Source: Capitulum mitella
Lineage: Eukaryota; Arthropoda; Thecostraca; Pollicipedomorpha; Pollicipedidae
DNA: 64,000 bases
NCBI GenBank assembly: GCA_030062745.1
Contig: CP099842.1
Span: 6,057,822-6,121,821 of the forward strand
Reading direction: 5' to 3'
The translations under genes were made by a program, and so were the position numbers. Under the pieces are notes generated by a model that saw only the letters and a list, made by a program, of their open reading frames with translations, was not told the origin of the DNA and made no database searches. Of the stretch, positions 1 through 64,000 are shown piece after piece (position 1 is the first letter of the stretch; every line of letters starts with the position of its first letter).

Positions 1-673
1 CAGGAGCCAGGATGAAATATTGGTGTTGAGGATAGACCTTACATGACGAATTTCAAGCGATGCCGCAATGCTGCGTTCTGCTACGTCCTTGCAAGTCTGG
101 ATAATTTCAATGGGTAGAAATTTAGATGCAATGTTCACGTGTGGGTGAGATGTTCGGAAATGGTCGCCCAGGGGCGTGATCCTAGTTTTGTTGCTGGCGT
201 TCCTCAAACGTTCATTGTGCCGCTGCCTAATTCTACGTCTCACCAATGAAACTAACCACACGAACCATAGGTAATTTTGCAAACGACGCTCTTGACATGG
301 CATCTCCCTCTTAAAACCGCCTCGCAACGGTGACAATGAACGCTTTCCCTCTGGATAGGGAGAGGCATCAAGGGCAAAGGATGTTAACATGCGAGAAAGA
401 GTCTGCTAATTTCTCCATGCATCTTAGCGTCTATGTTTGATGCTCTGACGATCGCATCGACACGTCTGGCTAACATATCGTCAATGAAAGGAAGGCGAAT
501 GAAGGTCGTGTTGGCGAAACGTTCATTGCTTTGAGGCTACTGTTTTTTTAGTGATTTGGTGTCTTATACTCTTGGCAAAGATTCTATCTGATCCATCCCC
601 GATTCTGGGCTTGTTTATTAAAGCCCAGACGCTTTGCTCTTGACATCCGTAAAAAGAGTATCCACCTTTTTGT
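1..673 (-). pseudogene. Penelope-like retroelement (PLE-1), C-terminal connector and GIY-YIG endonuclease
   Basis: This is the 3' coding end of a Penelope-like retroelement polyprotein, read right to left. In such elements the C-terminal GIY-YIG nuclease follows the reverse transcriptase and is thought to nick the target for priming. The connector at about 421-516 reads RLPFIDDMLARRVDAIV, typical of the segment between the two domains. The basic Cys/His-containing stretch before the nuclease (HCHRCEAVLRGRCH) lies at about 300-345. A FIGET version of the YIG motif sits near 240-253, followed in another frame by RRRIRQRHNERLRN and an end reading LNTNISSWLL at the window edge. Stops and at least two frameshifts show it is dead. 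It continues the reverse-transcriptase pieces at 1907-2232 and 6353-6425 once two nested transposons are removed. The window edge cuts the element just at its C-terminus. Confidence 0.85.
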
Positions 674-1906
674 TTAACCCGCGCACGACCGTCCGTCGGC
701 GACGATCACGTCCGGCTGGGGAGTGGGGGGTGGTGGGGTGGGCGGTTCACCGTCCTCCTCTAACCCACGAACGGTTGGTCACACGATAAAAATAAGCACA
801 CCGTTGGAAAGCTTGTGACTAGTAGAGCTCGAGACTGGTCTCATTTTTAGTTTTAGATAATATGTAAGCAGTTTACGTCGTATATATGTTTCATCATAAC
901 CGACTGAATGAGACTGAGAAACGGCCTTAATCTCAAGGGCTGTGACTAATAACGCAAAGGTAAAGACACCAGCGCGCAAGTAAGGGTTCGCGGATGCCGA
1001 TACATGTCTGATTGCTCAGATTTGTTCAACATATACGCCGAAACGATGAGTTAAAAACACGGCAATTTTTGCGCCGGCTGTCGGCGGGCGCCGCAGGCGT
1101 ACGCAGAAAGAAATTAAGGGAAACTAATTTCAGCGTTCCTTTATTTCCGCGACATAAACCTATCCATGTCAATTTCGTTGATCTTAGTGGTTCTTGTGAC
1201 GGTTTCTCATGTTTAAATTTTGGAAAAATTCATTAGTTACCAATCTACACAATTGACGGAGCTTTATTTGCAAGAGCCTGTTTATTTCGAAAATATGCAA
1301 TTTTCAAACTTTTTGAGGTTCTTGCTATTACTTACGTCTGTGCAAGCCAGTTCTGCCGTTTTCTACCCATTCTGAGTAATTTACTGTTTATTTTGACAAT
1401 GGTACATTTTAGCTCACAATAGTTATTCGTGATCTGACCTCAGGTCAAAGGTTGGAAGTCATTGATACTTTGGCCAGTGACGATAACTAGATGTCTGCTT
1501 CACTCCACACTAAAAATGTTATGAAAAATTCCGCCAATTTCCGAAAAAAACACATGCCTTAAAAATAAGCATGACGTTAGGTCAATGACCCGGAGAATTC
1601 CGAAAAATCTGAGATGGCAGATTTGTTACATCTATCGAGATTACTAATCCCCGAACGTATTATTGTGATATCTTGTTTTGCCAAAAAGTTAGAGGGCGCT
1701 AAGCTTCTTTGGGCATAGGTCCGTTTGACCTGACCTAGGTCAGACATCAGACTTGACCTGAGGTCAAAACGTTGACACAAGGCGTAAAAATGATCAAGCA
1801 AAAGGTACACGACGTTTCGTGGCTCTGTGTTTGTTCGTTCTCTCGCAATCCTAGAAAAACCTCAGGAGGGGGGCGGTCAACTGCCCCTCCAGTCGGGGCG
1901 GGTTAA
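674..1906 (+). mobile_element. TTAA-flanked non-autonomous DNA transposon, copy 1 (short family)
   Basis: The element is bounded by TTAA at 674-677 and TTAA at 1903-1906. Its ends are similar inverted repeats starting CCCGC and containing GACTGG(G/A)GGGG followed by GGCGGTT(C/G)ACCG. TTAA target duplications with CCC-starting ends are a piggyBac-superfamily signature. No transposase is seen, so it is probably a MITE-like derivative. It interrupts the PLE-1 coding sequence, so it is younger than PLE-1. The stretch from 905 to its end is closely matched, in the same orientation, by 15450-16460. Its 3' half carries several copies of the AGGTCA hexamer. Confidence 0.75.
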
Positions 1907-2232
1907 AACGGATATGTTGAAGAAAAAGACATTATTGGCGCCACCATAGTTTTCTTATTAAGTTCAGTGGTATATTTACCACTAGCATGCGCTATAAACA
2001 ATGTATCTAAGAAAGGTATCCACCCTGTGTTTTTGTAATGATCTGAACGTTCAGCTGTAAATTTTGTGGGCGGATGAAGACTGTTTATAAACTGAAGAAA
2101 TTTATAGTTTTTTCAAGCCATGAGTTTCCGAGCCATAAGTCCATATGCCAAGAACGTCGTCTATGTGCCGCAGGTAAAGAGACGGGTGCGCGTTTTTAAC
2201 GGTAAAAATCATTGATTCAACTTCGTTCATGA
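1907..2232 (-). pseudogene. PLE-1 reverse transcriptase, palm with catalytic motif C
   Basis: On the minus strand this reads as the palm of a Penelope-like reverse transcriptase. The motif LYLRHIDDVLGIW, containing the catalytic Asp pair (motif C), lies near 2140-2185. It is followed, after a stop and frameshifts, by PPTKFTAERSD and WIPFLDTL and then GKYTTEL. The upstream continuation (motif B) is at 6353-6425, split off by the hAT-type element at 2233-6352. The downstream continuation is at 673 and below, split off by the TTAA element. Stops at several positions show it is inactive. Confidence 0.88.
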
Positions 2233-2397
2233 CAGGGCCTATTTTAAGGAAAAATGACTGCGGGGGCAATTCTGCGAACGAGACGCATTGGCTGAGACCA
2301 CCCCCCCGGCATTTATGTTCTCCTTATTGAATTTTGTCCACTTCATATATATATTCCTAAGGAAAGGGCATATATATATGTAAATGCTTTTCTAAGG

Positions 2398-2401
2398 AAG
2401 G

Positions 2402-2453
<52 letters not shown>

Positions 2454-2457
2454 CCTT
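2398..2457. repeat. (TA)n microsatellite inside an inverted repeat
   Basis: A 60-bp perfect palindrome: AAGGTCTG, about 44 bp of alternating TA, then CAGACCTT. It lies in the left subterminal part of the hAT-type element. A shorter TA tract flanked by CCTAAGG sits just upstream at 2346-2385. It could extrude as a cruciform. Confidence 0.9.
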
Positions 2458-2978
2458 ATATATAAGGGCGCATTACGATGAACACTTCCACAGCGCTCTG
2501 TCATTAACTGATATGTCTTTTGGAGGAAATCATGTTTGCAAAATATGGCCTTGGTCCAGCACTCTTAAGCACTTTCACACGAAGACTGTATGTCGTTTGT
2601 GCTGGATTTTATTTTATTTCGATGAAATTCGCGCCGGCTTTTGTGCATTCCGAGCCCATTAAATTCAAAGAACACCATTTCATTTATCCCCAGCAAGAAC
2701 TCATTCTCCATGGACTTGTGATCCTTGGGAGATTCGCTCAGGGAGAGATGTGTCTGAAATGCCCCCAAGAGTGTTTTGTGCTTCAGTTTTTTAAACCAAG
2801 CGCACGATATGCATAAAATGCACATCATAGTACTCCTGTTGACACAGTGGATCGAAAGACACTTCGCATTCTGTCTCAGGTCATACGTCACTGGTCACTG
2901 GCCCTGTCGGCAGCAGTGTGGCTTAGGTGGGAATGGTACTTCAGTCCTCTTAGTGGTCTCGGGGTTCTGGCGACGATA

Positions 2979-5185
2979 CTATTCGACGACTTGCAGCAGG
3001 TACTGCTTTTGCCCTTCATCCTTCGTCAGTACCTTGTTGTATACTTGGATAAGAGCCACAGCTCGTTCGGCGAAGTCGCTAACTACCGCGATCCCGCACA
3101 GGACTTCCTTAGCGTTCGTGAAGCCAGGTGCTGTCTCCCAATCAGCGGGATCGGCGGCAAAGAAGTCCATGTTGATGCCGTAGGCTTTCAGGTTGCCCAC
3201 CGACTTTGCGGTAATGAAGTCGACGATGATCTTCCTGGGACGAGAACCTCCTTTTCTGTGAGATCCACCTGCACTCGCTGGGAGGACTCTCCGATCCCTG
3301 TTCCTGGAGTGCCGCGATCATCCTCGTCTTCATCTCACACGGCACGCCCTCGTCGGAGAACGACACATCAGCCAGTTCTTCGCTGGGGCACCATAATAGG
3401 TGATTGTTATAATAAATCATATGTCGACTATAATGTCATAATAGATAATAGGTGATCGACAAACTCCTTGGAGATCCCCTTCGAAATTTCAGCATTCACA
3501 TCAGGCCTTGCAGAACGGCCAGGTCGTGCACGGAAGCGCTGACCGCCGATGAAGAGCAGAACCATGTACTGACGTACAAAACAACCATGAAAGAGACGAA
3601 GCGCTTGAGTGCTCCCAATTCACTGAGAGTCGCGGAGAATTGATGGCAAAACAAGAAGATCTTGATCCCGCAGATTATGCGCCCCATCCATCTGGCTCGA
3701 TGGAACCATCTATCTGGCACGTTGGAGAGCACCTGGCTGGGGAACTTGATTCCCCGTGGAGGCTCTTGACCAAAGGGAATAATCGAGACCTCAAAGAACC
3801 AACGATAATCATCGCTAGGCTGGATTTCGGCGAGTTTCTCACGGCAGAAGGCGACGAAACGATCATTGGAAGAGAAAAACGTCTCGGTCACTGCTGGCTC
3901 CAGGTCTTCATACACCATAGGTTCAAACTTGTTCCAATCAATGAGCCTCCATCTCTTCTTGAAGCTCTTGAACAAGGAGATCCCGGTCCCGAGGACGGAC
4001 CGAAGCGCGTGGAAAAAGCCGCCTCTGCCACCAGTTCGAAGATATGATGACGACAAGCAAAGTGAATAGGCCGTCACTGAAGCTTCTGCTGAAGAAGCGT
4101 GTTTGCTCCCACAACTTGTCCAGTATTGCTGGAGGTGGTGTCGAAGCTCATGCCGACGACGTTGTCCGAAACCCCCCCCCAGTCTTCCAGACAAAGCGCG
4201 ACAACGTCGGCTGGCGTTGCTCCGGCTCTACTTGCAACTTCCAAACACCGAAGAGCTTGGCGGCACTTCTTGGACCGGTTACAATGACAGAGTCAATCCA
4301 CCTTTTCCTTTCCACTGTCAGTAACAGCTTGCCGTCCCAGTGGACCACCAGGTTGGGTGACGCGGAGAAAGAATGCTAGATTTCGTCCGCAATGGCTTTC
4401 CTCTGCGATCTACGTGCGCGTCTGCCCGAGCTTCTGTGATCGCCAGTTCAGAGGAGTCGTGGCCGAGGACCGAAGCCGTCGCCGATAGGAAGTGAATTGC
4501 AGAGCGATCATTGAGCTTGGTCCGATCGAGGGCTGCTGCCTGACCAGGAGTGGCGATGTTTTTGGCTCTCCTGCAGGGCCGCTTCGAAGGCATGGCCAAG
4601 GGCTGCGGGTCATCCTGATCTGTCAGTTGTGTGTTGTCGGTAGGCGAGTATTCCAGCTGGGCAGTTGCCTCATGCTCGGTCTGCTGTTTAATGTAACGGC
4701 GCGCCCTTTAAAGCTTCGGCCTACTGTTGTCGTTGAAGAGCTCGCTCCTCCTTCTCAGAAGGGAACTTATCGAATACCACCATGACGCCTCGGCGACGTG
4801 GCTCCCTTTCGGCCTAGAGAATGTCTTTATCCTCTTGGTTTTGATGATGTTAATGGTGCCGACAAGGGCAAGGTCAAAAAGATTGTTAAGGTTGTCCCTA
4901 AATCCATTCTTCTTGTCAATTTCCTGGGTGAACCTCCAGAATTTGCCTTTGGTACTGGTCAAGCTTCCTGTTGAGCTTCTTTATCACGTCCCGCTCCGGT
5001 GCAGTGAGAATACGGGCTTTGTTCCACACCTTCATCATTTCGCGGACGATCTGTGTTTTGACCTACTTCTGGGTAAGCCTATCCACACGGTGGGACTGAA
5101 AATATTGCTGCAGCACTTCTCCCCGCGAAGGCAGTTCTGAGCACTGATCAACCAAAATTCGGCTTTTTTCTCGTGTTGCAGCCAT
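2979..5185 (-). pseudogene. Decayed transposase of the hAT-type element
   Basis: A transposase-like protein of about 735 codons, broken into several frames. The start chosen is the ATG at 5185 (MAATREKSRILVDQ). In order: an N-terminal helical part (REMMKVWNKARILTAPERDV) with an in-frame stop near 5068; NLNNLFDLALVG near 4880; ALDRTKLNDRSAIHFLSAT near 4520; VHWDGKLL near 4340; SFDTTSSNTGQVVGAN near 4120, which resembles the catalytic-Asp strand of an RNase H-like domain; HFACRHHIFELV; FGPSSGP; RWRLIDWNKFEPMV; EPPRGIKF; ARWMGRIICGIKIFLF; SEELADVSFSDEGVP; and a C-terminus with FAERAVALI, LTKDEGQKQYLLQVVE and a stop at 2979. I recognise this as a dispersed invertebrate protein family with similar motifs but unsettled function. 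The enclosing element points to a transposase. A ~50-bp insertion lies at about 3395-3450. Confidence 0.8.
3393..3455. repeat. Short insertion bounded by direct repeats in the transposase
   Basis: The sequence TCACCTATTAT (reverse strand) occurs twice about 50 bp apart. The intervening AT-rich bases interrupt the transposase frame between KEFVDHL and the SEEL motif. It looks like a small tandem duplication or a footprint. Confidence 0.55.
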
Positions 5186-6285
5186 AGTGGCACAGACTTC
5201 CGTTATAAAAGGTATTTTCTGCATTGACGCAGGTGGTCGTTAAATATCCTGACGTCTAAGAACGCGCGGGAAATTGCCAGACCGGCACCGTGGGTTACCG
5301 TGGCATGGCAAGGCGCGGTACTTCAAATATATTAGTCACAGTCTGCAAAGGATGGTCAGAATATTGGCGAGATGTTGCGGCAGCTTCGATTCTTCCCTTA
5401 ATGAGACAGTAGGTTGCCTGTCCGGGATGGTTTCTGTTGATCTAATCTATCCCCAAAATACATTTTCTCACCGAATTTTGGCCAGATGTTTTTCAACACT
5501 GCGCAGAAGTGTAAAAGCTGTCCCAGCACAGGCAGAACAAACTTCTCCATTTCAAGGTTATCGGCCCCAAAATAAAAAAGTCACCTCAGACTGAAATATT
5601 CGCCTTAGGCCCGCCTCAGTGAGATATCATCAACATTCGTCATTATCAGCAGTCTGGGCCATGCCATGTTCGTTAAGCAGATGAAGCATGCTCATGGGGT
5701 GCTCAAACCCATGCACCAGAAGTAGCAAGATTGACGGTTTTAATATATGACTGATTGATTTTCCGTTTTCCTCGCGTAAAACTCGGGTTTAACCGCCTAG
5801 TTCAATGAAGTTCTACCAATCAGGTACTGGTATTTTAGCAGGGTTTTCGGATCAGGATGATTGGTGATGACTACAGCACTGCTGAACTGTTACCGCATTC
5901 ATATAAACCTTATCTCACCATAGCGAAACTGCCATGCGCACCAGCTCGCCCTTCAGTTTTCTTGCGCTTGAACACATCAAAGATGGTTATCATCATTCTT
6001 AACGTGCTTACGATGCAATGAAACGCCTTGGCCCCCCACCAGACAATCGCGGCATCGGGTGCCGGCGTACTAATTACGAAACACGCTCGCCAGCGGTCAC
6101 TAGGTGTGCCTGCAATACATATTATAAAGTGATGCTTCTAAGTGTGCTCCCACATTACTCAGTGATTCAACACATCCTTCGTTGATAAGATGCTGCTTTG
6201 CGAGCGCAGCGCTTTATGGAATGCCTTCCTGGGTACGCTAGTACACCTGGCTGTTTTTTTTCTTTGCATGGGCAAAGAATCTTGA

Positions 6286-6329
6286 CTGGGGGGGCAAAGT
6301 GTCCCACTGGGGGACATTTGCCCCCCCAG
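6286..6329. repeat. Subterminal hairpin of the hAT-type element
   Basis: Arms CTGGGGGGGCAAA and TTTGCCCCCCCAG pair, extended by GTCCC/GGGAC with one-base slippage and a short ACTG loop. It lies 23 bp inside the right terminus, where hAT transposases often bind subterminal sites; that role is inferred here. Confidence 0.75.
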
Positions 6330-6352
6330 TTAACATGTTAAAATAGGCCCTG

Positions 6353-6425
6353 GTTCATGAAAACTATAGCCAAAGGCGGTCCTATTTTACTGCCCATCGC
6401 GCCGCGGATATCAGCATGGCTTCCA
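6353..6425 (-). pseudogene. PLE-1 reverse transcriptase motif B fragment
   Basis: The minus strand reads RGAMGSKIGPPLAIVFMNE across the insertion site, the conserved motif B of Penelope-like reverse transcriptases. The last codons are completed by the sequence left of 2232 when the hAT-type element and one target copy are removed. Homology stops at about 6425, where the strand of the PLE sequence switches. Confidence 0.85.
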
Positions 6426-6429
6426 TGGC

Positions 6430-7023
6430 TGATCCAGTTACGGAAATGGATCTCAAAAGAGTTAGGCAAAAAGTTACCAGTGTATGTACAAACTATAAAC
6501 CCAAACCAAGCCAAATCACAACCAAGCTCATTTAGATGCCCCTAAGGATATTTGCAATGATAATGATCTAATAATTAAGCAGTCAGATAAAACCAAAGAC
6601 TTTGTCATTCTCACACGGCAGAATTACATTCGAAAGGCGGTTGAAATTACTTCCACTTATGAAGAAATAGGGAAAAATCCCACACCAAAACCTGACGCCG
6701 CGACGAAAGCCGTTATTATCAAAACTTTATCTGGTAAAGTGCCTGGTAAGTTAATTAAAGCCATCAAGCCATCAGGTTATCGGACAGCTGAGTTTTATGG
6801 CCTGTCCAAGACCCACAAGGCTGGGAACCCTTTGCGTCCTATTGTTTTGGATGCTGTAACGCTGTTGAAAAACTCTTGGTTTCTACTGCGCATCATTTCT
6901 CAGTTATTGATCTTTGTGCCGGCACATCTGAGTAACACGTATCAGTACCTGGACAGGGTACGGGAAAAGTTTCCCTGTGGGAATGCGAAATGGGAAAACA
7001 CGCGCATCCCCATTTCGCGTTAA
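6430..7023 (+). pseudogene. Inverted 5' part of a PLE reverse transcriptase (fingers)
   Basis: Plus-strand PLE sequence. First a frame reading LKRVRQKVTSVC and YKPKPSQITT. After a frameshift an open frame from about 6499 reads NDLIIKQSDKTKDFVIL, GKVPGKLIKAIKPSGYRTAE, FYGLSKTHKAGNPLRPIV, FLLRIISQLL and YQYLDRVREKFPCG. These are the finger and early-palm motifs that normally lie upstream of motif B. It abuts the minus-strand motif B at 6425 head to head, as expected from a twin-priming-type inversion of one PLE insertion, with about 100 codons (including motif A) missing at the junction. It could instead be a separate PLE copy. The frame ends at 7023 after losing similarity near 6975. Confidence 0.85.
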
Positions 7024-7579
7024 ATTCCACTCGTGGTGGTAAAGTGCCACACAAAGTCTCAAGTTACGTTCTGGACAGCAAGTGCCGGGGGTGCCAGCAT
7101 CGCTGTTGTTGAATTATACGGAATATTCCGTTCAGTGTCCGCAGTCAAGACTGCTTTCGGGGGTGTATCCGAACGACCAGTCTTGGAACGGGTCAAACCA
7201 CTTGGGTCGGCAAACGTTGAGCTCCAAATCCCTGGCACATTTCGGGGCATGTTGACTCGTTTTGTCAGTTGCGTTCGGTTGGCACATACCTCCTGATACC
7301 GACACTGCATTATAATACACTTGCTCTTGTCGCGTGGCGGAGTTTCATTTTATTGCTGAGCTGATTTATGGCGTATTCCTCGTGCCATGCACATCTGCCT
7401 GCCATTCATTTGCCAATGACATTGAGAAATTTCGTTGTCATCTCTCCATTACGTGTTAAGCGTTCGATGTCATCAATTTATAGCGATAAGGCACGCAACC
7501 TTTCAATTTACGATAACCACCGCCACAGTTGATGGACCCACAGGCAATGCGTTTTTAATCAATGCCCTGTCGCTGAAGC
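7024..7579. other. Intergenic, nothing recognised
   Basis: Unique-looking sequence with short open frames on both strands. No motif, repeat or RNA gene was recognised. Confidence 0.5.
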
Positions 7580-7885
7580 ACCCGGCACGGCAGGCAAGTG
7601 CAAGCAACAACCGCCGTAACGAACACGGAAGCCGGACAAGGGTACCGGGCCGCAGGCAGCACGTGACCCCGACCCGCGGGTCGACCGGCAGGCGCTGACT
7701 GGGTCGGAAGCCGACTGGCCGGAGGCGCGCGGCGGACCGTCGCCGCGTCGCCGGAGTCGGCAGACAGCTGCCAGTCGGCGTCGACGGAGGACGGCGACGA
7801 CGGGCGGCGCGGCCACCACCGCGGTCAGGTCAGCTTCGCGGCACGGACCCCTGGAACGCCGGGCGGGAGAGGGCCCTCAGATCGG
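7580..7885. other. GC-rich island, possible exon or CpG island
   Basis: About 300 bp far richer in C+G and CpG than its surroundings. One plus-strand frame stays open for roughly 85 codons (arginine, alanine, serine and threonine rich) without an ATG, and the opposite strand is also open, as expected in GC-rich DNA. A GT donor-like GCG|GTCAGG lies near 7822. It could be a promoter island or an exon of an unseen gene; neither can be shown. Confidence 0.3.
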
Positions 7886-9734
7886 ATGAGAGCCATCGGG
7901 GGCGGGTTCACAGGGAGAGGGTTCGACGTGGAGGGGACAGGTCTTCAGGGAGAACGTGGCCTAGTCGGGGAGCGTCTAAGGCTTTCTTGCGATGAGGTCT
8001 AGAGCCCTTCCTGGGATCATCCGTGCGGGGATCCTGAAGGGTTCCAACAGAGCTTTCTAGCCTGGTATGGAGTGGATGAGTGGATGGATCGTCAGGAACA
8101 CTGTCCTGGTAGGGACGAGCCCCAGGCAGGAAAGATCGAAGGATGGTCAGACGGATGAGAAACAGGTAGAGAAATGATTCTAGATCCGATGCATTAATTT
8201 CACCAGAATCTGTTGTCAGTGAGTATCTGCTATTTGTATTTTGCATATGAAAGTTCGTGGCCAACAGCCTGTTTTATTTTACCGACAGTGCGTCCTTTTC
8301 GGGAGTGAACATTTAAATTGATTTAATTTATGTTAGAGAAAATTCAGGTTATCTTGACACATTCTCATTCGTTGTGCAAAATGAGTTCGGAGATATTTCT
8401 TTTATATCTCATTTCTCAGGTGCCATTGGGACCATGGCTAAAGGCGCACAAGAGTGATACTTCATTACTGAGTCATTTGCATTGGCTGACTTCAAACGTT
8501 TTTTTTTTACATGCGCGAAAAACATACTAACGATGTGTTAGGTTTCCTGCGCCATAACTGCATCCAAGATGGGTCTTTCGGGGTCATCGGTCAGAACGAA
8601 AAAAAAAACGTTTGATTGGTTTGCGATACCATTAAAACGCCATGAGAGGCACCTGAACGGCGCGATCTCCTCAGTTTGTCATCGGGTTTCTCAGTGCATT
8701 TTCAGATAATATTCAGCATGTTTATTTTCTCCTCATGCATTTTGAAATGCAAATTTATCAATCCATTTCAGTATTTTTCGTCCGAAGAACTGCAGGTGTA
8801 AACTTCAGACGCGTCCATGACATTGTCCATTGTCATTTGCGATGCATTTTAAAACGCTGTAAGAAAAAAAAAACGTGTCAGGGAGCAAACGTCATTTCTG
8901 GACCAGTAAAGTGAAGAAAAGACGTATGAAATTAACGCAATGAAGATGTAAATGCAAAACTCCTTATGAACTGAGTTACTTTCTTGTAAAAACTCCATAA
9001 TTTGCTATCCGGTGTTTACGAAGTCATTTCGCTGCAAATGAAGTGATACGGCGAGCTGGGCCGGGTCAGCCATCCAAAGTGCTTTTGTGTACCTTTCTTC
9101 CTTTTTTGCTAGGTAAAGTGAAACACGACATTTTCATGTAAATTAGATACACTTAATTTACGGATTAGATCAGAAGATATATAAGAAGCCGAGTTGTTTT
9201 ATTATTCAGATTACCGAGAACCCCTATGCTCCCAAACGTACCGTACCTTCATGACCGATCTAGAAGCGCCCTACCCTGACGATGGGCGCCGTCCTGTCCT
9301 GTCCTGACGTTACCCAGTAGGCCTGCTAAGGCCTTAGCGCAGATGTCGAAACTCAAGGCGGCCGAAGTACGTTCATTAGATGATGAAAGATCTCTTTGTA
9401 ATAGCAAGGTCTTTCAGAAGACGGGGAGAACGGCGCCTCAAAAGAAGTTTTGAAAAGTACGGTCCCCTGACACCAGCGCTGGAGGCAAAGTTTAGGGTTC
9501 CGCCCCATTATCCTTACCTGTTGAAAGACTTGCAAAAATGCACCATTTAAGCCCAGGAAAGGACGCTGAGCCCATGGAATGCACATCACTGGCTGTGAAT
9601 ATGTGGCGCCTTGAAAACTTTTGCAATGTTTTTCGCACATGACAATTGATGTCCTTGCCTTTTTTATTCCTTGTTAAATGGCGCAATACCATTGCAGAAA
9701 AATCTAAGGGTATGTTTGGGTGGAAGGAAAGAAA
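7886..9734. other. Intergenic, nothing recognised
   Basis: AT-rich sequence with homopolymer runs of T and A. No coding similarity was recognised in any frame. A short direct repeat of CCTGTCCTG occurs near 9290. Confidence 0.5.
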
Positions 9735-10072
9735 AAGTAAACTTCAGATTTCCTCCTCAAAAACAACCATACAAGACCAGGCAAACTTAAAAACACCAAT
9801 GTAGTGTACCAGTTAACTTGAGAATACGAAGGCTGCAAACTTCATCCAGTATACCGCCTTAGTGTTACAACAACGCTCTCGAGACGACTCACTATGCACC
9901 TACTTGACGGCGCGCCACTTCAGCATATGAGACGGGAATACGACGAGACCATGACGTGGCAACAACTGACGTATTACGAACATGATATGACATCAGACGG
10001 CTTCAAATATGGGAAAGTGTATATATTCATGGGAACTTGCCAGCCCTACACAAACAAATGAATTTTCGTATC
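9735..10072 (+). pseudogene. PLE-2 GIY-YIG endonuclease fragment
   Basis: The frame reads SDFLLKNNHTRPGKLKN, then NVVYQLT, a stop, EYEGCK, and SVTTTLSRRLTMHLLDGAP. The pattern VVYxxTCxxxGC, a YIG-like position, then TTTLSRRLTMHL is the Penelope-type GIY-YIG nuclease. The Tyr-Ile-Gly triad itself is degraded here, and a stop replaces the first zinc-type Cys. Read-through ends near 10072. Confidence 0.82.
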
Positions 10073-10272
10073 ACCCAGAGCTTCTGGGAGCAGGGCGTTA
10101 GTCCTTGAGTCCTACGCTTCGATTAATCTCCTTATCCACTTAACGATTTCTCTCCTGACGGCATATGTTACACGTAAACCTGATGCACCACAAATAATTT
10201 TCAGTTATCTGTGTCGACTTTCCACTACTCTGAAAATCAGGTGAGAGCCTCGAAACGTTAGTGTGTAAATAG
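10073..10272 (+). other. PLE-2 untranslated pLTR-like region with hammerhead-like core
   Basis: A region shared with 16925-17135 that lies between the nuclease end and the N-terminal coding start. It contains CTGAAAATCAG, then GCCTCGAAACGTTA, near 10229-10262. PLE pLTRs are known to carry hammerhead ribozymes (core CTGATGA and GAAA flanking stem II). The GAAAC half is intact but the CTGATGA half is not, so this is at best a decayed ribozyme. Confidence 0.4.
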
Positions 10273-10434
10273 ATGAATAACTTTATATCTCTGATATGTA
10301 ATCTCGACGAATTTTCTAAACGAAAGGCCGGAGAACTGGAACGATACATTAAGAAACTATCGAATGCGAAACATGCGGTCGTTTTTAACAAAACGTGTAT
10401 CAAAGAAAAAATACTGTCACATTACACGAATATA
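10273..10434 (+). pseudogene. PLE-2 N-terminal coding fragment
   Basis: An open frame reads SKRKAGELERYIKKLSNAKH and then VVFNKTCIKEKILSHYT. A basic coiled segment followed by FNKTC and KEKIL-type residues matches the N-terminus of Penelope-like polyproteins. The same sequence recurs at 17150-17265 with one stop. It is truncated by the TA microsatellite at 10434. Confidence 0.65.
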
Positions 10435-10470
10435 TATATATATATATATATAATACATATAGATATATAA
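10434..10470. repeat. (TA)n microsatellite
   Basis: Alternating TA tract interrupted by ATACATATAG, at the broken 3' edge of PLE-2. Confidence 0.9.
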
Positions 10471-10489
10471 CGCAGTCATGGCTGCATTT

Positions 10490-11400
10490 CAGATCTCAAA
10501 GGCGCCTTTTGGGCCCTTGGAGGCGCCCGTCAAGAGTTTGGGGCGCCCTTTTGTTCTTTAGAGCGTCCATCTGGCCATCGGGACACATTTTCAGACTTCA
10601 GGGGCGCCGTTGGAACCCTCGTCGGCGACCCTCCAGGGGTTTGGGAATCCCTCTATTCTTAATGGCGTTCTTCGAGCCCTCAGGAGACGTTTTCACATGT
10701 CAGGAGCGCCCTTTGAGCCACTGAGGGCGCCCCTCCAGGTTTTGGGGCGTCCAGACTCTAGGGCGTCCTTCTGGTCTTTGAAACATATTTTCAAACCACA
10801 GGGACGTTCTTTGGTTCCTCAGGGATGCCTCCCTGGTTAAGGGCGCCCTATATTCTTTTATCCTTCAGGGCGTTCTATGACTCAGGACATATTGTCAGAC
10901 CACTGGTGCACCTATGCGCATTCTGGAGTGCCCCTTCAGGGTTGAGTGCACCCTTATATTTTTAGAATGTCCCTCTAGACCTGGGACATGTTTTGGACGT
11001 CAGCGGCGCCTTTTGAGCATTCGGGGTGACCCTGCAGGGTTAGAGGCGCCCTTTTATTTTTTAGGACGTCCTTTTAGCCCTCGGGACATATCTTCAAACC
11101 TCAGGCCCAGTGGAAGCGTCCTTTTATTATTTAGGGTCATCCTTCTATCTTTAGGGAAAAAGATTACCGGAGCACCTGAATGAGCCCTCGAGAGGCGCTA
11201 CTGCAGTCCCAGGGTTTGTGATCCCCTTTTATTGTTCACGACGTCCTTGTACACATTGGACATATTTTCAGATCACAGGGAGCCCTTTCAGCCTCCGGGG
11301 GCGTCCTTCCAGGGTTTGGGCGCTCTTTTGTTTTTTCAGGGCATCTTTTTAACCCTCGAGATTTAGCCATCGAGATTAGGTCGCCTTTGGGTCTTCGTGA
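10490..11400 (+). repeat. Diverged ~100-bp tandem satellite, GC-rich
   Basis: Repeats of a unit built on GGACATATTTTCAGACC, a run of GGCGCCCTTTGAGCC, CTCCAGGGTTTGGGGCGCCC, TTTTATTCTTTAGGGCGTCC and TCTAGCCCTCGGG. The ACATATTTTCA anchor recurs near 10580, 10690, 10783, 10886, 10985, 11085 and 11262, i.e. about every 100 bp with one skipped unit. Long apparent open frames here come from the repeat, not from genes. Units are strongly diverged, so the array is old. Confidence 0.85.
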
Positions 11401-11899
11401 CCATTAAGTTGAAATGAGTTGTTGATTTTCTTCCCATTCTCTGGGCTTTCTTTAGGCCTCTTGAGTCGCCCTTTGAGGCCTCCGGAACAAAATTTCAGAT
11501 TCGGCGCTCAATGAGCCAGTAAACGGTATTAACACAACAGGGCGCATTCGGCGCCCAAGAGGAATGCCATCACCTGATGGCATCCCCATATATACGTCCC
11601 GCATGCATGCAACGAAACAGCATAATTGTTTTGTTCTGTAGGAACTACAATGCTCCAGGTAATAATTATGGTGCTTCTAGAGTGGTATTTTACGCATTTG
11701 TATATCTTGTCACTAATTAGGTATCTTGACACTCAGGCATGTCATTTCATTGACATACGTACATAGCAGGGCCAGTATTATTATCTTGGGTTTATTATAC
11801 TGGCACCTGATCAATCAGGATGTGAACTTTCATTCACGAAGGCGAATCTAAAAAGGCACAGTCACATAATACTGAAGCTTGGGCCTCATTGTCTTGTTA
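11401..11899. other. Intergenic, nothing recognised
   Basis: The satellite pattern fades by about 11520. The remainder shows no recognised repeat or gene. Confidence 0.45.
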
Positions 11900-11931
11900 C
11901 CTGTGTGAGCCACTGACAAGGCTCACACAGG
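11900..11931. repeat. Perfect 12-bp hairpin
   Basis: CCTGTGTGAGCC and GGCTCACACAGG separated by 8 bases. It has no T-run after it and no gene in front of it, so there is no reason to call it regulatory. Confidence 0.85.
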
Positions 11932-11940
11932 GAATGTGCT

Positions 11941-12233
11941 CTAAATGTTGGGGCGTATCCAGCAGCTCCGTTGGAGGGGGCGGGGAACTACAGTTTTCTA
12001 GATATGGATGGTAGGTCAGCGAGTCGGCGACTTGGGAGACGGGACGGGGGGGGGGGGGGAAGACGCGGACCGTGAGTTGGGATCGTAGTGCCCAGCGACT
12101 TCGAACTCGGGTTGTGTCGTAATGGCCGTGCTTTTTTGGGGGGAGTGGGGCAAATGGCTATTCACCCCTCTGTTTGCGGTTGGAGTGGGCCATGGCCGAG
12201 ATGCCTCCCCCGGGTCTGCCAGTGCCTAAATGT
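11941..12233 (+). mobile_element. hAT-type MITE, copy 1, with target duplication
   Basis: CTAAATGT occurs at 11941-11948 and 12226-12233 as an 8-bp target duplication. The element between begins TGGGGCGTATCCAGC and ends GGGTCTGCCAGTGC, a degraded inverted pair of the CACTGGCGGATCC type. It contains G runs and no coding sequence. A second copy lies at 13232-13498. Confidence 0.75.
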
Positions 12234-12364
12234 AACATCTGCTGACTAGCCCAAGGCTAAAAGAATAAATGACAGTTGATGTGCTTGATAACATGTGTCT
12301 TATATCACGTTGAGAAATACAACATGTTGTGAATTCATCTATTCAGGCTTCTGTAACAAGATGC

Positions 12365-12650
12365 CGATGTTTGTTTTTATTATGGTTTGTTGGTTGGTTC
12401 GGTTGGTTGGTTGGTTATTGGGGCTTAAGGGCGCACCGACTTCAAGGTCATTCGGCGCCCATTGGTTGGTTGGGGTTAGGGTGTATGGCTACTTGAAATC
12501 AACATCCGGTGACCAGTTCACACCAGACGTGTCACCGATCGAGAACCAGCGGCGTAGAGATTTGAACCGACAACTTTGCGATTATGAGTTCGGACCTCTA
12601 TACACTAAGCTTAAGAGGAAGATTTGGTTACAATTGTTGGGTATTTTGCT
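12365..12650 (-). mobile_element. tRNA-derived SINE with (AACC)n tail
   Basis: Read on the minus strand, a tRNA-like head (A-box region TTAGTGTATAGAGG, B box GGTTCAAATCTC) is followed by a body ending GGCGCCGAATGACCTTGAAG, then TCGGTGCGCCCTTAAGCCCC, and a tail of AACC repeats. The body end recurs at 54965-55030. It is not a functional tRNA because the acceptor stem is absent. Confidence 0.75.
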
Positions 12651-13231
12651 ATTTATTGCACCGAAGGCGATGAACTTGTCTCTTTTTACCAGTGATGGTA
12701 TTGGTTGGGCGTAGTGCTGGGCAAAGCGAGCATGAGACCGACTCTGCTACAAACCCTGCGAACCAACTCACAGCCACAACAGGGGACCCTTTTCATAAAT
12801 ATCAGTCATCCATGCTCGTCATCGTGCTCGTAACAAGCATATTTTACGATAAAAAAACCTTCAGACTGAAATGGACGAGGAGAGATACCACAAGGAACGT
12901 GATGTTACCGGCAGGGGTTTCGGCGATAAAAGGCCTCGCATAGGCAGTCACCGTTATTTTATTTTTATTTTTTGTTCGCACTCATGAAAAAGACGCAAAA
13001 TATGGCTATATGGAAATGAAGCGACTGAAATCCAGGTTATTTTTTGGGGAAGGGGTAGAAGGCGTAGCGACTGTTAAGTCCTTCGAAAATTTTTCCCAGT
13101 AGCTTTAAACTCGTGGATACGCCTCTGGTTCCGATGCCGACTCCGAGACCGAAATGTTGAAAAAACTCCGAGATCGATTCGGAGCGAACGGCTGCTCCCC
13201 TGGACCGATCCAGTTCTGAGAGCCGCTCAAG
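12651..13231. other. Intergenic, nothing recognised
   Basis: No gene or named repeat was recognised between the SINE and the second MITE copy. Confidence 0.45.
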
Positions 13232-13498
13232 GAGGGGCAGACCCAGCGGCTCGGCTTGGGGAGGGGACAAACCAGTATTTGTTGAGTATGCATGGCAGGT
13301 CAGCTAGTCATCGACCGAAGGATGGGTGGAAGACGCTGGCCATGGGTTCGGAGTGTCCAGTGATTTCAAACTCTGGTTGCTAGTGGTTGGTAGTAATAGC
13401 CAAGCATTTTTCTGAGGGAGAATGCTTATTTGCCCCCCCCCCCCCTAATCGCGGTTGGGGGCATGACCAAAATGCCCTCCCCAGGATCCGCCAGTGCA
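13232..13498 (+). mobile_element. hAT-type MITE, copy 2
   Basis: Collinear with 11949-12225. Both contain GGCAGGTCAGC(T/G)AGTC-like sequence, a purine-rich middle, and a G/C-run region, and this copy ends CAGGATCCGCCAGTGC. The clean GGATCCGCCAGTG end shows the terminal repeat better than copy 1. No target duplication is legible. Confidence 0.7.
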
Positions 13499-14149
13499 CC
13501 CGAGGCGGCCATTGAAATGGACCGCTGCAGTTGCCAGCGAGAGCCGCCCAGGCAACAGTTCCACCGAATGTGCGGGAGCCCTCATTATCTCTCCTCGGCG
13601 ACCAGCCGGTTCACGGAGCCCAGACAGCCTGCGAAATTGAAGCGCCGGAAACGTCTGACGAGGTGCCGCGGGCGCTGATAGCATGGCGTTAAATGGGGCG
13701 TCAGAATAGTAAGAGGTATCTGTTTGTCAGTGTCTTTCAGCTGTACGCGCTACCTCACGCGCCTTTTGTGTTTGTGTAACGATGCAGGCAAAACGATTTA
13801 AAGCCCATTAAACCTTGGGTGCTATCTCTTGCTAACTCGACGACGAGTTGGAATAGACTTCATTTGTAATGAGCCATTAAATCTGACATTATTTTGAAAT
13901 GTATGTGTACCGGTAGCAGTAACGATAAGCATAACTTTACAATTCGTCAGTGAGAAATTCTGTTGGCCGAACTTATAATAAAAGGAAAATGAAATACACC
14001 TTAGCGCATGAGCCACGCAGTGCACGTCTTTGAAGTTAGCAACGGAAACGAAACAAAAAGCAACGAAAACGAAAACAAAATCAGCAACGATAACATGTTC
14101 CGACAAAAACACGGTCCAAGGCCATATAGCATCCAGGGATAACGAATCC
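13499..14149. other. Intergenic, nothing recognised
   Basis: A GC-rich stretch at 13500-13680 is followed by AT-rich DNA including an AACGAAA-rich low-complexity patch at 14040-14085. No gene was recognised. Confidence 0.45.
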
Positions 14150-15445
14150 GAGGTCCGTTTTAATCTAGGGTCAAAGGATCGAAGGTCAAGGCGAAATGGA
14201 GCATCCCAAAGGAACGTACTTGGGTAAAACTTTTTTAAGAGTAAGCGTCGCCACCTATCACTAAATGATGCGCACCAATAGATAGAGTACATGAAAGTCT
14301 AGGTGGGTTATCCGCCGGTAATGACCTCAAGGTCGAAGATCAAGGTCAAAACGAGTGTTGAATATTTACGTGCCTTTTTACCAGAAAGGCATGCCACCTG
14401 CCACCACGTGATGGAAACCAATAGATACAACGCATAAGAATCTAAGTAGATCATCCGCCGAAATTGGCCTCAAGGTGAAACGTCTAGGTCAAAACGATCG
14501 TTGAAAACTTCCGTACCTTTTAAGGAGTAGCTGGGGTTTGCTAAAACTAAGTGATAGTTCGCAATAGATGTAGCATATGAAAGTCTAGGTAGGCCACCCC
14601 CAAAATGACCCCAAGTTTAAAGGTTAAGGTCAAAACGAACGTTGAAAAATTACGCACCTTCTTCCTAGTATGTGACGCTATCTGTCACTTATCCACTCAT
14701 AAGTTAAGACGAGGTTTTCAGCGATCGTTTTCATCTTGGCCTTTGACTTTGAGGTCAATTTCGGTGGATGATCCACCTAGATTTTTATGTGCTCTTTTTG
14801 TTGACGGCCATCGCTGAGTGTTAGATGGCGACACATACTGGGGAAAAGGTATGTAAATTGTCCACACTCATTCTTACCTTGACGTCACACCTTGAGGTCA
14901 ACTTGGGGGATGACCCACTAAGATTTCCATGTCCTCTATCTATTGGCGCCCATCACGTAGTGGTAGGTGGTGCCACCTACTGGTAAAAATCTACGTAAAT
15001 TTTCAATGTTCGTTTGTACCCTGACATAACTGCTTGTACCCGGGCATGCTCGTGAAAAGTAGGTAGTTTTTAAATGCTCATTTTCACCTTTACCTTTGAC
15101 CTTAAGGTCAATTTCAGCAGATGACTCAGCTGGGTTTTTATGCCTATTGGTGTTCATCACATGATGGTAGGCGGCGCCACCTACTCGTAAAAAGGCACGT
15201 GAATTTTCAACACTCATTTTGACCTTGACCTCGGACTTTGAGGTCATCTTCGGTGGATGACGCACCTAGGCTTTCACGTGGTCGATCTGTTGGTGCGCAT
15301 CACTTACTGATGCGCACCACTTACTCGTAAAAAAGGCAGGCAAATTTTCAACGCTCGTTTTGACCCTGACCTTTGATTCTGGGGTAAATTCCGGCAGATG
15401 ACCCACCTAGACTTTTATGCACTCTATCTTTTGGTGCGCATCACT
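14150..15445. repeat. Tandem array that switches orientation at its centre
   Basis: Units of about 140 bp. In the left part the anchor GAAAGTCTAGGTGG-type sequence occurs in plus orientation near 14292, 14431 and 14576. From about 14700 the reverse complement (CCACCTAGATTTTCATG type) occurs near 14775, 14919, 15128, 15263 and 15405. Each unit has a paired AGGTCAAGGTCAAAACG-type block and GGTGGTGCCACCT-type symmetrical sequence. The array is therefore an inverted repeat of tandem repeats with its axis near 14690. It abuts the truncated TTAA element at 15450. Confidence 0.85.
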
Positions 15446-15449
15446 TACC

Positions 15450-16460
15450 CGACTGCATGAGGCCGAGAAACGGCCTGAATCTCGACGGCTGTGGCTGATA
15501 ACGCATAGGTAAAGGCACCAGCGCACAAGTAAAGGTCCACGAATGCCGATACACGTCTAATTTCTCAGATTTGTTCAATATATATTCCGAAACGTTGAGT
15601 TAAAGACACGGCAATTTTCGCGCCGGCTGTGGGCGTGCGCCGCAGCCGTACGCAGTAAGAAATTAACGTGAACTAATTTTAGCGTTCCTTCATTTTCGCG
15701 AAAAGCTTATCCATGTGAATTTGATTGATCTTAGTGGTTCTTGTAATGGTTTTTCATGCTTAACTTTTGGAACAATTCATTAATTACCAATCTACACAAC
15801 TGGCGGAGCTTTATTCGCTTGAGCCTGTTTATTTCCAAAATATGCAATTTTTCAAACTTTTTGAAGTTCCTGATATTACTTACGTCTGTGCAAGCCAGTT
15901 CTACCCATTTTCTACCCATTCTGAGTAATTCATCGCTGATTTTGACTATGGTACATTTTGGCTCACAACAGTTATTCGTGACCTGACCTCAGATCAAAGG
16001 CTGGAAGTCATTGATACTTTGCCCAATGACGGTAACTATATGTCTGCTTGACTCCACACTAAAAATGCTATGAAATATTCCGTCAATTTCCAAAAAAAAC
16101 GACGACATGTATTAAAAATGGGCTTGCCCTTAGGTCAATGACCCGGAAAATTCTGAAGAATCTGAGATAGCAGAGTTGTTGCATCTATCAAGATCACTAA
16201 TCCCTGAAAGTATTATTGTGATGTCTTGTTTTGCAAAAAAGTTACAGGGCGCTGAACTGTTTTGGACATAGGTCCGTTTGACCCGACCTAGGTCAGGCAT
16301 TTGACCTGACCCGAGGTCAAAATGTTGACACAAAGTGTAAAAGTAATCAAGCAAAAGGTACACGACATTTCGTGGCTCTGTGTTTGTTCGTTCTCTCGCA
16401 GTCTCAGAAAAACCTCAGGGAGGGTGGTCAACTGCCCCCCCCCAGTCGGGGGCGGGTTAA
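15450..16460 (+). mobile_element. TTAA-flanked element, copy 2 (5'-truncated)
   Basis: Collinear with 905-1906 and well conserved; for example CGGCAATTTTCGCGCCGGCT matches with few changes. It ends CAGTCGGGGGCGGG followed by TTAA (16457-16460). The first ~230 bases of copy 1 are missing and replaced by the inverted array. It is followed immediately by PLE-3 sequence, so this element again sits in a PLE. Confidence 0.75.
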
Positions 16461-17275
16461 GTTCGATTCGTCTTGGAATGCTCGTCTCAGTCGTTCCAGG
16501 TGGTCCGTGTCGTTTACGTCGACGATAAGGGAAGGCGTATGTAGATATGCTGAGCTAAATCAGGACTGAAAACTGCAGTTAATCGTTTATTACAAAAACA
16601 GGAAGATTTCAGATTTCCTCGTCAAAAACAGCCATGCACGACCAGACAGACTTAAAAACGCCAATGTAGTGTACCAATTTACCTGTGAAAACGAAGGCTG
16701 TAAAACTTCATCCAGTACACTACATTGGTGTCACAACGACGCTCTCTCGGACGGCTCACTATTAGCTATGTGACGGCGCGCCACTACAACACATGGGACA
16801 AGAACGCGACGAGACCATAACGCGGCAACTGAAGGACAGTACGACCATATGACGAACATGTTATGAAGTGAGACGGCCTCAAATATGGGGAAGCGCATAT
16901 GTCCATAAAAACTCGCGAGCCCTAAACAAACAACTGAATTCTTGTATCACCTTAGAGGTACTGGGAATAGGACATTAGCCCTTGAGTCCAACGCTCGCTC
17001 ATTTCCCTACTGATAGTATATGTTAAATGTAAACCTGATGCACCGCAAACATTGTTCAGATAGTTCCTAGTGTCAACTTTTCACCACTCTGAAAATGAGG
17101 TAAGTGTCTCGAAACGTTATTGGCAAATCAGTGAATAATGCTGTTGCGAAAAGAAAGGCCCGAGAACCTGAGCGACACATCTAGAAACTATCAAATGCGG
17201 AACATGCGGTCGTTTTTAACAAAACCTGCATCAAAGAAAACATACTGCTACACTATACGAAACAATAAGTAAATA
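16461..17275 (+). mobile_element. PLE-3: GIY-YIG end, pLTR-like stretch and N-terminal start
   Basis: Same composite as 9735-10435. The frame reads YYKNRKISDFLVKNSHARPD, RLKNANVVYQFTCENEGCK, then after a frameshift HYIGVTTTLSRTAHY, so the YIG core and both cysteines of the preceding TC...GC motif are present. The untranslated part near 17085-17120 holds CTGAAAATGAGG and GTCTCGAAACGTTA. The N-terminal part RKARELERHI, stop, KLSNAEHAVVFNKTCIKEN, ILLHYT ends at about 17265. The element is dead. Confidence 0.82.
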
Positions 17276-17599
17276 AATTAATAATTAAATATATATGTGA
17301 CTTTTCTGGTTTATCGCGCAGTGAACCGGACATTTCTCTTTAAATCGTCGATCTGTTTTGAAATAAGGTGCACAAAATTACTCATATATTTACGTTTTAG
17401 AAACATCATTTGTCATCTTCAGAATAGTCTGCTTCACAATCTGGTACAATGATTTTTTTTCAATACACATGCACATGAACGATCGTTATTACTAAAGGCA
17501 CTTTTGAAACGGAATTGACCATTACTCACTGTGCATTAACATGCGGCTAATTTACTTAATATTTCAATTTAGACGGCCCCCTCTCGAAGCGACAGTGTT
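17276..17599. other. AT-rich intergenic
   Basis: A TAAATAAATTAATAATTAAAT patch then unique AT-rich sequence. No gene was recognised. Confidence 0.45.
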
Positions 17600-18170
17600 A
17601 TACAAGATTGTATTTGTTTGTTTAAATTGGGCAAGTCGTTCATGTTCCAGCATGTGTCGGGCGGGTGCCGCATCTCATAAGTGCACCGTCAGTCGCCCAC
17701 AGGAAGTCGTCTTAGTGTCACCAATATAGTGTGCGGGACGAAGCCTACAGTATTCGTGTGGACATGTAATACGTCCACACGAAATGAGGACATACTACAT
17801 GTCCTTTCGTTTGTGTAATGCTAGTCTTGGTAGCCTTGGTAGTCTTCTCTTGTTAAGTCTTGGTAGCCAGTAAGACTACCAAGACTTAAAAGACACCAAT
17901 GTTACACACATTGGTACTTTTTAAGTCATTGCTCTGGTCCGAAACGTTGTTCTTTGTCAGACGGTTCGTCACGGTTTCTTTTGTAATAAATGGTTAGTTG
18001 TATTTCAATCTCAGAATCTTCAGGGCAAATACGTCGTTTTGCGTGGTCCCGTGAAACTTTCTGGTCAGTTTTGTTTGATGATGTGATCTGGTTTTTATAA
18101 AATAATCTGAGATTGTTTTGATGTCGCTCTGAAGTTTCGCTGTTCATAAAAGTTGTCATGTGTCGAAAAA
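17600..18170 (-). pseudogene. PLE-4a fragment, minus arm of a head-to-head pair
   Basis: Reverse complement of the adjacent 18185-18601. The minus-strand frame reads NNLRLFYKNQITSSNKTDQK, ICPEDSEIEIQLTIYYKRNR, then a degraded GIY-YIG region (FVPHTILVTLRRLPVGD) at about 17640-17740. It represents the linker and nuclease of a PLE. The nuclease part has lost its motif to substitutions and shifts. A hairpin AAGTCTTGGTAG/CTACCAAGACTT lies at 17856-17888 within this arm. Confidence 0.75.
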
Positions 18171-18184
18171 ACAACGTCAAAAAC

Positions 18185-18601
18185 AACCTTAGATTATTTT
18201 ACAAAAACCAGACGACGTGCTCTTCCAAAAGTCACGAGAAAGTTTTACCAGACATCATAAAAACACATGTTTGCCCTAAAGATTCTGGGATCGCAACTCA
18301 CTGATCATTTATTGCAAAAGCAGAACAGTGGCACACGTCCTGATGAAGAGCAGCCTTTCCGACTAGACCAATGACTTAGAAAGCATCAATATAGTGTACC
18401 AATTTACATGTCCAATCGAAGGCTATAGGTTTCGTCCCGTACAATACATTGGTGCCACGACGACGACTTCATCTAGGCGACTGACGATGCATCTACGAGA
18501 TGAAGCACACGCCCAACACGTTAGATCATCACGAAGGACTTGCACGACAGGTCTTCACGGAGAAACACGACTAAACGTTAAAAATGCCATGACCACAGAC
18601 G
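18185..18601 (+). pseudogene. PLE-4b GIY-YIG fragment, plus arm of the head-to-head pair
   Basis: The best-preserved nuclease in the window. It reads VYQFTCPIEGYRFRPVQYIG, then ATTTTSSRRLTMHLRDEAHA, with an intact YIG and the SRRLTMHL signature; Tyr replaces the second Cys of the usual GC. The linker upstream mirrors PLE-4a. The frame is cut at about 18600 by the 1.2 kb TTAA element, and PLE 3' sequence resumes at 19812. Confidence 0.82.
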
Positions 18602-19811
18602 CCTGCCCTACTCCCGGCAGGGGGAGGGGTGCTTACCAAGTCCAGGTTTTTTGACGCAGATTCACGGAATTAGGCCACTTTTCCTACGTATTCTTTTGCC
18701 TACTGTAACAGAGTTTTGTTAGTCTATTTTGCTCAGGGGCTGAGCCATGCAACGTTTTTGGAAGGCACCTTGAGGCCATTTTTGGCCCTGTTGAAGGTAA
18801 AAGGAAAATGGCTGCCAAAAATGACGTTTTTAGATAGAACTTAAAACGTCCAGTAGATGTATAGGTAAATAGTTGGGCAAGCGTAGAAATGTAATGTTGT
18901 TAATCTGAGGTCATTTTATAAGATCAGGTCAAGGTTAAAAATCAAAATCTGGTTTCATAGTAGTAATTTTGCCGGCGTTTTTTCAAATGCTAAACCTGCA
19001 ATATGTATGACATAGGAGGGTGTTTTCTACTTGTGTACCAAGTTCCAGGCTGATATCAAGTCGAGTCACAGAGCTATTACCTAAAATGTTAGTGCGCATG
19101 TCCTATATTACCACAGCCGTAGAATCAAATTTTAGAAGCAGAGTAAATTCAAAAGGTTTGAAACGTGTTCATGCAATATGAAATTGCACTCAGGATCACT
19201 TCGTGTGACTCTAAAGCCACTGCAGGTTATTAAAGGTCAAAGATCGTAAGTTGACCTGATAAACATGTGCCCATGACAGTTCCTCCCTTTTCATGTCCCT
19301 GGCACCGCCTCTGCTAATCTTAGATACATGACGTAATACGATATGTACCTGTCCAGCATAACATGATCATTGAAAGTTAAAAGGTGTTTTTAACTTTTTT
19401 GTCAACTCATTTTTTTTGCAATTATTCCCTCCATTTCCTAAACCACATGGACGCCAATGAATGACCGATAATTTCCGTTGCATGGACTATGTTGTGACAA
19501 ATGATAAAAGTTCCATCCATATGCTCTCGATTCATGCTAATTTCATTAAAATCGGTTGATAAACAGCAGAGTTATAACAAGTCCAAAAAATATCTCTCAT
19601 TTTCACTTTTTGCCCCGTCCCCCGCATCCACTTGTTTCAAGATTTTGTAAACTTGTAGTTTTAGCAAAAAGGTAGTCTACGTCACGGCAAATCGACTGCC
19701 GTTTGTTGCGATGAAATCGGATGTGTTGGTTCTCGAGATCTCAGGGGGTGCTGAATCTGCCTCCCCATGCTGGGAGTCGGCTATACCGTCCAACCCTCCG
19801 TGAATAGGGTG
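18602..19811 (+). mobile_element. 1.2 kb TTAA-family DNA element, copy A
   Basis: Begins CCCTACTCCCGGCAGGGG and ends CCCTCCGTGAATAGGGT, matching the TTAACCCTATTC-type inverted ends of copies at 23007 and 37998. Internal landmarks shared by all copies are TTTGCTCAGGGGC, GGCCATTTTTGGCC, AGGTCAAGGTTAAAA-type AGGTCA repeats and TTGATATCAGGTCGGGTC-like sequence. No coding sequence. The flanking TTAA has decayed. It is inserted in PLE-4b. Confidence 0.78.
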
Positions 19812-19838
19812 AAACAAACAAATAAAAACTTGTATCAC

Positions 19839-19921
<83 letters not shown>

Positions 19922-20200
19922 GTGCGCGCGCGTGTGTGTGTGTTCCTTCGAGTCTATCACAGGATTTTGCTTTAGGGAGATTATTCATTGTTTTGGACAT
20001 GAATACAGTCCAGCCCTTTTTATTGCTCACAGGGCCTTGCTGTGCCTTACTGTGTGCGTTGTTTCTGAGTGCCGACAGTGTTGAGGTAGTTTTCTGTTTG
20101 TCACGCGCCTTTTTACATGTGCATCTGTACTTGATTTCGTGCTCTAGATTACTCCTGATGATGACCCCCAGCTTAAACGTCGAGTTTAGTACACTTTTGA
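19812..20200 (+). mobile_element. Probable PLE-4b 3' continuation with microsatellite
   Basis: AAACAAACAAATAAAAACTT then GTATCAC matches the sequence after the nuclease in PLE-2 and PLE-3, so the PLE resumes after the nested element. The rest is interrupted by the compound microsatellite. Near 20152 CCTGATGATGACCCCC and AAACGTCGAG resemble the hammerhead-type region of PLE pLTRs. Beyond the first 30 bases the assignment is weak. Confidence 0.4.
19842..19942. repeat. Compound microsatellite (CT)n(TA)n(CG/TG)n
   Basis: About 42 bp of CT, 36 bp of TA and 22 bp of alternating CG/TG in direct succession. Apparent open frames across it are artefacts. Confidence 0.95.
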
Positions 20201-20586
20201 TTTGTGACTAACTTATATAACAATGTAATGTCTCCTGGCCTAATGAAGGTCGTTTATTAATGAAATATTTACAAGGGGAGATAACTGTTATTGAGACATA
20301 AATTTTACGCATAACGGGTGGGCACTGGGGAATAAGACAATATTTTAAGCCCTACTGCGAGCACATTTATTACCGCATGAAGATTAAACTTGGCATGAGC
20401 GTATTCATGGACGCTGCGGTTAGTTTTCGTTTGTTAGATCATTTCCATCATCCCTACTTTGTCGGCATCGCGCACGCGCCTAGGCCCGCGCATCGGCATT
20501 TTGAGCGGCACCTCTGGGACCAGATCAGCGATCACCTGGCGTATCTTGCGCTATGGGGCGAGGTCAGGTGGTGCATACCAGCCTCC
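20201..20586. other. Intergenic, probably 3' part of the mariner element
   Basis: No frame is recognised. It lies downstream of the minus-strand transposase and may hold its terminal repeat, which I cannot define. Confidence 0.35.
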
Positions 20587-21308
20587 CTAATACACCTGTT
20601 TAATGATGTCCCAGACGCCCTCAGTAAGACGTAGCTGGGGCACACATGCAGGATGGATATCACGCGCCACGTGCGCCACTCTAGCATCTTGCAGCAACTC
20701 GAGGGTTTTCTTGGGATGGTTGGCGCTGGCCAAGCCTGGCCAGAACAGTACATCCTTGTCGGGATAGTTTTCATCTAAAAATGGTCGAGCACATTTCTTA
20801 TGTTCTTCTAAAGTTACACGTTGCCATCAACATTACCGGTACTGTGCATGATGACCGGACGTGTCACACCCCTTGGAGAGACAGCGAATGACACGAGAAG
20901 TTTGCGGGGAAACCTGCTCTCTGGCCTAGGCTGTACATCTGCTGGACAGCCTCAACCAGGTTTATCAAAGTATCCAAGGTTTCCTGGCGTATGGCTCCCG
21001 TGGTAGGTGAAGTAGCTTTCGTCGTCCATGACGATGTCACATTCTTCTCGATTTGACATGTCCGCACGACAGTTTCCAGATGCGGGGTTTTTGGGCGATT
21101 ATTTTTCATTTTTATTTATTTATTTATTTGTTTACTTTTTTGATGACCTAGGTGCCTTCTTGCGCTCTCGATACTGAACCTTATTTGCTGTTGAGACTTT
21201 CTTCACGCACTCTCTCGAAATCCCAGACCTCCCAGCCAGAACTCGGTGTGACGTCTCTCGTTTCCCAATTGCAGCTCGATTCATCTGCCGCTGTCTTTTG
21301 ATGCTCAT
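20587..21308 (-). pseudogene. Tc1/mariner-superfamily transposase remnant
   Basis: Cut-and-paste transposase pieces in shifting frames. The left-most readable start is MSIKRQRQMNRAAIGKRETS at 21308, with GRSGISRECVKKVS as a helix-turn-helix-like segment. Then CDIVMDDESYFTYHG near 21040 (first catalytic Asp region), PGNLGYFDKPG, and FPRKLLVSFAVSPRGVTRP near 20920. DKDVLFWPGLASANHPKKTL near 20745 matches the second catalytic block, where the family normally has FWPD: here Asp is replaced by Gly. CVPQLRLTEGVWDIIKQVY and a stop at 20587 replace the usual PQxRPIEDFW. About two frameshifts and several stops. The mutation of the second Asp alone would abolish activity. Confidence 0.85.
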
Positions 21309-21839
21309 TTTGGTTGATTGGTGGTGTTTGCCATCATCAAAAACATCACCACGACTCTCGAGGGTTGCCAGCGTTCTTTAAACAGTCACTTGTGGGATCC
21401 AAAGGGGTTCACAATGCCTCCAAAGAAGTTATTTGGGCCATCCTGGGTTTTCATGATCAAGTCCCGCGACAATCTCACGGGCACCTCGCTTTGATACTGA
21501 CTTCATGACTGCAAATAAATTGCAATCTCTCACAACTTTTTGTGTGATTTGAAGCCAATAGTGGTCGGCATGCACAAGCCAAGTGCTGAGATCCGTAATG
21601 TTAAAAAAAATATTCATGGTTAAAAAGCGTCTCAGTTCCTGAGGCCCGCCCGTTACAGCAGATGAAAATGTGACAGGTCGTGGTGACTAACTGAAATGAG
21701 AAATACTTAAGAATTGCGATGGTTGCTGTGTCGTGAAGTGCAGCTTTGCGACAGCAGTATGAATAAATACAAAAGCTTGGGAGGTGATAGTTTGGCAGTT
21801 TGTCCTTACTTTACCGTCAAGAGAATTCGTCTCCTCCTG
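21309..21839. other. Upstream of mariner remnant, unassigned
   Basis: May include more of the transposase 5' region (minus strand) and its terminus. No clear motif. Confidence 0.35.
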
Positions 21840-22560
21840 TCAGCGCCTTGGCAATGTAGTGCTTGCATCGCGATGTTTCGCCGCACGAATCTGGCATTCA
21901 TGAAGCCTCCCTGCCGGCTTTCTGCTCAGGGACCACAGAACTGAAACACAAAGCTCCCTTTCGGAGGCGGCTGTCTGCAGGACGCACGACGGGTACTGAT
22001 GCAGGGGCCTCGGGTGATGGGAGACGTAGGAGATCATGAGTTCCTGGTTGGCGATGCTCGCTCGGGTTCAGTGGGACCTGAAGACCGCCTCCCCCGGCGT
22101 GGCCACCGCTGCCGCAATAGTGGCCAAATCCCAGGACGTCCCCATGAAATCCGTGCCGCCCGATTCGCCGCGATAATACGAGGATAGTTGCAGAGTCGAT
22201 GCCGATACTTTGCCCGCATGTCTGGGCCAAGTTAAGCCGTGTTGGAGCATTGAACTTTCCGCAGCACGTCCGCGGAAGTGGATGCTGAATTTGCATAAAA
22301 TGAGACGGGGAGCCCTATCGCAGGAGCCGTGCTCGAGTTCCAAAACAGTCCTAACGCGTCGGCCCGAACCGTGAGATGTTGCCCAGTCACGGGGCCACTG
22401 TGCTATCCCGCAGCTCTGCCTTTCCTCCAGCGCCGCCTGGCCCAGCCTCTGGCCCACATCACGCCGCATTAGGCTGCAGTTTGGGACGGGGTCAGGGTCT
22501 GTGAAATGTGCCCTGCTGAACCTAGCGCCGACCCAGATACCAGTGCGGATCACTTAGGAA
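21840..22560. other. GC-rich block with overlapping open frames, unassigned
   Basis: Several long frames overlap on both strands, the longest on the minus strand (161 codons, 22068-22553). None resembles a family I recognise. GC-rich composition alone makes stops rare here. It could be an old exon cluster or part of a transposon; I cannot tell. Confidence 0.3.
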
Positions 22561-23006
22561 TGTTCGGATCACGTTGATGCTGAATAGCGATAACTGCTGT
22601 TACAACATCATTTTCGTGAGCATTTTTTCGCTAATTTCTCATAACAAATGCTACAACACAAGATGTAAACACAGTTATAAGACCTTTCCACCCTGTAAAA
22701 ATGTTCAAAAACGCCCTTGCACCGTTTCTGTGCTGTTCTACTCCTGGCTACGCAATGTCACAGGAAGATACGCAAGAGTAACACGTAGCTTCTTCCGGCG
22801 TTCAGTGTACCCGCTTCACTCTAAGTACACCACTTCTGTCATACACTTTACACTTGACATGTTACATCCGCATGCATTTTAAGCAAAGTGAGAGCGTTCT
22901 CAAGGTTAAAGTCGATAGTATGGCCATCGACGGGTGCATACATCGTGATACATCGTGACTTTGAGTTGTGGCGGAGCTTTTATGGGGAACCTTCTGGGAC
23001 ATTACT
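22561..23006. other. Intergenic, nothing recognised
   Basis: AT-rich sequence with no recognised gene or repeat. Confidence 0.45.
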
Positions 23007-24185
23007 TTAACCCTATTCGCGTATGGGGGGGGGGGATTCAGAAGTTTCCCCTGGTCCAGTTTTTTGCTCGAAATTTCTAGTATTTTTGAGGCAGCGGCAA
23101 GAATCCCTGCCTCTTTTCTTATCTGTTCTTCCTATGTATTATTTCCCATTCCCATAATATTGTTTTGCTCAGGGGCGGAGTAGGGTTACATTTTGAGAGT
23201 CACTTCAGGCTATTTTTGGCACTGCTGAAAGTAAAAGAAACGTGGCTGCCAAAAATAGAGGTTTCAAGACAGAACTTAACATTTTATCTGCGTGTATAGA
23301 TAAATACCTGTAAAAACGTGAACATATTGTTGCTGACCTGAGTTCACCTCGTAAGGCCAGGTCAAGGTCAAAAGTCAAAATTTGTTTTTACGTATATTCC
23401 ATTTCTTTATTTTTATATTTTTTTCTTTGTTTTAAGGAATCCGGAACATATAAAGCCCAGCATAATGTTCTCTACCTGTATTTCAAGTTGCAGGTTGATA
23501 TCAGGTCGGGTCAAGGAATGTATGACGTAAAATGTCCGCATGCGTGCCCACGACGTGTCACCGCGGTGTGAAATGAACCCAGCGTCATTCGATATGGTCG
23601 ATTTCAATGACTGGGAACGTTTCCAGACCTTAATGAAATAAACTTAAGGTCAAACCATGCGCCTCTGAGGTCATGCGCCACCTATGACAACATTATACGA
23701 ACAATGTAAAACGAGTTGTACTTCTGAACCACAGAATGACTGGAAATTATTGTAAAAAAAAATTATTTGAGTCCCAAAAAATGTTTTAGAGTTTTCCGTA
23801 ATTCAGTTTCCAGAAAATATTTGTTCCATTTTCTAAACTCTGTGAACGCCTATGAATGACCTCCAAGTTCTGAACGTTCGAGCCAAAGGGAAAGAATCAT
23901 TGATTAGCTCTCGATGCATGCCAGTTGAATTAAAATCGGTCACTAAGCATCGGACTTAAAGGAGATCAAGAAGTGCTCCCTTTTTGACTTTTTTGCTTCC
24001 CTCCGATCCATTTCTCACAATATTTTCAAGTTTCGCACAATTGTAATTTACGTCATGGCGAATCGATTGTCCCTTTGTTGCGACCGAACTAAATCGGCAG
24101 TTCTGGAGACCTCATGGAGTCCAGACAAGTCCCCCCCACCATACGGAACTGCATTACTACCGTTTCGGTTACGGGAATAGTTTAA
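23007..24185 (+). mobile_element. 1.2 kb TTAA-family DNA element, copy B (complete)
   Basis: TTAA at 23007-23010 followed by CCCTATTCGCG; right end ACGGGAATAG then TTTAA with TTAA at 24182-24185. Both ends therefore keep the TTAA duplication and an inverted terminal repeat. Internal sequence matches copy A throughout, including GGCCAGGTCAAGGTCAAAAG and AAATTTGTTTTACG-like blocks. No coding sequence. This is the best reference copy in the window. Confidence 0.85.
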
Positions 24186-24359
24186 ATAGCACGTTCAACA
24201 TCACGTTCAACCATGTAAATCTAAAAGAAAAGTCCGTGATGTCACTTTTAATTCGTTGTACTGCTTGTCTGTTTTTACCTATTGGTGACAGCCTGCCAAA
24301 TAACGCATGATGGTCAGTCAGAGTTTTTAAATGATATGTTATGAGCCACGAGCAAACAT

Positions 24360-24660
24360 GTCAAGCCTCGCCGGACTGGTGGGGAGGTTCATGAGACCCC
24401 CATCCGGTCTTCTGAGGCTAGGGAAAAAAACGGAAAGGCGCAGAGGCTTGAAACTTGAGATACTTTTTCATGAATAATTTTTATACCTTATGTGAATTTT
24501 TAGACTTAGGGTCACGTCAAGACGCAGATCCAAGACAGGTCAAGAAGGAACAGTTTACAGAAGACCTTGCCACATTGATACCGCTTGGCGAATGGAATAA
24601 TTTTGCCGCCTTGAATTTTTCGGGAATGTCAAAGTCATTGACCTTAGGTTAGCTAAGCTT
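24360..24660 (-). mobile_element. Degraded minus-strand piece of the short TTAA family
   Basis: The reverse complement resembles 1570-1860: a CATTGACCTTAGG counterpart of the GGTCAATGACCCGG block, a GAATTTTTCGGGAATGTC counterpart, and a GGACTGGTGGGGAGG terminal block. It is strongly diverged. Confidence 0.5.
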
Positions 24661-25729
24661 TCGGCCTTATTTGCGTTTGCTACGTGGAATTGTGGGGTCT
24701 GGTTCGGCAGGCCTCAAGCTTAAATATGCACCCTGGTACTTCTTATGTCCTTCGTACATGCAACTGTCCCGCTTGACCTGCCCGAGTTCTCCGACCAGCA
24801 ACCGATTGTAGTACATCGGCTTGCAGTCTTGGAATGTTTCATGATGGTCATGGATGATTCAAGAAACAAAAGTGTATGAGAAGAACTTACTTGCCAATAA
24901 TGACCTAATCCGACTTCACCCAGGCTAGCCTGATTTGACCTTTTAAAATGTTATACTTGTTTTCATTGTTTTATTGTCATGGATGTTTTTATGCGAACAC
25001 ATTTTGTATCGCCACAAGTAATAAAAATGTGTCCATGCCTTCTTTCTAAACAATTTGTTGTGCTCCAGCCCTCTTATTTTTGGTGGCCAAAATAAAACCC
25101 CTGTCGCCACGAAAATAACTCCCCGCGAAATGCCACTTACACGGAAATACTTTGGAGTACGGGTTTCATAATGTAGAAGGGATACTACATGCACCGATGA
25201 TATACGTTTTGTGCTGTATCGTGTCTGATGAATGTTAACGCGGCAGATGATGCGATGGACACTAGAAACACCCCAAGTAAAGGCGTCCATATTTGCACTA
25301 CGACTGGTCTTTTTTTTACCTTAATGTGATATTTGCAGACTTTACATGCGTGTCGGACACATTTTCGGTGTCTTCCACCCGAAACATATTCTTGTAAATA
25401 ACAAAGATCGCGACTCCTGCTCCTTATAAAAACACGATTTTTCCATCATTTTCGGCTTCCTTTGAAAGAATTGGATTTGACTGCAAATGCCTTTGTCGAC
25501 TTCATATATAGGTAAATGAGGTCTTTTTTACTGCTAATCGTTTCAAAACTATGTACAAGCCTTGGTTATCAACTTTTTCCGCCAAAAAAGAACATTGTAA
25601 TTTGGCCTAAGACGACCATTGCCGAACTTAATATGGACCTCATTGGAACCAATCTAAGCGCTTGTTTCTAGTTCAACCAATGGCTTTCCAACGGTGTTAC
25701 TTATTCAGTTGGATCTATAGTTCTCGAGA
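24661..25729. other. Intergenic, nothing recognised
   Basis: Unique-looking sequence, no gene or repeat recognised. Confidence 0.45.
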
Positions 25730-25845
25730 CCGACGGGAAAGGGTTCTCTTGAACTCCCGGTCCGGGGACGGTGGACGTGAGGGCCAGCCCGGCGACGTAT
25801 TTACGAAACGCATACCACTACGGCACCAGTCCTATAACTGACTGA
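25730..25845 (-). mobile_element. Possible tRNA-derived SINE head
   Basis: The minus strand reads GGTGCCGTAGTGGTATGCG and, 55 bases on, CCGGGAGTTCAAGAGA, which resemble polymerase III A and B boxes. The order and spacing are right but the B box is imperfect and no body or tail is seen. Confidence 0.35.
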
Positions 25846-26139
25846 GGTAATACGGGCGTCTCCTAGATAACGTAACACCCGGAAACGTTCTCCGATTGCT
25901 GATTGATGTCAACCGGGAAATGGTTTCTTGAGTCCCACTTGATGAATGCACTGGAAGATATTGTTGGAGTTCTCGTCCTTTCAGATGTCTTTCACCAGCA
26001 TATGTCTTTCAGGCCAAACAATCTTGAATTCGGCGTAAGACTGAGCAGTTAAGCTGCTTATCGCGTTGGGAGGCCGTCAAAGCAGAATCACAAAAGCCCG
26101 CTAAATTTTGACGTTTATTACAGCGATGTTGCTACGTGT

Positions 26140-26290
26140 CGTGATGGCGCAGTTTGTTGCGACGCTTGATAGGTGCAGTTGTAAACAGAGTGGAGCGGGT
26201 TTAAATCCAACTTGTCGTGGAAGGTTCTGTGCCGTTATTCCGTGAACAGAACAGTTGCCTAGATCTAGTAGCGTATTTCTCAGACGTATT
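26140..26290 (+). mobile_element. tRNA-derived SINE
   Basis: GTGATGGCGCAGTTTGTTGC (A box) and GAGCGGGTTTAAATCC (B box, one change from GGTTCGAATCC) 45 bases apart, followed by an ACTTGTCGTGGA stretch. Composition and spacing fit a tRNA-type polymerase III promoter. The acceptor stem does not close, so it is not a tRNA gene. Confidence 0.65.
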
Positions 26291-26364
26291 TGCTCTTATT
26301 CTTTTGCCTCCAGACAACAGTTACAACCATTGTCCCTAGCATGAAAAGCATTCAGCTCAGACAC

Positions 26365-26635
26365 TTGCGAGGATTTTCCTCAGGGGGGGGGGGCAAATGC
26401 CAAATGTTGCCATATGCCACAGGCATACGACGAAATGTATAGTATAAACGGTAATTTTATGTAATTTACCTCATATTTGGCGCACAAGAAAACATATAAT
26501 GTTTACTTTGCAACATCTCTATAGTCACTATTCCGTATTTGTGCGAAATCGCCATATATCTAATGAGAACCGTTTGGCTAAGGGGGACCATGGCCTCCAT
26601 GACCCTCCCTGGCTACGCCCCTGATTCAGCCCGAG
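26365..26635 (-). mobile_element. Small MITE with GGGGCGTAGCCAGG-type end
   Basis: The right end reads, on the minus strand, CAGGGGCGTAGCCAGGGAGG, a widespread invertebrate DNA-transposon terminus. The left end, TTTTCCTCAGGGGGGGG, is a degraded counterpart. About 270 bp, non-coding. Confidence 0.55.
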
Positions 26636-27590
26636 AGGCCTACGCACAAGGCTCGATATCAGGGATTATTTCGATATCAGGGATTACTCGATATTTCGGA
26701 TTATTTCGGGAAATCTCTAGCCATGCTGTTTACATCGTGCTCATTGGAACACCTTTCCTGCTATCCCTATTCTGCATGCAGGAACAAATGTTCTTAACGC
26801 GACTGATCACTCGTTCAAGAATACTTGTTCCTGCGCGCAAAATCGAATGGCGGGAAAAGTGTTCCGTAGATTACGCTATAAATAAGTCTCTTATATAAAT
26901 AAGTCTTATATAAGATAAATAAGTCGCTTCGTCGACATGCGTTTCGTGCAAGGAGCGATGGTCAAAATTACAGCAAATATAAGACGCTGTCGGCAGAATT
27001 TATTGCTTTACAATGTCCGTAGACAAAGAATAAAAAACAATATTACTGGACAGTACACTGCTCGATAGGGGTAATTGTTTTATACATAACATAAGAATGA
27101 CAGAAAAACTGCCACAGGACCATGGATTTGAGTCCACTCTACGTTGCTAAGAAATGCACAGATCAAAACACCGTAACAATAAACTGCACCATCACGGTGC
27201 GCTGCTTGACGCAGAAGTTTTTGAAAGGTTTCAGTTTGGACAACTTTTACGATTCTGCTCTGCAGCCGGCTTCCTGGACTTATAAACAGCTTTACTTATC
27301 TTGCGCCAGATGCATTCCAGTTCTTTCATCTGAAAAGAATATGGCAGGAATGGTAGTCTCAACCAAATTACAATTACGCTCACCATGGACGCAGCTAAAG
27401 GAGCCCTTGCCCCCTCCCATACCAAGCGGTCTACTTCAGATACTTAGCGACTGTGTAAGAATACGGAATAGTGATCATGTATATGCAAGGCAAACATGAG
27501 ATGTTTTTCCTGGACGTTAAATCTGAGGTCAGTTGCGTAAAGTTGTTGGTTTTCCTATAAATGTCACATACCAGTGAAATATAACTAGAG
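26636..27590. other. Intergenic with short AT repeats
   Basis: Contains direct repeats of CGATATCAGGGATTA (26655-26685) and of AATAAGTC(TC)TTATATA (26878-26925). No coding similarity recognised. Confidence 0.45.
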
Positions 27591-27678
27591 TTGACATCTG
27601 CACCACCTTCTCCCCAAGGAAACTCTTGGCTACGTGCCTGATATTCACTAAATGAACCTTGCGGCCAGTCGCGTAGGA

Positions 27679-27832
27679 ATCGGGGGGGGGGGGGGGGGCG
27701 GTGGGCAGAGGACAGCTGCTCTCCCCAAACTGGGCAGCATTTAACATTAATCCTACGACGGTGCATGAAAAAAAGAAGTGAACATATCTTCACTTCTTTT
27801 TTTCGTAGGATTAATGCTTCTGCCCCCCCCCC
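27679..27832. repeat. Foldback core of a small MITE
   Basis: A G run at 27679-27697 and a C run at about 27823-27833 flank a long hairpin. Outer arms 27745-27757 and 27804-27816 (CATTAATCCTACG and its complement) and inner arms 27767-27782 and 27789-27804 are perfect, with a 6-base loop. A 9-base bulge lies only in the left arm. Non-coding. Confidence 0.75.
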
Positions 27833-27833
27833 C

Positions 27834-28869
27834 ATCTCCACAGAGGTTACAACGCTCCTACTTGCGGTGTCATTTTCAGACTGTCTGACTGCAGCAATGC
27901 TTGGCCTTGACGGCAGCCGCCAATCGAACAGCGCTTCCAAATATTACGTCACTAAGAAACACCACTCGGTAAATCAGCCAATCACGGAAACCCGGTGGTA
28001 TTGGCATGCCTTTCGTAAATGCGCGGCCCGGCGAGGGTTAATCGCACCATGTTTATTGGCTACGGATATTTCCACACATGCACACATCAGCTTAACCTGA
28101 TAACGGGACGACAGACGCGGTTTATTCAAAGCAAGCGTGTTTTCATATTACGGGCGCTGCGTGGCAAGCAAGGCATCAGAAACGTCATAGCCCACCACCT
28201 CTACCACCGTGGTACTCTTCACCCGTGGCGAAGTTCGTAAACAAACGTAAACGTAAACGTAATCCACGCATGCCCATCGATTATATTTTACTTCTTCTCC
28301 TAACTCGCATCCCAAGAAGTAATTCTGGAGCAGAACATTTTGCGATAGTGAGTTACATCTATTGTCAAATACTCCCGAAGGATATAAAACATTTTTCGTC
28401 TGGAAATACTGCACCACGTTTAACCGTAGTTTGTTTCGCCTTCTCACTATCATGGAGCGCATATTTTTACACCCAAAAAATGCATCACACTCGATAGCCA
28501 GTAACAGTACGTAATAAAACGGCAAAAAATGCATGACTTAGTAACAGAAACCATGATAACCTAAATTGTTCATTTCCTTCCTGGCTTGGCATGAACAAAT
28601 GATGCCATTTTCACATTTACATACAGCTGCCTTTTCATCTTTGTGCTTACACCTTCGAATTTTTCGTCCAGTGGAATTTTACTCCGCTATGCATGATATC
28701 GTTGCACCACCTTGTGAGATTGAGAAGGCAGCTCACGATCCCATCTAACATCGTGACAGATTGAGATTCCACGACCTACATCTTGCGAGTTTATGAAGTC
28801 TTCCGGGTAAGAATCGATGGAGACTGAGTGGTGTGTTTTGCAACAGATGATGATACGTTTTTCTAGGTA
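27834..28869. other. Intergenic, nothing recognised
   Basis: Contains an AAACGT triplication at 28238-28260. No recognised gene. Confidence 0.45.
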
Positions 28870-30630
28870 ACACCACAAGGCCGAATTTTAAGAGCAAAGC
28901 ACGGGGAGGATTTCGGGCAGTCGAATTATAAGAAACGTAAAAACAAAATCTGGGTACTTCGCCAACCTTGTTTCGTCTAACCTCGCCCGACTTCAGTTTT
29001 GACGGGCTGGCGTGACATGACCAGCGGCCGCACCTAGCTGAAGCTCCGTCTCAGGGGTTTGGTGGCACGTTGCATTCTGCTACATTTTCGGTTTCTGGAC
29101 GGTGCGGGTGCGCGCGCCAAGCGTCCGAGGTTGCATGTGTTGCATGCAGCCCCAACGGAGGTTGCATATATTGTGGGCGAAATCCGACACATTTTCGAAA
29201 AACTTAGACGAGCGCCCCTTCCGGGCGCTCAGTCTCGGAAACTGCGGGTCTCACCGACACAAAACCGGGTGGGTTCGACAACGAATCGATTGGAGAATTG
29301 CATTGCACGAAAGAGGCCGAATCAGGACCAGCACGTACATGGCGTGTGCTGACCGCGGGAACACGAAAAACGCCCACTTTGCAAGGTTTCAAAATGGGGC
29401 AATGATCTCGGTTACCGGCAAAGACACGAGCCCAGGGACAAGATGACCAACCACAACAAGGTACCGGCAGAAAACCACTGAGCGGAATCGACCTGCTCCG
29501 TCTGACGGGGTAGTCATGGCGGGTGATCAATATGCGGTTTCGACTGGGATTTCGAATGCAAAGGTGTCAATGTCCGACACAAAATCGATACCAACGGAAA
29601 GACCATTCTTTTGCCGTCCCGATAACGCGAAACACTAATTAGGTGTTCCGCGGCTGTTCCGACCAAACAACGCGACGCGAACCGATGCAGGAGGTGATTT
29701 GGCCTATTTGCAAGTGAGCTCGAGACAGTTGTCAACGGCCGACACGGCGTCCTTTCCAGCGCCTGATCTCGACAACCATGCATCGCACCGAGACAAGACC
29801 TGCTCTGTTCGACGCAAAATCGATTGGAGAACTCCGCATGTATGTAAAGCACTGCAAGCAGGAACCAGCACGTGACGTGTGCTAGCCATGGAACACTAAA
29901 AAGGTTATTTGCAGGCTTTGCAAAGTACGGTTAGGCTAAATTCAAACTTCGGTTATGACGGCTCGGCGTCTCTGTAGCCCCTCGTTGCAAGGTAAAGACT
30001 GCATGTTATTCCATGGGACCGACCTCATCCACGAAACGGGACAGCCACGTCCACGCGCTTAAAGTGGAGGGGATCTTCGGTTTTCGGATTCTTTGTGTTT
30101 ACACCGATGGCATGGAGAGTGATATCGTTGGCAAATTAGCACCAATGGAACGAACGAATCTTGTCCGTTTTGGCACTGCCATACAGTAATAATAATCTTT
30201 TTAGCTTTTACTGCTAAGACGCATCAGGTAAGCCGGTGTAAGTCGTGATTTTGCGGAAAATCGATATGTTTCGAGATATTTGTGTTCGACTTAAGATTGT
30301 GGCGACGCCAATTGGAACATGCCGCTCAAAATGCCACCAGTATGTTCCTTAATCAACTGTAAACACGTTAGTATAAGCCATCCGGTGCGTTTCGTTGTGG
30401 TCGGTTCCAATGAAAGGGTACAAAAACGGTCTGCAAGTCGCGTTTTTTGCCTTTTCCCTTTGCTGAATACGTTTGAAAACCAGCTCATCTTGCTCTTAAC
30501 TTAAGACTGCATTTTTCCTGTATGTTAAATACAGTAAACGCTTATAATCATGCGATCCAAGAGAACTTTTCACGAGCAGTTTTCTTTGATCGGTTTCCTG
30601 TATGTATTAACTTACATAGGATCACACGCT

Positions 30631-30764
30631 TCTCGATTTGTGTTAGAACTGAAAGCAATAAAATCATTTTTTTGCAAAAAAGCATTTAAACTTGACAAAT
30701 ACGCTCTCGATTTGTGTTAGAACTGAAAGCAATAAAATCATTTTTTTGCAAAAAAGCATTTCAA
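30631..30764 (+). repeat. 74-bp near-perfect tandem duplication in the left arm
   Basis: TCTCGATTTGTGTTAGAACT and the following ~50 bases occur twice, 74 bp apart, with only a few differences. The right arm has a single diverged counterpart near 35085, so this duplication is younger than the palindrome. Confidence 0.9.
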
Positions 30765-31289
30765 CCTAGATTCCTTTAGCAAATAAACCACAAAAGATCG
30801 GGGGAAATTGCGCTCCTCAGCTTAAGGCAATACTGAAACTACGAGCTTACACAACACATGTAGGCGTGTCTTAATACATCTGTATTTAATGATTCCAAGG
30901 CGCCGGGCAGTAAGACATTTGATGATTACTGAAGTTCTCTCTTTTAGTGGCCTCCTTTTTTGACTTGTTAAGCCAATTTTTTTTCCTTTTGCTATTTCTG
31001 GGATACAATTCCTAATACATTTACAAAAAGACAGAAAAAGTCGACGAAGACAACCAAGAAAAATCGTTGTAATAGGAATTAGGGTTTGGTCAGATATAGA
31101 TGAAGATAGACGAACACAAATATGGTTTCACAGAGACGGATAGATATTGGCAAACAGAGATAAATGCAGGGAATGGGACAAAGGCAAAAAAAATGACAGA
31201 GACAGTCAGAAACGAGGTGACTTTGGGGGAACAAAGAAAGACTGAGTCAATGTGGGGGAGATTAAAGAGCGCCATGGAGACTGGCAGAT

Positions 31290-31560
31290 TGCCAGTGGTC
31301 GGCGGACCGACAGAGATCGACGGAGACCAGTGGAGAGAGACGGAGGTCGGTAAAGACCAAGCGAAACAGACGGAAGAGATTGGTTGAGACCGGCAGAGAC
31401 CGACGAACATCAAACGAGTTTTAAAGATACCGAAATACTGATCGACTGGAACCAAAGGAGACCACCAGAGATTAATGGAGATCGACGTAGATCAAAGGAG
31501 ACCAACCGAAACGGATGGAGGTCCAGCAGCACCGAGGAAGATTTGCTGACACCGAGAACA
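31290..31560 (+). repeat. Short-period degenerate repeats in the left arm
   Basis: GACGGAGACC-, GATCGACGGAG- and CAGAGACCGACG-type words recur about every 11-12 bases. Mirrored on the opposite strand at 33980-34420 (TCGGTCTCCGTCG type). Apparent open frames here are low-complexity products. Confidence 0.8.
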
Positions 31561-31714
31561 GACCGAGTGCGAGCAATTTTCACGGTCACTGAAGCTGTGG
31601 AAACTGATGGAGATGGAAAAAAACCATGTTGCACCTGCCTAACCTGAGAACCTGGGAAAACGAAAACAGAACCGGAATTTGACCGTGGCTGCTTGATATC
31701 CTACTGCGCTGCAT

Positions 31715-32555
31715 GAAGGGAAATTGATCTCTATTAGTTGTGGAAAAATACTGTGGTCGAAGCGCACTGCGCTCTTTTACGAAGAATCTGACAGACAGCG
31801 TGATGCACCGTGCTCAAACAGAGCGTGCGAACAAGCGCGAAATGCAAAGACATACGGGCGGACCAACCGGCCGAGGGCAGTCTCTGTCCATGGAAGTTCC
31901 CAGCTCGATTGTAAAATAGTACTGTGAGCGGTTTGATCAACCGTTCAATGGGAACCGCACTGAAGCGCGCAGCGCGATTGCGAAACTGTGCTGGGGTGCT
32001 GGCGTGGGAATTTTGCGGAGACCAGACTGCGGACTTTTGATTCAAGAAACAGATGCCGTATGTTGGCCATGAAGCATGCAATGCAATCATGGGACGGTCC
32101 CTAGGTCAATCCGGTCAGCTTTTCGACGGAAACTTGATTCGAATGTGTTGTGTCCTCGTTCACCTGGTCACCAGAGCCAGACGTCTCGTGCAGCAGTGTA
32201 TTGCCAGGGGACTCCAGGCACACTAATGCCCCTTTCCAGGTCGAACATTCAAGGTCGCATCATACGGAACGGTAGTGGCCAATTGGGAATTTGCTGCGGC
32301 CCTGGTACCCGCCCGGTGGCAGCCAATCACGTGGCAGGGTCGGGCTGGTCACCGTGCGGTGGTCAGTGCCTGCGGCGGCGGGCGACGCAGCAGCTGGTCG
32401 CCGATCGGCGGGTAGGCTGTGCCGCTCACAATAGAATGCGAAATTCGCACACGCAAGCAGCTTCAAATGCGAGGCAAGCGGCCAAAAAACGGCTGGTGCG
32501 TCCGAGAAACGCATGCGCCTTGTGGCGTACATGGGACCTAGGGAGTCGCATTTTG
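31715..32555. other. Left-arm-specific segment of the palindrome
   Basis: About 840 bp present only in the left arm; its flanks rejoin at the equivalent of 33810-33850 in the right arm. It has GC-rich parts and a 197-codon plus-strand frame (32076-32669) with no recognised similarity. Either an insertion into the left arm or a deletion from the right. Confidence 0.6.
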
Positions 32556-32790
32556 GGGTCACATGGATTACTGGAAGCCGGTCAAAGGCCGTCTTGTCTT
32601 GTTTCTATATCTACTGGCCCGCCAGCCGAATTCCCGTATTTTTGTGCGATTTGTTCATCTCGCTTGTGATCACAGCACGCATGGACCGATAAGAACGGAA
32701 TCCAGTAGGATCGCCACATGTATGAAGAACACTTATTGGTGATATCCTTGCCCTAATCTTTAGGGGTAAGGATGCTCCATATTGAACTCT

Positions 32791-33559
32791 TAGGTCATAC
32801 TGATATGTATTGTACGTCTCCGTCATCTTACATTGTAAAAAAACCGACAACGAAGCAGGGAATTATAACTGTACGTCGAACTGCAAACATGGTTGTCTTT
32901 AAAGCGTCATTAAAGCCGTGACCTAAAACTACATTGTTTTCACATTATTTGCACAATGGATGCAAAAAAAGCTACGAAAAGGCCCAGGAAATTAAGTTTA
33001 TTAATTCCGGAGACATGAAATGCACGAGGGGAGGCGTAAAACGTCCCCCAGCCTCTCGTCCATAACGCGTCAAAATGAATCACACTTCAGTCAACCAATG
33101 TCCTTCAAACACGGTGTTTCTAAGGTCTTTATATATGACGGATATATATGACGTTGAAGGATGCCCTCTACTTTTATACCAAGTTTCAGGTTGATATCAG
33201 GTTGGGTCAAGGAGCTATGACATAAAATGTCAATGCGCGTGCCCTACATCACAGCAGTTCAGACAGGCCCTGGCTATCTTATCTTATCTTATCTTGGACC
33301 AGGGCCTATCTTAACATGTTAATTGGGGGGGGGGGGGAATCCTCATCAGTGACCGCCAAATCCCCCCACACAGCAACATCCCCCAGTGAAAACATTGCTT
33401 TGCCAGAAGCGCACGCCCGACGAGGTCTTTGACACGCTTGAGGCAGAGGCTGTGAATAGTGAATGTTTATGGCAAAGGCGCCATTCGTAAATAAAAAAGA
33501 AGAAAACAGAACATGGACGCACATACTTTTTTAACGTCAGGCAGGTTTCAAATTCCGTC
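32791..33559. other. Centre of the palindrome with repeat fragments
   Basis: Unpaired spacer. It includes a fragment of the 1.2 kb TTAA family (about 33145-33255: CCAAGTTTCAGGTTGATATC, then AGGTTGGGTCAAGGAG), an (ATCTT)n run at 33275-33295, and one terminus of the hAT-type family at 33300-33322. Confidence 0.65.
33300..33345 (+). mobile_element. Isolated terminus of the hAT-type family
   Basis: CAGGGCCTATCTTAACATGT and the next 3 bases match the right end of the 2233-6352 element (reverse complement of 6330-6352) at 22 of 23 positions. A G run follows, as in that element. No matching second end was found to the right, so this is a truncated copy. Confidence 0.75.
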
Positions 33560-36500
33560 AGCTAGAATTTGACTGGCGTAAATGAGTGCAGAAACTAGGG
33601 TAAGAATATTACCAAAAAGTGGTCTTTATTCTTGTGACGTTTCTGCTGGATTCCGTTCTGACTGGTTCAGTCTCATGAACTGCTGCGATCGCAAGCAAGA
33701 TGAACAGATCGCGCAAAAATACTGCAAATCCGGCTGGTGGGTCCATAGGCGTAGAAGCGGGAGCAGACAGCCTTTGGCCGGCTTTCCTCCGCCCATGTAA
33801 GCTCCAGAACGCCCCGCGGTATAAATCAGTCACTGCCACAAACCTGCTCTGTTTTCACCTTCCCAGGCTCCCAGTTTGGATACGTGCAACATGCTTTTTT
33901 CCATCTCCATCAGTTTTCACAGCCTCAGTCACCGTGAAGATTGCTCGTACTCAGTCTGTTCCCGTCGGTGTTAGCAAATCTTCCGGCGGTGCCCTTGGCC
34001 CTCCATCCGTTTTGGTCAGCCTCCTTCGATATACCTCGATCTCCATTAATCTCTGTTTGTCTTCTTTGGTTTTAATCAGTCTATCAGTATTCCCGTCTCT
34101 TTAAAATCGTTTGATGTCCATCAGCCTCTGTTGGTCTCAGCCAGTCTCCGTCGGTTCCTTTTGCTCTTTACCGGCCTCCACCGCTCTTCATCGGTCTCCG
34201 TCGATCTCTGTTGGTCCCTCGACCAATGTCAATCTCTGCCAGTCTCCTCGGTGTTCCTCAGTCTCCCCCCATCCACTCAGCCCTTACTTGTCTCCCAACA
34301 GTCACTCTCGTTTTTGTCGGTCTCTGTCTCCTTTTCTGTCTTCGTCCCATTCCCTGTATCCTGTCTCTACTACCAATATCTGTCCGTCTCTGTGTAACCA
34401 TATTTGTGTTTGTCTGTCCGCATCTATATCTAACCGAACCTTCACGCCTGTTCAGAGAGCGTATTTCAGCTCCCGAAAATGAAGGTCGCGTCAAGTTCAA
34501 ACCGAAGAGGATGGAATTATACATTCTTAGACGATACCAGGAAAATGCAATCTTTTGATCGGGACGTTTCACAAAAATTCCTGCCTTCTTGCTTTCCTGG
34601 CAGGTGAGAGCCCCAAAAGATTTTTTCTGTATGTTTTTTAGCTCATTGGGTTGATATGTATTATAACTATAATGGCTCCAGGTACGACAAATTTCAATTT
34701 TGGTGGGCTTTTTAGAGAGTTCAAACTTTGCTGATCATGTTGAAAAACCATCAAAAACACGTAGGCATCTTTCAGAGCTAACAGACAGTGACAAAAAAAA
34801 ATCCACTGGCTTCACAAGCTGAAAAAAGAAGTTGAAACCGAACTGAAAAGAAATGAAAATATCGCGAACTGTCATCAACATCTCTTAAAAATCAACATCA
34901 TTATCTGTTGCTTAGTCCACGATGACTTGGAAGCGGTAAGTGCAGATGTATTAAGATATGCCTATATCTGTTATACGGGCTTGCAGTTTCAGTACAGCCT
35001 TAAGCTCAGTAGCGCAATTTCGACCCAATCTTTTGGGGTTAATTTGGTAATGAGATCTGGGTTAAAATGTTCATTGACAGAGAAATGATATCATTGCTTT
35101 TAACTGAAACAGAAATTCAGAAGTTTAGGACTCCCTGAAAATAAGAGATGCAAGAAACCGATCAAGAGAACGGCTCGTGCAGTTTCTTGAATCTCATGAT
35201 CACAAACATTCATTTTATTAAGCATACAGGACAATGCAATTCTTAGAAAAGAACAGGAATATGGTAGTGTTTTTAACGGAATGCTCCCAAAGGCGTTGTA
35301 ACAGTCTTATATCGAACACGCAGGCCTCGAAATGTATCGATTTCTCGCAAAACACGACTTGCACCGGTTTACGTGATGCGTCATGGTGGTAACAGTTTTG
35401 TGAATCACTATTATTTTGTGGTAGAGTTAAAACGATGGAAATCGTTTCGTTCCATCGGTGTTGATTTTGCCAACAATTTCACCCTCCATGCCATCGCAGT
35501 CACGGTGTAAACACAAACGATCCAAAGCCGAAGATGCCCCCACTTTGAGCGCGTGCCGCGGCTGTCCTGTTTCGTGGATGAGGTCGGTCTTATGTAATAA
35601 TATGCAGTCTTTACCTCGTGACGAGGGGCTACAGAGACGCCGAGCCGTCACAACTGAAGGTTGAATTTAGTCTTACCGTACTTTGCAAAGCTTGCAAATG
35701 GCCTTTTTAGGTTCCAGTGGCTAGCACGCGTCACGTGCTGTTTCCCAGGTGCATTGTTTTACATACAGGCGGAGTTTTCCAATCGATTTTGCGTCGAACA
35801 GAGCAGGTTTCGCCTCGGTGTGACCAACGGTTGTCGAGATAAGGCGCTGGAAAGGACGCCGTGTCGGCCGTTGACAACTGTTTCGAGCTCACTCGAAAAT
35901 AGACGAAATCACCTTCTGCATCGGTTCGCGTGGCGTTGCTTGGTCGAAACGGCCGCGGCACACCTGATTAGTGTTTCGCGTTATCGGGACGGCAAAAGAA
36001 CGGTCTTTCCGTTGATATCGATTTTATGTTAGATATTGACACCTTTGCATTCGAAATCCCAGTCGAAAACTGCATATTGAGCACCCGCCACGACTACCCC
36101 GTCAGACGGAGCAGGTCGAATCCGCTCAATGATTTTCTGCCGGTACCTTGTTGTGGTTGGTCACCTTGTCCTTGGGCTCGTATCTTGAACGGTTGCCGAG
36201 ATGATAACCCCATCGAGATCGTGACTCCATTTTGAAACATTGCCACACGCCCAATTTTCGTGCTCCCGTGGCCAGCACGCGCCACGTGCCGGCCCCGGCT
36301 CGGCCTCTGACGTGCGATGCCATTCTCCAGTCGATTCGTTGTCGAACGCATCCGATTTTGTGTCGGTGCGACCCGCAGTTTCCAAGATCGAGCGCCCGGA
36401 AGCGGTGTGCGTCTAAGTTTTGCGAAAATGTGTCTGCTTCCGCCCAAAAGACACACGACTTTCCATGGGGCTCCCAACGCGGCCGCGCAGCCCCGCTGTC

Positions 36501-36700
36501 CTGAAGCCTGAACATCTAACATATTGCACTGTGCCACCAAACCCCTGAGACGGCCAAGTTTCAGCCACGTGCGACCGTTAGTCTTGTCACACCAGCCCAT
36601 CAAAACCGCACTCCGACGAGACTCGTTACCCATAATTGGACAGGCCGAAATCCCCTCAGTGATTTGTTTTTAACGTGGGCCTTGGGCTGGGCGGTCTCAG
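33560..36700 (-). repeat. Right arm of the ~7.8 kb imperfect palindrome
   Basis: Diverged reverse complement of the left arm. Internally it holds two related units about 550 bp apart: GTGGCTAGCACGCGTCACGTG near 35715 and GTGGCCAGCACGCGCCACGTG near 36262, each followed by CAATCGATT/CAGTCGATT and a GTCGAAC(A/G)-type block. The sub-repeats are mirrored in the left arm near 29320 and 29870. The frame at 35750-36032 is also open in the mirrored segment 29560-29852 with a similar translation (NRFCVEQSR, ERTPCRPLTTVSSS, SVSRYRDGKR). Confidence 0.85.
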
Positions 36701-37997
36701 CGGCGCCCGCCGCCCTGCACACATTCGCACTAAATTCAGCGCTTGAAGCTTCGAAACCATGGTAAACGTAATAAAATACGGGCGACTCCGTTGTTGATAA
36801 AATGAGAAGTAACATGCTTAAACATAACTTGTCCGTGGCCCTCTGGTTTAACGCTAAAGTGCGCTGAAAATCAGACATAAGTGGTAATTCCATAGCAAAG
36901 ACAAATTTAGCTCTGCCTTTTTTTACAATATGGTCTAAAGGAAGGCACATAAACAAAATTCCTTCATTTGTCTTTCTGAAGTGTAGGTGCTATGGCTGCT
37001 TTCCATGCACAAACTCCCAGTGATAACTCTGTTTAAAAGTTAGGCGCAATGCGGAGCATACGTCTACAGGAGCACCAGCATTGTTTCATCCTGACCTTGG
37101 TTCAGTTTATCACAAAATGACATGATCTTTTTCGTAAATGGCTTAAAGTCGGTATCAAAATGTAAGCAACTGATGCATCAATGCTGAAATGCACGCGATG
37201 GTTTGAAGAGCAATTACATCGCTATCCAATTGAAGAAAAATGCTTAGTTCCATTTGATCCCACCAAAGAAATAAATGTTAAGCATCAGTTCCGACTACCT
37301 TCGCTATGTTGGAGCGTTGGCGCCATTGCCTCCATGGCCATGCTCGGTCTTCAAGAGGTCGTCAATGGCTCTTGGAGTCGCTGAGTCGTTCGCTTGAGTT
37401 ACTGTAGCCACACGATGGATAAATCAAAATAATGCATAGAATATCAAACACAGCTAGGTATCCATCCGAAAAGAAAATGTAATGAATCCCCTTCAACCTC
37501 TTCACCTGACGACGGTGTCCCCCCCCCCCCGAAACTTGGCGTTGTTTGCTTTACTCGTAGACCTGCTGAAAGGTTGATTTATTCATTTATTCAACATGAA
37601 GAATTCAACATTTGCCGTTTAGTGATATGGAATAAAGTTTAGACCAAACATTGACTACAGCAACAATTCACACTACTGGCTTGGTGTGCATTGGCGATGC
37701 TGCCTAAGCCATATATTATTTGTCCTAATAAAATGAAAGGTGATGAGAAGGCTTTTCTTCTCTCTTGATGACACCCTTGATTCGTTTTCTCAATAAAAAG
37801 GCACCATGATGCTCCGCAATTTTTGGAGTAATTAGGTACTTTAACAGCAAATTAAGCAAATGTGTTAATTTTACCCTCAATCGTATCTTTATCAACATTA
37901 GAAAACTGCAATGCCTACTACTGCCGTTAACTCGTATGCTTAAGACTTCTTCGCTCGTCTTGTTACCACTCTTGTAGCCTACAAGTGAGATGTGCCT
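36701..37997. other. Intergenic, nothing recognised
   Basis: AT-rich sequence, a C run at 37520, no gene recognised. Confidence 0.45.
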
Positions 37998-38936
37998 TAA
38001 CCCTATTCCCTGCAGGGGAGGGCTGAATCCGCCCCCCTCGGGTTTTTTGCCTGCCAATTCCAGGGTTTTTGACGCGGCTTCACGACATTTGGTGACTTTT
38101 CCTAGCTATTCTTTCTATGTGCCGTGACAAAACTTCAAATTTCCATTTTGCTCAGGGGCAGAGTCAGGCAACGTTTTTTGGGAGGCACCTCAGGCCATTT
38201 TTGGCCATTTTGAGGGTAAAAGCAAAATGTCTACCAAAAACAGCGCTTTTTAAGACAGAACTTAAAACTTGATTTGGATGTATAGCGGAAATAGTCGGGC
38301 AACGTGCAGATATAATTTTGTTTATCTGAGGTCACTTTACAAGGTCAGGTCAAGGTCAAAAGTCAAAATTTGGTTTTATTGCAATAATTTCGGCGCTTGT
38401 TTCTTCAAATGCCAAACCCGGAATATCTATGAAGTAGAAAGATGCCCTCTACTTGTGTACCAAGTTTCAGCTTGATATCAGGTCGGGTCACGGAGCTATG
38501 TCCTAAAATGTCCGTGCGCGTACCCTATATCGCAATAGCCATAAAATGAATTTTTTTTTAAAATAGAGCGGATTGAAATGATTGAAAACGTTTACAGACA
38601 ATATTAAATGCACACGAGATCATTCCAAGTGACTGCAAGGCCACTGGAGGTACGGAATTCAGGAGCCTCAGCACACTCGGAGCGAGATGATTTGCTATGT
38701 ACGAACGTGCCAATTCACCCCGATGTTGCTGTTGAACCTGGTCCGGTGACATGCTTTCGGGCCGGGTCGAACGCTCAAAGTAATGCCAAAAACAACGATC
38801 AAAATGACCACTGAAAATGCTAAACATGCCCATAACTTCCAAAGTTGAAGAGATATCGCAGGTCGTAAGGACTTTCGCCTAAGCGCCCGACGAGCAGGGG
38901 TTGATTGCCCCCGCCCACTCCTAACTGGGATAGAGC
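37998..38936 (+). mobile_element. 1.2 kb TTAA-family DNA element, copy C (internally rearranged)
   Basis: TTAA at 37998-38001 then CCCTATTCCCTGCAGGGG. Internal blocks TTTGCTCAGGGGCAGAGTC, GGTCAGGTCAAGGTCAAAAG and TTGATATCAGGTCGGGTC match copies A and B. From about 38650 the sequence departs from the other copies, then returns to a terminal-like TTGATTGCCCCCGCCC and CTGGGATAGAGCG. Non-coding. Confidence 0.75.
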
Positions 38937-39261
38937 GATGAAATAAAAACGTCCGTGTAGCTCAACATGTTCTGAGTTCAATGACTTCCAATTGGAGCCC
39001 TTTAGGTCACCTAGTAATCTCTAAGGTCACCTTGAGAGAAAATATTATGCCGTTTGCCGTTTTGACCGCCTTTTGTTTTTTTTCCTTTTATTTCATTTTT
39101 CTATTCGATCCGAGTGGTTTGAAAGTGTGGTTAGAGATCGGAGCACGTGCTAAACACAGCTTGTTGCATAGACTCCGATCCTGTCGCGCAATTTCCACTA
39201 ACGGCTGATTTTGTGGCGAAAGTTTAATGTGTCGCTAAGGGGATGTGGTGGATGCACGACT

Positions 39262-39408
39262 GTGTGGTGGTCGGCTTAACCACATGTCGGCTAGCTGACC
39301 TGTGGACCAAATATCGGAGCGCCAGGTCGACTCGAACCCGACTTGCCAGGACGGGGAGACCATTTGTCTACTAACTGGGCTACCGATCACTTTAGCTCAA
39401 TAGCGGTC
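39262..39408 (-). mobile_element. tRNA-derived SINE (family 2)
   Basis: On the minus strand GATCGGTAGCCCAGTTAGTA (A box) and GTCGGGTTCGAGTCG (B box) lie about 45 bases apart, followed by a body with GGTCAGCTAGCCGACATGTG. The body resembles that at 52940-52975. No acceptor-stem closure. Confidence 0.7.
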
Positions 39409-39849
39409 ATCGTAGTAGTTTTGTAGCGGAAGTGATTACAAACTATCCCTTTGTAGCCACATGGTTTTGAAATCGATCAACCCACGTATAAAATGATTTT
39501 TTTTGTTTCTTCAGGTCAAGGTCAGGTTGAAGAGAGGTTTATCTTTAATATATTCATCATTATTGCACCAATGTCGCAATATCGTTATCATCTTTAATGA
39601 TGCAGGTAGTGCCAAAGATCATGCTTTATTGCCACAGAACAGAGTTCTGATTACAAAGAAATATAACAAATAGTTGGATGATTGAAATTGGCGACAACAG
39701 TAACTCTGAGACCGGTTGAAATGTATTCTGCAGTCGTATAAGGTCATTGCCGTCACTTGACCTCCGAAAGTTCACTGAAGTTTCTAAACCCGATACGGTG
39801 TCAAATATAAGTTGAAACACCTTGTATTAAGACTGACCATGTATCTCGT

Positions 39850-40084
39850 CCGACTTCCGAGTAAAAATAAAAAATGTAGCTCATATCCAGAAAATCGGCT
39901 TGCAAAGTCTGCATAATGACGCCATAACTTCATGACCTCGCATGACCCGGCGACATTTTTTGAAAAGATGCAGAAAGGTATATTATCAGCTATTGCAACT
40001 CTCAGGTTCTAGACGTTTGTCGGGAATCTTAGAAAAACCCCATGGGGCTGGAAACGCAGCACCCAGTCGTCCTGTGAGGGTTAA
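39850..40084 (-). mobile_element. Partial TTAA-bounded element
   Basis: Right end CAGTCGTCCTGTGAGGG followed by TTAA (40081-40084), resembling the CAGTCGGGG...GGG-TTAA end of the short TTAA family; AACCCCATGGGG-type sequence parallels its AAACCTCAGGAGG. The left end is not found. Confidence 0.45.
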
Positions 40085-43000
40085 GTAATCGACATTGACT
40101 CAGATCAGAGGCACTGATCTGTGTTTGCTCAGCCGTATTTCACCCGGTTTTCTCCAATAGGCTGTGAGATTACGAGCCTGCACTCTCTTAGTTGGAACTC
40201 TCAGGCTTGGCGCCCAGTCGAGACCACTGGTGGTGCGAATTTAACCGCCGGCTTCCACACGGCCCACCTACCGCCTGCAATGCCATCTCTCGACAGGCAG
40301 GTTTGGATGCTGCAATACTTTTGAGACCGCGTGGACATCAAGAATATATGACAGGTCGCAGGTCACGTAAAACATCGGAATTTGACCGATATGAGAAAGT
40401 TATTTTTGCACACAATTCAAATTGTTGGGAGCGCTCAAACCGAAGTTCGTGTATAATTGTACATAAGATATGCGCATCACGTCTATCTGAGTAAATTGGC
40501 GACACAGGTCAAGACGGGTTTTTCATTATGCCTAACATGCACATGGAAACCCACTGACACCAAAAACCCCCACATAATGCCTTTAAATGCTCATGTTTGC
40601 ACCAGAATATCTTGAGATAGCCGTCAAAACTTGTATTACGGGGTAAATGACAACTTTTTTTCGAAAATTGCAATTGTACACGTTTTACCTATAATGACAT
40701 ACTTTGAGGGCATGGGCGATCTGCAGCGAGCTCACTTAACGTTATAAAACAAAAACATACTGCACATTATCGGGTCTTTCGCAGCACCTCATTGATGACA
40801 GTCAAGCTTTGTGTTACCGGAAGTTTCTTTCAAATCGCTTGGACTCCTGACCAAAAGATGGCATTTCCCTTAGTTCATCCCGCGCACGGTTCCTATCAGT
40901 AAGTGACAGGGTGTGCAAGTGCCCAGCATGCACGCACATCTTCCCTGACGTATGAGCTATCTTCGTGTTAAAAACGGCCGATCAAGGCATCTTGGTCCTG
41001 CCTATTACGATATTGTAAAACGAATCACCGATATATTTTCCATTTCTAGCTGTACATTGTGGCGACCTCTTACTTCTTTCAGACATACCCGTAACTTGCA
41101 AACACGTCTTGTGATACGATGCCATGAATGTTCAAGTGAGGCTCACGCTGAAGCAAGCACGGTTCCTCTGAAGCAAGGCTGGAGCAAGGCTGGTATGGGC
41201 CATTTGTAGGTTGTATTACCCGGTGTTCAGTCTCCATGTGGACGTGAATTTTGTCGCATTTAAAAGAAAATGACAAAGAAACAGAGAAAAGGGGGCATTT
41301 TCAACCTACACTGAGTGCTCAACCGACTTTAGTTCCAGTCATGACAGTTAAGAGATCTTACGTGGCTTCTTGTTTCCATTATATCGAAAAATATTCATTG
41401 TAAAGTGATCCCGAACGCTTTATGCTACATCTCCCTCTCTCTTTCTCCAGGGCGCCTTATTGAGGACTTTCCCATTAGGCTAGGTGCATTACTATGGTGA
41501 AGGGCAGTGGGCCCTCCATCGGGATGAACCCATAAGGGTAACCCCAGTACTATGATTAAAAGTAACAAGTCCTTCATCAGAGAAACCCCAATGGGTTAAC
41601 CTTCATCAGTATTCGCTGCTTCGCAACCTTCGACGGTACGGGGAACCCCCTAACCATTTCCAACACTGACGTGGTAAAGCGATGAAAGAAACGCGAGAAC
41701 AGAAGGTCGCCTTGGTCTTTCAGCTACACGGTGATATTCCGTTGACCCTCTTAGATCATGCAATGACCCTGCAGGCGACCTTAAAGGGTTAGCGGATTCT
41801 GGCTTTCATTTGATGGTGTGGAATGTACAACGCATTTTTATGGGACCCAAACGAGCCTCAAGGAATGCAGAGGGACTCAAATTATTGCGTATCCGCAAGT
41901 CAGCGTTTTTATTTATCACACCATGATCCATCTGAGGTCGATGAATAGTCAATAAAGGTGACTGCACTCAGTTCACAATTTCGGTCCAAGACGAGCTTGG
42001 CCCAAATAAGGGCTTAAGAGCGGGCGTTACTAACACGATGACTGACACCGATGTACGAGATGTAGTAAGACTGAGCACCGTAAAACACATAAAACGTTCG
42101 CTATCCGATTAAGACCGTCGCCGTAACGTACCTTCTTTTTGACAGGTTCTCGAGAAAAACGTCAGAGGTCAGTGACCTGTTAAGGTACTGGTCTCAAGTT
42201 CTTGGACAAAATGTTAAAGGGTTCGAAACTTTTTGTTCCTTTGTACATGCATCATTCACATCTGATCACATTGTTCCGAAAAAAAAGTCAGAACAATCAA
42301 AACAGACGTTCCGGGGCAATTTGCAAAAAAAAAGAATGAGGGGTTTTATTGTGATCCGTAAGATGTTCCATTCAAAACTTTTTCTTGACCTGAATTTTAA
42401 ATCTAAAACTTAACTTTACTTAAAACCTAAATCTTATCTGTTTTAGCTTGGTACGAATACCTCTTGCAATGCTCTTGGTATTTTCGAATAAAATGAATGT
42501 CACATCCAGTAGGGACTCACTAAGCATATTCTTTCTTTGAATGCGATCACAATATGCAAAACAATTACAGAGAATTGTGGGTGCTCAGGGAGTGGCAGCC
42601 TCTCATATTCCAGCCACGCAGCCTCATAACTCGGCCATTCTTGAACATTTGGGAAACCAGAACTCAGAAAGAAATAATGATCCGATTTTGGACAGATAAA
42701 GCAGATACAACTCGGTGTCATAAAAAATATGACCTAGCTGTGTGTACCTTTAATGAATTATAACTTTTCCCGCTTCAGCGACGCATTGCAACAATGTAGG
42801 AAAACAGCTTACCTCAGTGACACTTATCGAAAAATTTGAACAAAAACATGCGTTAAAATAGGCGTGATCACTAGCGGCCATAGCCTGGATCGGAGACTGA
42901 TGGAACAGCTAATTGATATTGTCCATTAACCGTCACCCGTGCAGCCGAGGAAAATTTATTGCTCTGGTCTGAAGCTCAGTCTGGTCTAAAAGTAGTCTAA

Positions 43001-43679
43001 CGGGTCACCCAAAGTCTCAAGGTCTATTAGGAACCGTCACGCATTGTCAGTTATAGGGCAACAAACAAAATGTTTCTCGAGCCTCATGGGATACCAAACG
43101 GGAGGGATCGCTTAGCAAGACGCAGGAAGGAACATGTCTATTGATCCCATGTCATGTGCTTTCGAAGTGAGATGCTCAAATTGGACCTGTTTAGGAATGA
43201 AATTATTTTGCGACTTCCTTCTTTCTCAGACCTGCGTTGACATTGTGAACTTCTTACACGGTGGCTCCAGAAGCCTCATAATGCAGATCTGATGCTCCCA
43301 AGTGCGCAGCCAAATGGTGTTGTGTGATATTTTACATGCCGTCATGGTCAATGTACGATCTGCGTAGTTCTTCATATTCCGAATCAAATAGGGCTAATGC
43401 TCCAAAACCCGACACCACTGGTGCTGCCTCACAGACAGTCCGAGGGAAAGGAAAAGGAAAGCCAGAAGAGCGGGATGCGTTTCGTTTCTTCTGCGGTTAT
43501 TACGACAACATGCCGCCACAAGCTACATTTTAACGTTATTCCGGTACGTTCTTGTTTGTATGAAAAGGGAAAGCTGATCTTTGGTGTTTCTGCTCCGGTT
43601 GTTATTCAAATGGCCATAGAGAGAGAGAGAGAGAGCAGTCGTTGCTGAGGGAGAGTTCTCCTCACCGTAGGGAAGTTGC
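40085..43679. other. Long intergenic stretch, little recognised
   Basis: No gene or transposon family recognised. At 41495-41605 two diverged ~55-bp direct repeats share ACTATG(G/A)T and GGGTAACC/GGGTTAACC borders. A GA microsatellite lies at 43617-43634. Confidence 0.4.
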
Positions 43680-44400
43680 AGGACAAAGCACCGAAGTAGG
43701 CATCGAATTGTTCACTATAACTTCTCCGATTTGGATCAGATTTGGTAAGGTATGCTTATCTGTATCCCATATAACATCCAAGGGATTTTTGGATTTCTGG
43801 TTCCACACGGGTCACGAGATAGAGACCACGGAATTTCCGAGGTTGATCTGGAAAGTTGGACCAGAATATGACTTTTGCCTCGGATTTGATCAAATCTGCA
43901 AATCATTTGAAAGTGGGTGATTTGCTGCATCCACTAAAAGCACAAATGACCACTTACGGTTCTTTTTTGACCCCGTGACCTCGTGACTTTTTCTTATAGC
44001 CTTGACCTTTCAAAATTGTCTTATTTTCAGTCTTCTCCCTAAAAGATGTCCAAAACAATGCCTAAGTGACGACATAATGTTTTCTTTGTAATTCCGACTC
44101 TGTGATGTGTCACCGAGGTCAACAGTGACGTTATGACACGGCATACCGTTGGTGCGAATGTAACGTGCAACATAGTTGATATGGGTATCATATGAAAGCT
44201 TGTCATGCTGCTCAATACATTGATAATGTTTTGGAGTATGTGAGAGGTCACATGGGTCAAGTATGGGTCGTTGACGTGACCTTGAGTAGCAGTCATAGGT
44301 GAAACATTGCAGCTAGTTGATATGAATATCATTTTAAACGCCCTGTTCAGAAGAAAATAGCGCATGATCAAGTCGTCCAAAGATTACGGAAAAGAAACGT
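43680..44400 (-). repeat. Interspersed repeat R, minus copy
   Basis: Reverse complement of 51880-52490. Shared blocks: TTTAGTGGATGCAG, TCTGGTCCAA(C/T)TTTCCAGAT, CAATTTTGAAAGGT, CAGAGTCGGA(A/G)TTACAAAGA and CTTTCATATGA(T/C)ACCCATAT. At 44280-44345 part of the last block is repeated (CAGCTAGTTGATATGAATAT). No coding sequence and no terminal repeats seen. Confidence 0.8.
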
Positions 44401-44544
44401 AAAACATCTTTCAGCGCTCCGGCACTGGAGTCAAAAATAGTGGCTTTTCACGTGCCCGACAAGAGGGGTGCGTGCAAAGCCACTGTGAAAAATGTTCCGA
44501 CGTTTTGGAACATAGCGTGTAAGAAGAAGGTCAAGATTGAGAAA

Positions 44545-44591
44545 TGCGAGGTAAAGCTGGATTTACCGTGGAAATCCAGCTTTATCTCGCA
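44545..44591. repeat. 20-bp-arm hairpin
   Basis: TGCGAGGTAAAGCTGGATTT and AAATCCAGCTTTATCTCGCA pair with a single G-T position and a 7-base loop. It lies just downstream of a minus-strand transposase remnant and might be a terminal or subterminal structure of that element. Confidence 0.85.
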
Positions 44592-44639
44592 AATAATTTA
44601 AGCTTTATCCAGTGGCGCTTGCCGCCGAAGAGCAAGAAG

Positions 44640-45060
44640 AAGGTCAATGCTGCACTAGATTGTTGTCTTGAGAGTTGCCGTTTCCTCTTGGCAAGAAGCA
44701 CTTTGTCGTTCCCATTTATCGTGGCCTGACGTGGGCTCCGTTGATCCTCGTAAAATTGTATGTCTTCTTTCTCGGCATTGTCTGAGAGCAGTTCGGTTTC
44801 TTCTAATATCCTCAATAGGTTCGGGAGCTCCGATGTGACATAGCTTGTCCATACTTTCCGAGAATTTTGTCCCTGCCGTTATCTGCGTCATTGGCTCTCT
44901 TTTTACGTCCAATGACCAATTAAAAATACGTCCGTGGATGGCCTCGGAAAAGCTGGTGCTGCTGTTAATGTTTTTACAAGCTGTTCCTTTCGCCGAATCG
45001 GTAGCCTTCGGAGTCATACCACTCCCGGTTGCTGTCATTACCCTGCACTCATCAGACATG
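44640..45060 (-). pseudogene. N-terminal remnant of hAT-type transposase family, copy 3
   Basis: The minus strand reads FSESMDKLCHIGAPEPIEDI, then in a shifted frame EKEDIQFYEDQRSPRQATIN and GNDKVLLAKRKRQ. The pattern (K/N)L(F/C)(D/H)I, EDxxF, QRxPR and a basic end corresponds to the NNLFDL region of the transposase at 4900-4720 and to the family as I know it. Only this region is recognisable. Moderate confidence because the match is by motif only. Confidence 0.45.
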
Positions 45061-45689
45061 TACCAGTCGCCTTAGTTGTTCCACAGACCCAAGCAGACTT
45101 CACCACATACGAGCACATCGTAAAACTTGACTGACGCGAGCAGAAACCTGATGCTGCGGGCCGCCGCCGACGGACGCGCGTTCAGCTCCAGGGGATGCTA
45201 GGACGGCACACCTCGCACTATTCTCTCTGCCTATGACGACTGTGAGGTCCCACCTACCCATTTATCACACTGCCCCTACCCACTACTTTGAGGTCCATCG
45301 GTCTCCATCTGTACACCCCAGCTCCACTAAAACTTCCCGATAGATCATAGTAACGCCCTGCCACCTCCTGGTTGTTTCTAGAGATGATATTTTTCGGTTC
45401 GGCATGACGTCAGGCACATATGTTGTGCGTGAATCGAATCCAGGTCAGCTTCTAGGTGGGCGCAACTTCTGAACCGCATATTCTACAAGCCTAGGGAAGC
45501 GCATGGGACGACTTTTTTCATCGAGGGGACTCAAAAAATTTGGCTACATGATTAATTATCTTAATTCAGTGAGAAGCTGTTAATTTACACAGTTTGACCA
45601 AAAGTAGCATTTTCAAGGCCGATGCGACAGCCATAAATACTGTTGAATCTTGCTAAAAAAAATGCTGCGTGTGCTTCCAGTAATCCAAT

Positions 45690-46290
45690 CAATGAAAAAG
45701 ATTTGGTCTGATATTGTTCCAAAAATGCGCCACCCTAATGGGCCTGCAGCTCTCTTTCGGCCAGCTTTTCATTCCATCGCCTTCTTTTTTAACGGACACA
45801 CTGGGCGTACTCAACATCCGTGTACATCCCTCTGCGCCTTCCTCCAGGAACATGGTGTCCTCCTTTTTAGCAGCCTCAAATCGGCTGCATCGTGGCGGAT
45901 CACTACCTTGACATTTCCGTGGGGAATGTGAAACAATGTGTTCATCTTTTCCACGAAATTTTGCCTCCTGCTTCCGGCCAGTTTTGACTGACATTTTGCA
46001 TCCTTTTTCTTTGCATGCATTCTTTGCCCAAATCTTTGATCTGATTGATGAGGTAGTATTTACGCCTCGACGGGATCGTTTTTCCATCCCACACCCTCAT
46101 CACGTGCTCGTCGGTGGTGCAAACGGGTGAAATGGGTGACGATGTTTCTACCCGTCCTGATTTATCTTTCAGTTCACGGTTCTCATTAAGGTTCTGCATA
46201 ACCTGCCTCTTCGTTGGAAGCTGTCGAGCCGGCAGTTCTCTAATACGATCGCCTGCCAAACAGAGTTTTGAAACTGGTCTGGTGGGCACA
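45690..46290 (-). pseudogene. N-terminal remnant of hAT-type transposase family, copy 2
   Basis: On the minus strand LPTKRQVMQ, then VMRVWDGKTIPSRRKYYLIN and IKDLGKECMQ, parallel LPSRGEVLQ and MMKVWNKARILTAPERDVIK of the transposase N-terminus at 2979-5185. After a shift, KMNTLFHIPHGNVKVV corresponds to NLNNLFDLALVGTINI, then KKEDTMFLEE. Order and spacing agree. No termini or catalytic region are seen nearby. Confidence 0.5.
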
Positions 46291-46544
46291 AACTTAGGCT
46301 TCTTTGAAGGTCCAGGGCGATCCTCAGCTTGTGCAAATCGACCGGGTCTTCATCGTGAAAATACACACACACAAACAATATTAACCGCACTCGCAAATGC
46401 GCACACGCATCCTGTCGGTATGCGGCCCTGATGAGTACTAACACGAAGCGACCGACGGCCCGAACCTACAGTCTGATGGGAATCCTATTTTGGTATTCCC
46501 TTGCATTTCGCCACTTGATGGCTCTCTGTGCTATTAATCGGCGA

Positions 46545-46925
46545 TGCCCTCCCAAACTTTGCTCGCACTTTAAAGAAATATCTTGCGACTCATTTACCGA
46601 ACTGCTTGACAAACATCGGAGTTTAATTCTCTAGACCACGGACGCAGCCAGGATTTTGTTAAGGGGGGGGGGGGGGCTCAGTATGAACTGAAATCATACA
46701 AAAAAAGCATAAAATCATAAAAAATCACACTGAAATCCTCCTGCCGGGAAGACGATGTGCAATGGTTTTCACAAAAAAATGCGGCCCTAAGGGAGAGACC
46801 GGGCCCCCCCCCCCCCTGCGCCTGTGCGCTAGACTAGGTTGCCTGACTGTTTCTTTACGATGGTGAGCATTAAAGCCACGTTGTTGGTGTGGACCACCCG
46901 AAGACGTGAATGCGCTACTGCGCTC
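46545..46925 (+). repeat. Diverged duplication, copy X (carries a MITE)
   Basis: TTTAAAGAAATATCTTGCGA, CTCATTTACCGAACTG and, after the MITE, AGCCACGTTGTTGGTGTGGA then CCACCCGAAGACGTGAAT match 48310-48495 in order. The copies differ by many substitutions. Confidence 0.75.
46631..46834. mobile_element. 192-bp MITE with CTAGAC duplication
   Basis: CTAGAC at 46631-46636 and 46829-46834 flanks a non-coding element starting CACGGACGCAGCCAGG, with a G run at 46664-46677, and ending, after a C run, CTGCGCCTGTGCG. The inverted ends share the CGCAG-type core. It is absent from the paralogous copy at 48310-48500. Confidence 0.7.
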
Positions 46926-48309
46926 CGCGCTGACTCAGGGTTCTCCGTCGCCTACTGACGGTGACTCGGGCCATTTCGCTACGGCCTTGATTGCTGCTCA
47001 TTAAAACCGCCCCCACAACCTATATCTACCGATGCCTTAACAATCACATTGAAAACCACCCAAGAACCCTACGATGTCTTGAAGAGCCCTCACTTGGCTC
47101 GTTAGCCATATTCAAAACAGACAGCAAATTTTGATTCCGAGGGATCCTTTCATACGGCCAGCATGTCAAGATGTGTCACAGGTAGCGGGTCGAAGAAATA
47201 TGTCTTCGAGAAGAACCCTAATAACGATGTCATTTCCTGGGTGAGAACCTGTCGCCGACTTCCGATTCTTTGGGGCACATGCGAATCTGTTCATGGAGTC
47301 TCTAGAGACTTTCGAGAGACATCTGGTTTCTCATGAGAAACATTTAGAAATCACAAGAGTGACAGTCCAATACCCTTGTGCTATCTTAACATTCTCCAGC
47401 AATCTGCCATATGTTTATTGTGGAAATGGCAAATATGACTAAGCTGCTCGTGGAAAAATGATTAAATTCTCGGTTGTCATCTCGATTCGTGGTTCCTGAA
47501 ATGCATTATTGAAACTTCTTAGAGAACCCCGATCTTATTGGTGGTAGCTCGCAAAAATCTGCTTTCACGACGTTTCATGGACACCACGTATGGAACAACC
47601 TGTTCAGCGTTTTTTTTAACGTTTTGTTATCCTCCGCTCTGAAGAAAAAATAACGAAAAAATAGCACAAGTGTGTGTACACAGAGAACAACATCCCGGGG
47701 TACTTAGCCACGTTTTTCACTTTCGTCGATTCATTTTCGTCAACTTCCAGACAAGTTTTGTGCGGAAACAAGAGTAACTCTTTGAAACAGGACTGCGACC
47801 GGCGTGAAGGCCAATGTCCACGTCGGCGCCAGCCACAATCCCCGGGATCGGAGGGGCCACATATCGTACCCGGAAACGAACACGTGGCCATCGTTTAGGG
47901 CCATCACAGACGGTGCTAAGCTGTGCAGGCTACCATCGTTCTAAACTGAATCGGCTCAGAAATGCTGCAAGCGCTTCTTCGTCTGAAAAAAATAAGGACT
48001 CAGGACTCGGGTTAGCACATATGCCATTCAGACCTCACAAATCGTTTGGCAAAACACACTGTTGATGCCAAAGCAGAGTCCCATGTCATGACGAGGTCTG
48101 AAACCGCATGCTATCCCTTCTCCCATCAAAGTTTATCTGTCCGTATCTGTCACATTACTGACACTGGATGAACTCCGCGCCGGAGTTTTGTTTGAGCATG
48201 CTCCTTTTTCCATTTGATAAAACGCCAACGAGCAAACACCAACGCATATGTGTATTTCGTACTTCGTAATACGTACTTCAGCGTACTCGTAAACACTAAG
48301 ATACCCACC
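46926..48309. other. Intergenic, nothing recognised
   Basis: No gene or repeat family recognised. Confidence 0.45.
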
Positions 48310-48500
48310 CAGACCTTGCCTGCGCGTTAAAGAAATATCTTGTGACTCATTGACTGAACTGTTATAACTAACGTTGTTGTTTGTGTATGTATTGTGTGCG
48401 ATAGACTGACTTGCTCGATTTCTTGTATCTATATGATGCTGGACATCATAGCCACGTTGCGGTATGGATCACCCAAAGACGTAAATACAGCACCATACAA
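48310..48500 (+). repeat. Diverged duplication, copy Y (empty site)
   Basis: Matches copy X without the MITE. TTAAAGAAATATCTTGTGAC, then GATAGACTGACTTG at the position where copy X has the element, then ATAGCCACGTTGCGGTATGG. Confidence 0.75.
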
Positions 48501-49260
48501 CACAAACTCGGACGGCAGAAACTGGATGCATGGGTGGGACTTGCTTTTAGGCCAACAGCAGGGGAGAATTGGGTAACATCGGACGATAAGGAATTTCAGA
48601 CACCCTCGTTTCTTTGCGGCGGTTATTCTCACGTTCAAAATATTTTTGTTTTCGGAACTGGCATCGATCCAATATCCCTTTCTGCTGCGTTGCGCATACG
48701 TGGAGTTGCAGGTCTCAGGTGGAATATTTCTTTCTTTGAATTCCCTGTTTTTGTTTTTTTTCATTTTCGATTTTCTGCCACCTGCCATTGAACAACTCTT
48801 AAGTAAAAGTGTGCGCAATTATCAAATTACATTCTGTTCGTGCATTTACTTTATTTTAGCAATGACTGCAAATGGCTGAAACCGTCTGCCTTGCCATCAA
48901 GCCGCAACTTTTAAGGCACCTCCTTTCTGGTAATGCTGGACACCGTCCGATAATATCCAAATACCTGAAACATGTGTTTTAATATGTCCTAAGAAATACA
49001 TTTTTATCGAAACCAGTTTCATTAGAAATGCACGGTAGCACGGTAGTAAGAACGGTAGTAACAACCGGCCGGCTGTCAGAAGTATTATAACGAATCGACC
49101 AGGCGACTTCTGGTACCCGACGGCAGCAACAGCAGCGGCGACGCGGCAAGCCGAAAGTAATAGCAAAGGCTGACATGGATGCTGACATGGGGGGTAGACA
49201 CCTAGTTTGTGACTGACCAGAGAAGTTTCAGTTTGGCCTCAGCTAGCACCGCTTGTATCA
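48501..49260. other. Intergenic, nothing recognised
   Basis: A CAGCAACAGCAGCGGCGACG low-complexity patch at 49121-49142. No gene recognised. Confidence 0.4.
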
Positions 49261-49263
49261 GAC

Positions 49264-49473
49264 ATGGATCGTGTAAATTTGGACGGCCGTCTGGCATTGC
49301 CGAGCGGTGTCCGGAATGACCTTGATCCAAAATATATTTTGAAAAAAATGTTGCAGCTAAACGAATGCTCACAGCAGCAATTAAAGCGGTCACATTTTAG
49401 AACTGAAGGTGGCCTTTCATTTGAATGTCCTTTAGTTGGCTTGCGCCTATCTGGAAAAATCGCTTTTAGGTAG
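49264..49473 (+). CDS. Unassigned 69-codon open frame, possible exon
   Basis: An open frame of balanced amino-acid composition (start MDRVNLDGRLALPSG, end GLRLSGKIAFR) in otherwise AT-rich DNA. A possible acceptor (CCTCAG) lies at 49235-49240 and a GTAGGC donor-like site overlaps its end at 49470. I do not recognise the protein. It could be an exon, a transposon remnant, or chance. Confidence 0.25.
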   Translation: MDRVNLDGRLALPSGVRNDLDPKYILKKMLQLNECSQQQLKRSHFRTEGGLSFECPLVGLRLSGKIAFR

Positions 49474-49669
49474 GCTTCCGATATTACACGATTCTCCCTT
49501 ACACACTTCACCTGAATCACTTAAGTCTTTTACATTATTACTACCACTTTTACCACTATTATATTATTATATTCGTTCCATATTTAGCTAATTCAAAAAA
49601 GTATTAAATTGCTGTGTTAGTCACCCATTTTTTCCGTGTAGCATGTAGAAAGCTCGTCTCTGGAAGTAC

Positions 49670-49910
49670 ATGACGCACACTGCTCGACAATGGTTGCACG
49701 CCAAACTACCGGGAACAGTTCTTCAATACCCTGCCCGTAACCCGCTTGAGCAGTTCTCAGTGACAAGTATCCGTCGAAGAAAGCTATTAAGGCTTCCCGG
49801 ACGAGTCCACTCCATCTTCCGAAGACACGTTTGCGGAGAACTGTTCGATGAGGCTCGACGAACACCGGTCGGCGTTCTTCAATGTCAAGGGCCACTTTGT
49901 AACTTTATTA
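49670..49910 (+). pseudogene. Possible Tc1-type transposase fragment
   Basis: The plus strand reads HTARQWLHAKLPGTVL and then YPARNPLEQF, faintly like the Tc1 pattern HTARxxxxWL...WPARSPDLNPIEHLW with a gap. The remainder (LPGRVHSIFRRHVCGELFDE) is not recognised and the reverse strand is also open. Weak. Confidence 0.25.
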
Positions 49911-51879
49911 CATGGTCTGTTAGAAGACGTATGGAACTATAAAGTGGTTTTCCACGAGAACCCAGTGCCAGGACTCTTTTCAGCGGTTTTCAGCGCACAT
50001 GAATTGACATTTTGATGAAGAGCATTTCAGCGCATTCTCTTAATTTTTGCCATGAAAGAAATAGTGCGTCGAAAAGGTTTTACATAGTTCTCACTCGGAT
50101 TCAGCGAAAAAAATCAGCCACAGCAAGTAAACATGTTGAAAAACGTAATTATAGGTCAGTGACCAAGCTTCACCTTGACAAGGTCAACGATCGGGTTAAG
50201 GTTGGATTGTTGGCCGCTATACAGTAGTACGCATCCATGTCCGTCATATAATACACAGCCATATAAATCGAACGACATAGTGTCTCACATCCACACTCAG
50301 AGACTTCGGTATTTCGCTTAAAATTTAGTGTAATTAACTTATTCCGAGATCATGCATGTTAACAAACCGTGATTTAAGTTGTTCTCAACTAAAGTAGTAT
50401 CTTTTACATCTGTGTAATAGCAATGCTCCTTCTTCTGACATCTATGCAGAAATTATCCGTAAATATAGTTTTGTGGTCAAGCGCTACAAAATTTATTGTT
50501 TGTGGCCGAGACGAGGTCGAGACCACAAACTGCGAATTTTGTAGCGCGAGACCACGAAACGATTTATTGTATGACTGTAACACGCAACACATGAAAAAAG
50601 TCAAGCCTAGCAACTGAAAACATAATTTATCACAATTCGCTTTATTTGCATGTACGTCCTTGGTGCACGATGACCAGCGCGGCGACCTCGCAAAGCCTCG
50701 GTCAGGGCGCTGTTGTCAGCAAGGAGTTCCATAACTGTACCATTAATATCAACTTCGACATGCAATGAGCGGATGAAGGGAGCTACGTGAGTTACTTTTT
50801 GCGGTTACTGGACTCTTGCATGTTTTGCAAATGCTGAAATGCGTGCTTAATTGCGCGTGTTTTTAGTTGAAATGCATGAATGACTTTGTGGGAGGGAATG
50901 AGATATCCCCATCCTTAGCAAAAAATGTAAAGATGTTTGAGGAACTATTGTCGTAATGAGAAGACTCGCTAACATAGACCATGGCCTAGAGGAATTCATT
51001 GAGCCCCGAAATGAAGTCATGTGATCCGGGCGCTTTGCTGTTGGATTTGTCACGTGGCCTACTGACAACAAACTGCGGTTTGTGATCACCGTTTACGACC
51101 ATATCTGTCAACTGCTTTTTCGTCATAATAAGAAAAGCAATGGAGGACGAGCTCATACACTAGTCATACATTAGTCTCACATCATACCATCATCATCACA
51201 TCACATACACATCATTCATAGCCTCATACATTAGTCATACACTAATGAAGATTTTTGCACACTCACGGCAGTCCATTGCAGATGCGCTGATTTGGATATT
51301 TCAACGTTAAAAACATTTTTTGAGCTCAGCTTTGACCCAGATGCGCCGCTCGAATTTAACCAGGCCAAGATCTGCCGCTTTGGGACTCTCATTTTAATGG
51401 CCAATGCCACCAGAAAATGTTCGTAACTTTTCAAACAAAAAAGGGAAAAACGGGCTGGTCTAATGTGCAACGTGTGCGCAGCTGACGCCATGTGTCTGTA
51501 GGTGTGTTCCAGCTACAGGTGTTTGCGGGGCTTTCAAGTGAAAATTATTTGTCCTTACATATGCGAAGATTTCCTGCGTTGTATGATAAATGTAATACAT
51601 TGTATCATGTGTGCCAGATGAGCCACTGTAAGACAGTTTGTTTTGTAGGATTACGTGTGTGCCATACAGCTGACTACAAAAAAAAACACTCCCATCACTC
51701 AGGATGAGCCCACAATCTACATACAGCATAGAGCACCCACGCTGCCAGCCTACATTGCATGGCTGGCATGCATTGGTGATGCATTTATGAAGTTCGCTGT
51801 ACATTTGTGATCTTTGGATCGCCCGGTGTAGTGCTCATCATTTTATGCTCAAATGGGACTTTAGAATGTTACTCACGTT
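49911..51879. other. Intergenic, low-complexity patches
   Basis: CAT/CACAT-rich low complexity at 51160-51245 with CATACATTAGTCATACA direct repeats. No gene recognised. Confidence 0.45.
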
Positions 51880-52490
51880 GACTAGATGCAAAGTTTCGCC
51901 AGCAACCATTGCTCAAGGTCAGGCCACGGACTGGCACGTGACCTGCGCGTATTCTCACAGGCTCCAAAACATCATCAACGTATTAACTGGCCGACGAACT
52001 TTCATATGACACCCATATCGGCTATGTTGCCCGTCATACACACCAACAGTATATTTCACGGGCGTGTCATGACCTCACTGATGAACTTGGTGAGACGTCG
52101 CAGAGTCGGAGTTACAAAGAAAATCTTATGTGATCACTTGGGCAATGTGTTGGGCATCTCCCAGTAAAAAATCTAAACGTGGCAATTTTGAAAGGTTCAC
52201 GGCTATCATAAAAGGTCACGAAGTCATGGGGTCAAAAAATGAGCGGAATAATCATTTGTATTTTTAGTGGATGCAGGAGGTTATCCAATGTGCAGGTTTA
52301 GGCAGACGTAAGAAGCCATTTCATATGTAGAAGTTATTTTCTGGTCCAATTTTCCAGATAAACACGGAAATTCCGCGATCTGTATCTTAGAAAGCTGAAA
52401 ATCACAGTGATAGGAGGCATATAGGATGTGGCACACATCAAACATGTGTACCCAATTTGGTCCAAATCGAAAAAGTTATTGTCAACATAT
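51880..52490 (+). repeat. Interspersed repeat R, plus copy
   Basis: Inverted counterpart of 43680-44400, collinear over about 600 bp. It ends near CCAATTTGGTCCAAATCG. Apparent open frames here are not conserved in the other copy. Confidence 0.8.
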
Positions 52491-52849
52491 CTTGGTCATT
52501 TGTCGTGGAATAGCCCAGTATTCTTGGACCCTGAGGAAAAATTCCATGCCCTCGGAGCTGCCTAAGAATCCAAGTTCAGTAGATTCAGTAGTCCAGATAG
52601 GTAGCTCAGTTTTTTTTCAAACAACTTTTCAGTTTACGTCACCAAACATGTACAAAATGGCCGTAGCGGGCATTTGCCTCGTGCACTTCAGCTGGTCCAT
52701 GATCATTTCCACTTGCGATGGCGGCGCCTACATTGACATCTATACCATACATCGCATCATATGAAAAGGAACAGGCCTAACGTCTCTTAGCATGTTTTAT
52801 GGTTGTGCTGAGCATTGTTGGTAACCTAAACAGGTAACGACGAACAGGT

Positions 52850-53005
52850 AACGGCTCACCGGTAGTTCAGTTGGTAAAGCACTGGTCTTCCTGCCCTGCC
52901 ATGACATATCTGAGTTGCCCCTGAGCTCGATATCTCGCCCGCGGGTCGGCTGGCAACTAGTCAACATGTCAAGCTGATTACCGCAGGGTCGCGTTGGCAC
53001 CCTTG
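52850..53005 (+). mobile_element. tRNA-derived SINE (family 2), second copy
   Basis: CACCGGTAGTTCAGTTGGTA is a good A box. The B-box position is degraded (CCCCTGAGCTCGATATC). The body GGGTCGGCTGGCAACTAGTC matches the body of 39262-39408 loosely. Confidence 0.6.
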
Positions 53006-53649
53006 GCCGGCACGTCAATTTTTTGCCTAAAAAAACAGCCATTACCCGGCTTTGCGCGAACTGGTGTAGGTTTCGTAGTCCATGCAACAAGCTCAGTTTA
53101 GCACGGGCTTCGATCTCTTACATCACCTTGTCAGACCACAGGGATCAAATAAAGAAAAGTTTGTTCATGCAATTCTCTAAAGCGTGTTTGATGTTAATGA
53201 TACGTAGCCATCTGGCAGGGTATCACGAGATTTGCATTTGGTGTTCATCAAAGCTACTTCAAGTCGGGTCTGGCTCACACCGCAGAAAACGGAAAAATGA
53301 ACCCTTTTATTTCCGAACTCACGTAGGAAAGTCTTATGGACGCTTCTCAAATGAGCTCATTGAACACCATTGATCTCTCAGTTCACGCACGGCATGGTCC
53401 CGTTGCGACTGGCGCCAGCTCCTTGTTCCCAGACATGAGCCCTGACCTGAAGACTGATGGAACTCTTATTGCTATTAGTTTCTCGAGACAAAACTACAAA
53501 GAAATCAAATGCAATGAAAAACTGAAAGGTGTATTCTCATGTGTTTCCACGCGTGGGGATTATTGCTTTCTGCAATTTAGGAAGTTGTAACTCGCTATGA
53601 CTTGTTTTCATTATTCGAGACAGCAAACAATGCCAGCCTTTGTACCTCA
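53006..53649. other. Intergenic, nothing recognised
   Basis: No recognised gene or repeat. Confidence 0.45.
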
Positions 53650-54776
53650 CGTGCTTGAACACTGATCCCGTACTTAAAGCACTAAGGCGCGTTCCCGTGA
53701 TCTCGAGATCCACCCGTTCGATTTCGGTGCAACACAAGGCAGACGATTCTCCTTGACGTAAATTACATTTTCATAAAAAGAAGTTCTGGAAATCTTGAAA
53801 GGATAGACATACGGGGCATAAAAATTCAGAGAAGGGGCTTTTTAATTTTCGTAACTTTGCTGTTCATGGACTGATGTTGATGCGATTAACATGAATCGAG
53901 AGCTCATCGATGGGACTTTTTCGACAGGTCAAGACCTTTGGAATTTTGAGAAAAGTCTTAGACGTTTACAGGAGCCTGGAAAACAGGAGGAACATGTTTT
54001 TAAAACTGAATAGAAGTAAAAGTTAAAAAAGACTTTTTTATAGCTCTTACTAGCCATGCTGTGCTTAAAAAGTACAAATCGCATTACATTGTTTGTATAA
54101 TGTTGTCAGAGGCAGCGCCAGGGACATGACAAAAGGGATAACTGTCATGTTCACATGTTCATGAAGTCAGCTTATGACCTTTGACCTTAAATGACTTCAA
54201 ATGTAATATTTAAATGGGCTATATTTTTAAAAACCTTTTTCATGGCCGTTGTGGTATGGGGCGTGCGCTCAGACGTTTTAGGTCATAGTTATGTGACGAG
54301 ACCCGACAAGGACCTGAGACTTAAAGCGCAGGTAAAAGGCACTGTGCTGAGTCATATATATTCTGTATTTTGCATCTGGAAAATTGACGTCAAAATATTC
54401 ATTTAAAACCAAACGTTTATTCTGACCGTGTGAACTGACCTCAGATGAACAAAGCTATTTATGTTTGCCCATCTATCAACCTGTACATTAATATGACGTT
54501 TTATGTTCCATTTCTAACTATATTTTCGGCATCCATTTTCTTTTAACTTCAACGGTGCCAAAAATGGCCTGTGGTGCTCCTTCCCCTAAAAATTAAATCT
54601 GTCTTCGTCCTTGAGCAAGCTAAAGCTAAAGAAAATTTTGACATAATACATAGAAAGAAGAAATAAGAAAGTCCACAAAATTCCGCGCTGCTGCTTCGAA
54701 AACCCTACGAAAAGCAACCAAAAAAAAAACGGAAGAGGGGAACCTACCCATCCTCTCTTTACAGGAATAGGGCTAA
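53650..54776 (-). mobile_element. 1.2 kb TTAA-family DNA element, copy D
   Basis: Reverse orientation. The right end CAGGAATAGGG then CTAA (decayed TTAA) is the start; blocks GCCAAAAATGGCCTG and AACATGAATCGAGAGCTC match copies A and B reversed. It extends left to at least GTGATCTCGAGATCC at 53700. Non-coding. The left TTAA is not legible. Confidence 0.72.
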
Positions 54777-56590
54777 TTGCTTAACCTTTGCGATTGAAAC
54801 TTTATAGTTTCGCCTTCCTTAGTACGTGTTCTAGGCCGTCTCCTAAGAAGTCCGTCATACACTGATGCCTTCCTTTCAACAGTAGAAGTACCCAGTCGTC
54901 ACTCACTTCCGCATTTGTCGCACCGAACGTGCAGCGACGATTCTAGCTTGCTTCCACTGTGTGCTGCGGTCTTCTTGTTGGTCGGTTATGGGGGCTTATG
55001 GGTGCACCGACTTCTAGGTCATTCGGCGCCTACGCGCTCTTCTTGTATGAAAGTTATCGAAGCTATAAAGAAAGCATCGGCTGAAAAACCAGTCAGAACA
55101 GAACTACACTTTCTCGTTCAGAGTAGGTGAAAACACATCAAATATACTTATAAAAACATATCAACAAATCGTCTAATTACGTATGCTGGTAATGTGTTCC
55201 ATATTGTTCCCACGAACTTGGTTCGCTTTGTGTGAACCTTTGGAAAAGAATGCCACCAGTTTTGTTTTTAGGTGAGCAGAAAGCTTGCACACAGCAGTAT
55301 ACCTACAAAGAAAAATACGCATCACTGTTCCAATGAGATTTCAAACACAAAACATGGATGTGCCGATTGCTCACAGACATCATTTCAAGGTACAATCAAA
55401 GGGCATAAGGCGCAAGGTACAATTTGCTCAATGCGAAAACGAGTGATTCCTAGAAAAAAACGTCGCAGATCAGTATCAGACATGCGGTAGTCAAATAATC
55501 CTTCCTTGCTTCGACAATACTGGGAATCATGTGTAAAGTGTCTGGCTTTGCCACGAAATTTATTCCAAAGTCCTTATGGAGCGAAAAGAAATAAAGGTAA
55601 AGAAATTAAGGTTCTTAATAGCGCTGGGCCACGAGACCAAAATAGTGCAGACTGATATCTGTTCCTGCAGTGCTGTTTATGAAGGGGCCGAATGATTTCT
55701 CCGGGAGCCAAGTTTCGAAAGTTTTACTCCTCGATTTCTCCAATCGCGCTCTACTCCTAAACTCTCGAAGCTCAGCGCGATGTCGAAGAGGATCAGGCAG
55801 GATTACTTGACGGGTTCTTTTCAGGATTTACCAACTAATCACGTGTTCAGGCTGGTCCTCACTGGCTCAGTGGATCTGTAAGCATCTGTGATAAACTCTG
55901 TTCATTTGAAACGAGTGTTCACGTTTTCCCGCTTGTTTTTCTTACGAAAGAATAGAAAGAAGGAAAGAAAATAGGAACAAACAGGCAAAATCCATGCATC
56001 TCATATCACTGGCTTTATTTATGCGCTTGGTCGAAGCTGATATGAAAAACTGCGGTAAAATCATTAAATTCCTCCTTTTGGTCAAAAAGGGCATTTTCTT
56101 GGGAGAAAATATGGTGGCTTCTACATTTGAATTGAGAGACACCAAAAATCTAGATGATTTATGGGGGCAGTCCTTGTTATGCTGGGAGAAGCTAACTTTG
56201 CATACTCTGAGCACAAAATCCAGTGCATGTTGATAACGCATTTACCTCTGAAGATGTAACATAGAGGGAAATATGTGTATCTCAGGATTTTTTTCAACTT
56301 AACATGAGTTTGGAACTGAGGTAGCCATGCTGTCATTCATAGTCCTAAAAGTTAGAAATACATTTCTACGGTATGGTATGTCCCAGAACTACGAGACGGC
56401 CTCGATGAACCTTCACAAAAATGTACGGAACCGAGGCGCTAAGGATCGAGCTGCAAGGCCGATGACGTGCGCCGTTCAGCAAGGAGTCATACTGCGTGTC
56501 AAAAAAAGTGGCGGCGTCCAACGCCGTTTAACCAGTTCAGATTTGGGCGCATTACATCTTGTCCTCCGGTTTCAAACCTAGGGTGACATC
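54777..56590. other. Intergenic with a SINE 3' fragment
   Basis: At 54965-55030 GGTTATGGGGGCTTATGGG, then GCACCGACTTCTAGGTCATT and CGGCGCC, match the body end of the 12365-12650 SINE in the same orientation. Nothing else recognised. Confidence 0.55.
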
Positions 56591-56639
56591 ATGCGAAAAT
56601 GTCTCACGAGTATAGAATAAAGCTGAACATTTGAAGATA

Positions 56640-57220
56640 ATCGTTATCTGTCCCCAGAACCCCGAACAACAAAGGGACGGGACATTCACCAGCGGCCGGA
56701 GAAAACTGTCGCTGACGATCCTGCCGCCGACCGGCAGACGCACTGCCCCCGCTTCGATCCGCCCGCGAGAGAAACAAGACGTCCGGCAGCCGAGACCAGC
56801 TGACCAGAGCAGCCGGCACAGCACAGCACAGCTGGCCAGGGAGCAGCAGCCGTGCGGCGACCGAAACCAGCGACCAGAGGAGCCAGCACAGCATAGCACA
56901 GCACAGCTGACCAGGCTGCAGTCGCCATCCGGCGACCGAAACCAGCCGACAAGAGGAGCCAGTACGGCCAGCGCGCAAGTCGCCTCTCCAGAGGAACCAG
57001 CCGAGTCTGACACCAAGCGGACATCTTGCCAGAGGACCCGCCGAGACTGCACACCTGCCAGATTAGCGCGAAACGTTCACCGGACGGTGGCCGGACACCA
57101 CAGCATTTGACGGGACCTGCGGGATCACATCCCGCTGGTCGGCCACCCCCGCGGACGCCTGGCTCCGGCGCCGTCCTCCCGCGTCCTCCTGCGGCCGCGG
57201 AGCTGCGACAGGACGTCACC
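56640..57220 (+). promoter_or_regulatory. GC-rich 5' region of the membrane protein gene, with ~75-bp tandem repeat
   Basis: CpG-rich stretch directly upstream of the start codon, in contrast with the AT-rich flanks. At about 56796-56975 a ~75-bp unit containing CAGCACAGCTG(G/A)CCAG and GGCGACCGAAACCAGC occurs two full times plus a partial. No TATA box is evident. It is probably promoter and 5' leader, inferred from position. Confidence 0.5.
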
Positions 57221-57298
57221 ATGGTCCTCATGAAGTCCTGCTGCTGCGGCCTGCTGTCGGTCCGCGGCGGCAGCTTCTGCGTGGCCTTCTACGCCTCG
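57221..57298 (+). CDS. Membrane protein gene, coding exon 1
   Basis: The only convincing host gene. The ATG has a strong context (GTCACCATGG). The exon encodes 26 residues with a CCCGLLSVRGG cysteine cluster and then the start of a hydrophobic helix (FCVAFYAS), and ends at a consensus donor TCG|GTGAGC in phase 0. It joins exon 2 at 58395 across a 1,096-bp intron. A cytosolic Cys cluster running into a first transmembrane helix is seen in small four-helix membrane proteins of the LAPTM4/DUF7027 type in arthropods. That family call is from general resemblance and is tentative. Codon usage is G/C-ending. Confidence 0.7.
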
Positions 57299-58394
57299 GT
57301 GAGCAGTCCTGCTGGACCCGCGCGCCTGCTCGGTGCTCCGTGGACAGACGCTGGGGTCTCAAGCCTTATTACTTGACTGTGGTGGGGAGGTTGAGGAGCG
57401 GGATCGAGAAAAGGGCAACATGTGACACTCAAGACACCGTGACTGCGGCAGATGAGACGCCTGTGGACGGAAGGCCGCCGCACGCTAGTGTTTTCGGTAG
57501 GTTCATTCTGTCGATACGGTCTCGCAAGTGCGATTTTCTCATCGACCGAGACCGCGACCAGCCGAAAAAGCAGATCGCAAGCGCGATTGATTGATCAAAT
57601 TTGGCAACTGCGAGGCACGAGGCCCGAGGCCAATCCACAAGAAGATCGTTGGATTGGTCAAATTTGTAGTCGTTGGGAGCTGTTGAAATGTGCGAGATGA
57701 CCAGAAATGCAACGCCCGCAGTCTGAAATAAAGCGAAGACTGAGAATAAAGTGCAAAATAGCAACAAAGCAACATAGCAAAGTGTACGGAAGCAATGTGG
57801 ACGCATTTTTGTAGAAAAGAAAAGAAAAACATAGGAGGATATCGACACGTGAAGTTCACAGTTCGCATTTCGGCATGGAGATGATGCAATCTTTCCGCGA
57901 GAAAATCGCATTTGCGAGGCCGAATCGACCGACTGAATCTACCGTATTGCCCAGCGTGCAGCGGCCTTAAAACTTCTGCGCAGTAGCGCGGTTGTTATGG
58001 ACGCCATTATGACTGGCGTCCGACTGTAGCAGCCGGCATCTCGCAACTGCGTCTAGAATGTTTTTAGTTTAAAATTGGACTATATATAGTCCAATTTTAA
58101 ATGAACAGTTTTCATTCGTCATGTGCGCGGCAATTTCCAAGACAAAGACAGCCTAGCTACACAAATCAAGCTCCACTGGTCTCACACTTCCTCCTCCCTC
58201 CCTGCCGCAAAATCTCGTTTTGGGTCGTGTTGTGATGTGCCCCAGCTTCCTGCCGGCCGCCGTTCTCTGACGACTGCCCCGGTTTCCTCCGGTCTCTGCC
58301 CCAGGCGGGGCGCTCGATTGCCCTGGCGTCGCTCGAGCGTCCGACGAACGCTATGGGGCGGACACACTGACGCTTCATCCGCCTCCCTCGGCAG
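57299..58394 (+). other. Intron 1 of the membrane protein gene
   Basis: Bounded by GTGAGC and CCTCCCTCGGCAG (pyrimidine tract plus AG). Contains a repeated TTGGTCAAATTTG-like/TTGATCAAATTTGG motif at 57590-57670 and the 34-bp palindrome at 58068. No other coding sequence recognised. Confidence 0.65.
58068..58101. repeat. Perfect 34-bp palindrome
   Basis: TTTAAAATTGGAC, TATATATA, GTCCAATTTTAAA: fully self-complementary, within intron 1. Confidence 0.95.
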
Positions 58395-58518
58395 ATCTAC
58401 TTCACCATCACGCTGCTGGTGAGCGTGCTGCACACGGTCGGCATGGCCTACCTGGAGAGGACAGAGCATGGCGCCTCGGAGGCAGAACTCGCAGAATACG
58501 CCGACCAGCTGCCCAAAG
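58395..58518 (+). CDS. Membrane protein gene, coding exon 2
   Basis: Opens after CTCGGCAG in phase 0 and ends AAAG|GTCAGT (phase 1). It encodes 41 residues: the rest of a hydrophobic helix (IYFTITLLVSVLHTVGM) then a polar, acidic loop (ERTEHGASEAELAEYADQL). Together with exon 1 this gives one complete transmembrane segment with the N-terminus short and Cys-rich. The following exon is not recognisable in the remaining 5.4 kb, so the gene probably continues beyond the window or has a long intron. Both splice sites and the in-frame join support a real gene. Confidence 0.75.
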
Positions 58519-61077
58519 GTCAGTTGGGCGGCCAACAAAGCGTGTGAAACAATCTGAGGCATTTTTACGAATATGAGAACAGCCTTCCTTGCGCCGCCAG
58601 GGTCCAGGGTTTGTTTACACGCGAAAAATTGCATATTAATACTTGAGTCAACATTTCGGATTTAGGCAGTCTTCAGGATTGACTACTGAACTGAACATCA
58701 CTTCTGAAGATGGTCCACAGCGGAAAGATTGGGTCATTAATTAATGCATACATTTTACGTGCAAAATCATGGATCTTCTAGTATAAAAACGTTATTTTTT
58801 AGACGCATACCGAAAGCCTGACAACAAATAACAATTATTTTTATGTTGTTAATTCGCATTTTGCTACTGTTTTAAACATATAAGAACAATGTTTACTCGC
58901 GCGTCTTGCAGCAGCAGGATGTTTGAATCAAGGCCCTGGATATATCGACCTTCGTCCAGCGTTAAGAACTGCGCTACGACGAAAAACATCGTCCGTACTC
59001 CGTGGTGCAGTAAGCCTCATTTCTGAGTAATTGTATTCATTGTAACAGCACGTGCATTGCTTAGAAGTATCGTGCACAGTGAAGGGGAAATGACTGCATT
59101 ATAGCAAATTACTCTCACGTATTGTCCACATTGCCATCATAATCCACAGATGTTGCTTGACGCTCTTAAACTGTTGATTATAACGCCTGCAGAACCGAGA
59201 CGACTAGCAAAATAAGTCTGCCCACGTCTCGCCCGGAATCCACCATATATGCGTAATGCTATTGGGTCTCACAAATGAGGCTCTTCACAAATGTCCGCTT
59301 TTCATTTAGCAATGATCACGCCTGCGAAACCAAGATGACTGGCAAAATAAGTCTGCCGGCGCCACGGTTGTGATTTCTGGCTTGTCTGTCGGACGGTACA
59401 GCCTGTCGGTGATCTGTGCAGGTTGTTTTTGGGCCAGTTTCGGATCGCGCGCCGTTTACGCCGTTTACGTTAGTGCTGCTTTCTTTATTAAATGTCAGAT
59501 GTCCAACGTTTGGAAAAATGGAAATCAGTTCCAGGATGCGTGCTCGGCGGTGGTTTATTTTATGATTACTTTATTACAACCCCTGATTATAAATGGTATT
59601 ATAACTGTTGTAAAATGTCATTTTTTGTTATTGCAACCCATTATCACATTGTGAAAATGTTACGATGGAAAACAGCAACGAAAAAAGTGGAATGAATGAC
59701 GTTAGCTAAAGCTGAGCGCAGTCATAAGTAACTGCACCGAAACAGCCCTTCAAAACAGGCCGGAGCTGGATGAAAACGAAAGCCAAAGAGCAAGTAGTAA
59801 AATAAAGGAAGTGCCAGCAGAGTGACAAGCCGGTATGACAACGGGGCGATGTTTATGTCTTTCATCGAGACCCGAGTGGAGTTCAGTTCTAAAAATGAGC
59901 TGTGTTGAGCTTTGCAGTCACGTAGGATGGGCTCTAGACTACCCGCGGAATGGCGCCAGGAGCCCATTTCACTGCCGTATGTTTAGGTGGAAGAGCATAA
60001 TGCTGCTGGTGCTACAGCTAGTTCCCTACGACACCAGTTTCACTGGATTTACTGCACTATATCATTCTGAACGGTGCCGTAAACGTGGCTGTGACCCTCA
60101 TTAAAGCACGGTGTACATCACACTGAATACTGAACACCCAGGACAACTAGATCAGAGCCAGTTGCATGCAGACGTTGTATTTCAGAAGGTAAACGCAGAG
60201 GATATCCTCCCGCATTGAAACTATTCATCATGTGTAAAGGCGTTTAGCACTACGGATACGCTTCGTATGGCACCTAGTCATGTATTCTTACCGGATGATT
60301 GTGAACACGATTGTCTCTGCAGCTTAGACTAGCAGAACATTGTTTTAGGTAATGTCTACATCGTTGATCACACGATAATTCGAAAAACGAACTTTTCTTA
60401 ACATACGAATGTCCTGGTTCTTACCATGATGATGATTACTATACTATGATGCTTGATCGTATGATGATGATGATTAATGATATATACTACATGTTAAAGA
60501 TGATTTAGATGGTGGGGATAATGGACTATAAATTCAACCCACTCCGATTAGTTTTGTCTGTTTTTTTTTTATGCCCAGTGCTCACCTACATCTGTGTTAG
60601 TGACAAGGTCTGCGCCATGAAACGTTCGTTTCTAATACCTCTTTCTCAGGATGGAAGTACAGGGGCTTTCTTAAGATGAGATATTTCATACAGGGAAAAA
60701 CTGACGATTTTGAATCAACCTTACTTCTGGATGACATTGTATAATTCAAGTGATAGCTTCGTGGTACAGCATGGTAAATAAATAGTTATTGGTGGCGACG
60801 TTGTGCTGTTCACCAGAGTTCTGGGACCAGTTAGCCAGAATCCCCCCCAAAAAAGAAAAAATGGCGAAGCGCAGGGGAGGGCATATAGCGCTGAATATAA
60901 ACCATTGACCAAAGACACGTAAATGTGAGGCTGATGTTTTCGAACAAAAGTATCACCAGGAACACTCCTTGTGGGGCCATTGACGAGCGGAGACCATCCC
61001 GTTGCTGTTTGCGCCATTACTTTCCCTCTATGCATTTCGAAGTGCAAAATGACATTTATCGATCTACTAGCGGAAAC
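58519..61077. other. Probable intron 2 or intergenic
   Basis: No exon in the required phase with hydrophobic content was recognised. At 58640-58680 the minus strand has CCTGAAGACTGCC and CCGAAATGTTGAC, a retroelement-like motif pair. Otherwise nothing recognised. Confidence 0.4.
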
Positions 61078-61117
61078 AGTCCTTGTCCTGTCCTTGTCCT
61101 TGTCCTTGTCCTTGTGC
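61078..61117. repeat. (CCTTGT)n hexanucleotide microsatellite
   Basis: About six copies of CCTTGT with one TCCTG interruption. Long open frames crossing it (lysine/aspartate or leucine/valine repeats) are artefacts. Confidence 0.92.
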
Positions 61118-62849
61118 TTCGCGCTTTGTCCCATGGCCACTTTAAGGGCTTTTCACTCAGTTCATTCAGAAATGTGTTATCGGCCGGCTGGCCTTTTTTG
61201 TCCGCGGTCGCTTCGATCTTTTTGTTTCTGATCGCTTTTGGAGTGACTATGCCGGCCTTTGGCAACCACAGTGAGGTCGAGTGGACCAGTAATGGAAATC
61301 AGGACCCGATCCAAGTGTAACTACCTCTTTCTCCTTCTCTGCCCACTCTTTGTCTTTTGCTTGTTTCAACTCGGGATCATATCTTTTTCAAAGGTGTTTA
61401 AAGCTTCCTTTCAAATTACGCTGGTCTTCCTTTCCTGTTTGTGTGCTTTCTCTGAGTTCTTCCCATTTGTTCATGATCTGTCTTATTGACTCCGCATTTC
61501 AGGTCGCGCCACGCTCTTCATTCTAATTTCGATGGACGTTCTACAGTTTTCCAGAAGGAATTTGATCATGCGGGCCCTGCTTCTGTTCTTTGGTTTTTGA
61601 CTTATTTCTTTCATCCCAACTTTAAAAGTTCTTATCCCATTAAATGTTTACTGCTATGCATGTGCAGATGCCCTATGTCTTCCGTAATTTGGCTTTTGTT
61701 GAAAGCGTTTCTGGTTCGTGATAAATGGGAATAACTCGTGAGTTTTCTTTAGCGGTAATGCTCCCTTTTTATGAACACTTCCGAATTCAGCCACTTCTGG
61801 AAGGAAAAGAAACAGTCTTATCGTTCCATGAAAAGTTGAAATTCTTAGAACCTTTTGGGAGCAATGCACATAATCTTGCTCTCATTAACTGTGCCATTTT
61901 ATTTTTATCTGTAAAAAAATAGTGGTATCTCATTACCGTTTCGCTTTCCTTGTTCGTTTTTGGACCTTCCGTCCCTAAACGTATTGCATGATTTTGTGAT
62001 ATCCATTTAAACTCCCCCTGTTTTGTAGACATTTCCCTCCTTTTCTGTTTTAAACTCTGGAAGATGTCCCTAGTCACATTTGTTCCACCATAGGCTCCAT
62101 TTTATTGCTCCGCTCTACAGCCTGCATCACGGTGTTGCTTTGCTGCATCAGTAAGGTATGCCATGCAGCTGGTATAAAATACGTTAAACAGGACCTTATT
62201 ATTTTAGAAATAATTTCCCTAAGCACGTAATGTTGGGATAAAACTCAAAATATATCTGGACCGCCCAATGAGCTGCAGAAGCAGCATAACGAACACGATA
62301 TGCCTGCCGGCCGAAGAGCCCAGCAGCACGGACGCACGTCATATGCTTTGGAGATCTTCCAATGCAGGCAGATCGCGGCTCGATAGACGGCGACATGGAT
62401 GCAGATTGGACCTCGCCCTGAACCGACAATGCAGCGAATCTCTACGAATATCTTTTGGAACCCGATCCACGTATGAACGGAGGCGTGTGCAAAATTTCGT
62501 GTTCCCACATTGAGCGATTCCCAACAAAAAAGTAGGCAACCTGACGATCTGTGCCGTGGAAACCTTCATCATTGGACACTGGGCAACAAAATGGCATGGA
62601 TTTAAATGTTTGGTCACCGCGCGATAACGTCCCAACGGATTGGCATCGTCATGTTTCAAAACCCGATCGCCCTGTGGACGGAAATATATCCGAAATTTCA
62701 CGGCATCGCATCAAGCCATTGCCGAGAAAAATGCGAACAATTGAGCGGATATATGCATATATATGTATGCATACATATAATTAAAACGGGTAGGTATATC
62801 CGGCTGTCACCAAAATGTATGAAAAACATGATTTGTGCCAAGTATTTCA
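61118..62849. other. Intergenic or intronic, nothing firm
   Basis: No gene recognised. A palindromic TATATGCATATATATGTATG region lies at 62751-62776. Confidence 0.4.
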
Positions 62850-63420
62850 ACGTCCGCCCCCAGCCCACCCCGTCCCTCCGAGCAACCCGGCATACGCGGG
62901 GTCGTCGGGCGAGCTCTCGCCAGGTGTTTCCCAGCATCTCTTCCGTTCAGATCCACATGTCACGTTGATGCGTTGCCGGAGGTCCTCCAGATCTTTTACC
63001 CTTGTCTGGCATACTAAGCCTTTCACGTAACTCCATAGGAAAAAAAACAAGCGTGGTCAGGTCAGCAGATTCCGCCGGCCACGCCGTCGGTTCTCTTCTT
63101 CCCATCCACCTCTCGGGAAACTCTGAGTCTGGAAAATTCTTCACTGTCTTCGCAGTGGGCGGCGCTCCATCTTGTTGGAATGCATGCCCCCTAGGAGCCC
63201 TCTCAGCCGCAAAGTTTTCATGCATGTTCAAGTAGGTTTCTCCTGAAACAGTGCTCCCTTCGGACCACAACATACATTGACCTTGGGGCTGTCCGTCTCG
63301 TTGTAGGGTCTCAACTTCAGGTCCTTCTTTAGGACATCGTGTAGAGATAAGCGAGGCATGCCCCGCTCTCGGAGGCATGCCCAGCTGCCCTTTCCACCGA
63401 TTGTTTCGGACTTTGCTGAT
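62850..63420 (-). pseudogene. Tc1/mariner-superfamily transposase remnant (3' part)
   Basis: Minus-strand frames read a short SLISTRCPKEGPEVETL/KDLKLRPYN stretch, then HAFQQDGAPPTAKTVKNF with the second catalytic Asp block (FQQDGAPPH type), PERWMGRREPTAWPAESADL with the third catalytic Asp (WPxxSPDLTPLDFF type), and, shifted, FFLWSYVKGLVCQTRVKDLE and DLRQRINV. This is the C-terminal two-thirds of an insect-type mariner/Tc1 transposase. A central piece between KLRPYN and the Asp block is deleted and at least two frameshifts are present. It is unlike the 20587-21308 copy, so two subfamilies occur. Confidence 0.85.
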
Positions 63421-64000
63421 ATGTTTCCCTAACCTGCTCGATCTTCTCACGATGCCGCTATGGTCGCTTTTGTTTACCGGTCCCTTCTTCCTTTTCGCTG
63501 AACTCGTTACACGTAGCTTTTGATACCTTCTGAGAATGCACTGACGAGGGCGGGAGGGGGGGGGAACCTGCCCAAAGTTGGGACGAAATAGCCTCTGGGA
63601 TTGTGGGAGACTGGTAGTGATCTGTCAAAAGGAGCATTGTAATTTTTGTTCATTGCTTATTCCAGGTATGGCAAGGGCGAGGACTAAGGGCAACTTTTCA
63701 GCAGCCGAACTGAACAAAAGTAAAACGCGTACTGGGTACCCTGTACATATAAACATAAAAACATACAACCAATTCCATTTTAACTGAATATGTAGATTTC
63801 ATTATTTTCCATCTGAAGAATTATAAGTTTAAGGGTCACGCACGATATCATTATACGTCATGACGTTCCAACGACACAGCATAACGTCTCACGATATTAT
63901 TCACTGTCATTACCGAGCTGTTTAAAAATTTGCATAGAATAAATGACCTAAGAGTGAAAACATTACTTCCGGGGTAGGTATGTGGAAGAACGCAAGTTGG
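63421..64000. other. Intergenic, nothing recognised
   Basis: May include the 5' part of the transposase remnant near 63421-63480 (basic residues on the minus strand). G run at 63549. Nothing else recognised. Confidence 0.4.

What the first reader, a model, noticed from the sequence alone, without database searches (positions are those of the whole stretch)
2225..6360. Complete hAT-type transposon caught inside a retroelement, with restored reading frame
GTTCATGA lies on both sides of a 4,120-bp element whose ends are inverted CAGGGCCTATTTTAA. Deleting the element plus one GTTCATGA joins GPPLAIVF to MNEVES and on to YLRHIDDV in one frame of a Penelope-like reverse transcriptase. Boundaries, duplication and target are therefore proven from one locus.
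Basis: seen in the sequence. Interest (0 to 1): 0.85.

Follow-up and report, generated by a model that had tools for sequence, protein, structure and literature searches.

The report
Dead hAT-like transposon inside a retroelement
A 4.1-kb cut-and-paste DNA transposon, now broken, sits inside an older broken retrotransposon in an animal-like genome; its ends and target duplication are unusually clear, but this is ordinary genome fossil layering.

Summary
A 4,120-bp element (2233-6352) has perfect 15-bp terminal inverted repeats CAGGGCCTATTTTAA and an exact 8-bp duplication GTTCATGA on both sides, the only such pair in 64 kb outside a (TA)n repeat. A second end of the same family at 33300-33331 (30 of 32 bases) starts exactly at CAGGG, which supports that terminus independently. 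A 13-bp subterminal motif occurs three times, only in the element's ends. The minus strand carries a decayed transposase with acidic residues and CxxH in a hAT-like order. 'Complete' is true of the ends only: the gene has at least three frame changes plus stops. Removing the element and one duplication joins a Penelope-like RT block. That target is itself broken, and its N-terminal part lies head-to-head on the plus strand, an arrangement reported for Penelope elements (passages of PMC3846280). No library or collection searched here gave a homologue for either protein, so the hAT and Penelope names rest on ends, duplication, residue layout and recalled motifs. New member of a known kind; low interest.

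The parts
2225..2232 (.). target site duplication GTTCATGA, left copy
2233..6352 (-). 4,120-bp hAT-like element (transposase on minus strand)
2233..2247 (+). left TIR CAGGGCCTATTTTAA
   Evidence: I16
2257..2269 (+). subterminal motif ACTGCGGGGGCAA
2406..2449 (.). (TA)22 microsatellite inside the element
2982..3254 (-). transposase C-terminal block with FAERAVALI (candidate catalytic E at codon 3068)
3499..3981 (-). transposase middle block (ISLFKSFKKRW to DLAVLQGLM, contains HRARWM)
3981..4160 (-). transposase block with candidate second D (FDTTSSNTG, codon 4142) and CxxH (CRHH, C codon 4055)
4322..4348 (-). VVHWDGKLL, candidate first catalytic D (codon 4336)
5150..5185 (-). possible start of the transposase (MAATREKSRILV)
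   Evidence: start inferred
6285..6297 (+). subterminal motif ACTGGGGGGGCAA
6318..6330 (-). subterminal motif ACTGGGGGGGCAA, opposite orientation; with the previous one part of the 20-nt arms 6279-6298/6317-6336
   Evidence: (I11)
6338..6352 (-). right TIR
   Evidence: I16
6353..6360 (.). target site duplication GTTCATGA, right copy
6361..6409 (-). Penelope-like RT, block from IRGAMGS upstream of the insertion
1906..2232 (-). Penelope-like RT, continuation MNEVES...YLRHIDDV...HPP...TYPF; stops where another repeat (892-1906) begins
6428..6846 (+). N-terminal part of a Penelope-like RT in opposite orientation (head-to-head), ...FYGLSKTHK...PLRPIV
33300..33331 (+). second end of the same transposon family, 30 of 32 bases, terminus at CAGGG

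Best explanation
A hAT-superfamily-like cut-and-paste DNA transposon inserted once into a Penelope-like retroelement copy. Its transposase would have recognised the CAGGGCC ends and the ACTGSGGGGGCAA subterminal repeats, excised the element and joined it across an 8-bp staggered target; gap repair then gave the GTTCATGA duplication. Shown: ends, duplication, target junction, a second copy of one end, decay of the gene. Inferred: catalytic mechanism, hAT membership, and end binding to the subterminal motif.
For: Perfect 15-bp TIR with exact 8-bp TSD, unique in the window outside (TA)n. A second family end at 33300 whose similarity begins at the terminal C. Subterminal motif three times without mismatch, only in the element ends; the two other window sites have two mismatches. 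Decayed minus-strand transposase with D-(about 65)-D-29-CxxH-329-E, counted by coordinates across frame changes. Passages of PMC4763223 give 8-bp duplications as a hAT feature and put CxxH (H268 in Hermes) in the active site, a motif also conserved in several superfamilies; Hermes D180/D248/E572 are recalled. Joined flanks read as one RT block.
Against: No hAT or other transposase family in Pfam for six minus-strand ORFs of the element (E up to 1; one of them matched an unrelated viral family at E 0.07, below its cut-off) or for the read-through composite (E up to 10). PDB gave two unrelated weak hits (E 0.035 and 0.063). The TSD fits the Hermes preference nTnnnnAn (passage of PMC10368747) at one of its two fixed positions. 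AlphaFold of the middle block is unusable (mean pLDDT 47.6).
Confidence: 0.85

Rival explanations
1. A cut-and-paste transposon of another superfamily that also makes 8-bp duplications (P, Merlin, Novosib, some MULEs, names and lengths recalled, or an undescribed one).
For: No hAT domain hit in Pfam; CxxH is shared by several superfamilies (passage of PMC4763223).
Against: CAGGG ends, 15-bp TIR, D-D-CxxH-E spacing and an ER-containing C-terminal block fit hAT best (end and motif consensus recalled; spacing).
Confidence: 0.12
2. Chance inverted repeat and direct repeat, no transposition.
For: Looser pairs are common by chance: 6+8 pairs 44 times and 15-bp inverted pairs alone 9 times in 20 random sequences.
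Against: The exact 15+8 combination, transposase remnants between the ends, a second copy of one end, and an RT block rejoined at the duplication.
Confidence: 0.01
3. About the target only: the Penelope-like sequence is two separate fragments or a later genomic inversion, not one retroelement insertion with an inverted 5' part.
For: Only an N-terminal part lies on the plus strand, and I could not recognise the segment between PLRPIV and GAMGS.
Against: Head-to-head and permuted inverted parts are described for Penelope elements (passages of PMC3846280). This rival does not touch the hAT-like insertion.
Confidence: 0.4

Closest known systems
hAT superfamily DNA transposons (Hermes type)
   Same: 8-bp TSD, short TIR, subterminal repeats, D-D-CxxH-E order with a long insertion before E
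   Different: No Pfam hAT domain hit in this decayed copy; HRARWM lies about 120 codons after CxxH, against 51 residues between H268 and W319 in Hermes, if the two tryptophans correspond at all (not tested); clade (Ac, Buster, Tip, hATm) not assignable here
hATm family (PMC6004678, passages)
   Same: hAT with 8- or 9-bp TSD
   Different: hATm ends are TAGGGTG...CACCCTA; here CAGGGCC...GGCCCTG
Penelope-like elements (Penelope group in rotifers, PMC3846280, passages)
   Same: RT blocks FYGLSKTHK, PLRPIV, GAMGS, YLRHIDDV (motifs recalled) and head-to-head inverted arrangement
   Different: No GIY-YIG endonuclease or pLTR noticed (not specifically searched for); copy cut short at 1906 and frame-shifted

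Membership tests
hAT superfamily | 8-bp target site duplication | tested here: met
   GTTCATGA both sides, cannot be slid; one locus only
hAT superfamily | short TIRs beginning CAG (consensus recalled) | tested here: met
   CAGGGCCTATTTTAA, 15 of 15; the consensus itself comes from no call
hAT superfamily | DDE residues with CxxH after the second D | tested here: inconclusive
   order and spacing found across three frames, but residues were picked by eye without an alignment to a hAT protein
hAT superfamily | C-terminal hAT dimerisation domain (PF05699) | tested here: inconclusive
   no hit at E up to 10 for the 436-aa composite nor at E up to 1 for the C-terminal ORF 2979-3317; one decayed sequence, so absence is weak
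hAT superfamily | BED zinc finger at N-terminus | not tested
   N-terminal frame too broken; the attempt on 4817-5185 was rejected for stops
hAT superfamily | placement in a transposase tree | not testable with these tools
   no eukaryotic collection; no relatives found
Penelope-like elements | RT core motifs in order | tested here: inconclusive
   recalled motifs present by eye; Pfam and PDB searches negative
Penelope-like elements | GIY-YIG endonuclease or pLTR | not tested
   RT stops at 1906 where another repeat begins, so the endonuclease part would be missing; neither was specifically searched for

The most novel reading that the evidence does not exclude
The element represents a divergent hAT lineage with CAGGGCC ends, an enlarged CxxH-to-RW spacing and G-rich ACTGSGGGGGCAA subterminal repeats, which current Pfam hAT models do not detect.
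Probability: 0.25. Interest if true: 0.3.

Novelty: new member of a known kind. Interest (0 to 1): 0.15.

Why it matters
It gives exact ends, target and a subterminal motif for an unnamed transposon family from one locus, useful for annotating the repeats of this genome and for recognising non-autonomous relatives. It changes no general understanding.

Tried and rejected
Own genome: not held. Relatives of the transposase: none confirmed in viral contigs (9 pattern stretches, 0 confirmed), phages (protein) or plasmids (DNA). A motif pattern gave 8 viral stretches. Comparing all 8 with the composite gave no match better than E 0.22. In the 4 of 8 whose ORFs I listed, two of them only in part, I saw no transposase; L001 and L002 matched inside unrelated predicted proteins. 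A two-motif pattern gave 0 in genome contigs and 0 in viral contigs. Terminal DNA patterns gave 0 in viral contigs and genome contigs. Penelope RT in viral contigs: 12 pattern stretches, 0 confirmed; motif pattern 0. The inverted region 28900-36700 had no match in plasmids. No tRNA (bacterial settings) and no Rfam family in the window. AlphaFold of 3499-4002 minus was too poor for a fold search, so none was made. The weak end at 33258-33272 (12 of 15) is not better than chance as a lone match (mean 1.72 expected) and was not counted as a copy. No partner end with a matching duplication was found for the ends at 33300 or 33272. Paper searches: searches found nothing; one search found one off-topic paper; supplied the papers used. 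PMC4763223, PMC8721813, PMC6004678, PMC10368747 and PMC3846280 were seen as passages only, plus the outline and abstract of PMC8721813.

Full report
Observation. The window holds CAGGGCCTATTTTAA at 2233-2247 and its exact reverse complement at 6338-6352, flanked by GTTCATGA at 2225-2232 and 6353-6360. The neighbouring bases differ on both sides (C against G before it, C against A after it), so the duplication is exactly 8 bp. A scan of the whole window for 15-bp inverted pairs with identical 8-bp outer flanks found this pair and otherwise two (TA)n artefacts. In a scan for CA[AG][GT]G ends with identical 8-bp flanks it scored 15 of 16 between its ends; the only other hit scored 6 of 16. In 20 Markov sequences, 8+8 pairs turned up twice in all, 6+8 pairs 44 times, and 15-bp inverted pairs without a flank condition 9 times. 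The TIR alone is thus not proof; the combination is.

The ends as functional ends. The two ends share more than the 15-bp TIR: the motif ACTGSGGGGGCAA, read off these ends, lies at 2257 (plus), 6285 (plus) and 6330 (minus). With up to two mismatches the whole window holds two further sites, at 4341 and 1893, each with two mismatches. Subterminal repeats bound by BED domains are described for Hermes (passages of PMC10368747); binding here is inferred. A second family end lies at 33300-33331, 30 of 32 bases identical to the right end, E 2.4e-7 in the window, part of it a G run. Its similarity begins at the terminal C, which is independent support for that boundary. By eye its outer 8 bases TCTTGGAC agree with TCATGAAC, the minus-strand reading of the duplication, at 6 of 8; this may be target preference or chance. 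No partner end was found.

The gene. Minus-strand pieces between about 5185 and 2982 carry VVHWDGKLL, FDTTSSNTG, CRHH, HRARWM and FAERAVALI in order, with spacings of about 65 (across a frame change), 29 (D to C) and 329 (C to E, across frame changes) codons. Passages of PMC4763223 put CxxH (Hermes H268) in the active site and describe an insertion domain between the aspartates and the glutamate. The Hermes DDE positions D180, D248 and E572 are recalled (looked for two of them in PMC10368747 and found neither). The family resembles proteins that I recall from cnidarians and arthropods; no call tests that. The reading frame changes at least three times (between 4322 and 4160, near 3981, and between 3295 and 3236) and holds in-frame stops. 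The copy is therefore dead unless helped from elsewhere.

Results against. Pfam gave no hAT or other transposase family for six minus-strand ORFs of the element or for the composite. PDB gave two unrelated weak hits. No collection searched gave a relative. The TSD meets one of the two fixed positions of the Hermes target pattern. The model of the middle block has mean pLDDT 47.6 and was not used. So hAT membership rests on duplication length, ends and residue order.

The target. Joining 2232 to 6361 gives one 103-codon stop-free frame on the minus strand with IRGAMGSKIGPPLAIVFMNEVES and YLRHIDDVLGIW. NYKFLQFINSLHPP, SGKYTTELNKKT and SFSSTYPF follow in another frame from 2109 down to 1906. These fit Penelope-like RT motifs as I recall them; Pfam and PDB gave nothing for them. 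Because 4,128 is divisible by 3 the phase agreement is weak evidence by itself; the continuity of the block is the stronger point. At 6428-6846 on the plus strand lies what reads as the N-terminal part of such an RT (ADPVTEMDLKRVRQ..., FYGLSKTHK, PLRPIV), so the copy is head-to-head at 6410-6427. Passages of PMC3846280 report head-to-head inverted structures and permuted inverted halves in rotifer Penelope elements. The RT reading ends at 1906, where a repeat also present at 15439-16460 begins.

Order of events, inferred: a Penelope-like copy inserted with, or acquired, an inverted N-terminal part; the hAT-like element inserted within its motif block; both then decayed while the element kept both ends and both duplications. 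Whether the Penelope frame was already broken at the time of the insertion cannot be told.

Source. The window has no tRNA or Rfam match, G+C 45.6% and many repeats; an invertebrate animal is my guess from the transposon types and no call names the organism.

Verdict. The finding is real and well delimited, and ordinary: a new member of a known kind in a nested insertion.

Noticed in passing
window 28982-36620: Large old inverted duplication: 28982-30339 vs 36620-35262 (80%), 31083-31698 vs 34440-33820 (79%), 32575-32755 vs 33784-33596 (76%); the solo element end at 33300 lies within it. No plasmid match.
   Followed up: partly
window 33258-33299: A weak, outward-facing second end (CAGGGCCTGTCTGAA, minus, 12 of 15) with 27 bases of TATCT-like simple repeat between it and the 33300 end.
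   Followed up: partly
window 892-1906 and 15439-16460: About 1-kb repeat, 87% identical, ending where the Penelope-like RT reading stops.
   Followed up: partly
window 62950-63624, minus: Fragment reading QQDGAPP...FPERWMGRREPTAWPAESADLT, which I recall as mariner-like transposase; Pfam gave only a sub-threshold DUF4817 (E 0.71).
   Followed up: partly
window 6279-6336: Right end can form a hairpin with 20-nt arms (90%) made of the G-rich subterminal motif in both orientations.
   Followed up: no
window 14230-15448: Cluster of direct and inverted copies of a 140-bp or longer unit.
   Followed up: no
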